A stretch of 58,847 bases of DNA from a virus, in IMG/VR virus record IMGVR_UViG_3300009124_000013, positions 1 to 58,847 of that record; one strand, written 5' to 3'. This document shows, in pieces, positions 1-58,847 of this stretch (its first letter is position 1; every line of letters starts with the position of its first letter). Both the position numbers and the translations under genes were made by a program. The notes under the pieces are model-generated. The model saw nothing but the letters and a program-made list of their open reading frames with translations. It was not told the DNA's origin and searched no databases.

Positions 1-102
1 CTTATTCATATGTTTCTTTGCTGTCTTGCTGGTCTAGGTATCGGCACCCTCGCTGTCTGGGGATATCAAAAAATTAAGGAAAACAAGAACCACAATCCAT
101 AA
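1..102 (+). CDS. Small membrane protein, open at left edge
   Basis: The frame is open to the window edge. If the ATG at 10 is the start, the product is only 30 aa: a hydrophobic single-span segment (FLCCLAGLGIGTLAVWGY) followed by a Lys/Asn-rich tail. The stop codon overlaps the next ATG (TAATG), the coupling seen throughout this cluster. I recognise no family. It may equally be the C-terminus of a longer protein that begins outside the window. Confidence 0.45.
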   Translation, partial: LIHMFLCCLAGLGIGTLAVWGYQKIKENKNHNP

Positions 103-233
103 TGGAACACTTACTCGGACGGGCACTGCTGATTGTGGCAGTGCCTTTTGTTTTAGCAACACTATTCATTGCTACTAGAAAAGGTGGATACTATGACACC
201 GATATGTACAAGGGAAATGGAACCGCCCACTAA
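102..233 (+). CDS. Small membrane protein (43 aa), unknown
   Basis: A 43-aa ORF whose ATG overlaps the preceding stop. Residues about 5-25 form one hydrophobic span, followed by a short polar tail rich in Gly, Tyr and Asp. The next gene starts about 40 bases before this stop, in another frame. The family is not recognised. Support comes from its place in a tightly overlapping same-strand array and from the membrane-like composition, not from a known domain. Confidence 0.5.
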   Translation: MEHLLGRALLIVAVPFVLATLFIATRKGGYYDTDMYKGNGTAH

Positions 234-405
234 GAGGCGGTATGACTTTGCATTATCATCCTTTGCAAGGATGTATGGTGTTCCTCATATCAATCAAGAG
301 ATGTCTGACTTTTGTTTTGAATGGGCATTGGGTATTGAGGTAGCACCATTAGATTGTTTACACCAAGTTGATCGTTACTTCAGACAACTATGGCAGTCCA
401 ACTAG
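193..405 (+). CDS. Hypothetical protein (70 aa)
   Basis: A soluble-looking 70-aa protein with several aromatic residues and Cys residues (DFCFEWALGIEV, YFRQLWQ). ATG 193 was chosen because AAGGTGG lies 5 bases upstream; ATG 217 is an alternative with a poorly spaced AAGGG, and ATG 169 lacks a ribosome-binding site. The 3' end overlaps the next small gene by 16 bases. No family recognised. Confidence 0.55.
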   Translation: MTPICTREMEPPTKRRYDFALSSFARMYGVPHINQEMSDFCFEWALGIEVAPLDCLHQVDRYFRQLWQSN

Positions 406-470
406 GCATTCTATTTTTTATGTGTATGTTTGGCGTATTTTTATTTGTAGTTTCTCTTTTTGATCAATAA
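390..470 (+). CDS. Tiny membrane peptide (26 aa)
   Basis: A 26-aa ORF that is almost entirely hydrophobic (LGILFFMCMFGVFLFVVSLF) and could form one transmembrane helix. It overlaps the preceding gene by 16 bases, and its stop overlaps the next ATG (TAATG). Too short for family assignment; the call rests on position and composition. Confidence 0.45.
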   Translation: MAVQLGILFFMCMFGVFLFVVSLFDQ

Positions 471-628
471 TGCATGAACTAGGTCATATAGCAAGGATGG
501 TAATGGAGCGTCAATGGTGCTTAGGTATCATGGGATTTCTTCTGGTGTTTGTCCCCATCCTAGGAATGTGGGCAGTCCATAAATATAATTGGGAGCACTG
601 GGAACCTTTTGCAAGGAAGCACAAATGA
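470..628 (+). CDS. Small membrane protein (52 aa)
   Basis: A 52-aa protein with an amphipathic N-terminus, a membrane span at about residues 17-36 (WCLGIMGFLLVFVPILGMWA) and an aromatic, basic C-terminal tail (HWEPFARKHK). The start shares a base with the previous stop, and the end overlaps the next start by 4 bases (ATGA). The topology resembles small photosystem or hli-type proteins, but no ExxNxR chlorophyll-binding motif is present, so no function is assigned. Confidence 0.55.
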   Translation: MHELGHIARMVMERQWCLGIMGFLLVFVPILGMWAVHKYNWEHWEPFARKHK

Positions 629-834
629 GATCTCTTATTCTACTAAGTTGTTTTTTCCCATTGGTAATTATTTTTGTTGTGATGAAGCTTGCTGTTTGGG
701 TAGACGCAGTTAATGCTGAGCAGAATTATGTCAGAGAAGATTCCAAACGACCACACGGACCCTATGTGGAAAACCCATATGGAGACGTTGATGAAGAGGA
801 CGAGGAATATGGAAGTAAAACAGATTATAGATGA
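625..834 (+). CDS. Small N-terminally anchored protein (69 aa)
   Basis: The ATG at 625 overlaps the preceding stop (ATGA). Residues 3-28 are hydrophobic (LILLSCFFPLVIIFVVMKLA) and act as a signal anchor. The remaining 40 residues are polar and strongly acidic (DVDEEDEEYG). The next gene starts inside its 3' end. A longer version from 589 is possible but would run into the upstream gene. Family unknown. Confidence 0.55.
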   Translation: MRSLILLSCFFPLVIIFVVMKLAVWVDAVNAEQNYVREDSKRPHGPYVENPYGDVDEEDEEYGSKTDYR

Positions 835-955
835 AACCCTGTGGAAGTATTACTTCGAAAGGGGAATGGAGGTTCCACAGTGGAAAAGGAATGTGGATCC
901 TAAATGGTGGACTGAGTATCTAATTGATTTAGGAATTGATCCACAGAATCCATGA
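809..955 (+). CDS. Hypothetical protein (48 aa)
   Basis: A 48-aa tryptophan-rich soluble protein (ETLWKYYFERGMEVPQW, DPKWWTEYLIDLG). ATG 809 was chosen because AAGAGGA at 794-800 gives a ribosome-binding site at usable distance and limits the overlap with the previous gene to 26 bases; ATG 791 or 713 would overlap much more. The end overlaps the next ATG by 4 bases. No recognised domain. Confidence 0.5.
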   Translation: MEVKQIIDETLWKYYFERGMEVPQWKRNVDPKWWTEYLIDLGIDPQNP

Positions 956-1074
956 ACTTACTACTACGCCCATTAGAGAATATTAATGATCCTGTGTGGA
1001 GTGTCATCATTTCTATTGGGATTCTGTTGGTAGGAGTCCTCTACTGTGTTGTGACAATTCTCAAAATGGAGTAA
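952..1074 (+). CDS. Small membrane protein (40 aa)
   Basis: The last gene of the overlapping small-gene array. Forty residues, with one membrane span at about 14-36 (VWSVIISIGILLVGVLYCVV) and a short charged tail. It starts inside the stop of the preceding gene (ATGA). An early promoter follows 25 bases after its stop, so the transcription unit probably ends here. Family unknown. Confidence 0.55.
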   Translation: MNLLLRPLENINDPVWSVIISIGILLVGVLYCVVTILKME

Positions 1075-1099
1075 ATTGTTACAGAATGAACAAGAGGAC

Positions 1100-1129
1100 T
1101 TGACTAAATAATGTATGATGGTCTATAAT
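1100..1129 (+). promoter_or_regulatory. Early sigma70-type promoter
   Basis: TTGACT at 1100-1105, an 18-base spacer and a perfect TATAAT at 1124-1129. The predicted start, about 1136, coincides with the first base of the riboswitch, so the transcript would begin with the aptamer. A CTAAATA late-promoter-like string (1104-1110) overlaps the -35. Confidence 0.8.
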
Positions 1130-1136
1130 GACCATA

Positions 1137-1188
1137 CGTTCATCCACTTCGGTGGACGCAAGTAAGTCGCGGAACGGAGCGTTCATCC
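1137..1188 (+). ncRNA. Downstream-peptide (glutamine-type) riboswitch
   Basis: P1 pairs CGTTC (1137-1141) with GAACG (1172-1176). A TTCG-capped hairpin pairs TCCAC (1143-1147) with GTGGA (1152-1156). The conserved core ACGCAAGTAAGTCGCGG lies between them, followed by GAGCG. This matches the Downstream-peptide RNA class of marine picocyanobacteria and a phage, related to the glnA glutamine aptamer. CGC 1168-1170 could form a pseudoknot with GCG 1179-1181. CGTTCATCC recurs at 1180-1188, so GAACG can instead fold onto the second copy, placing the GGAG ribosome-binding site in that hairpin. Ligand and direction of control are inferred. Confidence 0.82.
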
Positions 1189-1189
1189 T

Positions 1190-1375
1190 ATGCTTTCATT
1201 AGCACTCATCTTTTTTAGTCATGTCCCAGTGGAGAATTATCTTCGCTGTGATGACTATGAATGGTTAAAACAAGGATTGGAAGAGACAACTCTTTTCACT
1301 CCTTTTGAAAAAGCTGATATCCTCATTCATTGGATGGAACATACTGACCCAGCATGTTTCCTGCCAGAGGCATAG
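1190..1375 (+). CDS. Riboswitch-controlled small protein (61 aa)
   Basis: The short ORF directly behind the Downstream-peptide aptamer, which is the arrangement that named this RNA class. GGAG at 1176-1179 is the ribosome-binding site for ATG 1190. The N-terminus is hydrophobic (LSLALIFFSHV); the rest is acidic with Trp and Cys (LRCDDYEWLKQGL, ILIHWMEHTDPACF). In cyanobacteria such aptamers can precede small nitrogen-control proteins (for example glutamine synthetase inactivating factors), so a role in host nitrogen metabolism is reasonable but inferred. I see no clear IF7/IF17 homology. Confidence 0.7.
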   Translation: MLSLALIFFSHVPVENYLRCDDYEWLKQGLEETTLFTPFEKADILIHWMEHTDPACFLPEA

Positions 1376-1397
1376 GACGCAAACGACTGAAGGAACG
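1355..1397 (+). promoter_or_regulatory. Possible degenerate second glutamine-type aptamer
   Basis: The string GGACGCAAACGACTGAAGGAACGG resembles the aptamer core at 1155-1177. A stem TCCTGCC (1359-1365) with GGCATAGGA (1369-1377) forms seven pairs with a 2-base bulge. GTT/AAC could make a weak P1. It overlaps the end of the 1190 gene and sits 40 bases before the DUF4278-like gene. P1 is poor, so this is only a candidate. Confidence 0.3.
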
Positions 1398-1435
1398 GGA
1401 GATTCAATTCACCCTAGTATTTCAGGAGTAAAATC

Positions 1436-1600
1436 ATGAACACCCTCACTCTGATCAAAAAGCAGATCCAGAAGCAAGCAGCACTGCACGATGCACAAAT
1501 TTCTCACACCGCTTATCGTGGTGTAGTATATGAGTGCAAGCAAGGTGCTGAAGAAACTCATGGAACATTCTGCTACAGAGGTCACACCTATAATAAGTGA
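1436..1600 (+). CDS. DUF4278-like small protein (54 aa)
   Basis: A 54-aa protein with the two tandem motifs of DUF4278, a short cyanobacterial and cyanophage family of unknown function: TAYRGVVYECK near residues 29-39 and CYRGHTYNK at the C-terminus. The N-terminus is a Lys/Gln-rich helix (LIKKQIQKQAALHDAQ). The ribosome-binding site AGGAG at 1424-1428 is 7 bases from the ATG. The stop overlaps the next ATG (TGATG). The possible second aptamer lies in its leader. Confidence 0.7.
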   Translation: MNTLTLIKKQIQKQAALHDAQISHTAYRGVVYECKQGAEETHGTFCYRGHTYNK

Positions 1601-1767
1601 TGGACTATCGATATCACTTTGATGATATGGATAGTGATAATAGACCTCCCGCATGTTATCAACTCAAATATAGAGGAGTAACATACTGGTCATGCTATAA
1701 GATTCACTTGCAGGAGTACTTCGAGCAATTGCTCGAAGTGCAACCCGTTTATAACCGAAGGGGTTGA
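1600..1767 (+). CDS. DUF4278-like small protein (55 aa)
   Basis: A 55-aa protein with one DUF4278-like motif (LKYRGVTYW), translationally coupled to the preceding relative by a one-base stop/start overlap. A perfect 22-bp palindrome lies in its coding sequence (1718-1739). Its TGA stop (1765-1767) lies inside the TTGACA -35 box of the next promoter and inside the loop of its own terminator. It probably arose by duplication of the gene before it; function unknown. Confidence 0.6.
   Translation: MDYRYHFDDMDSDNRPPACYQLKYRGVTYWSCYKIHLQEYFEQLLEVQPVYNRRG
1718..1739. repeat. Perfect 22-bp palindrome inside a CDS
   Basis: The inverted repeat is centred on CAATTG, with arms ACTTCGAGCAA / TTGCTCGAAGT. 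It has no loop and no T-run, so it is not a simple terminator. It may be a dimeric protein-binding site or an RNA hairpin just before the real terminator. Confidence 0.7.
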
Positions 1768-1783
1768 CACCCCTTCTTTTTTT
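1757..1783 (+). terminator. Rho-independent terminator with embedded -35 box
   Basis: Stem GAAGGGG (1757-1763) pairs with CCCCTTC (1770-1776), loop TTGACA, followed by seven T. The loop is the -35 box of the downstream promoter and contains the stop codon of the 1600 gene. Confidence 0.9.
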
Positions 1784-1792
1784 GTGTATAAT
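1764..1792 (+). promoter_or_regulatory. Consensus early promoter inside terminator
   Basis: TTGACA at 1764-1769, 17-base spacer, TATAAT at 1787-1792: a full sigma70 consensus whose spacer is the 3' arm and T-tract of the terminator. It drives the 1815 gene and those behind it. Confidence 0.92.
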
Positions 1793-1814
1793 ACCAACGA
1801 ACTACCAAACGAAC

Positions 1815-2204
1815 ATGGGAATGTTTGACACAATCAGAAGTAGTTATGATCTCGGTCCAGGATTCTGGAGAAGAGATCTACAAACCAAAGGTCTCGAATG
1901 CCTTATGGTAGAATATTGGATTGATCCTAGTGGTCAATTGTTTGAGATTGACTATTCAGGCACTCAAGATTTTGATCTTTGCCCAGAACAAGAATCGAAA
2001 ACCCCATGGAATCCTTACAAAGCGGTTCCTAATGGTAATCATGGAAAGGTTAGACCTGTCTATGTTACAGCAACAATCGAGGTTTATCCAGCAAAATGGG
2101 AATGTCATTACGCACCATTTCCAAGAAAGATTATTCAATTCGTTAACGGTAAATTAAATGAAGAAATTATTACTTGCATTGATTTTAGCGGCTGCTCCAG
2201 TTAA
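1815..2204 (+). CDS. Conserved hypothetical phage protein (129 aa)
   Basis: A 129-aa soluble protein opening MGMFDTIRSSYDLGPGFW and containing VEYWIDPSGQLFEIDYSG, a form I associate with a widespread phage family of unknown function. ATG 1815 was chosen because the upstream frame lies before the predicted transcription start (about 1799); ATG 1821 is an alternative. It overlaps the next gene by 47 bases. First gene behind the consensus early promoter, so probably expressed immediately on infection. Confidence 0.65.
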   Translation: MGMFDTIRSSYDLGPGFWRRDLQTKGLECLMVEYWIDPSGQLFEIDYSGTQDFDLCPEQESKTPWNPYKAVPNGNHGKVRPVYVTATIEVYPAKWECHYAPFPRKIIQFVNGKLNEEIITCIDFSGCSS

Positions 2205-2805
2205 TGCAGAACCGACCAAAGGGTATTACACCATGGATGCTATGGGGTGCATGATTGTACAGGAATGTACTGATGGCGTAATTCAAGTTTGGGGTGCAGA
2301 TCAGTTGGAAGAACTCTTTCCAAATTCTGATTGGAACTTAGTTAAAGAAGAGTTCGCTCGAATGATGAACGCACTCAGCCAAGTTGGAGTTAGCGTATAC
2401 ATCGCACCAGAAAAGTATTTTCCAGTTGGACATCGTGGTGTCTACCATACTGTTAGTAATAATTTCTATCTTAATAGGAGTTATGTACACCGCCCTAATG
2501 TCATGATGACCGTCATGAGACATGAAGGATGGCACGCTGCACAAGATTGTATGGCAGGTAGCATTAAGAATAGTTTGATTGCTATCATCAAGAATGAAGA
2601 GGATGTGCCAGGATTGTGGCGTGAGATGGTAGAGGAGTCCTACCCTGCTGAAGCGGTTCCTTTTGAGGCAGAGGCAACCTGGGCAGGAAAGACCGCTAAG
2701 ATGACCCAGGACGCCCTAGAAGCGTGTGCTGAGGGCAATATGTGGGAGAAGTACCCACCCACTCCATTAACAAAGAAATGGTTGAAAGAAAATGGCTACC
2801 TATGA
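2158..2805 (+). CDS. Secreted zincin-like metalloprotein (HExxH)
   Basis: A 215-aa protein with an N-terminal signal peptide (residues 1-17, cleavage likely after APVNA). HEGWH at 122-126 fits the HExxH zinc-metallopeptidase signature, with Glu170 or Glu172 (VPFEAEATWAG) as possible third ligand. Six Cys residues would suit an oxidising periplasm. It would be exported into the host periplasm, and an enzymatic role on host envelope proteins or peptides is inferred. The start lies inside the preceding gene; the end overlaps the AbrB-like gene. Exact family not identified. Confidence 0.65.
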   Translation: MKKLLLALILAAAPVNAEPTKGYYTMDAMGCMIVQECTDGVIQVWGADQLEELFPNSDWNLVKEEFARMMNALSQVGVSVYIAPEKYFPVGHRGVYHTVSNNFYLNRSYVHRPNVMMTVMRHEGWHAAQDCMAGSIKNSLIAIIKNEEDVPGLWREMVEESYPAEAVPFEAEATWAGKTAKMTQDALEACAEGNMWEKYPPTPLTKKWLKENGYL

Positions 2806-2953
2806 TGTCACACTAGAGGAGGATGGGGGCGATCTCATTCTTCCTGTTCCTGAAGATCTTATGGATGAACTTGGTTGGCAAGAGAATGATCTATTGGAAT
2901 GGACTATCGAAGATGACCACATTGTATTGAGAAGAGTAGATGAAGATGAATGA
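2792..2953 (+). CDS. AbrB/MazE-like protein (53 aa)
   Basis: The 53-aa product has the sequence form of the swapped-hairpin AbrB/MazE/SpoVT fold: LILPVPEDLMDELGW followed by ENDLLEWTIEDDHIVLRRV. Such proteins bind DNA as dimers and act as antitoxins or transition regulators. It is very acidic, without the usual basic N-terminal strand. No toxin gene is adjacent; the neighbours are a secreted metalloprotein and an oxygenase. It may regulate phage genes or mimic a host antitoxin (inference). It overlaps both neighbours by 14 bases. Confidence 0.6.
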   Translation: MATYDVTLEEDGGDLILPVPEDLMDELGWQENDLLEWTIEDDHIVLRRVDEDE

Positions 2954-3482
2954 ATCAACTACTAGATCATACATTAAGGTGTATGACAACATTATTTCTG
3001 ATGAACTCTGTGATCAAATTATTCAGGAGTTTAAAGATTCTGATTGGGAGATCTCAAAAATTGGTAAAGATCGGATTTTAAACACTGATCTTAGAAATTG
3101 CTTCTCAGTTCCAGTAAAGCATGAAACTGCAATAGACAAAGAAGTATTTCATTGCATGTCTACAGCACTACAAAAATATGCAAGTGAGTTTGCCCATGTG
3201 GATGTTTCAGAGGATACTGGATATATTCTCTTAAAATATACTGAAGGTCAATTTTACGTACAGCATATAGATTCGTTTAAAGAAAAAAATAGAGCACTAA
3301 CATGCTCACTAATCTTGAATGATGACTATGAAGGAGGAGAGTTTGCTTTCTTCGATCGTGAAATGAAATTTAAATTAAAAAAGGGACAAGCAATTATGTT
3401 CCCATCAAATTTCATGTTCCCTCATGAAATACTCCCAGTTAAATCTGGCACACGATATTCTATTATTACTTGGTTTGTATAG
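2940..3482 (+). CDS. 2OG-Fe(II) oxygenase, prolyl 4-hydroxylase-like
   Basis: A 180-aa protein of the 2-oxoglutarate/Fe(II) dioxygenase superfamily. Iron ligands are His109 and Asp111 (VQHIDSF) and His162 (FPHEILPV), with Arg172 (SGTRYSIITWF) binding 2-oxoglutarate. The strands CSLILNDDYEGGEFAFFD and KGQAIMFPS are typical of the P4H-like double-stranded beta-helix. Such enzymes are frequent in cyanophages; the substrate (protein, nucleic acid or metabolite) cannot be told here. ATG 2946 is an alternative start. It is directly followed by a small membrane gene. Confidence 0.85.
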   Translation: MKMNESTTRSYIKVYDNIISDELCDQIIQEFKDSDWEISKIGKDRILNTDLRNCFSVPVKHETAIDKEVFHCMSTALQKYASEFAHVDVSEDTGYILLKYTEGQFYVQHIDSFKEKNRALTCSLILNDDYEGGEFAFFDREMKFKLKKGQAIMFPSNFMFPHEILPVKSGTRYSIITWFV

Positions 3483-3692
3483 ATGAAGACGAATTGGAGG
3501 ATCTGGGCGAAAGCATTAGGGGAGAAAGCACACAAGAAGGATCATATTGCTGATCAGGTTGCCAGTGTAAGAACTGTCATATTCTTTACTTACCTGGTCA
3601 CTAATTGCTTTATTGTTGCTGGAGTCGTTCGTCACTGGAACGACGTTCCTCAACCTCTTGACAAACCAGAAGCAGTATGCTATTATCAATAG
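3483..3692 (+). CDS. Small membrane protein (69 aa)
   Basis: Begins directly after the oxygenase stop. It has a basic N-terminal part, one membrane span at about residues 31-49 (VIFFTYLVTNCFIVAGVV) and a polar tail. The family is not recognised. Its position suggests co-translation with the oxygenase. Confidence 0.6.
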   Translation: MKTNWRIWAKALGEKAHKKDHIADQVASVRTVIFFTYLVTNCFIVAGVVRHWNDVPQPLDKPEAVCYYQ

Positions 3693-3709
3693 GTCTTCCA
3701 CGGACACAC

Positions 3710-3868
3710 ATGGATCGATCTAAACTTAAACAACTTATTAGCGAACTTAAACGGGTAGTCAGTGAACTTGAGAGTGAAATCTACTCAGACACTGACACCT
3801 ATCTCTCTTATGATGAGATTGCTAAATGTACTCCATTTGTCGAAGATGACGACGGGTATCCTGACTGA
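3710..3868 (+). CDS. Small acidic helical protein (52 aa)
   Basis: A 52-aa protein with an N-terminal helix of heptad character (SKLKQLISELKRVVSELESE) and an acidic C-terminus (FVEDDDGYPD). ATG 3710 was preferred over ATG 3677 because the latter overlaps the membrane gene; neither has a strong ribosome-binding site. It is followed after 3 bases by tRNA-Ser, so the mRNA and tRNA are probably one transcript. Function unknown. Confidence 0.55.
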   Translation: MDRSKLKQLISELKRVVSELESEIYSDTDTYLSYDEIAKCTPFVEDDDGYPD

Positions 3869-3871
3869 CTT

Positions 3872-3958
3872 GGAAGGTCAAGCCGATAGGTGACGGCAGC
3901 TGTCTTGAAAACAGTCGAGGTGTTAAAGCCCTTAGGCGTTCGATTCGCCTACCTTCCG
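3872..3958 (+). tRNA. tRNA-Ser(TGA)
   Basis: Acceptor GGAAGGT pairs with ACCTTCC. The anticodon loop CTTGAAA gives TGA. A long variable arm is present, as expected of class II tRNA-Ser, and the T-arm is GGCGTTCGATTCGCC. CCA is not encoded. Length 87. Confidence 0.93.
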
Positions 3959-3959
3959 T

Positions 3960-3982
3960 TGTCAGGTTATGAAAACCTGACA
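3960..3982 (+). other. Hairpin behind tRNA-Ser
   Basis: A 9-bp perfect stem TGTCAGGTT / AACCTGACA with loop ATGAA starts 2 bases after tRNA-Ser. No T-run follows, so it looks like a processing or stability element rather than a terminator. Confidence 0.65.
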
Positions 3983-4012
3983 TAACGTATACTAATTGTA
4001 TACATATATTAC

Positions 4013-4032
4013 AACTGTCACATGTGACAGTT
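4013..4032. repeat. Perfect 20-bp palindrome in leader of outer-membrane gene
   Basis: Arms AACTGTCACA / TGTGACAGTT with no loop, an operator-like dyad about 130 bases before the 4161 gene. The 3959-4160 leader holds this dyad, the hairpin at 3960 and a GTATAC repeat; no convincing -35/-10 pair was found, so the gene may depend on read-through from the tRNA unit. Confidence 0.7.
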
Positions 4033-4160
4033 CGATAACAGCACCAATGCCTCAACTACTCGCAGCGGAATCTGTTATGATTAGCAAGCGTTGGAAGTCG
4101 ATCCAACCAACATCTGTGGGTAACCATTCCACAAGTAAAAATCTTACGAGGTAAAAACAA

Positions 4161-4532
4161 ATGATTAAATCCGCATTCGCAGCTCTGGCTGCTGCTCCCC
4201 TTTTCGCTGGCGCTGCTTTTGCAGGTCCTTACGTGAACGTCGAAGCCAACTCTGGTTGGACTGGTTCTAACTACAGCGGCACTGCTATCGACACCCATCT
4301 GGGTTACGAAGGTGCTCTGGGCGAATCCGCTTCTTGGTATGTCCAAGGTGGTGCTACGACCAAGCTTCCTGATGCTGGCACTGCTGACACTGTTCCTTCT
4401 GGTAAGGCAGGTCTGGGCGTCGGTCTGACCGATTCTGTTTCTGCTTACGGCGAAATCTCTTTCGTTGGTTCGGGCGTTGCTGGTGTTGACCGTTCTTACG
4501 GCACCAAAGCTGGTCTGAAGTGGGCATTCTGA
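4161..4532 (+). CDS. Putative secreted outer-membrane beta-barrel protein
   Basis: A 123-aa protein with a clear signal peptide (residues 1-21, AAFAGPY cleavage region). The mature part alternates polar and hydrophobic residues rich in Gly, Ser and aromatics, and ends KAGLKWAF; a terminal Phe is the BAM recognition signature of outer-membrane proteins. Codons are markedly GC-rich (GCT, GGC, GTC, CTG), unlike AT-rich neighbours, suggesting very high expression or recent host origin. A spaced GAGG (4149-4152) precedes the ATG and a strong terminator follows. It may remodel the infected cell surface (inference). Confidence 0.7.
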   Translation: MIKSAFAALAAAPLFAGAAFAGPYVNVEANSGWTGSNYSGTAIDTHLGYEGALGESASWYVQGGATTKLPDAGTADTVPSGKAGLGVGLTDSVSAYGEISFVGSGVAGVDRSYGTKAGLKWAF

Positions 4533-4548
4533 TCCACTAACTAAATCT

Positions 4549-4571
4549 GGGGACTTCGGTCCCCTTTTTTT
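4549..4571 (+). terminator. Rho-independent terminator
   Basis: GGGGAC, tetraloop TTCG, GTCCCC, then seven T. It directly follows the outer-membrane-type gene, and the next ATG begins at the end of the T-run. Confidence 0.95.
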
Positions 4572-4760
4572 ATGATTAAGATTCTTCGCAGTCCAGTAAC
4601 ACACTTTAATCTTTTAGTGGTTGGGTTTTTGATTATAGTTCAAGGTATGCATACCCATGCACACCACACCATGAGTGTTGATACTGACTCATACGTTCGT
4701 GGTTTCTGTAAGAAGAATTTAGATACATGTAAAAACATTATCAGTGATCTGGGGGGTTGA
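4572..4760 (+). CDS. Small secreted or membrane His-rich protein (62 aa)
   Basis: A 62-aa ORF with a signal-anchor-like segment (NLLVVGFLIIVQG, residues 13-25) followed by MHTHAHHTM and a Cys-containing tail (FCKKNLDTCKN). No ribosome-binding site is possible because the terminator T-run abuts the ATG, so translation may rely on read-through transcripts or a later start. Its TGA stop lies inside the next TTGACA box. The His cluster could bind metal. Moderate support only. Confidence 0.5.
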   Translation: MIKILRSPVTHFNLLVVGFLIIVQGMHTHAHHTMSVDTDSYVRGFCKKNLDTCKNIISDLGG

Positions 4761-4774
4761 CACCCCCCTTTTTT
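4751..4774 (+). terminator. Terminator with embedded -35 box
   Basis: Stem of six G (4751-4756) and six C (4763-4768) with loop TTGACA, then six T. The loop contains both the TGA stop of the 4572 gene and the -35 of the next promoter. Confidence 0.88.
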
Positions 4775-4785
4775 ATTGCTATACT
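4757..4785 (+). promoter_or_regulatory. Early promoter inside terminator
   Basis: TTGACA at 4757-4762, 17-base spacer, TGC plus TATACT at 4780-4785 (extended -10). It drives the glutaredoxin operon. Confidence 0.9.
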
Positions 4786-4809
4786 AACATGGAGTTACCC
4801 CTGGAGGTC

Positions 4810-5046
4810 ATGGAAGTCATTCTTTATTCAAAAGACAATTGTCAATGGTGTGATAGAGCAAAGATGCTATTTGACAATTTAGATGTTAAATATACTGAGT
4901 ATAAGTACGAAAAGGACTTTACTAAAAAAGAATTCTACGCAGAGTTTGGTGAGGGTGCTACGTTCCCTCAGATTTCTATCAACACCAAACACATTGGAGG
5001 ATTCAAAGACACGCTGCACTACTTCCAAGAAAACAATCTTATCTAA
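4810..5046 (+). CDS. nrdC: Glutaredoxin
   Basis: A 78-aa glutaredoxin. The dithiol active site CQWC is at residues 11-14 after the first strand (EVILYSKDN). The cis-Pro segment ATFPQI and HIGGF complete the glutathione-binding face. In T4-like phages such proteins supply electrons to ribonucleotide reductase for dNTP synthesis. ATG 4810 was chosen because GGAGG at 4803-4807 precedes it and because ATG 4789 lies before the predicted transcription start (about 4792). The stop overlaps the next ATG. The symbol follows T4 usage; it is glutaredoxin-like rather than thioredoxin-like. Confidence 0.88.
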   Translation: MEVILYSKDNCQWCDRAKMLFDNLDVKYTEYKYEKDFTKKEFYAEFGEGATFPQISINTKHIGGFKDTLHYFQENNLI

Positions 5047-5414
5047 TGGAACCTACAGAAGAAATTTATCTCCTTGTTGAAAAATCAATTGATGCTGCCT
5101 TTGATGGTAAGTTCTTGTTCAATCTTTACACCTATGTAAAGTCATCTAAGTTTACTAGAAGAGACATGACTGCATTCATTGAAAGTCCAACTGCAGAAAG
5201 CATATCTAACATTGTAACTGAGCTTGATCTTTACATTAAAGGTAAAGATAAGATTGCAAAGGAAGCATATGGTTATTTGAGCAAACCAAATGCAAGGAAG
5301 ATTAAAGATTATCTGTACAAAATACTAGAGGATGCATGGAAGTATGAAAAAGAACGAAGACCAGGAAGAAAACCTGGAACAAAAAACAAACGTAAACGAG
5401 TCCTCAATAAATAA
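5046..5414 (+). CDS. Conserved hypothetical cyanophage protein (122 aa)
   Basis: A 122-aa mostly helical protein with a strongly basic C-terminus (ERRPGRKPGTKNKRKR) that could bind nucleic acid. It is coupled to the glutaredoxin by a TAATG overlap. I know of no assigned function. Confidence 0.7.
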   Translation: MEPTEEIYLLVEKSIDAAFDGKFLFNLYTYVKSSKFTRRDMTAFIESPTAESISNIVTELDLYIKGKDKIAKEAYGYLSKPNARKIKDYLYKILEDAWKYEKERRPGRKPGTKNKRKRVLNK

Positions 5415-5427
5415 AGGAGATGAGTTT

Positions 5428-5790
5428 ATGCGTTTACGTAAGGTCAAGAAAGATGTTGACCTAGACAAAGAGGAATTAGTGCCAAAGGGAGGCAAGGAAA
5501 TGAACACCGCAGTAGTTTTAACTCTGTCCGTTATCATGACTATTGGTGGAACACTCATTGGATTTATTTTTGGGTGGTTAGCGAATGCTTATTACGACGA
5601 TTTCCGAGAAACATTGCAAGCAATTCTTACTGAGGATAAAGAAGAGGTTGCAACGATCACTCCACATCCAGAAATGATGGACAGTCAAGGTAATCTAATT
5701 CCATTTCAAATTGCTAAACTCGTTAGCGTGGAATTTGAACCATCCGATGCATTTGATATGGATCCATTTCCAGATTCAGATGACGACTAA
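5428..5790 (+). CDS. Membrane protein with acidic tail (120 aa)
   Basis: The start at 5428 is set by AAGGAG at 5414-5419. The product has a charged N-terminus, one or two membrane segments at about residues 31-56 (AVVLTLSVIMTIGGTLIGF, IFGWLANAYY) and a long acidic C-terminus ending DPFPDSDDD. No catalytic motif; probably an inner-membrane protein with the tail in the cytoplasm. Family unknown. Confidence 0.7.
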   Translation: MRLRKVKKDVDLDKEELVPKGGKEMNTAVVLTLSVIMTIGGTLIGFIFGWLANAYYDDFRETLQAILTEDKEEVATITPHPEMMDSQGNLIPFQIAKLVSVEFEPSDAFDMDPFPDSDDD

Positions 5791-5819
5791 ATAAAAACAT
5801 ACGAATTTTTGTATTACTC

Positions 5820-6248
5820 ATGAAACTATTGATTTCTGAAGTCATTAAGAAGGCATCCAATGCCAAAACAAAAGCAGAAAAGATTAAGATCCTGCGAGAC
5901 AATAACACTCAAGCACTTCGTTCCGTTTTGAAATGGAACTTTGACCCCAACATTACTTCAGATCTTCCTGAAGGAGAAGTGCCATATGATAAAAATGATG
6001 CACCTATTGGGACAGAGCATACTGTTCTTGAAAGAGAATCACGTAACCTCTGGAGATTTATCAAGGGTGCCAATACTCTTTCTCGCATGAAGAGAGAGCA
6101 ACTTTTCATTCAACTTCTTGAGGGTTTGCATGAATCTGAAGCAGAGATTGTTTGTTTGGTCAAAGACAAAGAACTGCAATCTAAATTCAGAATTACACAT
6201 GCTGTAGTTAAAGAAGCTTTTCCTGAGATTAAATGGAGTGATTCTTAA
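5820..6248 (+). CDS. DUF6433 family protein
   Basis: A 142-aa protein matching the DUF6433 family typical of T4-like cyanophages: an N-terminal helix with KASNAKTKAEKIKILRDNN, the central PYDKNDAPIGTEHT motif, MKREQLFIQLLEGLHESEAE, and a C-terminal THAVVKEAFP. It is cytoplasmic and helical; the role is unknown. The gene has little leader (29 bases), with a CTAAATA late-promoter-like string at about 5786-5792 overlapping the previous stop. It is followed closely by another small cyanophage gene. Confidence 0.85.
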   Translation: MKLLISEVIKKASNAKTKAEKIKILRDNNTQALRSVLKWNFDPNITSDLPEGEVPYDKNDAPIGTEHTVLERESRNLWRFIKGANTLSRMKREQLFIQLLEGLHESEAEIVCLVKDKELQSKFRITHAVVKEAFPEIKWSDS

Positions 6249-6250
6249 TA

Positions 6251-6418
6251 GTGAATATTGTCAACGAAGACAGAGTGATTTACATGATTAAAAAATGCAT
6301 TGAGGAGAAGCACCATGCCCGAGAAACTTTCCACAGAGTCCGACTATCAAACCCAGGATTCTGTGAAGACAGAATTAGAGAACTCATCGATGTCTTTCAA
6401 CCTAACGGAATCGGATAA
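6251..6418 (+). CDS. Small basic protein (55 aa), GTG start
   Basis: An ORF of 55 aa from GTG 6251 (VNIVNEDRVIYMIKKC, then EEKHHARETFHRVRLSNPGF). ATG 6284 would give 44 aa. It fills the gap between the DUF6433 gene and the next gene and overlaps the latter in another frame. It is rich in His, Arg and Glu, with helical character. Support is positional plus protein-like composition; no family recognised. Confidence 0.5.
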   Translation: MNIVNEDRVIYMIKKCIEEKHHARETFHRVRLSNPGFCEDRIRELIDVFQPNGIG

Positions 6419-6698
6419 AGAACTACTACGCTCACGTTATGGGGTGGTAGTTTTTTCTCATGATTGTGACCCCAGCTTTATTGATAAAAAGCAATTCCCT
6501 TCTGATGCAGTTCTAATTACCTATGAAATAGAAGGTAAAATTACAAGGGATCATGTAAGGGGTCCAAAGGTTGTCAAGATATTTGATGCATACCACGATC
6601 TTCTCAAACCAGTTGGGGGAAAGATCTTGACAATTGAGAAATGGTATGGTATGGTTAATCCGAAACTTTGGGGAAACACTACTAAGAAAAAGAAATGA
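6390..6698 (+). CDS. Conserved hypothetical protein (102 aa)
   Basis: A 102-aa protein from ATG 6390 (MSFNLTESDKELLRSRYGVV). An earlier ATG at 6300 or 6315 would fully overlap the 6251 gene in another frame, so the internal start is preferred. The protein contains DAVLITYEIEGKITRDHV and a C-terminal Lys run. Its end overlaps the next ATG by 4 bases. Family not identified; cytoplasmic. Confidence 0.65.
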   Translation: MSFNLTESDKELLRSRYGVVVFSHDCDPSFIDKKQFPSDAVLITYEIEGKITRDHVRGPKVVKIFDAYHDLLKPVGGKILTIEKWYGMVNPKLWGNTTKKKK

Positions 6699-6910
6699 AC
6701 GAAGATTGGCGCTACAACGACGAGCGTATGGAATTACGCCAAGAAGTTTACACAATCCTCCTCAATAGATTTGGAGGTTTAACAGACGACAATGGTGAAC
6801 CTCTTCACAGTATGCAATCAATTACTGAGTGTTGTAATGATTGGGTTTCCCAAGGTCATGCTCTCCCAAATGGTATCGTAAAGTATTATCAAGCGTATTA
6901 TGCAAGTTAA
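6695..6910 (+). CDS. Hypothetical protein (71 aa)
   Basis: A 71-aa acidic helical protein (MNEDWRYNDERMELRQEVYT, GLTDDNGEPLHSMQSITECC) coupled to the preceding gene (ATGA) and overlapping thyX by 11 bases. It lies in the thyX transcription unit. No domain recognised. Confidence 0.65.
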   Translation: MNEDWRYNDERMELRQEVYTILLNRFGGLTDDNGEPLHSMQSITECCNDWVSQGHALPNGIVKYYQAYYAS

Positions 6911-7547
6911 ATTGATTAGTGTTACCCCTGATGCTGAAAAGACGATGGGGTATGTGGCACGTGTTAGTAACCCTAACAACCAAGAAAATCCAAAGGTTGC
7001 GGGTCTTTTATCCTATTGTATTAAACACCAGCATTGGAGCGTCTTTGAGCAGGCACACATGACGCTTGAGATTGAGACCACCAGGGGACTGGCAGCTCAA
7101 ATTTTGAGGCATCGTTCGTTCACCTTCCAAGAGTTTTCCCAGCGGTATGCTGACAGTTCTATGTTGGCAGATGAGATCCCTCTGTTTGATCTTCGTTCCC
7201 AAGATCATAAGAACCGCCAGAACTCTATCGATGATGTTGATCCTTTCTTGAAGCAAGAACTTGAGATCACCATCAAGCGACACTTCCAGAGTGCCATGGA
7301 CATCTACAAGCACATGCTTGAAATGGGAATTGCAAAAGAGTGTGCTCGTTTTGTGCTTCCCCTAGCAGTTCCCACCAGGATTTACATGACGGGATCAGTT
7401 CGCTCGTGGATTCACTACATTGAATTGCGTTCTGCTCATGGCACACAGAAAGAGCACATGGACATTGCTAACGAGTGTAAGAAAGTTTTCTCTGAGCAAT
7501 TCCCTATCGTAGCAACTGCATTGGAGTGGATTGATGCCCCTGTATGA
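6900..7547 (+). CDS. thyX: Flavin-dependent thymidylate synthase ThyX
   Basis: A 215-aa ThyX, which makes dTMP from dUMP using methylene-tetrahydrofolate, NADPH and FAD. The signature RHRSFTFQEFSQR is at residues 70-82 and fits the RHRx(7)S motif. The C-terminal part (RSWIHYIELRSAHGTQKEH) contains the conserved substrate-binding arginines. It supplies dTTP for phage replication, like the other nucleotide genes of T4-like cyanophages. Length is normal for the family. The end overlaps the next gene by 14 bases. Confidence 0.97.
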   Translation: MQVKLISVTPDAEKTMGYVARVSNPNNQENPKVAGLLSYCIKHQHWSVFEQAHMTLEIETTRGLAAQILRHRSFTFQEFSQRYADSSMLADEIPLFDLRSQDHKNRQNSIDDVDPFLKQELEITIKRHFQSAMDIYKHMLEMGIAKECARFVLPLAVPTRIYMTGSVRSWIHYIELRSAHGTQKEHMDIANECKKVFSEQFPIVATALEWIDAPV

Positions 7548-7767
7548 TTTCAGAAACAAAGAAACTGGAGAGATCATTGAAGTTCGCATGAGTTTCACTG
7601 AGCTCGATAAATACAAGCAAGATAATCCTCATCTTGAGCAATACCATGGGAATTTCCCTGGTGTTGTTGCTGATGTGGGTATCCGAAACAAAGTTCCTGA
7701 TGGATTCAGAGACGTTCTGAAGTCAATCAAGAAAGCAAACTACGGTTCTAACATCGACACCTACTAA
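7534..7767 (+). CDS. FmdB-like protein lacking zinc cysteines (77 aa)
   Basis: A 77-aa protein starting MPLYDFRNKETGEIIEVRMS, which follows the opening of FmdB-family zinc-ribbon regulators (MPxYxFxC...CG), but the cysteines are absent and NKETG takes the place of the CxxCG loop. The rest includes NFPGVVADVGIRNKVPDGF. GGAG at 7524-7527 supports ATG 7534. It lies between thyX and phoH. Role unknown. Confidence 0.7.
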   Translation: MPLYDFRNKETGEIIEVRMSFTELDKYKQDNPHLEQYHGNFPGVVADVGIRNKVPDGFRDVLKSIKKANYGSNIDTY

Positions 7768-7771
7768 TTTT

Positions 7772-8527
7772 ATGCCAAGAAGAAGAAAGGACAACCAGTT
7801 CGATTTTGTCAACAGCACTCCTAAGCAAATGAGACGTAAGAAACCGATCAATGTTGATCATCTCAAAGAGATTGAACCTCTTACCGAGAATCAAACTACA
7901 GCATTTGATGCGTATGAGAATGGTAAGAATCTTTTCCTTTATGGGTGTGCAGGTACTGGTAAAACCTTTATCGCAATGTATCTGGCACTGAAAGAAATTC
8001 TTTCTGGCACATCTCCTTACGAAAAACTTTATATGGTACGCTCTCTGGTTCCTACCAGAGAAATTGGATTCCTTCCTGGGGATCATGAAGATAAATCAAA
8101 CCTTTATCAGATCCCTTATAAGAACATGGTTAAGTACATGTTCAAGATGCCTGATGATCCAGCATTCGATATGCTGTATGACAATCTGAAGGCACAAGAA
8201 ACTATCTCCTTCTGGAGCACATCATTCCTTCGTGGTACAACTCTGGACAATGCAATCGTTATCGTTGACGAATGCCAGAACCTGAACTTCCACGAACTGG
8301 ACTCTATCATCACTCGTGTTGGTGAGAATTGTAAGATCATCTTTGCAGGTGATGCACTTCAAACTGACCTCGTTAAAACAAACGAGAGGAATGGCATCCT
8401 TGACTTCATGAAGATCCTTGAGGTTATGGATGAGTTTGCAAGCATTGAATTTAATGTCAATGATATTGTGAGAAGTGGTCTGATTAAGAGTTACATTCTC
8501 AGTAAAATGCACCTTGGATTTGCCTAA
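7772..8527 (+). CDS. phoH: PhoH-like ATPase
   Basis: A 251-aa PhoH protein. Walker A GCAGTGKT is at residues 58-65, Walker B VIVDECQN at 163-170, and a sensor-like segment KIIFAGDALQTDL follows. The N-terminus is basic (MPRRRKD). PhoH is a near-universal cyanophage gene; in bacteria it belongs to the phosphate-starvation regulon and is linked to RNA metabolism, but its role in infection is unsettled. The stop overlaps the next ATG (TAATG), placing it in one unit with the nuclease and gp33-gp59 genes. Confidence 0.96.
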   Translation: MPRRRKDNQFDFVNSTPKQMRRKKPINVDHLKEIEPLTENQTTAFDAYENGKNLFLYGCAGTGKTFIAMYLALKEILSGTSPYEKLYMVRSLVPTREIGFLPGDHEDKSNLYQIPYKNMVKYMFKMPDDPAFDMLYDNLKAQETISFWSTSFLRGTTLDNAIVIVDECQNLNFHELDSIITRVGENCKIIFAGDALQTDLVKTNERNGILDFMKILEVMDEFASIEFNVNDIVRSGLIKSYILSKMHLGFA

Positions 8528-9195
8528 TGTTTAATCACGTTGATATGGGCGTGACTCTTGATAACCTGAAAGCGCAAACTGTTGATGGTAAAAGAGTTTA
8601 CGCCGTTGGTGAGATGTTTTATCCTTCAATCTCTACCATCTGTTCTTTCCGAAAGCGTAAGTCCATTGCAGAATGGAGAGCACGAGTAGGAGAGGAAGAA
8701 GCAAACAAGATCTCTGTTCGAGCAGCGTCTGCTGGAACCACTCTACATAGTATAGTCGAAGATTACCTAAATAATAACTTAGACCTTGACAAGTACAAGG
8801 ATAAGTTCCTTCCAGTACTGCTTTTCAAACAAGCAAAGCAGATGCTGAGTAAGATCGACAACATTCACTTTCAAGAGGCACCTCTTTATAGCCACGAATT
8901 TGGCATTGCTGGTAGAGTAGATTGTATTGCAGAGTTTGAAGGCAAACTTTCAATCATTGATTTTAAAACATCTTCCAAAGAGAAGAAAGAATCCTGGATT
9001 GAGAACTATTTTGTTCAAGAGACAGGGTATGCTAAAATGTATGAAGAACGATCTGGTATCAAGGTCGAACAGATCGTTACTCTAATTACCTGCCAAAATG
9101 GTTTCACTCAGGTCTTTGTTAAAGATCCTGAGGATTACGTGCCTCTGCTAAAAGATTACATTGCAGAGTATAAAGATGCCCATGAAACCAGGTAA
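8527..9195 (+). CDS. PD-(D/E)XK exonuclease, MGME1-like
   Basis: A 222-aa nuclease of the RecB/MGME1-like PD-(D/E)XK group. Motifs: HSIVEDYL (His74, Glu78), GRVDCIAEF (Asp132), SIIDFKTS (Asp145, Lys147) and the helical motif QETGYAKMYEE from residue 164. These are the metal-binding and catalytic residues of single-strand DNA exonucleases of this type. Position next to gp33, gp59 and gp32 suggests a role in replication, recombination or host DNA degradation. It overlaps the gp33-like gene by 17 bases. Confidence 0.85.
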   Translation: MFNHVDMGVTLDNLKAQTVDGKRVYAVGEMFYPSISTICSFRKRKSIAEWRARVGEEEANKISVRAASAGTTLHSIVEDYLNNNLDLDKYKDKFLPVLLFKQAKQMLSKIDNIHFQEAPLYSHEFGIAGRVDCIAEFEGKLSIIDFKTSSKEKKESWIENYFVQETGYAKMYEERSGIKVEQIVTLITCQNGFTQVFVKDPEDYVPLLKDYIAEYKDAHETR

Positions 9196-9448
9196 AAACA
9201 TAGATGAATTAATTGATGACAATTTTATGGATAAAAATAAGTTTTCAATGACCATTGAGAACATAGTTAAAGATAGTAAAAGAACCATCAATTATATTGA
9301 TGCTATTGTTGACTATTGTGAAACAAAGGACATTGAAGTTGAGAGTGTAGTCAAACTGATTGCACCATCTTTGAAAGAAAAGATTAAAGCTGAAGCAACC
9401 CGTCTTAATTACATTAAGAAAACAACCAAAGGAGTTTTGCCGATCTGA
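9179..9448 (+). CDS. gp33: Late transcription coactivator gp33-like
   Basis: An 89-aa protein starting MKPGKNIDELIDDNF with core TINYIDAIVDYCETKDIEVE and SLKEKIKAEATRLNYIKKT, the form of cyanophage gp33. In T4, gp33 bridges the RNA polymerase beta flap and the gp45 sliding clamp to activate late promoters together with gp55. The order gp33-gp59-(small gene)-gp32 mirrors T4. ATG 9179 was chosen because the longer frame from 9161 lies deeper in the nuclease gene. The short hydrophobic C-terminus (GVLPI) may be the clamp-binding end. Confidence 0.78.
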   Translation, partial: PMKPGKNIDELIDDNFMDKNKFSMTIENIVKDSKRTINYIDAIVDYCETKDIEVESVVKLIAPSLKEKIKAEATRLNYIKKTTKGVLPI

Positions 9449-9450
9449 TT

Positions 9451-10026
9451 ATGTCTGCTTTTGATGTGTACTCTGTTTATCTGGCAGTTAAATCTCATTT
9501 CACTACAGATAAGTATGATTTTTTTAGGTATGGTGGTAAGACAAGAACTTCTGAAGAGAAGTTCAATCAAAGAAATGATCGTTATTTCTTTGAAAAATTA
9601 GGTAGTAAGTACAATCAAAACGAAGTCCTAGAATACTTTGTTTCTAACTTTCTAGTCAATTCAAACTTCTACATCAAAGAGATGAAAGAAGAGAACTGGA
9701 TTGAATGGAATAGGAAGAAGCAAAGTATGACTTATCTTTTTGGTCAAGATATCGAATCCATATTGGCGAGATATGAAACTCTCAATACGGCATTGCAGTG
9801 TACCAATATGCAACACTCAGGTATTATTAAAATGTATCTGGGTGGTCATATCATGATAGAGACATTAGTGATCTTAGATAGGATGACTAAATACTCTACA
9901 CGTTATGATAGCATATTATCTAATGATGTAGTATGGAAGTCACTATCCAAAACAGTCAAAAAGTATGCTGCCTTTGTGAATTTTGACACTCTCAAGGCAA
10001 AGGAAATAATTTCTAGTAAGGTATGA
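9451..10026 (+). CDS. gp59: Helicase loader gp59
   Basis: A 191-aa homolog of T4 gp59, which loads the gp41 helicase onto gp32-coated forks. Diagnostic similarity to T4 includes the opening FDVYSVYLAVKSHF, the segment RNDRYFFEKLGSKYNQNE and the C-terminal VNFDTLKAKE. All-helical, basic, normal length (T4: 217 aa). It begins 3 bases after gp33 and overlaps the DUF1825 gene by 4 bases. It works with gp32 encoded just downstream. Confidence 0.92.
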   Translation: MSAFDVYSVYLAVKSHFTTDKYDFFRYGGKTRTSEEKFNQRNDRYFFEKLGSKYNQNEVLEYFVSNFLVNSNFYIKEMKEENWIEWNRKKQSMTYLFGQDIESILARYETLNTALQCTNMQHSGIIKMYLGGHIMIETLVILDRMTKYSTRYDSILSNDVVWKSLSKTVKKYAAFVNFDTLKAKEIISSKV

Positions 10027-10367
10027 ATAACACAAACTTATTCTCATCGGAAATTGTTCGTAAAGAACTTATCGTTATGAAAGAACTTTACGACTCAACT
10101 TCCAAGCGAATCAGAAAGTTTGCGGATCTTGATGCTGATCAGAGACAAGAACTTTATAATGATATGGACTCTCTTGTAGAGAAGCAAGAACTTCTTTACA
10201 CCAGGGTAATGCTTTGTGATGATGATGACAGCGAATTAATTAAGAAGAACTTTAGGGACGCTGCTGATGCCATGGGAATCCCATCCTTTGCGTTGGGACC
10301 TGAGATTTTTAAAGTAGCACGTTCTGCAGTCCAAACTTTGAGGGATCGAGACCAAGATTTGGACTGA
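10023..10367 (+). CDS. DUF1825 family protein
   Basis: A 114-aa protein of the DUF1825 family found in cyanobacteria and their phages: FSSEIVRKELIVMKELYDS, a DADQRQELYNDMDSLVEKQE helix and LYTRVMLCDDDDSE. Predicted all-helical and cytoplasmic, function unknown. It sits between gp59 and gp32, a place occupied by this family in other T4-like cyanophages as far as I recall. Translationally coupled to gp59 (ATGA). Confidence 0.82.
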   Translation: MNNTNLFSSEIVRKELIVMKELYDSTSKRIRKFADLDADQRQELYNDMDSLVEKQELLYTRVMLCDDDDSELIKKNFRDAADAMGIPSFALGPEIFKVARSAVQTLRDRDQDLD

Positions 10368-10374
10368 TAACCCC

Positions 10375-10403
10375 TTGACAGACCCTCACACATCTGTTAT
10401 GAT
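10375..10403 (+). promoter_or_regulatory. Early/middle promoter of gp32
   Basis: CCCC then TTGACA (10375-10380), 17-base spacer, TGT plus TATGAT (10398-10403). The leader to gp32 is about 45 bases and ends with the ribosome-binding site GGAG (10446-10449). Confidence 0.88.
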
Positions 10404-10457
10404 AATCCAGTCAATACGACACAATCCAACAAATCCATTCAATACGGAGAAAATTAA

Positions 10458-11363
10458 ATGTCTTTCGCATCTCTCAAGACCCAAGGTTCCCTGCTGCAAA
10501 AGCTGAACCAAGAACTCAAGAAAGAAGAGGGTTCTACTGGGTACATTGATGATCGCATTTGGAAACCTGCCATGGGCAAAGATGGCGTCGGCAATGCCCT
10601 GATTCGTTTCCTCCCTCCTGCTGAAGGCAATGACATGCCTTGGGCAAAGGTTTATTCTCATGCTTTCCAAGGTCCTACTGGATCCTGGTACATTGAGAAC
10701 TCTCTGACCACTGTTGGTCAGCAAGATCCCGTCAGCGAACTCAACCGTGTTCTTTGGAACAGCGGTCTTGACTCTGACAAAGAGGTTGCTCGTAAGCAGA
10801 AGCGTAAACTGTCTTACTACAGCAACATCTACGTGATCAAGGATTCTGCTAATCCTCAAAACGAAGGTCGTGTCTTCCTTTACAAGTACGGCAAGAAGAT
10901 CCACGACAAGATCATTGCAGCAATGCAACCTGAGTTTGAAGGTGAAGAACCCATCAATCCTTTTGACTTCTGGCAAGGTGCTGACTTCAACCTTCGCATC
11001 AAGAAGGTTGCTGGTTACTGGAACTATGATTCCTCTGTCTTCGGTCGCCCTGGTGTTCTCGGTGGGTTTGATGACTCTGAACTGGAAAAGATCTACAACC
11101 AGATCCATGACCTGAATGAGTTCACTGATGCTAAGAACTTCAAGTCCTATGATGAACTGAAGAAGCGTCTTGACCTCGTGCTCAAGGGTGCTCCTCGCAT
11201 CGATCGTGAAGAGTATGAGAACGACGTTGCCGCTGAGTACCAAGCAAGTGCTCCTGCACCTGTCCCTCAAGCAATGAAGGAAGAGTTGAATGCACTCAGC
11301 TCCTCGGGTGCCAGCGATGACACCTACAGTTACTTTGACTCTCTCGCCAACGAAGAGTTCTGA
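10458..11363 (+). CDS. gp32: Single-stranded DNA-binding protein gp32
   Basis: A 301-aa gp32. T4-like segments include KRKLSYYSNIYVIKD, EGRVFLYKYGKKIHDKI and the F/W-rich NPFDFWQGADFNLRIKKV of the OB-fold core, with an acidic C-terminal tail (YSYFDSLANEEF) that recruits gp59 and other replication proteins. The protein has no cysteine: the T4 zinc motif CPVC is DPVS here (90-93), although His68 is kept. Strong codon bias fits high expression. It has its own promoter and terminator, as expected for the most abundant replication protein. Confidence 0.96.
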   Translation: MSFASLKTQGSLLQKLNQELKKEEGSTGYIDDRIWKPAMGKDGVGNALIRFLPPAEGNDMPWAKVYSHAFQGPTGSWYIENSLTTVGQQDPVSELNRVLWNSGLDSDKEVARKQKRKLSYYSNIYVIKDSANPQNEGRVFLYKYGKKIHDKIIAAMQPEFEGEEPINPFDFWQGADFNLRIKKVAGYWNYDSSVFGRPGVLGGFDDSELEKIYNQIHDLNEFTDAKNFKSYDELKKRLDLVLKGAPRIDREEYENDVAAEYQASAPAPVPQAMKEELNALSSSGASDDTYSYFDSLANEEF

Positions 11364-11370
11364 TACAGAA

Positions 11371-11398
11371 GGGGGTCCTGAAAAGGATCCCCTTTTTT
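11371..11398 (+). terminator. Rho-independent terminator after gp32
   Basis: GGGGGTCC (11371-11378), loop TGAAAA, GGATCCCC (11385-11392), six T. Confidence 0.93.
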
Positions 11399-11480
11399 AT
11401 TTCCCAAATCGAAATTCACTTTTTAGTTACAAAAAAGTCGGAAAAAAAACTCCGCCAAAAATTTGCTCAAAAGGGTCGAT

Positions 11481-11488
11481 CATAAATA
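11481..11488 (+). promoter_or_regulatory. T4-type late promoter (CATAAATA)
   Basis: CATAAATA differs from the TATAAATA late consensus at one base and lies 25 bases before ATG 11514. The 11399-11480 stretch upstream is AT-rich and holds nothing else I can support. Confidence 0.7.
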
Positions 11489-11513
11489 ATCCATAGTGGT
11501 GAAAGGAATTTGT

Positions 11514-11825
11514 ATGCTTTCTACGCAATATCGCCTCAGGTTAGAGTTTATTTGTAAAAGGATTGCCAATAATGAAGAAGTAAAGTTGGAAGATATGATT
11601 TGGGCAGAAAAGATTGCTAAATCATATACTACCGCAAGAGATTGGTTGAATAGAGCAAGACGTGAGTCAAATGGTATTGAGGAAGGAAGTATGGATGATT
11701 TTATGAATAAGATGGGATTAGGAGACCCCGACCCATCTAATCACAGTACGGGGTTTCAAAGTGCCGATGAAATTGTTGAATGGTTTAAGCAGGATAAACC
11801 AGACGACTGGAGGCAGAGAGATTAG
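11514..11825 (+). CDS. Conserved cyanophage protein (103 aa)
   Basis: A 103-aa protein (LSTQYRLRLEFICKRIANN, YTTARDWLNRARRE) with a well conserved end DPDPSNHSTGFQSADEIVEW and DKPDDWRQRD that I associate with T4-like cyanophages. AAAGGAA before ATG 11514 sets the start rather than GTG 11496. Alone behind a late-type promoter, it is probably expressed late. Its stop overlaps the convergent gp53 stop by 4 bases (TTAG). Function unknown. Confidence 0.75.
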   Translation: MLSTQYRLRLEFICKRIANNEEVKLEDMIWAEKIAKSYTTARDWLNRARRESNGIEEGSMDDFMNKMGLGDPDPSNHSTGFQSADEIVEWFKQDKPDDWRQRD

Positions 11826-12445
11826 TTATTAGAAATTTTGAGTTTTTCTGTAACAAACTCTGTACTTGGGGTAAATTTCATTTCTTTTTCGAAGATCTCA
11901 GTAAAGGAATCTACGAAAGAAGGTTTTAAAATGTAAATTTGCCTTTTTTCTTCATTTTTGTCTGCTTCATACTCATAGTTGGAAACTGCTCTTCTCGATA
12001 ATGCCGCTGAGCGAGTAACTCCTTCTGGAGTGGTAAATCTAAAACTTTCACCAACGGTAATACCACTTTCTAGGATAATAGTGCCATTATACGTTTGTTG
12101 AAGAGTTTCGTAGTGATGGACATCTCCAGCATTTGCATATTTCTTGGCAACATACTCATTTAGCACTGTAGTGGTCATTGGCCAATCTTCATACACATTC
12201 TTAATGTTGTTAATAATCAAAATAATCCAATCTAACCCAGAATCGCCATAATAGTCGTATGCGACAGTATCGGGTCTTTCTCCATCTTGAATAAAGTAGT
12301 CCTCGAAGGTGGTTGCTCCTGGAAGAACGTCATCGATGATTTTGATTCTTGAGAAAATATTCTTAATTTGAATATATTTCCCATCGTACTTGTTTTTCTT
12401 ATATTTCAGATATATGATATCTGATACTTTATCGAAGTATGACAT
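11822..12445 (-). CDS. gp53: Baseplate wedge protein gp53
   Basis: A 207-aa gp53, the wedge subunit that joins neighbouring wedges around the hub in T4 (196 aa). Typical features are the opening MSYFDKVSDIIYLKYKK and YYGDSGLDWIILIINNIKNVYEDWPM, the gp53 signature, followed by a LysM-like middle and a charged C-terminus. AAGGAG lies before the start. Last gene of the minus-strand gp4-gp48-gp53 operon. Confidence 0.93.
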   Translation of the reverse strand: MSYFDKVSDIIYLKYKKNKYDGKYIQIKNIFSRIKIIDDVLPGATTFEDYFIQDGERPDTVAYDYYGDSGLDWIILIINNIKNVYEDWPMTTTVLNEYVAKKYANAGDVHHYETLQQTYNGTIILESGITVGESFRFTTPEGVTRSAALSRRAVSNYEYEADKNEEKRQIYILKPSFVDSFTEIFEKEMKFTPSTEFVTEKLKISNN

Positions 12446-12465
12446 TTTAGTTAATTCTCCTTAAA

Positions 12466-13494
12466 TTATCTTCCAGTTCGCCAACGTTTTCTATTACGAT
12501 AATTAGATGACTGATTGTTTACTGATGTTGTTTTTGCACTGGACTCATTTCCAAGATCAATAGGATCTTCAAATTCATCAAGATCTTCTCTAGTAAGTGC
12601 AGTCAATTCGGAAAACTGCATAGAGATTCTTACAGCAGTTACAAATCCACCTGGAGTCAAACTGAGAACATTATCTGGAGTATATGAGACATCAAATTTA
12701 GTCATGGCACAATATCTAGTTGCTGGGAAGAAAGAACTGATATCTGGACTGGTGGATGATGGTGTTACTAAATTATTTTTACGGACTGATACATTGTTTC
12801 TATATCCGCTAGGCATAATTCTAAACACATAGGGATATTTTAAGAAAATTGTATTATTTTTCGTATTGGAGTCACTTGCTGGGTGCATTGCAGATTTGAA
12901 AAATTTGACAATCTTTTTGATTTCAGTTTCTTCAGTTTTATTTCTTGCTACAAGCAAATAATCATAACTGAAGTCCCTCAGTTGCATTTTCTCAAAGGTC
13001 TGAATAGTGTTATCGTTAAATGTGACACCAAAGGCAGCACCCAAAACATTATCTAAATCTACTCCCTGGACTTTTGGAACATTCGTTAGTGCGTCTGCGA
13101 CTGAATCACCTAAAACATTTGCAGCAGTTGCCGTACCAATTTTTGCTGCTTGACCAAGAGCCTCTCCAATATTTCCAGAACCAAATGCAGATCCTAAAGC
13201 ACCAAATTGGACTTTTTGCCACTCTGCACCATAACTAAATTCCAGTTTTGGTGGAAGATATAAAAATACAGATCCTTTATCTACTGCTGAAGAAGTTGTG
13301 CCCCCAGTAGTTGCACCAGTAACGGTGCTTCCAATATTGTCTATACTATCTGTAGTTGAGATTTGAACATTGCTGCCAATAGCACTTTTAATATCTTTAT
13401 TACCTACCTGAGGAGTACTTTGATAGTCATACGCCTTGAATTGTAGGTACAATCCAACATCGCTTACATTTAATGGATACTTATAGGTGGTCAT
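12466..13494 (-). CDS. gp48: Baseplate tail-tube cap gp48
   Basis: A 342-aa gp48-like protein. In T4, gp48 (364 aa) sits on the gp27 hub under gp54 and starts the tube. Seen here: a low-complexity Gly/Ser/Ala region at about 45-160, then KMQLRDFSYDYLLVARNKTEE, KIVKFFKSAMHP and KYPYVFRIMPSG, and near the C-terminus MTKFDVSYTPD and VTAVRISMQFSELTALTRED, typical of tail-tube-fold hub proteins. It overlaps the upstream gene by 4 bases. Confidence 0.88.
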   Translation of the reverse strand: MTTYKYPLNVSDVGLYLQFKAYDYQSTPQVGNKDIKSAIGSNVQISTTDSIDNIGSTVTGATTGGTTSSAVDKGSVFLYLPPKLEFSYGAEWQKVQFGALGSAFGSGNIGEALGQAAKIGTATAANVLGDSVADALTNVPKVQGVDLDNVLGAAFGVTFNDNTIQTFEKMQLRDFSYDYLLVARNKTEETEIKKIVKFFKSAMHPASDSNTKNNTIFLKYPYVFRIMPSGYRNNVSVRKNNLVTPSSTSPDISSFFPATRYCAMTKFDVSYTPDNVLSLTPGGFVTAVRISMQFSELTALTREDLDEFEDPIDLGNESSAKTTSVNNQSSNYRNRKRWRTGR

Positions 13495-13958
13495 AGTTTG
13501 CCTGATTTTTGTACTTTCGCCGCACTAATGAATCTATTCTTATTATCACGGAATTCTTCCAAAGTCAAAGCAGCATAATCCATTAGATCTTTATCACGCA
13601 CTTTGAAAAACAGATTATCTGCTTTTGAAAAGATGTAGCGGTGTAATAATTTTGGGGGTATTTTGATACTTTTATTTAGATACTTTTTGGCGAGTAGAAT
13701 TCTTTGCTTTTGAGTAGTGTAATGAAGATTTGCACCTAGAAACCCATCTTCATAGACATTTAATACTAAAACCAAGGGATACTTGTCCCACTGTCTTAAA
13801 AATGCTTTAAATTTTGGGTTATACTCAAATAAGTAAAAATCCCCAACCATAACATCATCAGAAATATTGGAAAATTCCAGCAAATAGTCAAATGCTACTT
13901 TTCTTTGGGTGGATATTGTTTTAGCACCCTTCTCTTTTATTTCTGATAGGACGCTCAT
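13491..13958 (-). CDS. Conserved tail/baseplate assembly protein, unassigned (155 aa)
   Basis: A 155-aa protein with the motif GDFYLFEYNPKFKAFLRQWD, then YPLVLVLNVYEDGFLGANLH, a pattern shared by many phage proteins of unknown function. The C-terminal half is helical and basic. It is coupled by 4-base overlaps to gp4 upstream and gp48 downstream, so it is very likely a virion morphogenesis protein, but I cannot match it securely to a T4 gene (T4 has gp2 near gp4; I see no reason to equate them). Confidence 0.7.
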   Translation of the reverse strand: MSVLSEIKEKGAKTISTQRKVAFDYLLEFSNISDDVMVGDFYLFEYNPKFKAFLRQWDKYPLVLVLNVYEDGFLGANLHYTTQKQRILLAKKYLNKSIKIPPKLLHRYIFSKADNLFFKVRDKDLMDYAALTLEEFRDNKNRFISAAKVQKSGKL

Positions 13959-14389
13959 ACCTTTAACTCCTTTTCGGTTAGTATTTTAAATTCCCATTGC
14001 CTGTCTTTACAATACTCTCGTGCTGCTCTCCATTTTGCGTCATTAACTGCATATGTAGTAACTTCAGTTATATACCTCTTTGTACGACGCTGCTGCTTTT
14101 TGGGAGGTGTTGTTTGCTTAAGCGGTTTGATCTCGATAATAAGTTTCTCAATCCTCCCAGTTTTACTTCGTACTCTGACGTAGAAATCTGGGAAATACCG
14201 ATGAACGCGATTATCGATAGGAGAGATATACGGGATAACAATTTCTTCTGACCCCCATTCTAGGACATTATCGTTTAAATCACAGTATTTCATAAATTTG
14301 AGTTCCCACAAACTTCTGTATATGATATTAGTGGGATCTCCTTTGTATTTCTTCCTGTTTGTCGGACGGTACTTTCCACTATAAGCCAT
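13955..14389 (-). CDS. gp4: Head completion protein gp4
   Basis: A 144-aa homolog of T4 gp4 (gp50/65), which acts after DNA packaging to complete heads before tail joining. Characteristic are YSGKYRPTNRKKYKGDP, NIIYRSLWELKFMKYCDLN, WGSEEIVIPYISP, YFPDFYVRVR and IIEIKPLKQT. The last two carry the Asp and E-x-K of a TnsA-like PD-(D/E)XK nuclease fold, so a nuclease activity is possible. First gene of the minus operon. Confidence 0.93.
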   Translation of the reverse strand: MAYSGKYRPTNRKKYKGDPTNIIYRSLWELKFMKYCDLNDNVLEWGSEEIVIPYISPIDNRVHRYFPDFYVRVRSKTGRIEKLIIEIKPLKQTTPPKKQQRRTKRYITEVTTYAVNDAKWRAAREYCKDRQWEFKILTEKELKV

Positions 14390-14405
14390 AATATTGTTCG
14401 CTAAA

Positions 14406-14413
14406 TATAAATA
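14406..14413 (+). promoter_or_regulatory. T4-type late promoter (consensus)
   Basis: Perfect TATAAATA, 22 bases before ATG 14436. Drives the 14436-25816 tail operon. Confidence 0.88.
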
Positions 14414-14428
14414 TACTCTTCTAAGATG

Positions 14429-14435
14429 TATTTAG
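14429..14435 (-). promoter_or_regulatory. Late promoter variant for gp4 operon
   Basis: On the minus strand the sequence reads CTAAATA, 40 bases before the gp4 start at 14389. It abuts the ATG of the plus-strand gene. Confidence 0.5.
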
Positions 14436-15173
14436 ATGAAAATCAATGACATCCTAACTAATATTGTTGGACCTGGAGGTATTGCATCTTCCAATCGGTA
14501 TCACGTATCCTTTCTTCCAGGGGAGACGTTACAGAATGCTATTGGAGTTTCTGGACTTCAGTCCCCTACAGTATACGAAAAGGAGTTTAATTCCAATGAG
14601 TTGATCAATAATGGAATTAAATTGAGTTTTTTATGTGATGAAGTAAATATCCCTGGATTCAGTGTATCTACTGGAGACCTTAAGGGATATGTACCTGGAA
14701 TTAACGCTAGGTATGCACATACTAAAACTTTCAGAGAGTTTTCGATGACATTTTTAATGGATAGGGATCACCTTCCATTAAAGTTCTTACAATCATGGGG
14801 AGAACATATATTCCCATATAAGCAGATTGACGGTACTGATGAAAACCCTAATTCTGCAAATTTCTCTGCAAAACATAATTATTACATGTTGACTAATTAT
14901 TATGATGATTACACCTGTGATATCTTTATTGAAAAGATTGAATCTGACAATAAAGATATGAATAGCAATTCCTACTACACCACAAAAGGTGTTAGTAAAT
15001 ATAGGATATATAAAGCGTTCCCATATATTGTGAATGACCTTACTCTTAGTAATGGTCCTAACCAACCACTCAAGGTTCAAGCATCATTTTACTTTGAACA
15101 TGTGAGAGAAATTGCTCCAAGTACACCTGGAGTTCCACTGTCCGAAATTTTTAATGGCGGACCAACTGTATAA
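14436..15173 (+). CDS. gp54: Baseplate tail-tube initiator, gp54-like
   Basis: A 245-aa tail-tube-fold protein. The segments SFLCDEVNIPGFSVSTGDLKG and FREFSMTFLMDRDHLPLKFL, and the C-terminal KYRIYKAFPYIVNDLTLSN with KVQASFYFEH, are the strands that form the tube ring in gp19/gp54-type proteins. T4 gp54 (320 aa) caps the baseplate and nucleates the tube. Placement at the head of the hub operon, and gp48 in the divergent operon, favour gp54 over the tube protein gp19, but gp19-like identity cannot be fully excluded. Confidence 0.78.
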   Translation: MKINDILTNIVGPGGIASSNRYHVSFLPGETLQNAIGVSGLQSPTVYEKEFNSNELINNGIKLSFLCDEVNIPGFSVSTGDLKGYVPGINARYAHTKTFREFSMTFLMDRDHLPLKFLQSWGEHIFPYKQIDGTDENPNSANFSAKHNYYMLTNYYDDYTCDIFIEKIESDNKDMNSNSYYTTKGVSKYRIYKAFPYIVNDLTLSNGPNQPLKVQASFYFEHVREIAPSTPGVPLSEIFNGGPTV

Positions 15174-15191
15174 TAACAAAATTGGAGATTT

Positions 15192-15902
15192 ATGGCATTA
15201 CCTACATTAGAAAACCCTACATATGAGTTGATTGTACCATCACTCAATAAGAAAATTAAATACAGACCATTTACAGTTAAAGAAGAGAAAGTATTGTTGA
15301 TTGCATTGGAATCTGAAGATAACACTCAGATTGCAGATGCAATTAAAGGTATCATTGAAGCATGTGTTAATACAGGTTCTAGGCGAACCTTAAAGATAAA
15401 TGAATTAGCAACATTTGATATTGAGTATTTGTTTCTCAACATTCGTGCAAGGTCTGTCGGTGAAATTATTGAATTGATGCTAACTTGCCCCGATGACAAT
15501 GAAACTGAAATTAAGGTTTCTATTAATATTGAGGACATTCAAGTTCAATTTGACGAAGAGCATGAAAGCACCATTCAGTTGACTGATGATCTTTGGATTG
15601 AAATGGGATATCCAGGAATTGATTCCTTTACTGGGGATGATGACAACATTGATGATACATTTGAAATCATTGCAAAATCAATTAAAAAGATTTACAATGA
15701 AGAAGATGTCTGGGATAGATCTAGTGCAAAACAAAGTGAATTTGTTGACTTTGTTGAGAATATGAACAGCAAGCAATTTGCTAAGATTCAAAAGTTCTTT
15801 GATACTATTCCTACTTTGAAGCATACTATCAAAGCGAGGAATCCAAAAACAGGTTATGAATTTGACTATACTGTTGAAGGTCTGTCTAGTTTTTTCGTAT
15901 AG
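15192..15902 (+). CDS. gp26: Baseplate hub protein gp26 / tail assembly chaperone
   Basis: A 236-aa protein of the T4_baseplate (gp26) family, with the typical opening MALPTLENPTYELIVPSLNK, KYRPFTVKEEKVLLIALES and LTCPDDNETEIKVSINIEDI. GGAG precedes the ATG. It ends in a T-TTT-TTC heptamer just before the TAG stop, in the frame expected for -1 slippage. The protein made by normal termination would correspond to a G-type chaperone and the shifted one to a G-T-type fusion. The gene right behind encodes a tape-measure-like protein, which fits. Confidence 0.9.
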   Translation: MALPTLENPTYELIVPSLNKKIKYRPFTVKEEKVLLIALESEDNTQIADAIKGIIEACVNTGSRRTLKINELATFDIEYLFLNIRARSVGEIIELMLTCPDDNETEIKVSINIEDIQVQFDEEHESTIQLTDDLWIEMGYPGIDSFTGDDDNIDDTFEIIAKSIKKIYNEEDVWDRSSAKQSEFVDFVENMNSKQFAKIQKFFDTIPTLKHTIKARNPKTGYEFDYTVEGLSSFFV

Positions 15903-15925
15903 CCCTCTTCCAAAATAGTTTGGAA
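15890..15925 (+). promoter_or_regulatory. Candidate programmed -1 ribosomal frameshift site
   Basis: Slippery heptamer T-TTT-TTC at 15890-15896 (codons AGT TTT TTC GTA TAG in the gp26 frame), 11-base spacer, then a 7-bp hairpin TTCCAAA (15908-15914), loop ATAG, TTTGGAA (15919-15925). Slipping by -1 continues into CGT ATA GCC and the open gp51-like frame to 16084. Confidence 0.75.
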
Positions 15926-16084
15926 AACTATTACAGAACTAACTTTGCATTAATGCAATATCATAAGTACAGTTTGACTGAACTTGATAATCTTATTCCA
16001 TGGGAAAAGGAAATCTATATTGCATTACTCAAGCAATATCTGGAAGAGGAAAAGAAAAAGATAGAAAGAGAAAGTAATAGATGA
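15896..16084 (+). CDS. gp51: gp51-like frame, probable -1 extension of gp26
   Basis: The -1 frame encodes RIALFQNSLENYYRTNFAL then MQYHKYSLTELDNLIPWEKE and ends in a Glu/Lys-rich helix (62 residues, stop 16082-16084). The YSLTELxxxIPWExxIY motif is the signature of gp51/tail-chaperone extensions. The first ATG (15953) lies after the conserved NSLENYY segment and has no ribosome-binding site, so an independent start would truncate the domain; fusion to gp26 (about 297 aa) is more likely. The stop overlaps the next ATG. Confidence 0.75.
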   Translation, partial: RIALFQNSLENYYRTNFALMQYHKYSLTELDNLIPWEKEIYIALLKQYLEEEKKKIERESNR

Positions 16085-18648
16085 ACGAAAAGCAACTAGG
16101 AGAAAGAGAATATACTGACGCCATAATGTCAATTTATGGCGCTAATCCTGTTGCGTCTATTGCGGGAGCATATAAATCAAAAGAACAAAAGCAGTTACCA
16201 GAAAATCCAGAAACTGAAACTGTTCCTACAGGATCTTTATATAAAGAAACTCGTGGGTTGTTACTTGCTGCAAGAAAGAATCTTAAACTTAAGAAGACAA
16301 TTCTTGCTTATGAAAAGAGAAGGTTTAAACAATTACAAGTAGATCTTGGGGATTCTCTTAAAAAACCAAAGGGGAAGGATAAAAAAAAGGAAGATGAGGA
16401 ACTTTTAAAGATTCCAGAAGATCCCGCCAAGATGTCCATTAGAAAATGGATGCGAGATCTTGCTAGAAAGTTACTACAAAAGATTAGACAGGCGATTGGT
16501 AATAAGATTAAACAGTTTCTTAAGAAACGTTTTCTTAAGAAATATAGAAAACTATCTCCCGAAAAGAGAAAGAGATTAAGAGATAGGAAGAAATTCTTTG
16601 ATAAACAGAAAAGGCGCTTTAAACGTTTTACGAATAGGGGTGGATTTAGAGGTGCTATTCGCAGAGGTCTTGGTAGATTTGCCACTAAAATTATAGGCAA
16701 GAGAAATGCTGCTAGATTTAGATTATTCAGACAGACAGGTGGAGTTAGAGGTGCAGCATTAAGGGGGGCAAGAAGAGCATTTTTCAAAGGAGTTAGTGTA
16801 GTAAAGGGTATTCCTGGCACTATTAGATCTCTTAGGGGTCTTGCTGGAATGGTAAGTACTCCGATACTTGGAACTGCTAGAGAAGGAGCAGGGGCAGTTG
16901 CTACTAAAGCGGGTAGAGGATTTCTTGCAAAAACTGCAAGAAATGCATTAGTAGGTACTTTAGGAAAGGGCGGCACTAAAACAGCATTGAAATTTGTTAA
17001 AAAATTTATATCTCCTCTTATTAAAAAGATTCCTATTGTTGGCGCTCTTGCTGACTTCTTATTAAATGTATTTGTTTTTAAAGAATCACCAGGGAAATCT
17101 GCATTTAAAGCAGTTGCTGCTGGATTGTTGACATTTGTTGGGGGCGCTCTTGGTAGTGTTGTTCCTGGTGCTGGAACTTTTATTGGTGGACTTCTTGGTG
17201 GAATGGCAGGTGATGCCTTGGGTGGTCTATTGTATGATGCTATTTTTGGTGGCGGAAGTGCGTCTACTCCTGAGGGTACAACTGTTCCTGCAGCAAAGGA
17301 TGGAATGAAAGTTGGGGCAAAACCTCAACTGGTTCTTGTGGGCGAGGGGGGTGAAGAGGAGTGGATTATTCCAAAAAGTAAACTTGCTTGGTGGTTGGGT
17401 GCATCTGAATCAGCATTAAATCTATTCACCTTTGGTGCTTTTCCTGTATTCAGTGCAGTAAGAGCATTACTTTCTGCAACAGGAGCAGGGGGAAGTGTTA
17501 TACCTGCAGATGTTCCAGAGGGAAGTTCTGAAGGTGCAAAACCTAAGGTAGATGCAAAGAAACCAGAATCAATTAACAGTAATTTTGGAGACACTCTTTT
17601 TGGATTCTTCAAGAAGGGAATTGGAAAACTTAAAGATTCGTTTGTTGGAGTTCTCGATAAAGTAAAATCATTCTTGCCTGATCTTAGTGGACTGCCTCTT
17701 GAGGTGAAAGTTGCATTGAAAGGCATTGCTACTATGGCTGGTGGCGGAATGGTTATGTTGGTTGACTTCTTACTGGGGGGTGGAGGTGCTAAAGCAGCAA
17801 CCACTGGTGGTGGAAATACACCTGCCAATGCATTGAGTGGCGGTGGATTCGAATATACTGACCCTGATAGTAGCACTACTATCACTGTGACCAGTCAGTA
17901 TGGAATGAGAACCCATCCAATTTATGGAACTGCAAAAATGCATGGGGGAACAGATATTTCTGCTACTGGAGGAACTCCATTGAGAGCAATTAGTGATGGT
18001 GAGGTAGTTGATTCGGATGCATTAGGAAATAAAGGATGGGGTAACTTCTTAGTATTTAAAGATGATCAAGGAATTTTCCATCTTTATGGTCACATGCAGG
18101 GTGGATATAAGAGAGGTGGACAAGTAAAGAAAGGTGATATTATCGGTAAAGTTGGCAGTACTGGAGCATCGACGGGTCCTCATTTACACTGGGAAGCAGG
18201 AACTGGATGGAATGGTGGTGTTATTACTGGTAAGTTTGATCCTCTATCAAGATACACTGCAGAGCAACCATTCTTTACCAAAAAAGCAGAAGAAACTCCA
18301 GGTGATGATGAAAAATCAATAGCGTCAACACCTCCACCAGCAGCAACACCACCAAAACAACAGATGGGTCGTGCTGCTGCTAAAAGAAGATCGGACTCTG
18401 CAGCAAGGGCAAGACGAGAAGCACGAGCAGAAGCACCTCCAGTAGCACCTCTAAATAAAAAAGATACTGCTAGTGCTCTAGAAGAATTTGGCACCATGGA
18501 TGAAGATAATAATCAACAAGTTGCTGTTATTGAAGTTCCTGTCACTAGAACTGAGTATATTCCTATGCCACTTCCCCTTAGTACTGCTGGGGCAAGATCT
18601 GTAAGTAACACTCCTGCTTGGGGTCAGGGTGCAGTATTAGGAGCGTAA
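16081..18648 (+). CDS. Tape-measure-like tail protein with M23 peptidase domain
   Basis: 855 aa. Order: charged N-terminus with a very basic helical segment (about 95-240), a Gly-rich hydrophobic segment (about 345-390, GGALGSVVPGAGTFIGGLLG), the tape-measure-like motif LVLVGEGGEEEWIIPK (about 420-435), then an M23 lysostaphin-type endopeptidase domain at about 600-730 with zinc residues His621, Asp625 (MHGGTDI), His701 and His703 (PHLHWE), and a basic Ala-rich tail. It cuts peptide cross-links of peptidoglycan, presumably during DNA entry. Position right after the tail chaperones supports a tape-measure role; T4 gp29 similarity is not evident. Confidence 0.75.
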   Translation: MNEKQLGEREYTDAIMSIYGANPVASIAGAYKSKEQKQLPENPETETVPTGSLYKETRGLLLAARKNLKLKKTILAYEKRRFKQLQVDLGDSLKKPKGKDKKKEDEELLKIPEDPAKMSIRKWMRDLARKLLQKIRQAIGNKIKQFLKKRFLKKYRKLSPEKRKRLRDRKKFFDKQKRRFKRFTNRGGFRGAIRRGLGRFATKIIGKRNAARFRLFRQTGGVRGAALRGARRAFFKGVSVVKGIPGTIRSLRGLAGMVSTPILGTAREGAGAVATKAGRGFLAKTARNALVGTLGKGGTKTALKFVKKFISPLIKKIPIVGALADFLLNVFVFKESPGKSAFKAVAAGLLTFVGGALGSVVPGAGTFIGGLLGGMAGDALGGLLYDAIFGGGSASTPEGTTVPAAKDGMKVGAKPQLVLVGEGGEEEWIIPKSKLAWWLGASESALNLFTFGAFPVFSAVRALLSATGAGGSVIPADVPEGSSEGAKPKVDAKKPESINSNFGDTLFGFFKKGIGKLKDSFVGVLDKVKSFLPDLSGLPLEVKVALKGIATMAGGGMVMLVDFLLGGGGAKAATTGGGNTPANALSGGGFEYTDPDSSTTITVTSQYGMRTHPIYGTAKMHGGTDISATGGTPLRAISDGEVVDSDALGNKGWGNFLVFKDDQGIFHLYGHMQGGYKRGGQVKKGDIIGKVGSTGASTGPHLHWEAGTGWNGGVITGKFDPLSRYTAEQPFFTKKAEETPGDDEKSIASTPPPAATPPKQQMGRAAAKRRSDSAARARREARAEAPPVAPLNKKDTASALEEFGTMDEDNNQQVAVIEVPVTRTEYIPMPLPLSTAGARSVSNTPAWGQGAVLGA

Positions 18649-18651
18649 GAC

Positions 18652-21093
18652 ATGTATAATTCATTTCCACCAGAAGGGACATTAGATCCACAACAACCTT
18701 GGTATAAAGCACCGATTGGCGCTGCTCATTGGGATAGATTTAAAGCAAAACTTACTGGTGGAAGAGATGCATCGGGCACCTCATATTTTTCCATGGTTAA
18801 TGTATCTGCCGCTGAGGCAGATAAGATTATTGCTAATATGAAGAAGGATCCCAGAGGGTATCCTCAAATAAATCAAGCTGATCCAGAAGCTCTGTATAAC
18901 TACCAAACTTGGGTTGTATCTGAGTATCTTGGATCCAAACCAAAGGGATCTGAATTAATTGATGATAAAGATGTAGGTAAGACACCAGAAGGTAAAACTA
19001 CTGTTTACAAAGCAGCAGATAAGTTTGTAGATGATAAGAAAGAATTCTCAAAAGCACAAGAACAAAAACTTGAAGATGCTTTAGAAGAAACATCTGACAA
19101 GATTATGGATGCTGTCGATGAATTAATCGCACAGCAGAAGCAGGCATTTGAAGAATTTAAGAGACAGGAAGAAGAAAAGGTAAAACAGAGAATTGCTGGA
19201 TACGATCAATACCCAAGTGCGATTGGTCCCTTGCCTATGCAAGGTCCAAAGCAAGCACCTAAGAAATCAAGTTCTTCAGATGATGATCCCTGGGAATCTG
19301 AAGTTAATGATCAACTTGGAACAAAGTTGGATGAGTTACTTGAACAAGTTAAAAATGATCCTCTTCCTCAAGCGAGTACAAAAAGAAGAAAGACAAAAGG
19401 TAAAACGCCTATCAAGAGAAGAAAACTACTTGGTGAGAGTGCAGGATTAAGTACTACGTTATCTGAAATCCTTCAAAATGTTTCTGACACTAAGCAGACC
19501 TTGTTTGATTTATATGATGTAGAAAAAGAAAGGTTCGAACTTAGAAAAACTACAGATAGCAATCTAACTCAATTGCTTAAATCTAAAGCAAGAGAGGCAG
19601 GATTAGAAGGTACTGGTTTATCTGGTGTTGATGGTAAAGGAAATGAAGAAAAGAGAAAACCAACAATTGTAGAAAGAGCTGCTGGTTCTGGTTTAATTGC
19701 TGCTGCAGCAGCATTGATCATTCCAATGGCACTGACTGCATTGAGACCTCTTTTCCAGCAGGATATTAAGGATGCAGATAAAGATCAGGAAGATGTTCCT
19801 CCTCCCGATCCTGTTACAGATTCTCCAGAATCTGCTCCAGTTGAACAAGAACCAGTTGCACCAGTAGAGGAACCTGAATCTGGAATTGAACCTCAACCAA
19901 CTACACCACAGAATGCACCTCCAACCCAATTACCAAATACTTCTATTCCTGGTGATTATGATTATAATCCAAACGCAGGAGTGCCAATGCGTGCTGCTGC
20001 AAAGGGTGGAAAGTTTACTAAAGGTAAGCATGAAAAGTTAAAACCTATTGGTAAAGGTGATGCTAAAGAACCTACAGGACTGAAGAAACTAAAGAAACCA
20101 TTAATGTCTGCAGTGACTTTACCATTAAAAGCAGCAGCATTTGGTCCACTTATGCTTGCCAAAACAGTTTTAAGTCCATTTGCATCATTCCTTCCACCAC
20201 CAGCAGTTGATTTTGTAAAGAAAATCTTTGATAATGTTGCAAAATCTGCTGGATTATCTGGATTTGACTTTTCAATCACTTCTGCTGGAAAGGGACTCTT
20301 TGAAAAATTGATTGAATTAATTGAATCAATTTTTAAACCCATATTTGATTTGTTCAAAGGATCTAAATCTCCAAATACTTCTGGTCCTGGTCCCAGCACA
20401 CCTTCTGAGAGGACAAAATCTTCTGGAAGTACAAGTTCTGGATCACAAAGCCAAAAAGCAGTAGCGGGTGTTCTCAAAGAAGAATTTCAATCTCAAGGAT
20501 TATCTGCAGCTGGTGCTAAACTTGCAACTGCAGAAATTGGAAGAGAAAATTCATTAAATAGAAATCTTATCTTAGGTTCTCATGATGATGGTGGTAAGAC
20601 AGCATGGGGTGCTATTAGTTGGCAAGGAGGCAGAGAACAAGTATTATTTGACGAATTGAAGGCAAGAGGAATTGCAGCAACTCCTGAAGGACTTGCAGGA
20701 AGTGGAGATGCAGGAATTCAAGCAAATGCTGCTGCAATGGTTAAGGAGATGGAAGCGAGGGGTCATACTGAACTTCTTAATATCCTTAAAAAAGAGAATC
20801 CTACTCCAGAAGAAATGGATAGGGCAAGACAATTGTTTAAAGACCAATACTTCGTATACAATAAAAGTATTCCTTTGCAGAGGTCGAGAGATTGGTATGA
20901 TGTTGTTGATAAGATGGGTCCAGAACCTAAAGCTTCTCCACCACCAGCAAAACCTACACCAGAACCAAGACCAAGAGCACAATCTAGAAGCGCACAAATT
21001 AGTCAGAGATTAGCAGAGAGAAATAAAAAACCAAAAGCAACGAAACCAACAGTACCAGTAGGAACTTCAACTGATAAACAATCTGGAGTATAA
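18652..21093 (+). CDS. Long tail protein with lysozyme-like domain
   Basis: 813 aa. The N-terminal part is charged and helical (about 100-330) and includes TSDKIMDAVDELIAQQKQAF. A hydrophobic segment lies near 345-365, then a Pro/Glu-rich linker (about 375-435), a segment with hydrophobic helices (about 480-570) and a lysozyme-like domain at about 605-760 (ATAEIGRENSLNRN, GAISWQGGREQVL). Glu628 or Glu632 is the candidate catalytic acid. The tail is basic and Pro-rich. It probably complements the M23 domain of the preceding gene in cutting peptidoglycan during injection. It starts 3 bases after that gene. Confidence 0.65.
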   Translation: MYNSFPPEGTLDPQQPWYKAPIGAAHWDRFKAKLTGGRDASGTSYFSMVNVSAAEADKIIANMKKDPRGYPQINQADPEALYNYQTWVVSEYLGSKPKGSELIDDKDVGKTPEGKTTVYKAADKFVDDKKEFSKAQEQKLEDALEETSDKIMDAVDELIAQQKQAFEEFKRQEEEKVKQRIAGYDQYPSAIGPLPMQGPKQAPKKSSSSDDDPWESEVNDQLGTKLDELLEQVKNDPLPQASTKRRKTKGKTPIKRRKLLGESAGLSTTLSEILQNVSDTKQTLFDLYDVEKERFELRKTTDSNLTQLLKSKAREAGLEGTGLSGVDGKGNEEKRKPTIVERAAGSGLIAAAAALIIPMALTALRPLFQQDIKDADKDQEDVPPPDPVTDSPESAPVEQEPVAPVEEPESGIEPQPTTPQNAPPTQLPNTSIPGDYDYNPNAGVPMRAAAKGGKFTKGKHEKLKPIGKGDAKEPTGLKKLKKPLMSAVTLPLKAAAFGPLMLAKTVLSPFASFLPPPAVDFVKKIFDNVAKSAGLSGFDFSITSAGKGLFEKLIELIESIFKPIFDLFKGSKSPNTSGPGPSTPSERTKSSGSTSSGSQSQKAVAGVLKEEFQSQGLSAAGAKLATAEIGRENSLNRNLILGSHDDGGKTAWGAISWQGGREQVLFDELKARGIAATPEGLAGSGDAGIQANAAAMVKEMEARGHTELLNILKKENPTPEEMDRARQLFKDQYFVYNKSIPLQRSRDWYDVVDKMGPEPKASPPPAKPTPEPRPRAQSRSAQISQRLAERNKKPKATKPTVPVGTSTDKQSGV

Positions 21094-21095
21094 TT

Positions 21096-22391
21096 ATGTC
21101 AGAACCACTAATTCAGGAAAATTTTAGAGTAGAGTCAATTACTGTCAAGGTTTCTGACCCTAACAACCCAGAAAATAAAATCAAAACTTACCTAGATAAG
21201 GACTCTGTATCTCAGTTTGAGTATAGAGAAGGATTGCTTGATAAGTTTTTAAAAGTAACTTTGCAAATTGCAGATAGCAATAGTGCTTTATCTGATAAGT
21301 TAGTTGGTATGGAACAGTTTGAAGTTGTAGTTCATGACCTAGCACATGATGTTAAGTATGAATTTACTGAAGAATCTATTAACGGACCTTTATACGTATT
21401 TCAAATTCATGATAAGATTATAGTAGATAGTGTAAAGATCTTAGTGCTTGAACTGTGTAGAAAGGACGCAATTGAAGGAATGCAAATTAGGGTGTGTAAA
21501 AAGTACACATCAGTTAAGGCAGAAGAGTTAGCAGAGGATATTCTTAAGAATGTTCTCAACACAAAAAAACCATATACAAATGTATCAAAAAGTTCTAATA
21601 CTTTAACATTCATTCCCCCAAATTCAAGACCATATGATGTTTTGTTTTGGTCTAAGAATAAGTATTTTGCTGGTGATCAAAAAAGTACAGCAACTGGTGG
21701 TGGATATGCTAGTGCTGGGTACTTATTTTGGGAAACTTATGATCAATATAATTTTAAATCTATTGACTCACTTGCAGGTCAAACTGAAGAAAAGCAAGTA
21801 TATACTACTGGAACTGGTGTTGGTGGAAACGATGAGTACTACAAGATTAGAGACCCTAGTTTCCCCAAATCACTTGATATGATGACTGACTTTGATAGAG
21901 GATTCTACTCTGGTACTATAGAATTCTTTGATGTAGTTAACTGTGAATATAAAGAAGAACCATACACTCTAAAGGAAAACTTCTCTAAATGGAAGACAGT
22001 GACTGGAAACTCTACCCTACCTTCCCTATATAGTGATGTATTAGATAAAGGATATACCCGCACAATGGCGTTATCCTATAATGATGATCTATTTTTAGAA
22101 CCTGAAGGTGAAACTACTAATAGTAAAATGCTGTTCAAAGAAACAGTAACCCAATCCGTTCAAAGAATGGGTGTTTTTACTAGTCAGATTATGCAAGGTA
22201 GAGTGTATGGTAACATGAGATTGAATGCTGGTGATATTATCAACGTTGAGTTCTTAGGTGCTGACGGTGGGCTTGACAAAAACTACAGTGGGCGCTATGT
22301 TATCTTTGATGTTCTTCACATCTACTCTAAAGGTGATGAAATTAAATTGAAGACAGATTTAACTTTAGTAAGAGATTCATTCGGAGTTTAA
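21096..22391 (+). CDS. gp27: Baseplate hub protein, gp27-like
   Basis: A 431-aa protein in the position and size range of T4 gp27 (391 aa), the trimeric hub that joins spike gp5 to the tube. The N-terminal strand pattern (ITVKVSDPNNPENKIKTYLD, VSQFEYREGLLDKFLKVTL) and the C-terminal GDIINVEFLGADG with SGRYVIFDVLHIYSKGD resemble hub/VgrG N-terminal domains. It lies directly before the cp12-gp5 pair. Assignment rests on synteny plus general hub-fold features. Confidence 0.72.
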   Translation: MSEPLIQENFRVESITVKVSDPNNPENKIKTYLDKDSVSQFEYREGLLDKFLKVTLQIADSNSALSDKLVGMEQFEVVVHDLAHDVKYEFTEESINGPLYVFQIHDKIIVDSVKILVLELCRKDAIEGMQIRVCKKYTSVKAEELAEDILKNVLNTKKPYTNVSKSSNTLTFIPPNSRPYDVLFWSKNKYFAGDQKSTATGGGYASAGYLFWETYDQYNFKSIDSLAGQTEEKQVYTTGTGVGGNDEYYKIRDPSFPKSLDMMTDFDRGFYSGTIEFFDVVNCEYKEEPYTLKENFSKWKTVTGNSTLPSLYSDVLDKGYTRTMALSYNDDLFLEPEGETTNSKMLFKETVTQSVQRMGVFTSQIMQGRVYGNMRLNAGDIINVEFLGADGGLDKNYSGRYVIFDVLHIYSKGDEIKLKTDLTLVRDSFGV

Positions 22392-22395
22392 AACT

Positions 22396-22608
22396 ATGGA
22401 AAATATCGAGAAGCATATTGAAGCAGATAAAGAGGAACTTGAAAACCCTCAACTCTCTCCACAACGCCGTCGTCATTTGGAAGATGAACTTGATCAGTTA
22501 GAAGCATATCATGAAAATCATCCAGAGGATCATCATGATCCCACACCATTAGAATTGTACTGTGACGCAAATCCAAATGCACTTGAATGTAGGGTATACG
22601 AGGACTGA
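22396..22608 (+). CDS. cp12: CP12-like Calvin cycle inhibitor
   Basis: A 70-aa phage-type CP12. The C-terminus TPLELYCDANPNALECRVYED carries the CP12 cysteine pair (CxxxPxxxEC) and terminal Tyr-x-Asp that bind GAPDH. The N-terminal cysteine pair of plant CP12 is missing and the N-terminal half is a charged helix. In cyanobacteria CP12 ties up GAPDH and phosphoribulokinase and stops the Calvin cycle; phage CP12 with talC is proposed to shift carbon to the pentose phosphate pathway for NADPH and ribose. It lies inside the late baseplate operon and is coupled to gp5 (TGATG). Confidence 0.85.
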   Translation: MENIEKHIEADKEELENPQLSPQRRRHLEDELDQLEAYHENHPEDHHDPTPLELYCDANPNALECRVYED

Positions 22609-24800
22609 TGTTAGGAGCGGCACCGACTTTAGAATCTAATTATTGGTTTGGAGCACAAGGCAATCGCCTGTGGATCGGACAAGTCGAATGTGATGGCGCT
22701 AAAACCATCACAGAAGAGAAATGTGTCGATTACCAAGAGTCCAACCGAGTCAAGGTTAGGATTATGGGGTATCATACCAGAAGCAGAGATACTCTTCCTT
22801 CCTTGGATTTGCCATGGGCAACAGTATTGATGCCCACTACTGAATCAATTACTAGATTTGGTTCTGGAGCTACCCATGGTCTTGAAAATGGAATGTGGGT
22901 ATTAGGAACTTTCATGGATGGAGAGAGTGCTCAGCAACCATTGGTAATGGGATCTATTGGTATCGTAGATAAAAGACAAGATACCTATGAAGATAGAGTA
23001 AAGAGAACTGCAGGTAATAATGACCTTGCTTCTTCTCGTCCAGATACCACAGAGAATAATAAAGCTTCAACTGGTGGTCATGGACCGTCAAATAGGGGTC
23101 AAAATACTGGCACGAAAAGTACAAACGATACCACTCAGCAAAAGAACGAAAAGCAAACCCTTACGATTGCTAATGGTAAATGTGGACCAAGACCAGAATC
23201 TGATTTTGCAAAGATCTTCAACGATCTGTTCCAATCCATTGACAAGAATGATAAAGTTGGTACAAAATTAGTTGATAAAACCACTGGCAATATTACTGAA
23301 AGTGCAGCATTAATTTCAACTTATGTTGGTAGATTGGGTGCTGCTGCTAGTAGTATTCTTGGAGATATTAAGCAGTTAGTTCTTAATGAATTTCAAAAGT
23401 ATTTTAAAGAGTATATTATTACTCCTATTACTACAGCATTGGCATTAAGTCCAACAAAGAAATCTCCTTCTATTTGGGTAGCAGATGAACTTGGTGATGC
23501 ACTACTGGAGATTTTAAAGTGTCTGTTTAAGACCGTTTTTGAAGAGGTATTAAATTTAATCTTAGATATTGTTACTGGAATTATTGATGACTTCTTGAAC
23601 ACTGCATTTTGTATGGTTTCTGATGTCATCCAATCAATCACTAGTCAAATTTCAAGTGCAGTTGATTCTGCATTAGGTGCGTTTAGTTCAGTAGCATCTC
23701 TTATTAGTGAGTATGGTGATTGGGCAGGAAGTTGGGTTAAGAAAGTAGGAGATCTGATCGCACAATTCTGCGATGGTCAACTTTCCTGTATCATTGGAAC
23801 TGGTGCTTACGATACTAAAGGTGGAGAAATTCCTGACAACTCTGTTGATGCATTCTTCAATGGACTTGAAACCTTTGGTGGACTGCCAAATGAAACTAAC
23901 GTCGGATTGTTTGGTAGTGATTCGTTCTTAAGTACTTTTGAAAATACTCAAATCATTGGAAGTGATGGTAAAGTTGCTAAGGGTACGTTAGATTGTTCTA
24001 AGACAAATACTTTTGCATTCCCATCTATTCCTGATCTGTTCTTTACTGGACTTGAGTACATTTATGATGATTTCATTGGAGATTTCCCTGGTCCATTCCC
24101 AAGTACATATTCATCTGGATCTAATTATCCAAGAGCAATTCCTGCCATCGATTCAAGTGGAAAAGTTGCAGGTTGTATTGTGACTAATCCAGGTAAAGAT
24201 TTATCTGTAGGATTGAAGGCATCTATTATTCCTTATAGAGGATGGGGAGGCAATGCCGTTATTCAACCTGTAATTAAAGATGGAAAAGTTTCTGATATGA
24301 TTGTAATTAATCCTGGTGGGGGATATCCTTACTTTAATGGATCTGACTTACGTCCTAAGATTCCCGAAAAGGAAGATGGTCAACCTGATTATGATAAGAT
24401 CAAAGGAATTCACACTGAGAATGAATATTGGTTAGGTATTATTACTCCTAACAACCCACCGTTGGTTGTTAATGCAGGTCAAAATCTTGATGAAACTTGT
24501 GGTATTATTGTTGAACCAGATCCAAATGAAGTGTATGAGGTTGTTTTGCCTGAACTTGAACCTGTTATTGTTAACGGAAGGTTAATCAGCGTCAAAGTTG
24601 TTAAGGAAGGGTTTGGATTCTCAACACTACCTAAGATGTATGTTGGGTGTACTGGAAATGTAAATGCTGGAGATCAAAAACGAGCAGTGATCAAACCCAG
24701 TGTTCAATATATTCCAAGAAAGAATGCGAAGGATTATCTGAATCTCTTTGAAGATTATAGAGATGTTATTGATTGTGTAGGATACCCAGGAGATAATTGA
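22608..24800 (+). CDS. gp5: Baseplate hub gp5-like protein, OB-fold, no lysozyme
   Basis: 730 aa. Residues about 45-130 hold the gp5/VgrG OB-fold (NRVKVRIMGYHTRSRD, DLPWATVLMPTTES, GMWVLGTFMDGESAQQPLVMG). A linker, then a long hydrophobic helical region (about 190-390), then a beta-rich part with repeated Gly-Gly-Tyr turns (VINPGGGYPYFNG). The T4 gp5 lysozyme domain between OB-fold and beta-helix is not evident, and the beta-helix is encoded by the next gene. It forms the core of the central spike. Starts inside the cp12 stop. Confidence 0.85.
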   Translation: MLGAAPTLESNYWFGAQGNRLWIGQVECDGAKTITEEKCVDYQESNRVKVRIMGYHTRSRDTLPSLDLPWATVLMPTTESITRFGSGATHGLENGMWVLGTFMDGESAQQPLVMGSIGIVDKRQDTYEDRVKRTAGNNDLASSRPDTTENNKASTGGHGPSNRGQNTGTKSTNDTTQQKNEKQTLTIANGKCGPRPESDFAKIFNDLFQSIDKNDKVGTKLVDKTTGNITESAALISTYVGRLGAAASSILGDIKQLVLNEFQKYFKEYIITPITTALALSPTKKSPSIWVADELGDALLEILKCLFKTVFEEVLNLILDIVTGIIDDFLNTAFCMVSDVIQSITSQISSAVDSALGAFSSVASLISEYGDWAGSWVKKVGDLIAQFCDGQLSCIIGTGAYDTKGGEIPDNSVDAFFNGLETFGGLPNETNVGLFGSDSFLSTFENTQIIGSDGKVAKGTLDCSKTNTFAFPSIPDLFFTGLEYIYDDFIGDFPGPFPSTYSSGSNYPRAIPAIDSSGKVAGCIVTNPGKDLSVGLKASIIPYRGWGGNAVIQPVIKDGKVSDMIVINPGGGYPYFNGSDLRPKIPEKEDGQPDYDKIKGIHTENEYWLGIITPNNPPLVVNAGQNLDETCGIIVEPDPNEVYEVVLPELEPVIVNGRLISVKVVKEGFGFSTLPKMYVGCTGNVNAGDQKRAVIKPSVQYIPRKNAKDYLNLFEDYRDVIDCVGYPGDN

Positions 24801-25816
24801 TGGCACATACAGATTTACACGCAAAAACAGAGGAAAGAGCATATAAGTCAAGACCCAGTTTCACTGCAGAAGCAGCGAAAGAAAATGGGATGACTGAGGA
24901 GGCAATTGAAGCTGCTCAAAGTATCATTGCCAAAGATGAGAGTGACAAAGTTGAATATCCAAAGAACAAAGCAAAGACCACAATTGTTGGTCACAAATGG
25001 GAGATGAATGAAACTGAGGGTAATGAATATATTAACCTCAGACATGGACTCACTGGGGCATACATTAAAATGTTTGCTAATGGTGATGTGCAAGTTCATG
25101 CTCCCACTAGAGATGTCAATGTGTTTGCAGCAAGGCACATCAATGTAAAAACTGGATCTACTATGGATGCCAAAGACCCCAGTAAAAATGATAGGTTAAA
25201 TATTAATGTCACTGGAAATTTCCATATGGAAGTCGAAGGTGATATGCATACCTTGGTTAAGGGTAATCGATACACCACTATCAATGGTACAGATAATCTA
25301 ATCGTCAAAGATCTTTGTAGTCAGGTTTATTCTGACTTGTCGCAAAAGATTACTGGTTCTCAAACTGTCGAGGCAAGCAAGTATAAAATTGATGCCTCAA
25401 ACATTCAGCGTAATTTGTTGAATGGTGGCATCATGAGGGATAGGTTTGCTGGAACCTATGTCATTGAACAATATAGTCCTGGTGGTTGTATTGAAATTAA
25501 TTCTGCTGGAGATATTGACCTTACTGCTATTGGACACATTAGACAGACAACTGTAAGTAATCTTACTTTCACTGTTGGTGGAAAGGTTGATTACTTGATT
25601 TCAGGTCTTAGGGTCACGGGAAGTCCAACTGGAGTACCTACTGGTCCTCTCGCTACCACAGAATCGTCATTTTCGATCAACTGTGCAGCAGGTTCAATAA
25701 CTGGCACAGCACTCCTTGGCAACATCAATCTCGCTGCTACTGTAGGTACTATGCAACTCTTCGCTGGAGGTGCATTCCTCAAGGTCAACTGCCTTACTGG
25801 CGTTTACCTCAACTAG
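24800..25816 (+). CDS. Membrane-puncturing spike, gp5 C-terminal beta-helix type
   Basis: 338 aa. From about residue 60 the sequence is a run of short beta-strands with small turns (GDVQVHAPTRDVNVFAARHI, NVTGNFHMEVEGDMHTLVKG, INSAGDIDLTAIGHI), the form of the triple-stranded beta-helix of gp5/VgrG spikes, ending with NINLAATVGTMQLFAGGA. The N-terminus is a charged helix. ATG 24800 overlaps the gp5 stop (TGATGG). Together with the OB-fold protein it corresponds to one T4 gp5 chain, here split in two genes. Confidence 0.75.
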   Translation: MAHTDLHAKTEERAYKSRPSFTAEAAKENGMTEEAIEAAQSIIAKDESDKVEYPKNKAKTTIVGHKWEMNETEGNEYINLRHGLTGAYIKMFANGDVQVHAPTRDVNVFAARHINVKTGSTMDAKDPSKNDRLNINVTGNFHMEVEGDMHTLVKGNRYTTINGTDNLIVKDLCSQVYSDLSQKITGSQTVEASKYKIDASNIQRNLLNGGIMRDRFAGTYVIEQYSPGGCIEINSAGDIDLTAIGHIRQTTVSNLTFTVGGKVDYLISGLRVTGSPTGVPTGPLATTESSFSINCAAGSITGTALLGNINLAATVGTMQLFAGGAFLKVNCLTGVYLN

Positions 25817-25821
25817 GGGGC

Positions 25822-25850
25822 TTGACAAACCAAGATCCCTGTGCTACTAT
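25822..25850 (+). promoter_or_regulatory. Early promoter
   Basis: GGGGGC then TTGACA (25822-25827), 17-base spacer, TGC plus TACTAT (25845-25850). Located 6 bases after the spike gene stop, with no terminator in between; it drives the 25878 gene. Confidence 0.85.
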
Positions 25851-25877
25851 TACTTCGTTCAGTTGATTACCCACTTC

Positions 25878-26054
25878 ATGATTTCTGATTGCGTTTCTAA
25901 AATTGTCATTAGTATCCCTGCTAGGACGTTTCATATTTTCTCCGACCTTGGTGATGAGAAATCAGTGACGTGCCAAACTCCTGAACAATTTCAAAAACTT
26001 TTCGATATGTGTATGTCCAATTCTGAGCGGGCACCTATTGAGTTTGTTTATTAA
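25878..26054 (+). CDS. Small early protein (58 aa)
   Basis: A 58-aa protein (MISDCVSKIVISIPARTFHIF, TPEQFQKLFDMCMSNSER). ATG 25878 was chosen because the predicted transcript starts near 25858. It stands alone between its own promoter and a terminator. No family recognised; probably made early. Confidence 0.65.
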   Translation: MISDCVSKIVISIPARTFHIFSDLGDEKSVTCQTPEQFQKLFDMCMSNSERAPIEFVY

Positions 26055-26059
26055 CCTTT

Positions 26060-26079
26060 AGTCGGCAATGCCGACTTTT
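26060..26079 (+). terminator. Terminator
   Basis: AGTCGGC, loop AAT, GCCGACT, then a short T-run (TTT). It lies 5 bases after the 25878 stop and 2 bases before tRNA-Leu, so it may also shape the tRNA 5' end. Confidence 0.75.
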
Positions 26080-26081
26080 CT

Positions 26082-26155
26082 GGGCGTGTAATCCAATAGG
26101 CAGAGATAGTTGACTTAAAATCAATCCAGTGTGGGTTCGACTCCCACCACGCCTA
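26082..26155 (+). tRNA. tRNA-Leu(TAA) with short variable loop
   Basis: Acceptor GGGCGTG / CACGCCT. The anticodon stem GTTGA/TCAAT has loop CTTAAAA, giving TAA (Leu). The T-arm is GTGGG TTCGACT CCCAC. The variable loop is only about 5 bases although bacterial tRNA-Leu is normally class II. CCA not encoded. Confidence 0.85.
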
Positions 26156-26165
26156 TGGGGTTTCT

Positions 26166-26429
26166 ATGGAGTATCAAGTAAGATCAGAATATAGGTTTGT
26201 AGACACTGTTGGTATCGTTCTCGTCTATACCATAAATGGTATGGAGTTTGTATACGATGACATCAGTGATGAAGAACTTGCAGATCCTATGATTCAAGCA
26301 GTTGCTTCCCACGAACCTATACTCTCTGTAGAAACCTTAATCCGAAATAGTGAGTACCTCATTATGGAGGAAATGCATCCACTTCTGTTTCCAGTGGAAC
26401 TTGATGAGTATTCTGAATTGCCACCATGA
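26166..26429 (+). CDS. Hypothetical protein (87 aa)
   Basis: An 87-aa acidic protein with an N-terminal beta hairpin (VRSEYRFVDTVGIVLVYTI, NGMEFVYDDISDEELA) and a helical C-terminus. It begins 11 bases after tRNA-Leu, behind GGGG, and overlaps the oxygenase gene by 4 bases. Family not recognised. Confidence 0.6.
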   Translation: MEYQVRSEYRFVDTVGIVLVYTINGMEFVYDDISDEELADPMIQAVASHEPILSVETLIRNSEYLIMEEMHPLLFPVELDEYSELPP

Positions 26430-27109
26430 TCACTAAAATCTTCTCACCGTTCTTTTATCAAACTAAATTAGAAGGACATTCTGAAAACCAGAAAAATATT
26501 ATACCAATTATTTTTGATGAATATTTTAAACAGAATGGTTCTAATACTGAAGGTGAGTGGGGGTGTGATTGCTTCACTACGTTTTTCGATAGGGATTTTG
26601 TAACATACGAACCATTAAAAACAGAAATTCAATCTGTTGTTCGTAAAATGTTTGAAGAACTAGAAATTAAACCATTTGCATACACAGTAGAGCAAATGTG
26701 GTTTAATGCCTATGGTGCAAAACAATCTCAAGAAGTTCATTGTCATACTGGACCATCTTTCTCTGGAATTTATTATTTACAATTTGATCCAGAAGTTCAT
26801 AAACCAACTACTTTTATGAATCCCATACGTTGGGGAGAATCAAAACGTCACAATAGGTTTTGGGATCCCAATTTGTGGAATTCGCAAAGTTTATATCATC
26901 ATTACCATGAACCTCAAGTTGAAGAGGGTGATGTTATTCTATTTCCCTCTGAAATGGATCATTATGTTCAACCATTCTTTAACTCAAATAAATTAAGAAT
27001 TACATGTTCTTTTAATGTATTTGTCTACACTCAATCTGAAGTTGACCTGTTGAGTTCTCAAAGAAAACCTATCCCTAGCGTAAAACCAATTTCTAAAGGA
27101 TTTGGATGA
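26426..27109 (+). CDS. Putative 2OG-Fe(II) oxygenase (2OG-FeII_Oxy_5 type)
   Basis: A 227-aa protein with the PF13759-type signature: VHCHTGPSFSGIYYLQF (His105, His107), GDVILFPSEMDHYVQPF (His179) and LRITCSFNVFV (Arg191). These form the jelly-roll iron and 2-oxoglutarate sites, although His replaces the usual Asp if His105-x-His107 is the first ligand pair. Related proteins are common in cyanophages; the substrate is unknown. Coupled to both neighbours by ATGA overlaps. Confidence 0.82.
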   Translation: MITKIFSPFFYQTKLEGHSENQKNIIPIIFDEYFKQNGSNTEGEWGCDCFTTFFDRDFVTYEPLKTEIQSVVRKMFEELEIKPFAYTVEQMWFNAYGAKQSQEVHCHTGPSFSGIYYLQFDPEVHKPTTFMNPIRWGESKRHNRFWDPNLWNSQSLYHHYHEPQVEEGDVILFPSEMDHYVQPFFNSNKLRITCSFNVFVYTQSEVDLLSSQRKPIPSVKPISKGFG

Positions 27110-27303
27110 GTAAATACACATTTGGGGGGCTTGACAAAACCTCAATCAATGTGCTAAGATTGCTGAGTGAACTTGAAGGGTCATACCAACTCCTCAAGTA
27201 CATGGGATTCCAAGAAGACATGGATGCCATTTCTGAAATGAAACAGAGGTATTACAAACTCTATTATAAACTGAATAAAGAAGAGAAGAGCAAGGGGTTG
27301 TAG
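27106..27303 (+). CDS. Small helical protein (65 aa) with internal promoter
   Basis: A 65-aa ORF from an ATGA overlap with the oxygenase: FGGLDKTSINVLRLLSELEG, then a basic helix MKQRYYKLYYKLNKEEK. An early promoter lies inside codons 9-19. The TAG stop falls inside tRNA-Asp. It may be a real gene or a chance reading frame around the tRNA promoter; the helical, hydrophilic composition favours a gene. Confidence 0.5.
   Translation: MSKYTFGGLDKTSINVLRLLSELEGSYQLLKYMGFQEDMDAISEMKQRYYKLYYKLNKEEKSKGL
27131..27160 (+). promoter_or_regulatory. Early promoter for tRNA-talC region
   Basis: GGGGGGC then TTGACA (27131-27136), 18-base spacer, TGC plus TAAGAT (27155-27160). Closely resembles the promoter at 25822, including AAA after the -35 and TGTGCTA at the -10. 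Confidence 0.75.
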
Positions 27304-27367
27304 CTCAGTCGGTTAGAGCGCCTGCCTGTCACGCAGGAAGTCGAGGGTTCAAGTCCCTTCAGTCCCG
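27294..27367 (+). tRNA. tRNA-Asp(GTC)
   Basis: Acceptor GGGGTTG / CAGTCCC with two G-T pairs. Anticodon stem CCTGC/GCAGG, loop CTGTCAC gives GTC. T-arm GAGGGTTCAAGTCCCTT. The first 10 bases overlap the end of the 27106 ORF. Confidence 0.92.
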
Positions 27368-27370
27368 TAT

Positions 27371-27444
27371 GCCACTATAGCTCAGCTGGATAGAGCAACG
27401 GTTTTGTAAACCGTAGGTCGTCGGTTCAAGTCCGACTTGTGGCT
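27371..27444 (+). tRNA. tRNA-Thr(TGT)
   Basis: Acceptor GCCACTA / TTGTGGC (one T-T mismatch at pair 6). Anticodon stem ACGGT/ACCGT, loop TTTGTAA gives TGT. CCA is encoded at 27445-27447, directly before the next tRNA. Confidence 0.9.
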
Positions 27445-27447
27445 CCA

Positions 27448-27520
27448 GGGGAATTAGCTCAGTTGGTAGAGCGCCTGCTTTGCAAGCAGGATGTCAGCGG
27501 TTCGAGTCCGCTATTCTCCA
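27448..27520 (+). tRNA. tRNA-Ala(TGC)
   Basis: Acceptor GGGGAAT / ATTCTCC. Anticodon stem CCTGC/GCAGG, loop TTTGCAA gives TGC. The T-arm GCGGTTCGAGTCCGC is intact. CCA not encoded. Confidence 0.93.
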
Positions 27521-27543
27521 TTCGCTATTTCCGAATAGCGAAT
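27520..27543 (+). other. 10-bp hairpin fused to tRNA-Ala 3' end
   Basis: ATTCGCTATT / AATAGCGAAT with loop TCCG begins at the tRNA discriminator base. No T-run follows, so a role in 3' processing or mRNA stability upstream of talC is more likely than termination. Confidence 0.7.
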
Positions 27544-27560
27544 ACATTATCAAATGCATT

Positions 27561-28220
27561 ATGAAACTTTTTCTAGACACTGCAGATACTGCCGTAGTCG
27601 CCAGGAAGTATTTTACTGGTCTGATTGATGGCGTGACGACAAATCCTACTCTTATTCGTAAGAGTGGTCGTGACCCCGAAGTGGTCTATTTCGAATTAAA
27701 AGAAATAGGTATTCGGGACATTAGTATGGAAGTTGATGGCAACTGGACAGAGATGCTTACTGAGGGTCGCCGTCTTCATGAGAAATTTGGAGACGTTGCT
27801 ACTATCAAAGTGCCATGTAACTACGATGGTTTAGTTGCATGTAAGTATCTTTCCGAATCTAACATTCGCGTTAATGTAACTCTTATCTTTAACGCAGCAC
27901 AAGCAATCCTTGCTGCTAAATCAGGTGCCACTTATGTGTCTCCTTTTGTTGGACGTTGTGATGACAACTCTATTGCAGGTGTTGAAGTAGTACGTTCTAT
28001 TGCTGAACTGTACCGAATCCAGGGTGTAAAAACTCAGGTTCTTGCTGCTTCTATTCGTGATGTATATAAGGTCACCCGTTCATTCTATAACGGTGCTGAC
28101 ATTGTGACTATGCCACCCGAAGTATTCGACAAGATGTATAAACATGTTTTGACGGATGCTGGACTGGCAATCTTTGAAAAAGATTTCACTCTGATTAAAT
28201 CAGAAGCAACTGACATTTGA
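27561..28220 (+). CDS. talC: Transaldolase TalC
   Basis: A 219-aa short transaldolase of the TalC/MipB type typical of cyanophages. Seen: MKLFLDTADTAVV opening, GVTTNPTLI, Schiff-base Lys83 in ATIKVPC, NVTLIFNAAQAILAAKSGA and YVSPFVGR. It transfers a dihydroxyacetone unit in the pentose phosphate pathway. With CP12 it is thought to favour NADPH and ribose-5-phosphate production for phage DNA. ATG 27561 was chosen because the longer frame starts inside tRNA-Ala. It lies between tRNA-Ala and tRNA-Asn. Confidence 0.96.
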   Translation: MKLFLDTADTAVVARKYFTGLIDGVTTNPTLIRKSGRDPEVVYFELKEIGIRDISMEVDGNWTEMLTEGRRLHEKFGDVATIKVPCNYDGLVACKYLSESNIRVNVTLIFNAAQAILAAKSGATYVSPFVGRCDDNSIAGVEVVRSIAELYRIQGVKTQVLAASIRDVYKVTRSFYNGADIVTMPPEVFDKMYKHVLTDAGLAIFEKDFTLIKSEATDI

Positions 28221-28229
28221 TAATGTCAT

Positions 28230-28301
28230 TCCTCTGTAGCTCAGCGGTAGAGCTATCGACTGTTAATCGATTGGTCCCTGGTTCGAATCCAGGCGGAGGA
28301 G
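28230..28301 (+). tRNA. tRNA-Asn(GTT)
   Basis: Acceptor TCCTCTG / CGGAGGA, anticodon stem ATCGA/TCGAT, loop CTGTTAA gives GTT. T-arm CCTGGTTCGAATCCAGG. CCA not encoded. Confidence 0.94.
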
Positions 28302-28317
28302 TTTTCACTTTACTATT

Positions 28318-28488
28318 ATGGAAATCTACACAGTAGAACATTGGCAGCAGAACTGGGATTCTCTTATCTCTCGTGTTGAAAATGGAGAAACCATTGGTGT
28401 AACTAATGGTACAAATACTGCAGTAATGACACCATACAAAGAGTACCTAGATACAATAGATACAATTGAAAAATGTACGAAGAACTAA
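28318..28488 (+). CDS. Phd/YefM-like small protein (56 aa)
   Basis: A 56-aa protein resembling the N-terminal DNA-binding fold of Phd/YefM antitoxins: MEIYTVEHWQQNWDSLISRV, then ENGETIGVTNGTNTAVMTPY. The toxin-binding C-terminal tail is short and no toxin gene is adjacent. It overlaps the next gene by 16 bases. It could act as a repressor or as a decoy antitoxin; inferred. Confidence 0.6.
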   Translation: MEIYTVEHWQQNWDSLISRVENGETIGVTNGTNTAVMTPYKEYLDTIDTIEKCTKN

Positions 28489-28643
28489 ACTCATTTGAAG
28501 AAGCACTGAAGCACTTTGGCACTCGTGTAGAAATTATTTGTGCTATGGAATTGGCAAAAAGAATCGATCCTGAAACTGCTTATCAGAATATCAAGATGGA
28601 ACTGAAAGAACTGAAGAAAGTTAGGAAAGAGAATAAGCAGTAG
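28473..28643 (+). CDS. Small helical protein (56 aa)
   Basis: A 56-aa charged helical protein (FEEALKHFGTRVEIICAMEL, then YQNIKMELKELKKVRKENKQ). It overlaps the Phd-like gene, so the two are probably co-translated and might interact. Not a recognised toxin. The stop is immediately followed by a late promoter. Confidence 0.55.
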   Translation: MYEELNSFEEALKHFGTRVEIICAMELAKRIDPETAYQNIKMELKELKKVRKENKQ

Positions 28644-28644
28644 T

Positions 28645-28652
28645 TATAAATA
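28645..28652 (+). promoter_or_regulatory. T4-type late promoter (consensus)
   Basis: Perfect TATAAATA, 38 bases before ATG 28691. Head of the giant virion-protein operon. Confidence 0.9.
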
Positions 28653-28690
28653 ACTGAAGATATAGCACCGTGTCATATTAGGGCAATTTA

Positions 28691-31600
28691 ATGGCATTAA
28701 CACGACTTCAGAACATTATCTCTTCAGTTGAAGGAAGAATTTTATACGTCAATCCAGATGATTTTGACGCAACAGATGCGATTGATAATAAAGGCAACTC
28801 GCCAATTAGACCCTTCAAGACAATTGCAAGAGCGGTTCTTGAAGTAGCAAAGTATTCTTATGTCAGTGCAGGTAATGCTGATGACAAGTTTGACCAATTT
28901 ACTATCCTGTTGTATCCAGGTGATCACATTGTAGATAATAGACCTGGATCTTATGCATATGGTATTGATGGTAATAGTAACTATGTTGGAGAATTAGCAT
29001 CTGTTCCATTCTCAGATGGTCCAGTTGCTGGTCAGTATGGTTGGTCAGATTCAACCAAGCAATATGCAGATCTCTATAAGATCACTAACTCCACTAGAGG
29101 TGGACTGATCATTCCTAGAGGTGTTTCTATCATTGGTCTTGATCTTAGAAAGACAAAAGTAAGACCTAAGTATATTCCTGCTGGTGGTTCAAATAGTGTC
29201 GCAGGAACAACCCAGATTAACTACACTGCATCAAATACCAATCCTAATGAGTTGGTTATTACTGGTGTAAGTAATGGTCCAGATGGAGTTGATAATATTA
29301 ACGATGTTATCATCGGATCTACTTTTAAAGCAGGAGTTACTGGATTCTCTATTCTGAGTCAGTTTACTCCAACTGCTGCAGCATATGATCCAATCACTGG
29401 TGAATTGGAACTGACCATTGGAACTCATACATTAACTACGGATGATTCAATTCGTATTGCCCTTAACTCACTTACGTTTACTTGTGCATCTGACGGTAAC
29501 AATGCACAGGTTTCCTATCCAAGATCATCTGACCCAGCATATGATGCAAACCTGGGCATTCTTGCGACGACATCAACGACAATTACAGTAAACGTTGGTC
29601 CATCTAGTGAAACATCTGCTCACACATTCATTACTGCAACTACTAACGCAGTAACGGCTATTAATATTTCCCTTAAGATTGAGCAGGGAACGACGATTAC
29701 TGATATCTCATGTACCACTGGTTCCAGCACAATTACTGTTGGTATTTCTAAACCACACAACTATAGTGCTACTGATGTAACTAATAATACTAACGTAGGA
29801 ACTGGAGAACTATTAACACTTCCATATGAAGATGATAATAGCAGAACTGCACTGTTCAGAATTACTGGTGGATGTTACTTCTGGCAATTCAGTATCTTTG
29901 ATGGAGATCCAAATGGTGTTTATAGAAGCACTACAGTAAAACCTGCATCTAGTTGGTCAATCAACAGTGTTGTAGAATATTCTCACACTAAGTTGACTGT
30001 ATTTGAATTTGCATCTCTTCATGACTTGCATACATTCTATAGAAAAGTTTCTGATGTTGTTTCTCTGATTTCTTGTGAGAAGATTGAACCTAAGATTCAG
30101 GAAAACAGAATTGTTGGTGCTCTTGCTGATGCAGTTAGAATTCAAAAGGTAACTAGAAATAATAATTTAGTAACGGTAACTCTTACTGAAGAGTTAGACC
30201 TTACTGCAGGAAACTTTGTAAGCATTAGTGGTAGTGGTAATGATTTCATTACTGAGAGTTCTGACTCGACAGCATATTATATTGGTCAAAGAAAAGTAAG
30301 CGGTGTTATTAGTAGAAGTGAATTTACATTTGTCCTGACTTCTTCTGCTGTTACTGCTCTTGATGGACTTGAAACTGATGCTGATGCAGCAACTGGTGGA
30401 ACTCAGATTACCTATGAAGTAGGTGGTAACCCTGGAATTGATACCAGTGCTCAGGTAGAAGTTGAGATTGATACTGTAGAATCTGCATCCCCTTACATCT
30501 TTAACGTATCACTGAGATCTACCTATGGTATCTGTGGTATGCACGCAGATGGTTCTAGAGCAACTGGATTTAAATCCATGGTTGTTGCACAGTATACTGG
30601 AATCTCTCTGCAGAAAGATGATACTGCATTCCTGAAATATAATGATGGATCTGGAATCTACCAGACAGAATCAGGATCTCTGCATACTGATATCAATGCA
30701 ATCTATAACCCACTTCAAAGAAGTTATCACGTTAAAGCATCCAACCGTGCAGTAATTCAGGCAGTTTCGGTCTTTGCTGTTGGTTATGCTGATCACTTCA
30801 TTGCTGAAGATGGCGGTGACATGTCAATCACCAACTCGAACTCCAACTTCGGTATGAATGCCATGAGATCAATTGGTTATAGTGATGTTGCATTCAATAA
30901 AGATTCTCTGGGTAAAATTACTCATATTATTCCACCAAGAAATGTTGAATCAAACCCATCTAACACATACTATGAAGCACTTGATGCAGTTAAAACTGCA
31001 ACTTCAAACTTAAGAGTTTACTTATCAGAAAGAGATGACTTACTCTCGATTGGATCTGGTGGTTCTAACTTCACCTCAGGTAACGTTTCGGTAACTGATC
31101 CAAACGGATCATCTAAAACTGTTACATTGACTGCCACTAATGGAGCAGTAACTGCTGCAACATTTGTTTCCAATGATTATGGTGCATTCCAACCTGGAGA
31201 TGTGATTACGATCCCAACTAATGCTACCAATGGAATTGGTTTGGACTGTGAACTCAGAATCGGTGCTGGATTGGATTCTAAAGTTGGTAAGTTCTTAGTT
31301 GGTGAGAAATCTCTTGCTAAGGATGGAACTTCGGAACCAGATAAGATTTTTGTTCCACTATATGCCTCTTCTTCTGCAACAAATACTACAGAGCAATCTG
31401 CAACTATTACCAAAAATGGCACAACTGGTAATGTATTTGAGTTTGACTTTGGTTCTACTGGTGGATGGTATATTCGCGTAAGTTCTTCTAATAATGGAAT
31501 TTACAACGCAATTGATGGTAACTCAAAATATGGTGCTACTACAATCAGCACTACACCAACCTCATACATTAAGAGAATTAATGATGAAAGGGTAGCTGAT

Positions 31601-34258
31601 GATAAGATTTATAGATTGCGTTATGTAACTAGATCCAAGGATGGCAACTTACCATCTTATCCACAAACTGGTTACGTACTTCAACCCAAGAAGGGAGCAG
31701 AAATTGCTGGTGTTGGTGATAGATTTACTGATGGTGCTAACTTACTGCTTCTTAACAAGTACTTCCTTGCTTATGAAACAGTATCAAGATACTTAAATGC
31801 TAACCCATCATTTGTAGTTCCTAATGGAAACCAAAGATGTGTTGATGACCTTATCAATATTATTGAGGCAGTTGCTTACAACCTGAGATATGGTGGAAAT
31901 GATGAAGTATATGATGCAGCATCCAAGTATATTTCTGGTGGATCTGCATATGCTGCATTGACGGGTGAAAGAGATGAAACTGTTGTAATGCTCAACACAT
32001 ACTTGAAACCAATGATGCAGTATGTAATTAACAATGGTGTTACTGGATCACCTGTTAATACTCCTGCACTTGGAACTATCAGAAATGGAAATTATAGCTG
32101 GACTGATTTCTCATCTCAAATTAATCCTACATTGATTACAGGTGAAGAGCAGTTAATTAATGTATTTGGTGGATGTACAAACGTAAGAGATGCTGCCTTC
32201 ACTTTAATTGATATTGTAGTTCAAGCAGTTGGTAGTGATGCTACCCCAGGTAATCTTACTGGTGTTACTGAAACTGCTCCAACTGCAACTTATACTAGAA
32301 TCAATGGTCAAGAGTATAATGATGTATACTATGTTTATGAAGTTGAAGAGGTAACTAAGTATCAACCAGCAACAGGAACTGCGAGTGAAGTACCTGGTGT
32401 CTATTATCTGACAGTCCTTAAGGGATCTATTCCTGTAAGTGATACTGTACTTCCTGGAAATACATTCAAGTTTAGTCAGAATACTGATCATCTGTATCCA
32501 AACATTGATCTTGACAATATTGTTAATGATCCTTTGATTGCTCAGAGTATTGCAAATCCACTTGTTATTGGTGATGTTGATACTACAACTGGACTTGATA
32601 CTGCAGTTACTACTGAAGACACTTCATTCAGTATTACTAAAGAATCACTTTCATACTACTTAGATGAGTATCTTAACAATGAACTGGAGTGGTTATGGAA
32701 TGGTGTTACTTCTACATCCAGAGCATATCATAGAGTTAATCAAAACCTCTCTAATGGAACTCATAATCTGTTAGAGGTTGATTTAGAATCTGGTATTGGT
32801 GCTGGTGAAATTAGAAAGATTGCAATCAATCCAACCAGAGCTGCTGATGGAATTGAGATCGAACTTCGTAGACCATCTACAATTAGATCTGGTAACCATA
32901 CATTTGAATATGTTGGTTTTGGTCCAGGTAACTACTCAACTGGTTTCCCAATCCGCCAGAGCAAGATCCTCAGCAATGATGAAATTAAGTACTCTCAGTC
33001 ACTGAAAGAGCAGGGTGGTATTGCATTCTACTCTGGTCTGAACTCAAATGGAGATCTCTTCATTGGTAACACAGTCATTAATGCTGTTACTGGTAAGACA
33101 ACCAGCAATGAGATTACTGAACTTAATACCCTCACACTGAAGGAAAACCTCAACGTCCTCGGTGGTTCTGGTAATACTATTGCTTCTTCTTTCCAGGGAC
33201 CAGTTAACTTCCTCAACAGAACAACATTTGATACTGAAGACAACTTCTTTACTGGAATCAAGTTAAGAAATCCAGATGGTATTGTATCTAAGTTTATTAA
33301 TAGAGATGCAACTACTGGAGTAACTGATCCTGGTGTTGGTGACTTTATCTTTGACACAGTTCCATCTAATCAAGGTGGAATGCTTGGATGGTCTTATACT
33401 GAAAATAATGAGTGGAGAAAAACTGGAATCATTGGTACTGAGAAGATTCATGCATATAGAAGTGGAACAGGTGGCACTGCAAAGTATGTTCTGAATGTTG
33501 GTCAAGATGAAGTTGCACTGTCATCAAATAGTGTCAACTATAACTTTGACCTTGATGTTGTAAATGATCAAAGAATTGGTAATAACCTTGACATCGGTGT
33601 TGCTGCAAATCCAACAACACTTTCTTCTACTACATCATCCAAATCTACTAGATTGTATATTGAGCATACTTGGAACAATTCTGCGATTGAATATAAACCA
33701 CTTGAAATTAAGATTGCGGGATCTCCAACCAATGCAGCAGCATCTAGAATCATCAATGCTGAAGTAGGATCCACTAGTGTATTCAATGTTGATAAAGATG
33801 GTAATGTAACTATTCCTGATACTTCAACTTACGGTTTAAGCAGAAAGGCGTTTGCACTTACTGTTACTATTGCTAATACACCTAGCATTGCAAATAGTCA
33901 AGATAGTATGACACTTCTTGATGGACAGGGAGGTAATCCAAATCCATTGACGGTCAATGTTATTCCTTATACTGGTGGAGTTGCTGGTACATCTGTAGCA
34001 AGAACTTTCGGTGCAAGAATGACAACTGCATTGGGTTCGTTTAGATATTATGGTGCAGATAGTTCAGTATCCGCTAGAACAGCAGATCATGGTGGTATTG
34101 GTAACCTTGCTGATTTCAATACAAGAAGCATGGTTGTATATGTTAATGGTATTATTCAATCTCCATACTTTAACTATCACTTTGATGGAACATATCTGTA
34201 CTTCGATAATACACTCGCTAGTGGGTCGAGAATTGATATTCGTTGTCTTGCCAATTAA
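28691..34258 (+). CDS. Giant tail fiber/virion protein, beta-helix type (1855 aa)
   Basis: 1855 aa. The N-terminus (ILYVNPDDFDATDAIDNKG, then RPFKTIARAVLEVAKYSY, then FTILLYPGDHI) is the start of a pectate-lyase-3-like right-handed beta-helix. The middle is Ser/Thr/Gly-rich beta structure with few Cys. The C-terminal 120 residues (VVYVNGIIQSPYFNYHFDGT, SGSRIDIRCLAN) look like a fiber tip or trimerisation domain. Probably an adsorption-apparatus protein. First gene of the late operon; the next starts 31 bases after it. Confidence 0.75.
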   Translation: MALTRLQNIISSVEGRILYVNPDDFDATDAIDNKGNSPIRPFKTIARAVLEVAKYSYVSAGNADDKFDQFTILLYPGDHIVDNRPGSYAYGIDGNSNYVGELASVPFSDGPVAGQYGWSDSTKQYADLYKITNSTRGGLIIPRGVSIIGLDLRKTKVRPKYIPAGGSNSVAGTTQINYTASNTNPNELVITGVSNGPDGVDNINDVIIGSTFKAGVTGFSILSQFTPTAAAYDPITGELELTIGTHTLTTDDSIRIALNSLTFTCASDGNNAQVSYPRSSDPAYDANLGILATTSTTITVNVGPSSETSAHTFITATTNAVTAINISLKIEQGTTITDISCTTGSSTITVGISKPHNYSATDVTNNTNVGTGELLTLPYEDDNSRTALFRITGGCYFWQFSIFDGDPNGVYRSTTVKPASSWSINSVVEYSHTKLTVFEFASLHDLHTFYRKVSDVVSLISCEKIEPKIQENRIVGALADAVRIQKVTRNNNLVTVTLTEELDLTAGNFVSISGSGNDFITESSDSTAYYIGQRKVSGVISRSEFTFVLTSSAVTALDGLETDADAATGGTQITYEVGGNPGIDTSAQVEVEIDTVESASPYIFNVSLRSTYGICGMHADGSRATGFKSMVVAQYTGISLQKDDTAFLKYNDGSGIYQTESGSLHTDINAIYNPLQRSYHVKASNRAVIQAVSVFAVGYADHFIAEDGGDMSITNSNSNFGMNAMRSIGYSDVAFNKDSLGKITHIIPPRNVESNPSNTYYEALDAVKTATSNLRVYLSERDDLLSIGSGGSNFTSGNVSVTDPNGSSKTVTLTATNGAVTAATFVSNDYGAFQPGDVITIPTNATNGIGLDCELRIGAGLDSKVGKFLVGEKSLAKDGTSEPDKIFVPLYASSSATNTTEQSATITKNGTTGNVFEFDFGSTGGWYIRVSSSNNGIYNAIDGNSKYGATTISTTPTSYIKRINDERVADDKIYRLRYVTRSKDGNLPSYPQTGYVLQPKKGAEIAGVGDRFTDGANLLLLNKYFLAYETVSRYLNANPSFVVPNGNQRCVDDLINIIEAVAYNLRYGGNDEVYDAASKYISGGSAYAALTGERDETVVMLNTYLKPMMQYVINNGVTGSPVNTPALGTIRNGNYSWTDFSSQINPTLITGEEQLINVFGGCTNVRDAAFTLIDIVVQAVGSDATPGNLTGVTETAPTATYTRINGQEYNDVYYVYEVEEVTKYQPATGTASEVPGVYYLTVLKGSIPVSDTVLPGNTFKFSQNTDHLYPNIDLDNIVNDPLIAQSIANPLVIGDVDTTTGLDTAVTTEDTSFSITKESLSYYLDEYLNNELEWLWNGVTSTSRAYHRVNQNLSNGTHNLLEVDLESGIGAGEIRKIAINPTRAADGIEIELRRPSTIRSGNHTFEYVGFGPGNYSTGFPIRQSKILSNDEIKYSQSLKEQGGIAFYSGLNSNGDLFIGNTVINAVTGKTTSNEITELNTLTLKENLNVLGGSGNTIASSFQGPVNFLNRTTFDTEDNFFTGIKLRNPDGIVSKFINRDATTGVTDPGVGDFIFDTVPSNQGGMLGWSYTENNEWRKTGIIGTEKIHAYRSGTGGTAKYVLNVGQDEVALSSNSVNYNFDLDVVNDQRIGNNLDIGVAANPTTLSSTTSSKSTRLYIEHTWNNSAIEYKPLEIKIAGSPTNAAASRIINAEVGSTSVFNVDKDGNVTIPDTSTYGLSRKAFALTVTIANTPSIANSQDSMTLLDGQGGNPNPLTVNVIPYTGGVAGTSVARTFGARMTTALGSFRYYGADSSVSARTADHGGIGNLADFNTRSMVVYVNGIIQSPYFNYHFDGTYLYFDNTLASGSRIDIRCLAN

Positions 34259-34289
34259 AATAAATAAAACATAGGAAAAAAATACGCAA

Positions 34290-37200
34290 ATGGCATTAAC
34301 AAGAATTACATCAAGTGTCATTCGTGATGCAAGTATTACTGAAACCAAATTTGACACACAATATTTGAATGCTACTGGTTCTCCTGATACTGGTCAGCAG
34401 TCCATTACATTAGAATCGAACTTTAGCATTAGGGTTGGTCAAGGCAGTTCATATTTTAGTGCTGCTGGTAATACAGTTACGTTGACTGCTCCCTCGGCAA
34501 CTGATACTATTTTAGATGTTGCTGCAGGTAACATTGTATTAAGTGATGGTAATATTACACTCTCTGATGCAGGAACTAGGGTAAACACTCCAAGGCTTCA
34601 AGTTGCTCTTGGTAGTGAAAGTGCTCCATCAATTTATTTTGGAGATTCTACATCAACAGGTTTCTACAGCACTTCAACACCATTAGGAATTAATCTTTCT
34701 GTTGGTGGTGCTGATCAGATTAGATTCTCTCCAACTGAGGGAATCATTTACTATAATAGATTACTTAAGATTGTTGATTCTGCAGACACTGCTGTTACTG
34801 CATTAAGTATTGAAACTGCTGATGATTCTGTTGTATTGGGTGGATCTTCGCCATTTGCAAAAGTTAAAGTCAACAACGATGTTGCAATTACTGTAAGATC
34901 TGAAGATACGAATGGTGATCCTTATACCTCTGATGACACCAGAGTTGGTATTAACGAGAGTAATCCTCAAGCAACTCTGGATGTAAATGGAAGTATCAGG
35001 GCAGATTCTTACCAAAACATTACTGCTTCTGACTTACCTGTTATTCCTGTAAGTTCTGGTGGTACTGGATTCTCGGCACTTGGTAATCCAGAACAATTAC
35101 TTAGAGTTAATGCTGCTGGGACTGCACTTGAGTTCTTTACTCAGAACACAGGTGACGTTAACAACGTCGCATCTTTCGGTGTATCTGGAGATGATACCAT
35201 CTATAAGGCAACTGCTAGAGGAACAAGCAGCGGTGGTAATTTAACTCTGACATTTGCTAATTATACCGACGATGCAAGTAATACGGTAACTCAAGTGGTA
35301 AACACTTGGGGAACTGGTCAAACAATTAAGATCTTTGGTGTAAACACAAAAGATATTACAGAGTATGATTCTAGTAATACTACTTCATCTTCTATCTTTA
35401 ATACCTGGAAGTCACAAATTGATAACAGCTCTCAGGTAACAACTGCTGCAGGAAACAGTGGTAGTCCAGGAGTATCTTACACGTATTATGCTAGATTACT
35501 TAATGTCAACACTGGAGTAATCTCATCATTCCATAAGTTAAACCACGTTGGTTATGGTGCTGAAACGGGTATTGTCAAGAACTACCCTCTGAGTACATTT
35601 AATGAGCAGAGATTTAACTCAGTTGTTGTATTCAGACCAGATGCTAACCATGCAGTTTTAATTTATAGATTCCATAATGATATTAATGCAATTGTTAGTG
35701 ACAGTGATGGAAATGCATTGACACCATCTGTTCATAATGCTAGATTGAATCTCATTGCTATCCTTGGTCAAAGAGATATTGGATCTGCTATCAACCTGGG
35801 TCCAATTACATTTAAAGATTATGGTGCATTTGATAGAACTACATGGTCTGATAGAAATACTGATGGAACCTACAATCAAGATAAGGTAGGAATCATCAAT
35901 GTTCCATGCCAAGTCATTCCCACCAATGTTCCAACTGCAAAGGCAATTCCAGGATGGGTTGAGAGATCTGTTACTGCTGTTGACTATGATAATAAGACCG
36001 TCACTGTAAGTAATAGCACTAATAGTGCATATGATGAGAGTGATCTTACAAATACTACTAACATTGTTACCACAAATATTCAAGCAGTTCATGATGATAC
36101 TGCTGCACTTCAAACAGTAATTAACGATGTTCTTGACAAAGGACTTCAGTCACTTTTCCTTACTGGTGGAACATACCTTGTTAAGAATGTCGTAGTTCCA
36201 CCCAACTTCTCTCTGGGGGGATCAGGAAAAGCAACTGTTTTGAAGAAACAGTATTTTGATACTTCTTGGCAGAGAGTATCAAATGGTGAACTTGGTAGAT
36301 TGTACTCTGTTCTCTATATGAGAAATCCTGTTACTGCTGCAGGTGCTGCATCTAATACAACATCCCAACCAATTGCTAATGTGACAGTTAGAGATTTGGT
36401 TGTTGATGGAAACTATAATGCTAATATTAGATTGGGTAACCTTTCTTCACCTGAAGGAAACGCACTAGTTTATGCTACTGGAGTTCAAAATTGCTCAATT
36501 TCTAGCGTAGACATCAAACATTCTATTGGTGACGGAATCTTTGCTACAGGTGCTGAAAGATTATCACTTCAGAACTGCTTTGTTTCTGATAACTCTTCTA
36601 CCTATTTGACATTTGATAATCCTTTAAATGCAACTGGTGCTTCTGTGTTGAAGGTTTCTGACTGTGCATTTATTAATAATCCAGGACCTGCTGATATTAC
36701 TACTTCGGAAGTTGTAGCATTCAACTCTTGTATCATTAGAAACTCTGGAACTGGACTTAGAATCTATGGTACGAGAAGTGCTAATACTGAGAATAATCTT
36801 ATTCTTGGTCCAGATGATGAATGGATTCCAACCACAGACACTTATGATAGTGATTTCAATAGTGTCAATATTATTTGTAATAAGACCACTGGTACAGGAA
36901 CTAACGGAAACATTAATGTTACCTATACTGAAGAGAATGTTGCAAAAGATCTTACCTCAGCAACATTCACTTCTATTGTTAAGACAGTAACAGTAGATGT
37001 AAATGGAAATGAAACTCTATCTTCAAGCAACCTGACTTATAATCAGGGTGGAACTGTTAGATCTGTCCTTGAAGTTGGTGCTCAAGATTTGTTAAATGGT
37101 ATCTTTACTATTCAAATCCCATCAGCAGCAGTAGGTTCAATTCCATACAGAACTGTTCAAGGAACTGTAGGAATTAACTACAACTATATTGTTTACTATG

Positions 37201-37574
37201 TAAATGCTACTGAAGAAGTTCCAGTTGGTGGACCAGATGATTACAACATCACTGGAGTATTCAACTGGGATTCTACAAATTATATTTACAGCATCAAGAT
37301 CACAGATGAAACTGTGTCTGAGTTTACGATTGGTGACATCGTAACACTACAAGAGCATAATCCATCTAATGGATATAGCTTACCTACTGAAATGACTGTT
37401 AATAATATTAGATTTGTTAATCAGTCCTGGGTATTAGATCTTACTAAAGATGACTTTGCGACATTCAATACTCAGCAAAATAATGGCAGTATCACAATTG
37501 ACCCTGCTGCCGAAGGATATATAAAGAAGAAGCGTACAATTACCATCGTTAAAGGTATCATCGGAGTCGTTTAA
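34290..37574 (+). CDS. Tail fiber/spike with pectate-lyase-like domain (1094 aa)
   Basis: 1094 aa. The N-terminal MALTRITSSVIRDASITE is a fiber attachment-like segment. Residues about 235-290 carry the phage-fiber collar motif SSGGTGFSALGNPEQLLRVN. Residues about 625-830 form a right-handed beta-helix (FLTGGTYLVKNVVVPPNFSL, TVRDLVVDGNYNANIRLGN, SVDIKHSIGDGIFATGAERL). The rest is beta-rich. It may bind or cut host surface polysaccharide. A weak AATAAATA late-type string lies upstream. It overlaps the next gene by one base. Confidence 0.75.
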   Translation: MALTRITSSVIRDASITETKFDTQYLNATGSPDTGQQSITLESNFSIRVGQGSSYFSAAGNTVTLTAPSATDTILDVAAGNIVLSDGNITLSDAGTRVNTPRLQVALGSESAPSIYFGDSTSTGFYSTSTPLGINLSVGGADQIRFSPTEGIIYYNRLLKIVDSADTAVTALSIETADDSVVLGGSSPFAKVKVNNDVAITVRSEDTNGDPYTSDDTRVGINESNPQATLDVNGSIRADSYQNITASDLPVIPVSSGGTGFSALGNPEQLLRVNAAGTALEFFTQNTGDVNNVASFGVSGDDTIYKATARGTSSGGNLTLTFANYTDDASNTVTQVVNTWGTGQTIKIFGVNTKDITEYDSSNTTSSSIFNTWKSQIDNSSQVTTAAGNSGSPGVSYTYYARLLNVNTGVISSFHKLNHVGYGAETGIVKNYPLSTFNEQRFNSVVVFRPDANHAVLIYRFHNDINAIVSDSDGNALTPSVHNARLNLIAILGQRDIGSAINLGPITFKDYGAFDRTTWSDRNTDGTYNQDKVGIINVPCQVIPTNVPTAKAIPGWVERSVTAVDYDNKTVTVSNSTNSAYDESDLTNTTNIVTTNIQAVHDDTAALQTVINDVLDKGLQSLFLTGGTYLVKNVVVPPNFSLGGSGKATVLKKQYFDTSWQRVSNGELGRLYSVLYMRNPVTAAGAASNTTSQPIANVTVRDLVVDGNYNANIRLGNLSSPEGNALVYATGVQNCSISSVDIKHSIGDGIFATGAERLSLQNCFVSDNSSTYLTFDNPLNATGASVLKVSDCAFINNPGPADITTSEVVAFNSCIIRNSGTGLRIYGTRSANTENNLILGPDDEWIPTTDTYDSDFNSVNIICNKTTGTGTNGNINVTYTEENVAKDLTSATFTSIVKTVTVDVNGNETLSSSNLTYNQGGTVRSVLEVGAQDLLNGIFTIQIPSAAVGSIPYRTVQGTVGINYNYIVYYVNATEEVPVGGPDDYNITGVFNWDSTNYIYSIKITDETVSEFTIGDIVTLQEHNPSNGYSLPTEMTVNNIRFVNQSWVLDLTKDDFATFNTQQNNGSITIDPAAEGYIKKKRTITIVKGIIGVV

Positions 37575-40500
37575 TGGCAACTAACACTAATATTAACAAT
37601 AATTCTGCCGTCGTAGTTGTCGGTAGAACTGCTCCAGTCCCTACAGGACAGCAACCAGCATCATCCTCCATCCCTGTCGTTATTGCTAGCGACCAGGAAG
37701 CAATCCCAGTTGAGGAACAGAATAAACAGCAGTCGGAGGTTGCTCTTTCGCTGTTGGGCATTCCTAGATCTGAAGTTGCTCTTGGTATCTTTGCTGACGT
37801 TAACACCTATGATGTTAACCCTTCAGAATGGACAGCAGTTCCTACTCAAACAGTTACTATTGCTGGTGGAGAATCGGCAACTGATGAATATCAAGGTATT
37901 CCAGGCATTCAAGATTGGGGTCTTGGTCACGTTCCTGCAGAAGCGGGTGCTCTTGTTGAAGCTCCAGCAAACGAAACTGCTATTCTGACTTCGAAGAGAT
38001 TCTTTAGATACCAACCTGGTCGTGTTTCTGCTGGTACGTTTGGTGTTAAGTTTGGTCGTGCTCCTTATACTGTAGCAGCTGATGGTACTTCTAATTTTTA
38101 TCCTAATGGTGTAATTTCAGATAACGGCATTGCTTATAACCTTGCACCTCAGGACTATCAAGTTCTTAACCCATCTATCAAGAAGTATGGTGTATTTGAT
38201 AAATTTGATGGATATTACTATGAGAGTATTAACGAGGGATATGGTGATAACTTTGCTTGTGTAAGAAGAACCCAATCACTTATTAGACAGAAGAGTGAAT
38301 ATTATTTCTATAATCCAGATTCACCATCAAGTAATCCAAGACAGTTCGGTGTAACTCAGTTTGAAGATTATGGTAACATGGAAGTGCCAGGTGCATACTA
38401 TGATTATCATGGCGATGCAGTAATTCTTCGTGATGGTCTTGTTAATATTCATGCTGGTTTGTTTGATCAATCTCTGCTGAAAGAAAAGAGAGAGATCTAT
38501 GTTTCTCAAACTGCAGGAAACGGAACTGCAGGAACTGAAGATGATGAGTTGCTTTTAGATCCATATGAAAAGCATATTAAAGATTTCAGTTACAATAATA
38601 CTACTGGTGTTTGTACAGTAGTTACTACGAGTGACCATGGATTCAAAGATGGTGATAGCGTAACACTTAAGGATATTCTTCTTACCTGTAATACTGGTGC
38701 TAAACTGTACCCTAATAAGTATGCTCAAACGTTATTTACAGTAAATAGTGTTCCTTCATCTACGCAAATTAAAGTATTCATTGGTAAATCATTCTACGAA
38801 CAGCAAGGATACAATAACTTTGAAGGATTTGAAGTATCAGTCAGATATAATACTAACACTGGTACTGTAAAGGAAATTACAGCAGAGAATGCTGGAGCAT
38901 CATATAACATTGATAACTGGGTCTATGATGGTGTTGGTGGAGTTGCTACGATTACACTTACTGCTGATCATGAATTATATGAGGGTGATAGAGTTAAACT
39001 TGCAAGCGTTGGTCTCAATGGTGGTCTTACATTCCCAGTCAATAATGTTGATCCAAAGCACTTCTATGTTAGAAGAAGAGTAGATGATAGAACGATTGAA
39101 GTTGGTGTTGGTAAGCAAGCAGTTTCTGGTATTGATCCCGCTACGAATACTTACAATACTGGGGGTACAGTACAGTTTGTAAATCCAACTATTCCTACAT
39201 CATCAACAACTATCTCTAACTTTGTATATGAAGTAGATAGAAACGATGCTGATTTCGGTTATGCTATCATCACAACTAGTGCTGCTCATGGTCTCAATAC
39301 TGGTGATACAATTGAACTGAACGGTATTGAAACAAACTGTAAGTATACTCCACAACCTAAGATCTACCCTGCAAAGGATGATGAAGATACTTATCCAATT
39401 GAGAATGTAACAAGTAATAGTTTCCAGTTCACTCTGAAAACTTCTACTATTGTTCACACTCACACTCAGTTTACTGGTAGAGTAACAAGTTTAGGTCTCA
39501 GACCTGGCAGTGGTGTTTATCTCTATAAAAACAAACAACAAAGTGCAACTACAACACAGAATAATGTAGGTGTAGGAACCAATACTTCAAACTCTGTTGT
39601 TGATGGTGGAATTTATTATGTTGATTCTATTAAAGGATATAGAGCAAAGTTAACTAAGGCACCATCAAATGGAGAAAGCAATGCATTTACCTTAGGTAGT
39701 GCGGGTATTTATAGTACTGCTCAGATCACTCCAATTAATTTGGGTACATCTCTTAGAGAATATAAGTTAACTCCAGTTCAAACCGCAGGTACTGGCGACG
39801 GCACAAATGGCGGCATTGTTTATAATCCTACAACAGGATTGATGACAATCAACTTCTCAAGTAACCACAATCTAGAAACTGGAGATTTGATTAAGATTGA
39901 TGATTACTCACTGGTCTTCACTTGTGGTCAGGATAGTCATGCCACTGAGCACGCATATCCAAGACCATACAATCCAAATCTTGACGGTACTCCTGATCCT
40001 AATGGTAATGCAACATCAAATACAAGAGCACCTGACCCCGTAAGTGGTAAGTGGATTCCTATCACGAAGGTAGATGACACTTCATTCACTGTTCAGGTTC
40101 TTGCAACAGTTCCTTCTACAGATACTAGCACTCATAGATTTGTTAGATCTGCTGATAACTGCATTGCATTCAAGAAATTTACTCCATATATTGTAACTCC
40201 AGCACCATTTATTCTTCCTAACACTGCTAACTTTGCTTATAGAGGCACTGTAAATAGCACTGATAAGAATAAGATTGAAACTCTTAATCCATATGGTGCA
40301 TTCCCATACAGATATAGTTATGGTGATGCAACCGCAGATAAGGTAGGATATATTACTACTAATCTCTCACTTACAAGTGCTGCAGCTGCAACCAGTTTGA
40401 GAAATGATATTGATGATGTCAATAATAAACTCTTGAAGGAGTGGGTATACAACCACGTTAAACCACAACACTGGGGTGTATACGAATACAGAGTTCCTAG

Positions 40501-42112
40501 ATCTAGATTCTCTGGTGAAAAGGTACATGGTCAAGACGAAAGTCCATATACTGATGTCCTTTACTCTGACGTTGTATATGCAAATGGTGCTCAGAACTTC
40601 CCAGGTCAACAAGTTAAGGATCCTGCAACTGCTGCTAACCTGACTGCATCATCAAATTGGAACTTGAATCCTGAGAACGTTACCATGTATAAGATTGAAT
40701 TCTCATGGTACGGTGCTGTTGGTGCTCTCTTCCTTGCATACGTTCCTCTGGACTCTGGTGAAGCACGTTGGGTACGTGTACACCACCTCAGAGCATCTAA
40801 CCAGTTGAAGGTTGCATCATTGGGTAACCCAACGCTACCTATCACATACTCTGTATATGGTGGTGGTACTCAGTTCTCTTATGGATATAAGAATGATAAG
40901 AGAACTGATAATACGATTGGGTATTCAAATTCATACTCTGAATTCCTTGTTAAGTATGGTGCTTCATACTACATCGACGGTGGTGACCGTGGTACAGTTC
41001 GCCTGTTTAACTATGCAACCCCACTTTCATCTGAAGTATATGGTTCTAGATTGAGATTTAATATTACTGCTGGAAATAACCGTGGAGATGGTGGAGATCT
41101 TAATGATCCATATCCATATTTGGATCTTACTGGTGCAACAAATACTAATGGTCCAACCATTACTGCTGCTGATTATGCATTCTACATGGGTGCCTCTGTA
41201 ATCACACCAAACAGAGATACTAATGTCAAGGTAGCATGGGTTGATGGTGCTAACGAAAGAATTTATCTGAGCAAACCAATTAGTGCTGCACAATCGGGTG
41301 ATTTCTTCTTGGTCCTTGATCGTCCTAACATTCTGGTTGGATTGAATTGTAGAGAAGCAGTTAATGGAGTTAGAAATAGAATTCAGGTATATCCTACTAG
41401 ATTGTCTATTGGTAACTCCAATCAACCTGCTACAATTAAACTGATCAAAACACCAGTATTCCAAACTAAGGATGCTATTAATGCTGCATCATTCAGCACA
41501 ACTTATGAGGTTGGTGATGCATTAACCATTGGTTCTATTGGTAGACCAACTGAATTAGTTGGTGCTAGAATTGATGCTGCAAGCAAACCATATCTTGAGA
41601 ACTTAACTTCAACCTATGGTTACTTTAGAGGATACTATGAAGGTGATAGTGGCAACATCATCACTATCTTTGGATTACTTCAAAGAAATGCTAGCGGTAC
41701 ATATCTGTTCAATTCTTACTTAAAGTATAGTCAGAACATCATTATCTTTGGTGACTTCTTAAGAGCAGGTGAGTTCAGAGAACCAAACCCTGCTGCAAAT
41801 GGCATTAATGCTGCAGGAGTTCCTGCACCTACAAGTGATCCTTTGACATCACTTTCTGCTATTGCAGTATCTGATGAGCAAAGAACACCAATTCCTGGAA
41901 CTGGTCAAGTTATTACAACTCTGTTCACTCCATCTAATAGTGGCGAACAATTCCCGTTACAGCAATTCTTTGACTACAACAAAGATTACCTTTCATTCCC
42001 ATTAACCGATGAGGTTGAAAGTTTGTATATTGTTGGTAGTGTAAATAGATTATATGACTCAGCAAACCCTGAGACGGAAATTAACGCTGCTATTACTTGG
42101 GAGGAACAGTAA
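37574..42112 (+). CDS. Giant virion protein (1512 aa), paralog of next gene
   Basis: 1512 aa. Conserved blocks shared in the same order with the 42116 product: SEVALGIFADVNTYDVNPSEW (about 65-85), FFRYQPGRVSAGTFGVKFGR (about 137-157), TMYKIEFSWYGAVG and AYVPLDSGEARWVRVHHLR (about 1040-1075), and KYGASYYIDGGDRGTVRLF (about 1125-1145). Between them are Ser/Thr/Gly-rich beta repeats. Function unrecognised; likely a baseplate-attached fiber or appendage. It is fused end to start with the gene before it (TAATG). Confidence 0.72.
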   Translation: MATNTNINNNSAVVVVGRTAPVPTGQQPASSSIPVVIASDQEAIPVEEQNKQQSEVALSLLGIPRSEVALGIFADVNTYDVNPSEWTAVPTQTVTIAGGESATDEYQGIPGIQDWGLGHVPAEAGALVEAPANETAILTSKRFFRYQPGRVSAGTFGVKFGRAPYTVAADGTSNFYPNGVISDNGIAYNLAPQDYQVLNPSIKKYGVFDKFDGYYYESINEGYGDNFACVRRTQSLIRQKSEYYFYNPDSPSSNPRQFGVTQFEDYGNMEVPGAYYDYHGDAVILRDGLVNIHAGLFDQSLLKEKREIYVSQTAGNGTAGTEDDELLLDPYEKHIKDFSYNNTTGVCTVVTTSDHGFKDGDSVTLKDILLTCNTGAKLYPNKYAQTLFTVNSVPSSTQIKVFIGKSFYEQQGYNNFEGFEVSVRYNTNTGTVKEITAENAGASYNIDNWVYDGVGGVATITLTADHELYEGDRVKLASVGLNGGLTFPVNNVDPKHFYVRRRVDDRTIEVGVGKQAVSGIDPATNTYNTGGTVQFVNPTIPTSSTTISNFVYEVDRNDADFGYAIITTSAAHGLNTGDTIELNGIETNCKYTPQPKIYPAKDDEDTYPIENVTSNSFQFTLKTSTIVHTHTQFTGRVTSLGLRPGSGVYLYKNKQQSATTTQNNVGVGTNTSNSVVDGGIYYVDSIKGYRAKLTKAPSNGESNAFTLGSAGIYSTAQITPINLGTSLREYKLTPVQTAGTGDGTNGGIVYNPTTGLMTINFSSNHNLETGDLIKIDDYSLVFTCGQDSHATEHAYPRPYNPNLDGTPDPNGNATSNTRAPDPVSGKWIPITKVDDTSFTVQVLATVPSTDTSTHRFVRSADNCIAFKKFTPYIVTPAPFILPNTANFAYRGTVNSTDKNKIETLNPYGAFPYRYSYGDATADKVGYITTNLSLTSAAAATSLRNDIDDVNNKLLKEWVYNHVKPQHWGVYEYRVPRSRFSGEKVHGQDESPYTDVLYSDVVYANGAQNFPGQQVKDPATAANLTASSNWNLNPENVTMYKIEFSWYGAVGALFLAYVPLDSGEARWVRVHHLRASNQLKVASLGNPTLPITYSVYGGGTQFSYGYKNDKRTDNTIGYSNSYSEFLVKYGASYYIDGGDRGTVRLFNYATPLSSEVYGSRLRFNITAGNNRGDGGDLNDPYPYLDLTGATNTNGPTITAADYAFYMGASVITPNRDTNVKVAWVDGANERIYLSKPISAAQSGDFFLVLDRPNILVGLNCREAVNGVRNRIQVYPTRLSIGNSNQPATIKLIKTPVFQTKDAINAASFSTTYEVGDALTIGSIGRPTELVGARIDAASKPYLENLTSTYGYFRGYYEGDSGNIITIFGLLQRNASGTYLFNSYLKYSQNIIIFGDFLRAGEFREPNPAANGINAAGVPAPTSDPLTSLSAIAVSDEQRTPIPGTGQVITTLFTPSNSGEQFPLQQFFDYNKDYLSFPLTDEVESLYIVGSVNRLYDSANPETEINAAITWEEQ

Positions 42113-42115
42113 TAA

Positions 42116-45100
42116 ATGACACTGGAAGTACCATCTTTCGATTCGTATTATTTACCGACTAATCCTAAAGACACTACAGTATTAGTCGGTAGTTCCTTTG
42201 ACACCAAGATTGGATATAATAAAAGAGCTGCTGCACAAACAGATCTTTATGTTATTCTTCAAGACATTGAAGGAACTCCCCTGACGGATGCTGATGGGGA
42301 AGATCTTGTTGCGGCAGTAACTGGATTCATCACCAGTGAATTAACATCAGAAAAGGCATTGGGAGTTAATCTTCCAACTATTCCTGAAGAAACACAAACA
42401 TTTTACTACAATGTGTTTGGTGATGCATTTGAAGTAAGAAAGAGGCAGGTTGGTGCTGCAGTGGGTGGGGGAGATATTCTCCCCTATGTTAAGATTACTA
42501 ATCCTTCCAACGCATTTAAGTATATTCGTGAGAAGAACACTATTGAGATTGCGACTGGAGATATAAAATATAGAATTGACGAAAATGGTCAAACTACCAC
42601 AGATACTATTGGATATGAATATGAAGAGTTTGTAATTTCGTCTACATCAGAATCTACAGATGCAAATGGTAATTTAGTTATTACTTATTTCTTAGGATCT
42701 GAACCATCTAATGATTCCTATGGTTCTAGTCCTGCTCGACCAGTGTCGATGATTAGAAATAAGGTCGAAAAGGTTAGAATCTCTACTTTAAAAGTTGAAG
42801 AGGTATTCCCATCTACATCAGAAGTTAGTACAACTCTGCTTGGTATTGATAGAGCAGAAACTCAGTTAGGATTATTCTCTAACGTATCTACATATGGATT
42901 TAATCCTGACGAATTTGTATATTATAATGATAATCCAAATCTTGGTCCAACGAGTTGGGTAACTCGGTTAACAGAAAGTGGTGAACGTCATTACTCTTCA
43001 CGAGTAGAAGAGGTTGGCAATGAAGGTGCATTAAGAATTTCATCATATCCTGTACCATACTCTTATCCTTGGCCACCATTGTCTCAATCATTTAATATTG
43101 AGGGTGATGATATTATTGGATTGTATAGTGAAGAGGGTTGGAGAAAGTGGCAGAATTGGTTAAGATTGGGTAAAAGTTTGTATGAATATTTTGCCACCCA
43201 AAGAGATGCACAGGGGGTAAGTAACAATCCCGATTCTCCAAGATATAAGTATAATCTTATATTATCTAGATTCTTGCCAGCGATTAATCAATGGGATGAT
43301 AATAATTTTTATGGTGGTCAGTTTTATGGCGATGACCTCGATAGGTATTATTTACAAATTTCTATCTGGACTGATACTTGGAGAAAGATCTCTGACGGTG
43401 AATTTAGAGAACCAGTTTTAGGTACAGTAATTAACTTAACGTGGTTAAAGAGTAATATTCCTATTCTTAGAGGTACTGGTACTGATCCTGTAGCAAGTGC
43501 AGGTTCATATGCATCTGGAACGGTAAACAATGGATCAGCTTCACCTGAAACGTATTTGAATCCATATCTGGAAACTTGGAAAAATGATACGTTTATTTCT
43601 GCAGCATCATCAGGTGGAGATCCAATTCTGTTAGATTTTGTGCCTGGATATGGTGCTTCGGGTAATACTTTTACTCTGTTGCAATCTAGACAGGCATTTA
43701 GATACCAACCTGGTCGTATCAGTGGATACACCTTTGGTACTAGAGCGACAATGACCAAAGATACTGCTAATAACTATGCAGAATGGGGTATCTTTAATGA
43801 CTTTGATGAATATGTATTCAGAAGAGAAGGTGCAAACTTCTTTATTGTAAGAAGATCTAATGTACACCTTCCATTATCATCTCTGCAGGAACTTGGAGTT
43901 GCTGATGTAGATGGTAACGTAGATGATGAACGTGTACAATACTATGATAAGACAATTGGTGGAACACTATACACTATTCAGGAGATCTCATTACCAAGAG
44001 AAAGATTTAATGGTGATAGTTTGAATGGTAATGGACCTAGTGGATATCTGTTGACCACAGATGAAATCACCATGTATAAGATTGAATTTGGTTGGTATGG
44101 TGCTATTGGTCTTAGATTATATGCATATGTACCAGTCGAGAATGGTAAAGCAAGATGGGTAGTTGTTCATACGTTTGTCATTGAGAACAAACTGTTAGAA
44201 CCATCGATGGGTGATCCATTCTACAGGTTCAAGTATGAAATGCGTGTTGGATCTCAGCAAGGACCTAGATTGAATGAACCACAAGTTCTGTACAAGTACG
44301 GTACTTCGATGTATATTGATGGTGGTGATGAAGGAACTGTAAGTGTATACTCTCAAGTATCTGATACCAAAACACTTCCATTTGCAGTTGGTGGTGGAAA
44401 CTATACCAGCATCTTTGGCATCTATCCTAAGAAAACTATTTCTAGTGGTGGCGTTGATGCTAATGGTCAAAATGTTTCGATTCCAAACAAGAAAATTATT
44501 GTTCCCAAGTTAGTATCCATTACTGCTACTGGTGTTGATTCACAAGAAACCAATGCAATGGCAGAACTAAACTTCACGAAATGTGTTGGATGTTCTGGAT
44601 CTGCATATCTGTATATGCCAGACATTGAATGTGGTGTTCATGGAGATGTTAGGAAGATCAAGAAGATTGATGATGCCACTGGAGATTCAAACTTCACACT
44701 TGCACCTATTACAAAAGAAGTATTAGCAGTTGAATTGCAGGGAACAAGATTAGTTATTCCAGATACAAATTATATCAGACAGGGTGATTACCTTACTGAT
44801 GACAATAATGTTGGTAATATTGTTCCTGGTCATATTAGAAATCTTTCATATAGAGGTGTGATTGGTAATATTACTGATGGTGGCACGGGGTATACTGTAA
44901 GTACTACTGTCGTTGATGTTCCATTAACTAATGTCTCTGGTAGTGGAACAGGACTGACTGCAACGATTACTACTGATGCTTCAGGAGTTGTTACTGAAAT
45001 TCTAACCTCACGTCTTGGTACTGGATATCAAGTTGGAGATGTATTATCATTTGATGGATCTTCTGTGGGCGGTGGATCTGGATTTGAATTTACTGTAACT

Positions 45101-47053
45101 CATATTAATACGTATAAGATTTCAACAGTTCCTAGTGGATCAACTTCTGGTTCTCAACCATCAGTTCAGGGAGTAACTGCAGGAGATACGTTAACTATTC
45201 AACCAATCTGGGTTCTTACTGAGCAACAGAGAACAGATTATAACTTAGAGTATGTTGATTACAAATCAAAAGCAATTTATACTCGCTTGTGGAATACTTA
45301 CATTGGTAATAGTGGCAGTGGACAGGCATACGGGGATGGATTTGCTACTATTGATTTATTAGGATATGTGAATGGCGATAGATTTAATCTTGATGAAGTC
45401 AGATTCTTATCTCCTCAGAAGATTGTAACCAATACTAGTTTGGGTGCAGGTCAAACCCAAACTCCAACAGATTTCTTTGGTGATCCAGATACTGAAACTT
45501 TTGATGTAAGATTATCTCAAAAGAAAACTAGCATTGCTGGTCCTAATCCATTATCTGGTCCTACAGGTATTATTAGATTTTTAAATCCAATTAGAAGAGA
45601 ATCAACGGGTCAATTGGCAGAATGGGAGATGGGATTCACTCCATATCGTCCAGTATTTAATGCCCAAACAGGAGAATTGACAAAATGGGTAAAACCCGAT
45701 GGAACTGATTATGTAGAGACAAGAGAAGTTTACGATGAAAGTACAAATTCAATTGTCACTCAATCTGACGTGCTTGTAAAGAATTTACCCGATTCTTTAA
45801 CAGTAACATTAGATTACCACGCATACGGTATTGATGTTACCAATACTGGATTTGAATCTGGAGAAAGTTGGTATGGTGCTATTCATCCATTTACGGATGA
45901 TTTTAGAATCGCTAATCCTCTTGGGAGCAGCAGTGGTCGTTGTTCTAATATGAGATTGGAGAAACAACCAACTACAATTAGAACTGTTGAGCAAGTCACT
46001 GCAACAGATCTTTCTACTATTTCCAATGCTCAGTGGGGAGATTCTTTCGATACTAATGCAGAAAGATTAGCATATCTTTCTAGTTCTACTTATTTCCTTA
46101 AATCATCGGGAAGCACTTCAATTTACGGTGGAACTGGTAGTCCTATTGGTGGACAAGTAGCAGTAAACCCAGAAGGAACTGATAGTTATATCAAGTTCTT
46201 CTATGATTCTAATGGTCAGAACGGACAAGTTTGTAGATTCTCTGGCGATGAAAAAACTTACACCGAGACCGTTCAAGGAGTTTCTGTTCAGTATAATGTA
46301 ATTCCAATCAAAACAAATGATTTATCAACTGATATCAATTTAAAAGATGCTCGTAATTTGAGTGGTAATAATATTATTCCTACTGCAGATACTGAATTTA
46401 ATATTGCATATAATGGAGTTGTTCTTAGAGCATGGTTCTCTGGGGGTGATAGGTATGATGCTCCAAACTCATATACTGGTGGTGGAAACAACCAAGCAGT
46501 ATTTGACTTTGATGCATTCCCACTTTATGCATATGCTAAACTGAGAGATAAAACTGAAATTAGAAGTGCTGAACTTCATGATATTGACTCTTTGGGTAAT
46601 CTTTCTACTCAACAACCACAATGGAAGAGAGTATTCAATCCTGTATATAATCCAGCAACAGGAAATACGGAAACCGAAGACCCCGCAACTTATGGTCTTG
46701 AATCCAATTTAAGAACGGGTCAGTTAAATGTTAGTGGTGTTGGTGATTTGACTCAAACCTCAACAGTTCCTGCTGATGATGTCATCCCAGCGGCATTCCA
46801 GCAGGTATCTAGATTGTCGTCAGCACAAATTGATACTCAAGGATCTTCTATTTTAAGACCTGGCAATAGATTAACGACCCTATATATTAATAATGAAACA
46901 AAAACATTTGATCTGGATGATGTGTTTGGAGCGGATAGAAAAGTAATCACTCCAGATATTGTTAATACTGAAGCTGTTTTTATTGTCGGTAGGGCAATTG
47001 GAAATACCTCAGTCGATATTCAAATTAATATCACATATGTAGAGCAGTTATAA
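42116..47053 (+). CDS. Giant virion protein (1645 aa), paralog of previous gene
   Basis: 1645 aa. It repeats the block order of the 37574 product: TTLLGIDRAETQLGLFSNVS (about 240-260), FRYQPGRISGYTFGTR (about 530), TMYKIEFGWYGAIG with AYVPVENGKARWVVVHTF (about 655-690), KYGTSMYIDGGDEGTVSVY (about 730), and the similar C-terminal VNTEAVFIVGRAIGNTSVDI. The pair therefore arose by tandem duplication followed by strong divergence in the inserts. Late structural protein; exact place in the virion unknown. Confidence 0.72.
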   Translation: MTLEVPSFDSYYLPTNPKDTTVLVGSSFDTKIGYNKRAAAQTDLYVILQDIEGTPLTDADGEDLVAAVTGFITSELTSEKALGVNLPTIPEETQTFYYNVFGDAFEVRKRQVGAAVGGGDILPYVKITNPSNAFKYIREKNTIEIATGDIKYRIDENGQTTTDTIGYEYEEFVISSTSESTDANGNLVITYFLGSEPSNDSYGSSPARPVSMIRNKVEKVRISTLKVEEVFPSTSEVSTTLLGIDRAETQLGLFSNVSTYGFNPDEFVYYNDNPNLGPTSWVTRLTESGERHYSSRVEEVGNEGALRISSYPVPYSYPWPPLSQSFNIEGDDIIGLYSEEGWRKWQNWLRLGKSLYEYFATQRDAQGVSNNPDSPRYKYNLILSRFLPAINQWDDNNFYGGQFYGDDLDRYYLQISIWTDTWRKISDGEFREPVLGTVINLTWLKSNIPILRGTGTDPVASAGSYASGTVNNGSASPETYLNPYLETWKNDTFISAASSGGDPILLDFVPGYGASGNTFTLLQSRQAFRYQPGRISGYTFGTRATMTKDTANNYAEWGIFNDFDEYVFRREGANFFIVRRSNVHLPLSSLQELGVADVDGNVDDERVQYYDKTIGGTLYTIQEISLPRERFNGDSLNGNGPSGYLLTTDEITMYKIEFGWYGAIGLRLYAYVPVENGKARWVVVHTFVIENKLLEPSMGDPFYRFKYEMRVGSQQGPRLNEPQVLYKYGTSMYIDGGDEGTVSVYSQVSDTKTLPFAVGGGNYTSIFGIYPKKTISSGGVDANGQNVSIPNKKIIVPKLVSITATGVDSQETNAMAELNFTKCVGCSGSAYLYMPDIECGVHGDVRKIKKIDDATGDSNFTLAPITKEVLAVELQGTRLVIPDTNYIRQGDYLTDDNNVGNIVPGHIRNLSYRGVIGNITDGGTGYTVSTTVVDVPLTNVSGSGTGLTATITTDASGVVTEILTSRLGTGYQVGDVLSFDGSSVGGGSGFEFTVTHINTYKISTVPSGSTSGSQPSVQGVTAGDTLTIQPIWVLTEQQRTDYNLEYVDYKSKAIYTRLWNTYIGNSGSGQAYGDGFATIDLLGYVNGDRFNLDEVRFLSPQKIVTNTSLGAGQTQTPTDFFGDPDTETFDVRLSQKKTSIAGPNPLSGPTGIIRFLNPIRRESTGQLAEWEMGFTPYRPVFNAQTGELTKWVKPDGTDYVETREVYDESTNSIVTQSDVLVKNLPDSLTVTLDYHAYGIDVTNTGFESGESWYGAIHPFTDDFRIANPLGSSSGRCSNMRLEKQPTTIRTVEQVTATDLSTISNAQWGDSFDTNAERLAYLSSSTYFLKSSGSTSIYGGTGSPIGGQVAVNPEGTDSYIKFFYDSNGQNGQVCRFSGDEKTYTETVQGVSVQYNVIPIKTNDLSTDINLKDARNLSGNNIIPTADTEFNIAYNGVVLRAWFSGGDRYDAPNSYTGGGNNQAVFDFDAFPLYAYAKLRDKTEIRSAELHDIDSLGNLSTQQPQWKRVFNPVYNPATGNTETEDPATYGLESNLRTGQLNVSGVGDLTQTSTVPADDVIPAAFQQVSRLSSAQIDTQGSSILRPGNRLTTLYINNETKTFDLDDVFGADRKVITPDIVNTEAVFIVGRAIGNTSVDIQINITYVEQL

Positions 47054-47055
47054 AC

Positions 47056-50000
47056 ATGGCAATCAGAAACCCAGTACTTTTCGGTCTTAAAGTATCATTC
47101 TCACTTACTGATGTAGAATCTAAGAATACTGCTCTTAATAGTTTAGGGTTGGATATCAGAGACCTTGCAGTTATTGAAGGAATCTCTGAAAATCTAAGAA
47201 CAGAAGAACTTCAGAACGTATCTGGTTTAGATGTTAATCTTACCAGGTACTTAGATCGCTTGAAATCAGATAGTAATCGTTATGTTGGATTAATTAATTT
47301 GATCTCTGGGTACATTACCCCTACCAGGGGTAATTTAGAGGCATATGGGGCGGTCTCAGGCGGTGCTATGAGGTTCCAATTCATCCCCAATGATAAGGGT
47401 AATAATGTAACCAAAAACGATGTAAAGTATGGTGATATCTCAACGTCTAGAGTTAGTGCATGGAGTGGTGGATCTGAAGGAGATCCCACCTCTGCTATTT
47501 CTTATGGTGCATCTGTCCAAGTTAAAGGTACAGTGAAACTTGGTAACTCTAGTTCATATACCGTTCCAACAAATCAGTCGATCTTAAATGTATTAGATAC
47601 ACCAGAACCTGTAAGATTTGATACTGAAGTACCAACTGACATCATCAAGATGGATTTGAATGGTACAGATGGATATTTGTATGCAATGCGTGGTATTCCC
47701 CAAATCTTTACCACTGCATTCAAAAACATTGCAATGGACTTTACTTTCGATCCATATCCTGTTAATGGTGTAAATAAAACTCCAATTTATACATTGACTG
47801 ATACTGATAGTGGATATGAAATTGTATCAAGACCTAGTGCAACTACTGTTTCTAGGTTGAGATATAATACTACAAGTTTTAAAGAAAGACAAATTCGGGT
47901 ATATTTCCCTCCTGCATATATCAAAGGGATTGTTGGAAACAATATCAATCTTACAACATTCCCTGTTGTAAAATATCCAAATGCTACATCATTTACTTTT
48001 GCGAACAATCTGCTAACTGAAATGCCAGATTGGACTACAATTAATTATGTTCAGACATATAATACTGCAAATCCTCCACAGATTACCAGCGAAAGTACAA
48101 CATTATTTACAATCAATCTGCAAAATAATTATCTTTATCAAACTGGTATTGATGAAGAAAAGCAATTTGGATCAAAGGTACTTAAGAAAATACCAAAGAG
48201 ATTGAGAAATTTGAATCTTCGTGGTTGTTATAATGGTCATACTGAATTTCTAAATCAAGAGGAAATGATGGTATTGAAGGTCACTCAAAGTGAGTACAAT
48301 AATGTCATTATTGATAAAGATACCAAACAAGAGTTTACCTTTGCTATTGGCAATCCATCCCAATCAGTAGTGATTAAAGGTAAGTATTTTGACAAACACT
48401 CTTTCTCTGGATTTAATGATTCTGGCGTTGCTGCTACCATATACTATGTTTATGTTGATGAACCATCATCGACCACTAATATTACAGCAATTCCAAACTA
48501 TTGGAATCAAATTGATGTTCTCGATCTAGCAACTAGATGTCCAGAATTGCAGGAGTTAAATCTTCAAAATTTAAGTAATCGTAGAATATTCAGAACTTCA
48601 GCATCAAGAATTGTAGACAAAACTAGCACTACAGCAGGCGTTAGAAACATTTCGTATACTACAAACCAAGAAGAGACCCCAAGAGTTAATATTAAAAACA
48701 TTAGAACTTATAATATCTACGATTGCTACTTCACTAGAATTAGTCCAGTATTTGAAGATCCAGTTAATAATGGTGGACTACCTAATGATCAAAATTCAGC
48801 ATTAAGAACTTTCCAAGTGGGAGAGAATGAGGCATTAACATCATCGGGATTGAATTTTACTAGAATGGCTAGTATCAGTTCTATTAGTTTATATGATACT
48901 GCATTACCTCTTCCAACGGGATTGGAAAATAAAACAAGTTTGTCATCATTAAACTGCAATTATACTAGATTCCCAACTAGAAGTCCTGCTCCTGTTGCTT
49001 GGACTCCAAGTGGAAGTGCTGCTGGCGGTAATCCAATCGCTCAAAACAATACTTTGTGGAGCACTACGCAACCTACAGCATTAGGTAACTACGCATTAAA
49101 TGGATGTTCTAGTTTAAGAAGTTTAAATTTCTATGCATCATATCTTGATGGAATGATTCCTAAGTTTTTGGGTAATGGTAATCTTAGAACAATTGACTTT
49201 AGATATTCTAGAATTGAGGGTGGTCGCCCTGGTGGTATTGGTGCATCATTTAATGGTGGTGAGCATGGTAGAAGATATATTATGTGGGATGATACATTTG
49301 AAGAAGCACAGAGAATCAGCACTATTAGAATTATCAGTTCAACCTTAGGTAGAAACATTGGCACATGGAATGGATCTACTTATACTGGAGCAGAATTCGA
49401 AGCAGCTACATTTAATCTTCCATCCTTATCTTATCTTCAAATTCAATCTACAGGTGGTTACTTAACTGGAAACTTCTTTAGCACTTCTGGTGCTCCAAAC
49501 TTAAGATATATCATCTCGGAAAATAATGGATGGGGTTCTGGAACATCAACTGGTAATACTCCACTTCCATCATTTGGAGCAAACAGTAGAATTTATTACA
49601 TTGCGTTGAGAAACAACAAATTCAATGGTTCAATTGAACTTGTAAACCTGACAAATTTAAGATATTTCTATGTGTCCTCAAATGAAATTCAATCCGTTGG
49701 TAACCTTCAAAATCTCAGCAGATTAAATTATTTCATTGTCGGTAATAACCAAATCTCTTCTGCTTTCCCTGATTTTACTAACGGTGCTCGAAATATTCAA
49801 TACATTTCTATGAATAATAATCAGATGACTGTATTTGGGCAAGGTGCATTAGCAGGTGCTACCCGTCTAAGATCCCTTGATGTGTCTAACAACTTGTTTA
49901 ACTCTGCTAATATTGATGCTATTCTTGAAGATCTCTTGGCAAACTATAATGCTGCTAGACGCAGTGGAGTTATTGTCAACCTCTCTGGTAATACAGGTCA

Positions 50001-50388
50001 ACCATCATCAAATTCTGTAACCACTCCCACTTCCTCTACTACAAAAGAAGGTGAGGAAACTATTACAGTGACTCAAGATGATCCTGGAAATCCAACTGCA
50101 ACTTTTGCAGCGACAACGTTAAATCTTAGAAACGATTCTCCCAATAGCACAACTACATACTTTACGAAGCTATTCATTAATGGATCCGAAGTATCATTGC
50201 CCAATGCAAGTGTTTCTATTAACTACTCAAATGATTCAGTAACATTTGCATCAGGATCTGAACCAACATCGGGGACTGAAATTAAACTTGAAGTTTGGAA
50301 AACTGTAACTGGTAGTGTTACTACTGTAACTGGTGGCATTGTCATTGTTAATGAGTTAAGAGCAAAAGGTTGGACAATTAATTTCTAA
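47056..50388 (+). CDS. Leucine-rich-repeat virion protein (1110 aa)
   Basis: 1110 aa. The N-terminus has the cyanophage structural module NTALNSLGLDIRDLAVIEGI with VNLTRYLDRLKSDSNRYVGL. From about residue 380, leucine-rich-repeat units appear (RLRNLNLRGC, ELQELNLQNLS, SLRSLNFYAS, NLRTIDFRYSRIEG), becoming regular at about 845-965 (LRYFYVSSNEIQSVGNLQNL, LNYFIVGNNQISSAF, LRSLDVSNNLFN). An Ig-like beta domain ends the protein (about 1005-1110). LRRs bind proteins or glycans, so host recognition is a fair inference. Confidence 0.8.
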   Translation: MAIRNPVLFGLKVSFSLTDVESKNTALNSLGLDIRDLAVIEGISENLRTEELQNVSGLDVNLTRYLDRLKSDSNRYVGLINLISGYITPTRGNLEAYGAVSGGAMRFQFIPNDKGNNVTKNDVKYGDISTSRVSAWSGGSEGDPTSAISYGASVQVKGTVKLGNSSSYTVPTNQSILNVLDTPEPVRFDTEVPTDIIKMDLNGTDGYLYAMRGIPQIFTTAFKNIAMDFTFDPYPVNGVNKTPIYTLTDTDSGYEIVSRPSATTVSRLRYNTTSFKERQIRVYFPPAYIKGIVGNNINLTTFPVVKYPNATSFTFANNLLTEMPDWTTINYVQTYNTANPPQITSESTTLFTINLQNNYLYQTGIDEEKQFGSKVLKKIPKRLRNLNLRGCYNGHTEFLNQEEMMVLKVTQSEYNNVIIDKDTKQEFTFAIGNPSQSVVIKGKYFDKHSFSGFNDSGVAATIYYVYVDEPSSTTNITAIPNYWNQIDVLDLATRCPELQELNLQNLSNRRIFRTSASRIVDKTSTTAGVRNISYTTNQEETPRVNIKNIRTYNIYDCYFTRISPVFEDPVNNGGLPNDQNSALRTFQVGENEALTSSGLNFTRMASISSISLYDTALPLPTGLENKTSLSSLNCNYTRFPTRSPAPVAWTPSGSAAGGNPIAQNNTLWSTTQPTALGNYALNGCSSLRSLNFYASYLDGMIPKFLGNGNLRTIDFRYSRIEGGRPGGIGASFNGGEHGRRYIMWDDTFEEAQRISTIRIISSTLGRNIGTWNGSTYTGAEFEAATFNLPSLSYLQIQSTGGYLTGNFFSTSGAPNLRYIISENNGWGSGTSTGNTPLPSFGANSRIYYIALRNNKFNGSIELVNLTNLRYFYVSSNEIQSVGNLQNLSRLNYFIVGNNQISSAFPDFTNGARNIQYISMNNNQMTVFGQGALAGATRLRSLDVSNNLFNSANIDAILEDLLANYNAARRSGVIVNLSGNTGQPSSNSVTTPTSSTTKEGEETITVTQDDPGNPTATFAATTLNLRNDSPNSTTTYFTKLFINGSEVSLPNASVSINYSNDSVTFASGSEPTSGTEIKLEVWKTVTGSVTTVTGGIVIVNELRAKGWTINF

Positions 50389-50390
50389 AA

Positions 50391-52988
50391 ATGGCAAATC
50401 AAGGTTTTGTACAGGCACTAAACTTAGCAGAAGTTGAAGACGGATCTTTGATCCTTGACAACTTGGCAGGAGGAACTGCATCTAATGATTTAAAGATCTT
50501 TCAAGGTGTTAGTACTAAGAAATCTTTATTGTTCTTTAATCGATTTGTTCATACTGCCGTAACTGAAGAATCAGTTAAATCCTTGGAACTGGGAACAAAG
50601 TTCATCTATGATAGTGTTTACACATACACAGATGATGATATTGTAGATATTGTTCCTATCAATCTTTTGAAAGATTATGATATTGTGTACAGAGGATTTG
50701 ACTCTGATGGTAAATTATCCAACCCAGGATCTGGTAAAGACGTAACTTTTAGTAGAGGTGATGGATATTTACCTGGTAAATATGAGATTATATTTAAAGG
50801 TGGATCTGGTTTAAATGAATCTGTAGAGGCAATCCTTGAGATTTCTGATGGTCAAAATGTTTTTAGTTATCCAGGATTAATTGGTCAAATTGGAACCATT
50901 GAAATTACTGATAGTGGTGATACTCAAGGATCGGGAACTACTTTTAGTGGATTTAAACAAGGTGATGTACTTACAGTCAGTAAGTATAGACAAATTATAG
51001 ATGAAAATGGAAATACCACAGGAAATACCACATATATCAGCGGTGATTTACCACCACGCATCTCTGGAATCCCTGGAACTGGATTCCAAGTAACTATTAT
51101 TGGATATCCATGGACAGCATTATTAGTTGGAAACTATACATGGGATATTGCAAATCTTGACACAGCATCTTTAAGAGTTGAGATTGCAAATACTAATGCA
51201 AGTTTAAATGGAACATATGATTTAGTTAAGGATGCAACAACCAATAAGCATAAATTTGTACCGCCAAGTTCTCCAACATCAAAATCATATGATGTTAATA
51301 GATTAATTTATACTCAAGAGTTCATTGAACGTAATGAGGAATTGTATGATGTAAGTGGAGATGGTTCTTTAACCTCGTGGGATATTGATTTGCTGGAAGT
51401 ATTCTTTAGAAATACTCAGAACTTCCCAGCATCCACATTTGAAGATGATGTAAAAGATTGGATTGCTGATTATATTACAGCAAACGGATTGCCATCTGGA
51501 TCTACTAGAACTAATGAGATTCAGTTGTATAATTATATGGAAGGATTAAATCGTTCCATTATGAATGTCGATGGAACAAATCCTACAACTACAACTATTC
51601 CTGCAACTGCGATCACACTTCTTCGCAATTATGTGACTGGTAATGGTACTTTGTATTCTATTTCTACTGCTAGTACATTAATTAATTCAGCTACAGTCAA
51701 TGCATCATCACTTAGTCATGCAATTGCAGTAAGAGTTCCTGTAAGAGAATTCCCAATTTATACTCTTGATACTGAAGGATATGCCAAACCATATTTCCTT
51801 TTAACTGTATATAATTCATCTTCTGGTGGATATGTAAATCATTTCAATCAATTTGCTAAATTTGGTAGAAAGATGACTTGTACCACCACTCTGAACAGTT
51901 GGATTTCTATTCCTATTGGTGCGTCTGGTACATCTTCTGGCATTGATTGGAAAATTGCTGATAAGTTCACGGGCACAAATACTGATGGAAGTACTCTTTA
52001 TTATGTAAATGTAGTTGCTTCTGGTGATGGGTTCGCGTCTAACTCTACATTTAGTAATTATAATTTAACAGTACAAACAAGTACCCCTGTTATTTCCACT
52101 GCTGATAACGGAACTGAGTATGGCATTTTTGATTCCAATGGTCAGAATACTTACTTCTTGAGATCATTGCCAAGAAGTACTCAAGAAAGTTTAAAGGAAA
52201 TTATTCTTATTGCTGAAAATTATAGTATACCAACCTCAGAGAGTAATACTTATGGTGGTACAAAAGTACCAACAACAACACTATTCCCCGATGTTATCTT
52301 CAGACGTGACGATAAACTGACCGTTGAGAATATTCAAAATTTAGAGTCACCTGAAGTATTAGATAATGAAGAGTCGAACTCTGAATCATATGGATCTACA
52401 GGCAGTTTTTCATATGGACTTAATGATGGATATACTGTAGAACTAGAAAACGTTAGTGAAAATGTAGAGCAAGCAACCTATTTAAAAGGTAGTAAGTATA
52501 GAATTGATCGCAAATTATACTATGAAAAAGATATTAAAATTGAGGGTCTGATTAGTGCCTTTGACCCAGATGGGTTCAATAGTACTGAGGCAGCATTAAG
52601 TCCAACCGATGATGATGTAATATCACCTGGCATTTATATTAGTGATGCTGGATCTCAAATTACAAATAATTTAAGATCTGACTTTGCAGGTAAGACAAGA
52701 TCATTCTCCAATGATTATAATCCATGGGAGGCAGATCCTGACAATGGTCAGTTAGTGACGACATCAACTGAAGTATCAATTAATGATCTTATCTTTACTC
52801 AGGAAGTTTCTATTGATTTACGTAGAGATGGTCAAACTACTGATAATACAAGATTTGTTAATGGTAATGGTGCTCTTGGAGAAACTTTGGCAGATAACTA
52901 TGCAGTTAATCCATCCAATCCAACTTCATTCAAACTCAAAATGGTGATCAATAACGAAGAATTCTATATCTTGATGAAGAAGGTTTAG
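50391..52988 (+). CDS. Virion protein with EF-hand/dockerin-like motif (865 aa)
   Basis: 865 aa, beta-rich and acidic. Residues 320-331 (DVSGDGSLTSWD) match a dockerin/EF-hand calcium loop, followed by the helix IDLLEVFFRN. The N-terminus (GFVQALNLAEVEDGSLILDN) resembles attachment segments of neighbouring cyanophage structural genes. Likely part of the same appendage as the genes before it. Its TAG stop overlaps the stop of the convergent gene (TTAG), leaving no room for a terminator. Confidence 0.68.
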   Translation: MANQGFVQALNLAEVEDGSLILDNLAGGTASNDLKIFQGVSTKKSLLFFNRFVHTAVTEESVKSLELGTKFIYDSVYTYTDDDIVDIVPINLLKDYDIVYRGFDSDGKLSNPGSGKDVTFSRGDGYLPGKYEIIFKGGSGLNESVEAILEISDGQNVFSYPGLIGQIGTIEITDSGDTQGSGTTFSGFKQGDVLTVSKYRQIIDENGNTTGNTTYISGDLPPRISGIPGTGFQVTIIGYPWTALLVGNYTWDIANLDTASLRVEIANTNASLNGTYDLVKDATTNKHKFVPPSSPTSKSYDVNRLIYTQEFIERNEELYDVSGDGSLTSWDIDLLEVFFRNTQNFPASTFEDDVKDWIADYITANGLPSGSTRTNEIQLYNYMEGLNRSIMNVDGTNPTTTTIPATAITLLRNYVTGNGTLYSISTASTLINSATVNASSLSHAIAVRVPVREFPIYTLDTEGYAKPYFLLTVYNSSSGGYVNHFNQFAKFGRKMTCTTTLNSWISIPIGASGTSSGIDWKIADKFTGTNTDGSTLYYVNVVASGDGFASNSTFSNYNLTVQTSTPVISTADNGTEYGIFDSNGQNTYFLRSLPRSTQESLKEIILIAENYSIPTSESNTYGGTKVPTTTLFPDVIFRRDDKLTVENIQNLESPEVLDNEESNSESYGSTGSFSYGLNDGYTVELENVSENVEQATYLKGSKYRIDRKLYYEKDIKIEGLISAFDPDGFNSTEAALSPTDDDVISPGIYISDAGSQITNNLRSDFAGKTRSFSNDYNPWEADPDNGQLVTTSTEVSINDLIFTQEVSIDLRRDGQTTDNTRFVNGNGALGETLADNYAVNPSNPTSFKLKMVINNEEFYILMKKV

Positions 52989-55900
52989 AATATATTATTT
53001 GGATCTGAACTGCCGATCAGCATATCATAGAAAGTACCACCAAAGTTTACTCTCAACTTCTTATCTACGGGAAGATTACCGAGTGCTGTAGTACCTAAAC
53101 TTTGAATGTTCAATACTGGATGAGTAGCACGAATACTTCTGACATTCAGTTTTCCACCCATAGTCATGTCTGGTTCATTTACTGTGGTTGCGAGACCAAG
53201 TGGTGAACTATCAAACGGTGGTGAAGTATCAAGTGGAGGGCAGCACAATTCCTTATTAAAGGTTACTGCACTACCAGAAAGAATAGCAGATCCTTGAGCA
53301 AAGGTGTAAACAGAACGTTGGTTAGTTGTATTCTGTAGATATTGAGTGGCACCAGTTCTAGTTGTATTTGGATGGAACATCCTAATAAATGGTAACCTCT
53401 CCTCAATAACGCTGTTTGCTCTTACTAACTCATAAGTTTTATTTCTATATTGAATATAGTCATAAGTTGGAGTCGAACCAGTAATTCTAAAATCTCTATA
53501 ACTTGGTTGTAAGTTAATCAAGTTAGCAATTCTTTGATTACCAGAATTAGTTTTCTGAGTATTGGTCAGCAAATTGTATGGTGTGATTCCACCAGTATTT
53601 GTGTTGCCATCAGATACAAATGCTGCACCAGCAAATGACTTAAACCACATCAATTTTCTAGTTCCATTTACTTCATGATATCTTACATACTGACCTGAAG
53701 TAAGAATTCTATTTGGACCATTACCATTAACTGGAATACTTCTCCAGTTATGGAAGATAGTTTCTGCTTGTGTTGCAGTTAATGTATATGTACCAGTTAT
53801 TTGTGAAAATGTATCAGCTCTAGTGTTATTAGTAACATAATCATTATATCTGAAGTTAAGTTCAGTATAATCACCCAAACCAGCGTTTTGAGTGACTGTT
53901 TGAGATGCATCACTACTGATTTCATAATTAGAGATAGTTAAACTTGAAGATGCAACTTCAGTCCAATTCAATACCTTATCCAGTACATTTCCATTTTCAT
54001 CTGTTGTAGTATCTGTATTGACATATACTTCATCAAATAGTTTAACAATCAGATAGTATTTGGTAGAATTGGTTGTTGTGCCGAGAATTCCATCACCAAT
54101 GATTCTAAGTGCTCCCTCAATAGTACCAAATGGAATGTAACTTGTGGTTTGATTCTTGAGGTTATTGAATCCAAGTTGCTCAAGATATACTGCAGTGTCA
54201 GATGTATTTGATACCAATCTAATACTAACAACATTATCTTTAAATCTTCTGGTAGGATTGGCAGATTGAGAAAATGCTACATTAGGAGCAACAGCAGTTA
54301 AGTTATCATCTACCCACCATGCTGCAGAAGAACTACCAGTAGTTTGAGTATTTCTATACCATCCAGTTTGAAGAGTTTCAGTCCATAGATCATCTAAATC
54401 TTGTGCTGTTCCTGAAGGATTGCTATAATGTAATGCAACATAACGAGTATTAATATTAGTTACTAATGCACTCTCTCCAGTATTTGCATCTGTTACTGTG
54501 ACAGTTTTATATGAGTTCTGAGCACAGTTTGTATTATTGCAATAGGTTTCAAGTGGTTTGGTAATATCAATACCTCTATCATAATATACAGCACCTAATA
54601 AATCTCCACCAATAGTAGTATAAGGTCTGTTCAACCATACTTCACCCTTATCTGTTGTTCCTGATGGTACAAGATTTAATACTCTTCTATACTCAGTTTG
54701 ATCTGATGGATCTTGAGATGATACAAATACCATTCCCAGTTGAACTTCACTTACATCACCTCTATACTTGAAGACCTGACCGATACCTGGACCTGAAATT
54801 GAAGCACCATTTGCAGTGCTAGTAAAAGTAATGCCACTTACAGTTGTAGTTGCATCACCAGAGTTAAATGTAACCGCAGCTCCGTTTACACTATATGTGC
54901 CAAATGGGAAGATACATGTATTTGTTGGAAGTGTATCGTTAAATCCTAAGAATGTGGAATCAGTATCCCCATCTCCCTTGTAAGGTACAAACAGTGGAGT
55001 GACAAGTCCACGGTGATTATACACCAATACATTAATACTACTGCCAGATTGCAGTGTATTCTTGCTCAATACAACATCATTACCACCAACACCTGAGGAT
55101 AACTGTTCAGTTATTCTTGTTCCTGTGCTGAAGAAATAATCTTCATATAAGTTTCTACCATCACGCAATGTAATATATGAACCGATCTCAGCATTTACTG
55201 CGGTGTTTAACGACACCAATCTAGAATTATTTACAAATGTACCAGTTAATTGGTATACAGAATCATTATATTTTACAGGAGGTACATATGTTGACTGAAC
55301 TGGTAATGTGCTATAGAATAAGTTATATTGATCACCAGCACTGAGTAATTGTTCGCCACCAAATGCTCTTTGATCGATACCAGATTCTCTACTTGTTCCA
55401 CCATATGGAACAGAGTTATCTAAGAATACTTTAAAGTCACCGATTTGGAAGAACTTGTAGTTAATATCATAAAGATATTTGTAATTAAGTGGACCATATC
55501 CAGAGGTTTCTGATGCCATCCACAGAACCCATGCCTTTTCTTGTACTTGACCTGCATTTGGAACATCATCATCTCTAGTATAATATGTCCAATCAAATGC
55601 ATACTCCTCATATGCAGGTAAGAATTGCTCAATAGTAATGAATTTTGTTCTTGGGGTTTGTTCTGCATATCTACCAACAAAGAATAGATTATTTGTTGGG
55701 GTTGTAGCGTCAATAGCATCACTCAGGTTACCAGTTTGATATGTTGTAGTGATTGCAGTGCCAGTTGTCCCCCCCTCAAATGAGAATGGAGTATGGCGTG
55801 CTTGTTGGTCATTATTACCACTACCATCAACAGTGGTATAATTAGTAACATTTTCATTATAATCTTGAGTGATGCTACATGTAACTTGACGAGTAGAATC

Positions 55901-57343
55901 ATCTAATCCAACAACATTAAAGCGACGAACACCAAAATCTGCATCTGCTGAGCGTCTTCTATAATCATAGATGTAATCATTCAACATAATATGGTTGTAG
56001 TAAAATCTACCAAGTGCCGTATCTGCAAAGGTAATAGTATTACCCTGAATGGCGAATTCTGCACTATTAAGAGTTAACTTGTGGTGAATAGAATTGATAT
56101 ATGTCTTTTGATCTCTTCTATCCCATGCATAGAATCTAAAGAATCCAAAGTATGCATTGTTAGAGGTAACCTCTGGTACAGTAGTGATATCTACATTCTT
56201 TAAGTTGAAATCTTTAGTGACTTCAACGAAGAATTGATTGACACTGTTAGGTTCACCTGTAACATAACGGGTGAACATTTTATATTGCTTTGATACCAGA
56301 GGTCCTTTCTTTGCCTCAATATATGCAATATCATCAGTTGCAATATTGATAGCATCATCAAGAGTTACTTCAATAAAGGTTCTAGAAGTATCTTGTAGGA
56401 TACCTAACAGAGTATCAACCCAGGTTCTTGCTGTACTACCTATTGCTAATGAGTTTCGATATGTCGTTAAAGAAGTAATAGTTGCTGATGGGATTCTACC
56501 ATAAGACAATCCAGTAGATGATGGAGTATTGGGGTCTTGGAATTTGAATACAGTAGATCCAGTTGTTCTAAGATAGAATCTAGTTCTGCCTGACGTAACT
56601 GCTTTAAAGAATCCTTTCCAATTTACACCACCAAACAGAGAGAGGAATGTATCTCTGACTTTGTTACCATATACAAACTGACCACGTTCCCAGAAGTTAT
56701 CGGACTCTGTTAACTCTTCACCAGTAACAGAATCAAATACTCCATTGAGGATGAGATCACCATTTGAGAATGCATAATCTTGTAAGTATTGGAACCCATT
56801 GACAATGCCAGAGGTATGGGTTAAATTGTTTGCAGTCGTAGCATCAGTAAGAACAGCTCTATAAACTCTGTTCTGTGAGGTTCTAATGACATCACCATAC
56901 TCATAAACCCTATTAAGAACTAATAGGTCTGGTGTAATAATAATATTCTCTGAATCATAATAAATTGCATTTGGACCATCACCACCATAGAAGAATGGTT
57001 CACCAGTAGTAAAGTATGCAGTATCTAATCTATTCTTAATCTTAATAAGAGGAAGATAGATGTCTGGGTTAGTATCTTCATCAATCAGGGGCAACCCTGT
57101 AGTAGGATCAATAGTTGTTTGAGTAAACTCTACAGCAATACCATCCAGGGTATTAAATGTGTCTGCTGTAATATCAGTAACATAAATGTCTTTGATTGGA
57201 TCTAAATCTCTGACCGAGAATACTTCACCACCAGACATACTATCTGTTGCCAGGATGTTACCTAACGCAGTTTCTGGACTCAACAGATCACTGAGGTTGA
57301 AATCTCGTCTTAGACCAATTCTATTAAATAACTTTACTGCCAT
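52985..57343 (-). CDS. Giant virion structural protein (1452 aa)
   Basis: 1452 aa. The N-terminus MAVKLFNRIGLRRDFNLSDL, then LLSPETALGNILATDSMSGG, resembles openings of large T4-like cyanophage baseplate or appendage proteins. The body is beta-rich with many Tyr/Asn/Thr and a few Cys clusters (YCNNTNCAQNSY, ELCCPPLDTSPPFDSSPLG). The C-terminal part (GGKLNVRSIRATHPVLNIQS) is spike-like. No enzymatic motif seen. It may be a wedge or short-fiber protein in the gp7/gp10 range, but this is not demonstrable. Two late promoters precede it. Confidence 0.68.
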   Translation of the reverse strand: MAVKLFNRIGLRRDFNLSDLLSPETALGNILATDSMSGGEVFSVRDLDPIKDIYVTDITADTFNTLDGIAVEFTQTTIDPTTGLPLIDEDTNPDIYLPLIKIKNRLDTAYFTTGEPFFYGGDGPNAIYYDSENIIITPDLLVLNRVYEYGDVIRTSQNRVYRAVLTDATTANNLTHTSGIVNGFQYLQDYAFSNGDLILNGVFDSVTGEELTESDNFWERGQFVYGNKVRDTFLSLFGGVNWKGFFKAVTSGRTRFYLRTTGSTVFKFQDPNTPSSTGLSYGRIPSATITSLTTYRNSLAIGSTARTWVDTLLGILQDTSRTFIEVTLDDAINIATDDIAYIEAKKGPLVSKQYKMFTRYVTGEPNSVNQFFVEVTKDFNLKNVDITTVPEVTSNNAYFGFFRFYAWDRRDQKTYINSIHHKLTLNSAEFAIQGNTITFADTALGRFYYNHIMLNDYIYDYRRRSADADFGVRRFNVVGLDDSTRQVTCSITQDYNENVTNYTTVDGSGNNDQQARHTPFSFEGGTTGTAITTTYQTGNLSDAIDATTPTNNLFFVGRYAEQTPRTKFITIEQFLPAYEEYAFDWTYYTRDDDVPNAGQVQEKAWVLWMASETSGYGPLNYKYLYDINYKFFQIGDFKVFLDNSVPYGGTSRESGIDQRAFGGEQLLSAGDQYNLFYSTLPVQSTYVPPVKYNDSVYQLTGTFVNNSRLVSLNTAVNAEIGSYITLRDGRNLYEDYFFSTGTRITEQLSSGVGGNDVVLSKNTLQSGSSINVLVYNHRGLVTPLFVPYKGDGDTDSTFLGFNDTLPTNTCIFPFGTYSVNGAAVTFNSGDATTTVSGITFTSTANGASISGPGIGQVFKYRGDVSEVQLGMVFVSSQDPSDQTEYRRVLNLVPSGTTDKGEVWLNRPYTTIGGDLLGAVYYDRGIDITKPLETYCNNTNCAQNSYKTVTVTDANTGESALVTNINTRYVALHYSNPSGTAQDLDDLWTETLQTGWYRNTQTTGSSSAAWWVDDNLTAVAPNVAFSQSANPTRRFKDNVVSIRLVSNTSDTAVYLEQLGFNNLKNQTTSYIPFGTIEGALRIIGDGILGTTTNSTKYYLIVKLFDEVYVNTDTTTDENGNVLDKVLNWTEVASSSLTISNYEISSDASQTVTQNAGLGDYTELNFRYNDYVTNNTRADTFSQITGTYTLTATQAETIFHNWRSIPVNGNGPNRILTSGQYVRYHEVNGTRKLMWFKSFAGAAFVSDGNTNTGGITPYNLLTNTQKTNSGNQRIANLINLQPSYRDFRITGSTPTYDYIQYRNKTYELVRANSVIEERLPFIRMFHPNTTRTGATQYLQNTTNQRSVYTFAQGSAILSGSAVTFNKELCCPPLDTSPPFDSSPLGLATTVNEPDMTMGGKLNVRSIRATHPVLNIQSLGTTALGNLPVDKKLRVNFGGTFYDMLIGSSDPNNIF

Positions 57344-57354
57344 GAGTAGAGGGG

Positions 57355-57383
57355 TTGCCTTTTCCCACTATTTATGGTATACT
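57355..57383 (+). promoter_or_regulatory. Early promoter
   Basis: TTGCCT (57355-57360) preceded by GGGG, 17-base spacer, TATACT (57378-57383). Drives the 57407 gene with a leader of about 17 bases. Confidence 0.72.
57369..57376 (-). promoter_or_regulatory. Late promoter (CATAAATA), minus strand
   Basis: Reads CATAAATA on the minus strand, 25 bases before the 57343 start. It lies within the spacer of the plus-strand early promoter. Confidence 0.65.
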
Positions 57384-57399
57384 CATTTAGTCAACCCGT

Positions 57400-57407
57400 T
57401 ATTTATA
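57400..57407 (-). promoter_or_regulatory. Late promoter (TATAAATA), minus strand
   Basis: Perfect late consensus on the minus strand, 56 bases before the 57343 start; it overlaps the ATG of the plus-strand gene. Confidence 0.65.
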
Positions 57408-57637
57408 TGGACTTCGCAAAGTATCTCGCAAATCTTGAAAACCAATTGAAGATGGTCAACTCTGACATCATGGAGAAGGAAGAAGAACTCCAGAAGTTAA
57501 GAGAGTTTCGCTCTCAAGTCAAAGGTGGCATTGAAGTGGTGAAGCAGATTGAATCTGATTCTGAATCCAAACCATCGGCACCTGTTCAACTACAACAGGA
57601 GATCAGGAACACAGTCAAAGAGATGACAGAAGAGTAA
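57407..57637 (+). CDS. Small coiled-coil protein (76 aa)
   Basis: 76 aa. Residues about 5-45 form a coiled coil (YLANLENQLKMVNSDIMEKE, EELQKLREFRSQVKGGIEVV), followed by a Ser/Pro linker and a short helix. ATG 57407 follows the early promoter with almost no leader and no clear ribosome-binding site. Function unknown. Confidence 0.65.
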   Translation: MDFAKYLANLENQLKMVNSDIMEKEEELQKLREFRSQVKGGIEVVKQIESDSESKPSAPVQLQQEIRNTVKEMTEE

Positions 57638-57652
57638 CTGTCACACACCCCC

Positions 57653-57681
57653 TTGACCTAGGTCACCACTCGGAGTATATT
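57653..57681 (+). promoter_or_regulatory. Early promoter
   Basis: CCCCC then TTGACC (57653-57658), 17-base spacer, TATATT (57676-57681). Leader of about 50 bases to the ParB-like gene. Confidence 0.8.
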
Positions 57682-57739
57682 ACTCGTGTTGATTGGCACA
57701 CGCCTCAAATCAACACCAAGTACTTTGCTATTTTTACTA

Positions 57740-58723
57740 ATGTTTTACCAAGTCGATCGTCCTTGCGGTGTTCCTGATGCTAAATGGTGGGAGCAAAACT
57801 GCAAGGTGAAATCCTTTCGTACCGTTAATCCTATTGGATTCAAGGTTCGTCCTATCACTGAACTGAATAATGAGAATGAAGCAGGTCAGAAACTGAACCC
57901 AGCACGTTCTCAAGGCATTGATTATAAAAATGTTCAGGCACTGCAAGAGAGTTTTATCAGTCGAGGATTTGATACAACTAAGATGCCTCCGATTGTATTA
58001 CCTGATGGTCAAATTGTCGATGGCAATACCCGAGTAGAGTCACTTCGCAATGCTGACTATGGATTCGTATGTGTCTATGAAGTAGAAATCAAAGATGGAT
58101 ATACCATTGATGATGTGTATGACGAGATCGGTCTTGGTATGAACAATCACTTGTCATCCAAAGCGATGCAACCAAGTGATTGTGAGAAGCGTCTGGCACT
58201 CTTCTTTAATCGTATGGGTGAAGAAAGTGTCGAAATGGGTATGAACTGGTTCACTACCTTTGATCATCCTTACACCCAGGATACTGTGCGTAGCATGGTC
58301 GAGAAGGTTATTGCTAGAAAGCGTTGTGAAGATACCATGTCACCATTCAAGGCACAAACTGCTAAAGAGTGGTTGAAGAGAAATGGCAAGAATACTGATG
58401 TTGTTATTCTTAACTACTCTAACACAAAGCGTAGCAGGGAAACTTATATTCTTCGTGCTATGAAGGAGGTCCTTGATCACTTCAATGAAACCTCCGAGAT
58501 TCTCCCGATCGTTCCATTCTTGAGTGGGTACGAAGCAGAGGAAGCAGATGCTGCACGAAAGGAAGCTATGGTTCAGGCAAAGATCTTTAATAAAGTATTC
58601 AACAATGTTGGTGTTCTTATTAAAGAAGCACACTCCAAGGGTGAAGATTTTGAAATTTTGAAGATCAAATCCTGGATGCCACAGGTTACTGGCAAGGAAA
58701 CTGACCTTGTGGCAGTTCAATAA
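57740..58723 (+). CDS. ParB-like protein (327 aa)
   Basis: 327 aa. The N-terminal half has a ParB/sulfiredoxin-type fold: VRPITELNNENEAGQKLNPA, a helix YKNVQALQESFISRGFD and PPIVLPDGQIVDGNTRVESL, with DGNTR at residues 94-98 in the nucleotide-binding position of ParB (DGxxR). The C-terminal part is helical and basic. Such genes are frequent in cyanophages; CTPase, nuclease or DNA-binding activity is possible but not shown. ATG 57740 is preferred because the longer frame starts at the promoter. Own promoter and terminator. Confidence 0.75.
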   Translation: MFYQVDRPCGVPDAKWWEQNCKVKSFRTVNPIGFKVRPITELNNENEAGQKLNPARSQGIDYKNVQALQESFISRGFDTTKMPPIVLPDGQIVDGNTRVESLRNADYGFVCVYEVEIKDGYTIDDVYDEIGLGMNNHLSSKAMQPSDCEKRLALFFNRMGEESVEMGMNWFTTFDHPYTQDTVRSMVEKVIARKRCEDTMSPFKAQTAKEWLKRNGKNTDVVILNYSNTKRSRETYILRAMKEVLDHFNETSEILPIVPFLSGYEAEEADAARKEAMVQAKIFNKVFNNVGVLIKEAHSKGEDFEILKIKSWMPQVTGKETDLVAVQ

Positions 58724-58730
58724 GTGCCAT

Positions 58731-58757
58731 GCGCTCCTTGACGGGGCGCTTTTTTTT
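58731..58757 (+). terminator. Terminator with embedded -35 box
   Basis: GCGCTCC (58731-58737), loop TTGAC, GGGGCGC (58743-58749), then eight T. The loop is the -35 of the following promoter. Confidence 0.9.
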
Positions 58758-58766
58758 GTGTATTAT
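58738..58766 (+). promoter_or_regulatory. Early promoter inside terminator
   Basis: TTGACG (58738-58743), 17-base spacer, TATTAT (58761-58766). Third case of this architecture in the window. Confidence 0.82.
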
Positions 58767-58792
58767 TACTAGGTAATCAAGGGAACACCACC

Positions 58793-58847
58793 ATGACCAA
58801 CACCACCCTGACTGCTGAGAAGGTCGCTGACTACACCGTCATGCTGT
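58793..58847 (+). CDS. Start of a gene, possibly ClpS-like (partial)
   Basis: Only 18 codons are inside the window: MTNTTLTAEKVADYTVML. A Tyr-x-Val-Met-Leu strand directly after a short polar N-terminus is how ClpS protease adaptors begin, and ClpS-like genes occur in cyanophages, but the diagnostic Asn-Asp-Asp lies beyond the edge. It has its own early promoter about 27 bases upstream. Codon use is GC-rich, suggesting high expression. Confidence 0.45.
   Translation, partial: MTNTTLTAEKVADYTVML

Follow-up and report, generated by a model that had tools for sequence, protein, structure and literature searches.

The window, i.e. the whole analysed stretch of 58,847 bases from a viral record, in all likelihood carries a cyanophage-like tail assembly chaperone locus of the T4 type, in which -1 slippage of a minority of ribosomes on the heptamer T-TTT-TTC would yield a gp26-51 long form (Table 1). 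A -1 frameshift of the lambda G/G-T type, joining gp26 to a gp51-like extension, had been proposed in an earlier note on this DNA, and the comparison with related loci strongly supports this reading, which is very probably right. In the proposed course of events, the majority of ribosomes would terminate at the TAG at 15900, so that gp26 (TAC-N) is released as the short chaperone. The remaining ones, a minority, would shift back by one base on T-TTT-TTC, probably aided by the GAAGG 9 nt upstream, and would read on in the -1 frame as …SSFF-RIALFQNSLENYY…. The predicted product of slippage is a long chaperone of 297 residues (TAC-NC) with a helical gp51 domain.

Table 1. Features of the putative tail assembly chaperone locus (positions in the window).
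Feature	Position	Strand	Basis and remarks
gp26-like gene, short tail assembly chaperone (TAC-N, predicted)	15192-15902	+	236 aa plus stop; PF12322 T4_baseplate 4.6e-68, phrog_150 3.4e-71; hhalign to T4 gp26 prob 99
GAAGG, Shine-Dalgarno-like element, candidate stimulator	15876-15880	+	9 nt before heptamer; putative role
Slippery heptamer T-TTT-TTC	15890-15896	+	in phase in 47/47 heptamer-bearing clusters
Zero-frame stop TAG, one codon past heptamer	15900-15902	+	sequence
-1-frame extension, gp51-like domain, predicted C-terminal part of long chaperone (TAC-NC)	15896-16084	+	62 codons plus TGA; phrog_634 8.8e-27; coding pattern without start codons; helical model
7-bp hairpin, lineage-specific, role doubtful	15908-15925	+	present in window; no consensus structure among relatives
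Next gene, 855 aa, M23 peptidase domain, possible tape measure	16081-18648	+	PF01551; ATGA overlap with extension

Genomic setting and junction sequence

The window contains T4-like genes, including those for gp53-like and gp48-like proteins, a DNA end protector, tail tube, gp26, hub and lysozyme, together with the cyanophage-typical genes for transaldolase, 2OG-Fe(II) oxygenase and PhoH. Its gp26 shares about 40-52% identity with the gp26 proteins of phages of Synechococcus and Prochlorococcus, which number in the hundreds, and about 60% with that of the nearest environmental contigs reaching the junction. A tail tube-like gene (phrog_45, PF23849) is located immediately 5' of the gp26 locus. 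The gene on the other side had been called tape-measure-like in the earlier note; this description was drawn from position only and is not upheld by the comparison of the 855-aa product with T4 gp29, which revealed no similarity.

The gp26 ORF ends with AGT (15888-15890) TTT TTC GTA TAG, and T-TTT-TTC lies in zero-frame phase at the position that had been noted before. The 62-residue open -1 frame was likewise found as described: it runs from the last base of the heptamer to 16081 and is closed by TGA (16082-16084), which shares bases with the start codon ATG of the following ORF. Besides its match to the gp51 family phrog_634, the extension gave a weak match to phrog_150, the gp26 family, at the distal end of the latter. 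The first ATG of the -1 frame, at 15953, is indeed situated past NSLENYY, and TTG 15920 is the only alternative start codon before it in this frame of the window.

Conservation of the slippery heptamer

The comparison set comprised 94 loci with junction and heptamer, taken from annotated phages as well as viral contigs and including the window, which were grouped into 47 clusters at 80% nucleotide identity; the two distant loci L089 and L093 stand outside this count. The alignment of the junction across relatives, proposed in the earlier note as a check, showed that T-TTT-TT[C/T/G] is in phase with the zero frame throughout the 47 heptamer-bearing clusters; the zero-frame stop was found 0, 3, 6 or 24 nt beyond the heptamer. 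The first Phe codon was TTT in 47 of 47 clusters, compared to 62% elsewhere in gp26. The codon preceding it (D, S, N or T) ended in T in every cluster as well. For independent lineages this would correspond to a probability of about 4e-11; since the lineages share ancestry and are not independent, these codon counts overstate the significance. The same site was present in 16 further loci obtained with a second query (L101-L116) and in two vibriophage loci.

These data bear on two other explanations of the frame break. The window is a viral contig from a metagenome and the frames change at a run of T, so that an error of sequencing or assembly could be suspected, but the same arrangement occurs in dozens of lineages that are independent of each other, among them genomes of isolates, with both frames under coding constraint. 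The comparison thereby refutes an error, the probability of which is practically nil. Slippage of the RNA polymerase on the T run, joining the frames at the level of transcription instead of translation, would fit those lineages in which the run reaches 7-8 T. Transcriptional slippage, however, usually requires longer homopolymers, whereas most lineages have six T only, interrupted by C, and the run always begins at the third codon position, the phase required by tandem -1 tRNA slippage. Transcriptional slippage is thus considered extremely improbable compared to slippage of the ribosome.

The earlier note had named loss of the heptamer without loss of the downstream frame as an observation against frameshifting. 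This combination was found for the Pseudomonas phage Cygsa01 (L089) and the Serratia phage 3M (L093), from which the T6 heptamer is missing. A -1 frame resembling gp51 but lacking the T6 heptamer was seen at the gp26 end of L089 (near 2238), in L093 (near 2262) and in L099 and L100 (near 2760), i.e. in Pseudomonas phage Cygsa01 and in Serratia phage 3M-like phages (Ackermannviridae). In L093, no start codon precedes the conserved part either. Since L089 and L093 keep the gp51-like frame without the heptamer, the domain can be expressed otherwise in these phages.

Coding character of the -1 frame

Within 162 nt past the heptamer, the -1 frame contained a stop codon in none of the 40 gap-free lineages, while each of the other two frames was interrupted in all 40. 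From +15 to +32, the differences over the pairs compared amounted to 1088/728/1608 at the first, second and third codon position of the -1 frame, which is the pattern of a coding sequence. No ATG, GTG or TTG occurs before +57 in 14 of the 40 lineages, and these 14 showed the same trend in this segment (181/132/278). Counted from the heptamer, the first ATG of the -1 frame is found at +63 in the window and in most cyanophages; it follows SLENYY and falls within the conserved FALMQHHKY. Since the first helix in the model of the extension spans residues 9-23, a start at this ATG would cut the helix.

Alternatively, gp51 could be a short gene of its own, translated by internal initiation or by termination and reinitiation after the gp26 stop. 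It is annotated in this way in GenBank records, and in the window TTG 15920 could begin a product of 54 aa. Furthermore, TAATG or TGATG directly follows the heptamer in some lineages (L042-L047, L087, L091 and L092), for which frameshifting and reinitiation are therefore both possible. A separate gene is nonetheless difficult to reconcile with the 14 lineages lacking a start codon before +57, in which the sequence upstream of this point is nevertheless under coding constraint. The annotated starts are also inconsistent: rather than at a conserved ATG, as the earlier note would have expected for a separate gene, they scatter over residues 3, 4, 5, 7, 9, 17, 19 or 20 of the extension and use ATG, TTG or GTG. 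Moreover, a separate gene predicts neither the in-phase heptamer with its synonymous constraint nor the correspondence of T4 gp51 to the full fusion, and is therefore rated as highly improbable.

The preferred reading of a frameshift product corrects a widespread misannotation. The cyanophage gp51, listed as a short separate gene with arbitrary starts, very probably represents the C-terminal portion of gp26-51 made by frameshifting. Sullivan et al. (2010) remarked that gp51 of cyanophage and marine vibriophage origin lacks the first ~200 residues of T4 gp51 (PMC3037559). These missing residues are accounted for if gp51 is the C-terminal part of the fusion.

Relationship to T4 gp26 and gp51

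The virtual fusion of gp26 and extension aligned with T4 gp51 over nearly the full length (hhalign probability 96.6-97.8), while T4 gp26 aligned only with residues 10-237 of the fusion (probability 99). The control T4 proteins gp27, gp28, gp25, the N-terminal part of gp29, UvsY and UvsW reached at most 0.4. For the extension alone, compared to residues 208-244 of T4 gp51, the hhalign probability was modest (35%). As the fusion aligns with the whole of T4 gp51 and its N-terminal part with T4 gp26, gp26 and gp26-51 can be regarded as the predicted short and long tail assembly chaperones. Accordingly, T4 gp26 is homologous to TAC-N and T4 gp51 to the whole fused product. In contrast to the single locus of the window, genes 26 and 51 of T4 are separate and lie on opposite strands, and the end of T4 gp26 (GAG TTC TTT GAG) is without a slippery site. 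It follows that T4 encodes the short and the long form separately, whereas in the group of the window a single locus most likely gives rise to the two forms.

For structure prediction, gp26 and the extension were modelled as two separate chains, the gp26 model having a pLDDT of 84.8. The HK97 tail assembly chaperone 2ob9 was the second and third PDB match to this model (probabilities of 0.85 and 0.57), but with E-values of 0.57 and 0.68 these matches are not significant. Among predicted viral structures, the gp26 model matches baseplate hub proteins of T4-like phages. A weak profile match of gp26 residues 81-145 to MtrB (TRAP) chains in the PDB with an E-value of 1e-4 was rejected, as no single stretch passed and the fold search gave no support.

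Candidate stimulatory elements

A Shine-Dalgarno match of at least 4 bases ending 8-10 nt 5' of the heptamer was found in 43 of 47 clusters compared to 17% of control windows. The conserved Glu-Gly explains part of this signal, while the purine motif is kept also where Lys, Arg or Gln replaces Glu. In dnaX of E. coli, -1 frameshifting is stimulated by elements of this kind. The GARGG 8-10 nt upstream is a candidate stimulator here as well and probably aids the frameshift.

Downstream of the heptamer, the window contains the hairpin TTCCAAA (15908-15914), ATAG, TTTGGAA (15919-15925). As the earlier note had stated, it has 7 bp and starts 11 nt after the heptamer; the stimulatory role suggested by its presentation finds no counterpart in a conserved structure among the relatives, since a search with alifold across 40 lineages for a conserved downstream RNA structure revealed none. 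The hairpin is only mildly unusual, being equalled in 1.2% of shuffled sequences and in 2.5% of the 40-nt stretches of the window. Taken singly, 16 of 44 lineages showed a folding z below -2. For the window, z was -0.2 in the 60 nt downstream and -2.07 in the wider stretch 15885-15960.

As a tentative and somewhat doubtful proposal, the chaperone frameshift of T4-like phages might rely on an internal GARGG ending 8-10 nt 5' of T-TTT-TTY instead of a conserved downstream structure, and some lineages might combine slippage with, or replace it by, reinitiation at TAATG or TGATG. If true, these stop-start lineages would make visible how the two separate T4 genes could have been reached from a frameshift. 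Both the conserved upstream element and the overlap of stop and start codon in some lineages may be new and should be taken as leads rather than results.

Comparison with known tail assembly chaperones

Tail assembly chaperone genes of T4-like phages were reportedly named by Vladimirov, Gautam and Davidson (Virology 2022;566:9-15, doi 10.1016/j.virol.2021.11.003), frameshifting being apparently conserved in several T4-like groups and T4 using genes 26 and 51. The remark in the earlier note that no description of such an arrangement was known for this group is therefore superseded, as these genes were identified in that work and later papers cite it. TAC-N and TAC-NC of T4-like phages are the same genes as those of the window locus, with apparently the same mechanism in several T4-like groups. 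Since the chaperone frameshift of T4-like phages is already published, the window locus belongs to a known kind. Passages citing Vladimirov et al. 2022 mention one short and one fused gene in some T4-like phages (PMC10274946) and poly-T slippery signals in T4-like TAC-N genes (PMC12846349). The work is also cited for T4-like phages with two genes in place of a frameshift. A literature search on gp26/gp51 frameshifting returned unrelated phages only.

In lambda, the tape measure is bound by gpG as well as by the frameshift product gpGT, the T domain of which brings in the tail tube protein, and a fixed ratio of gpG and gpGT is needed (PMC5009743). By analogy, both forms predicted for the window would cover the tape measure protein and bring tail-tube subunits to it. 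The lambda locus likewise comprises a short protein and a -1 frameshift product upstream of a block of tail genes, but its slippery heptamer differs from T-TTT-TTC, and the likeness described here is one of arrangement. In the Pseudomonas phage Adele (Vandenendeviridae), a conserved poly-T motif, GTTTTT, is located at the TAC-N end and the -1 frame is open in all genomes (PMC12846349). The Adele locus thus resembles that of the window in both respects; it belongs to a different phage family, and the likeness is again one of arrangement.

In the GenBank record of Citrobacter phage Moon (L095, 21-1659, minus strand), gp27 and gp28 are joined as a 'GT-like fusion protein'. In contrast to this annotation, the T4-like equivalents of G and G-T are gp26 and gp51 according to the present analysis.
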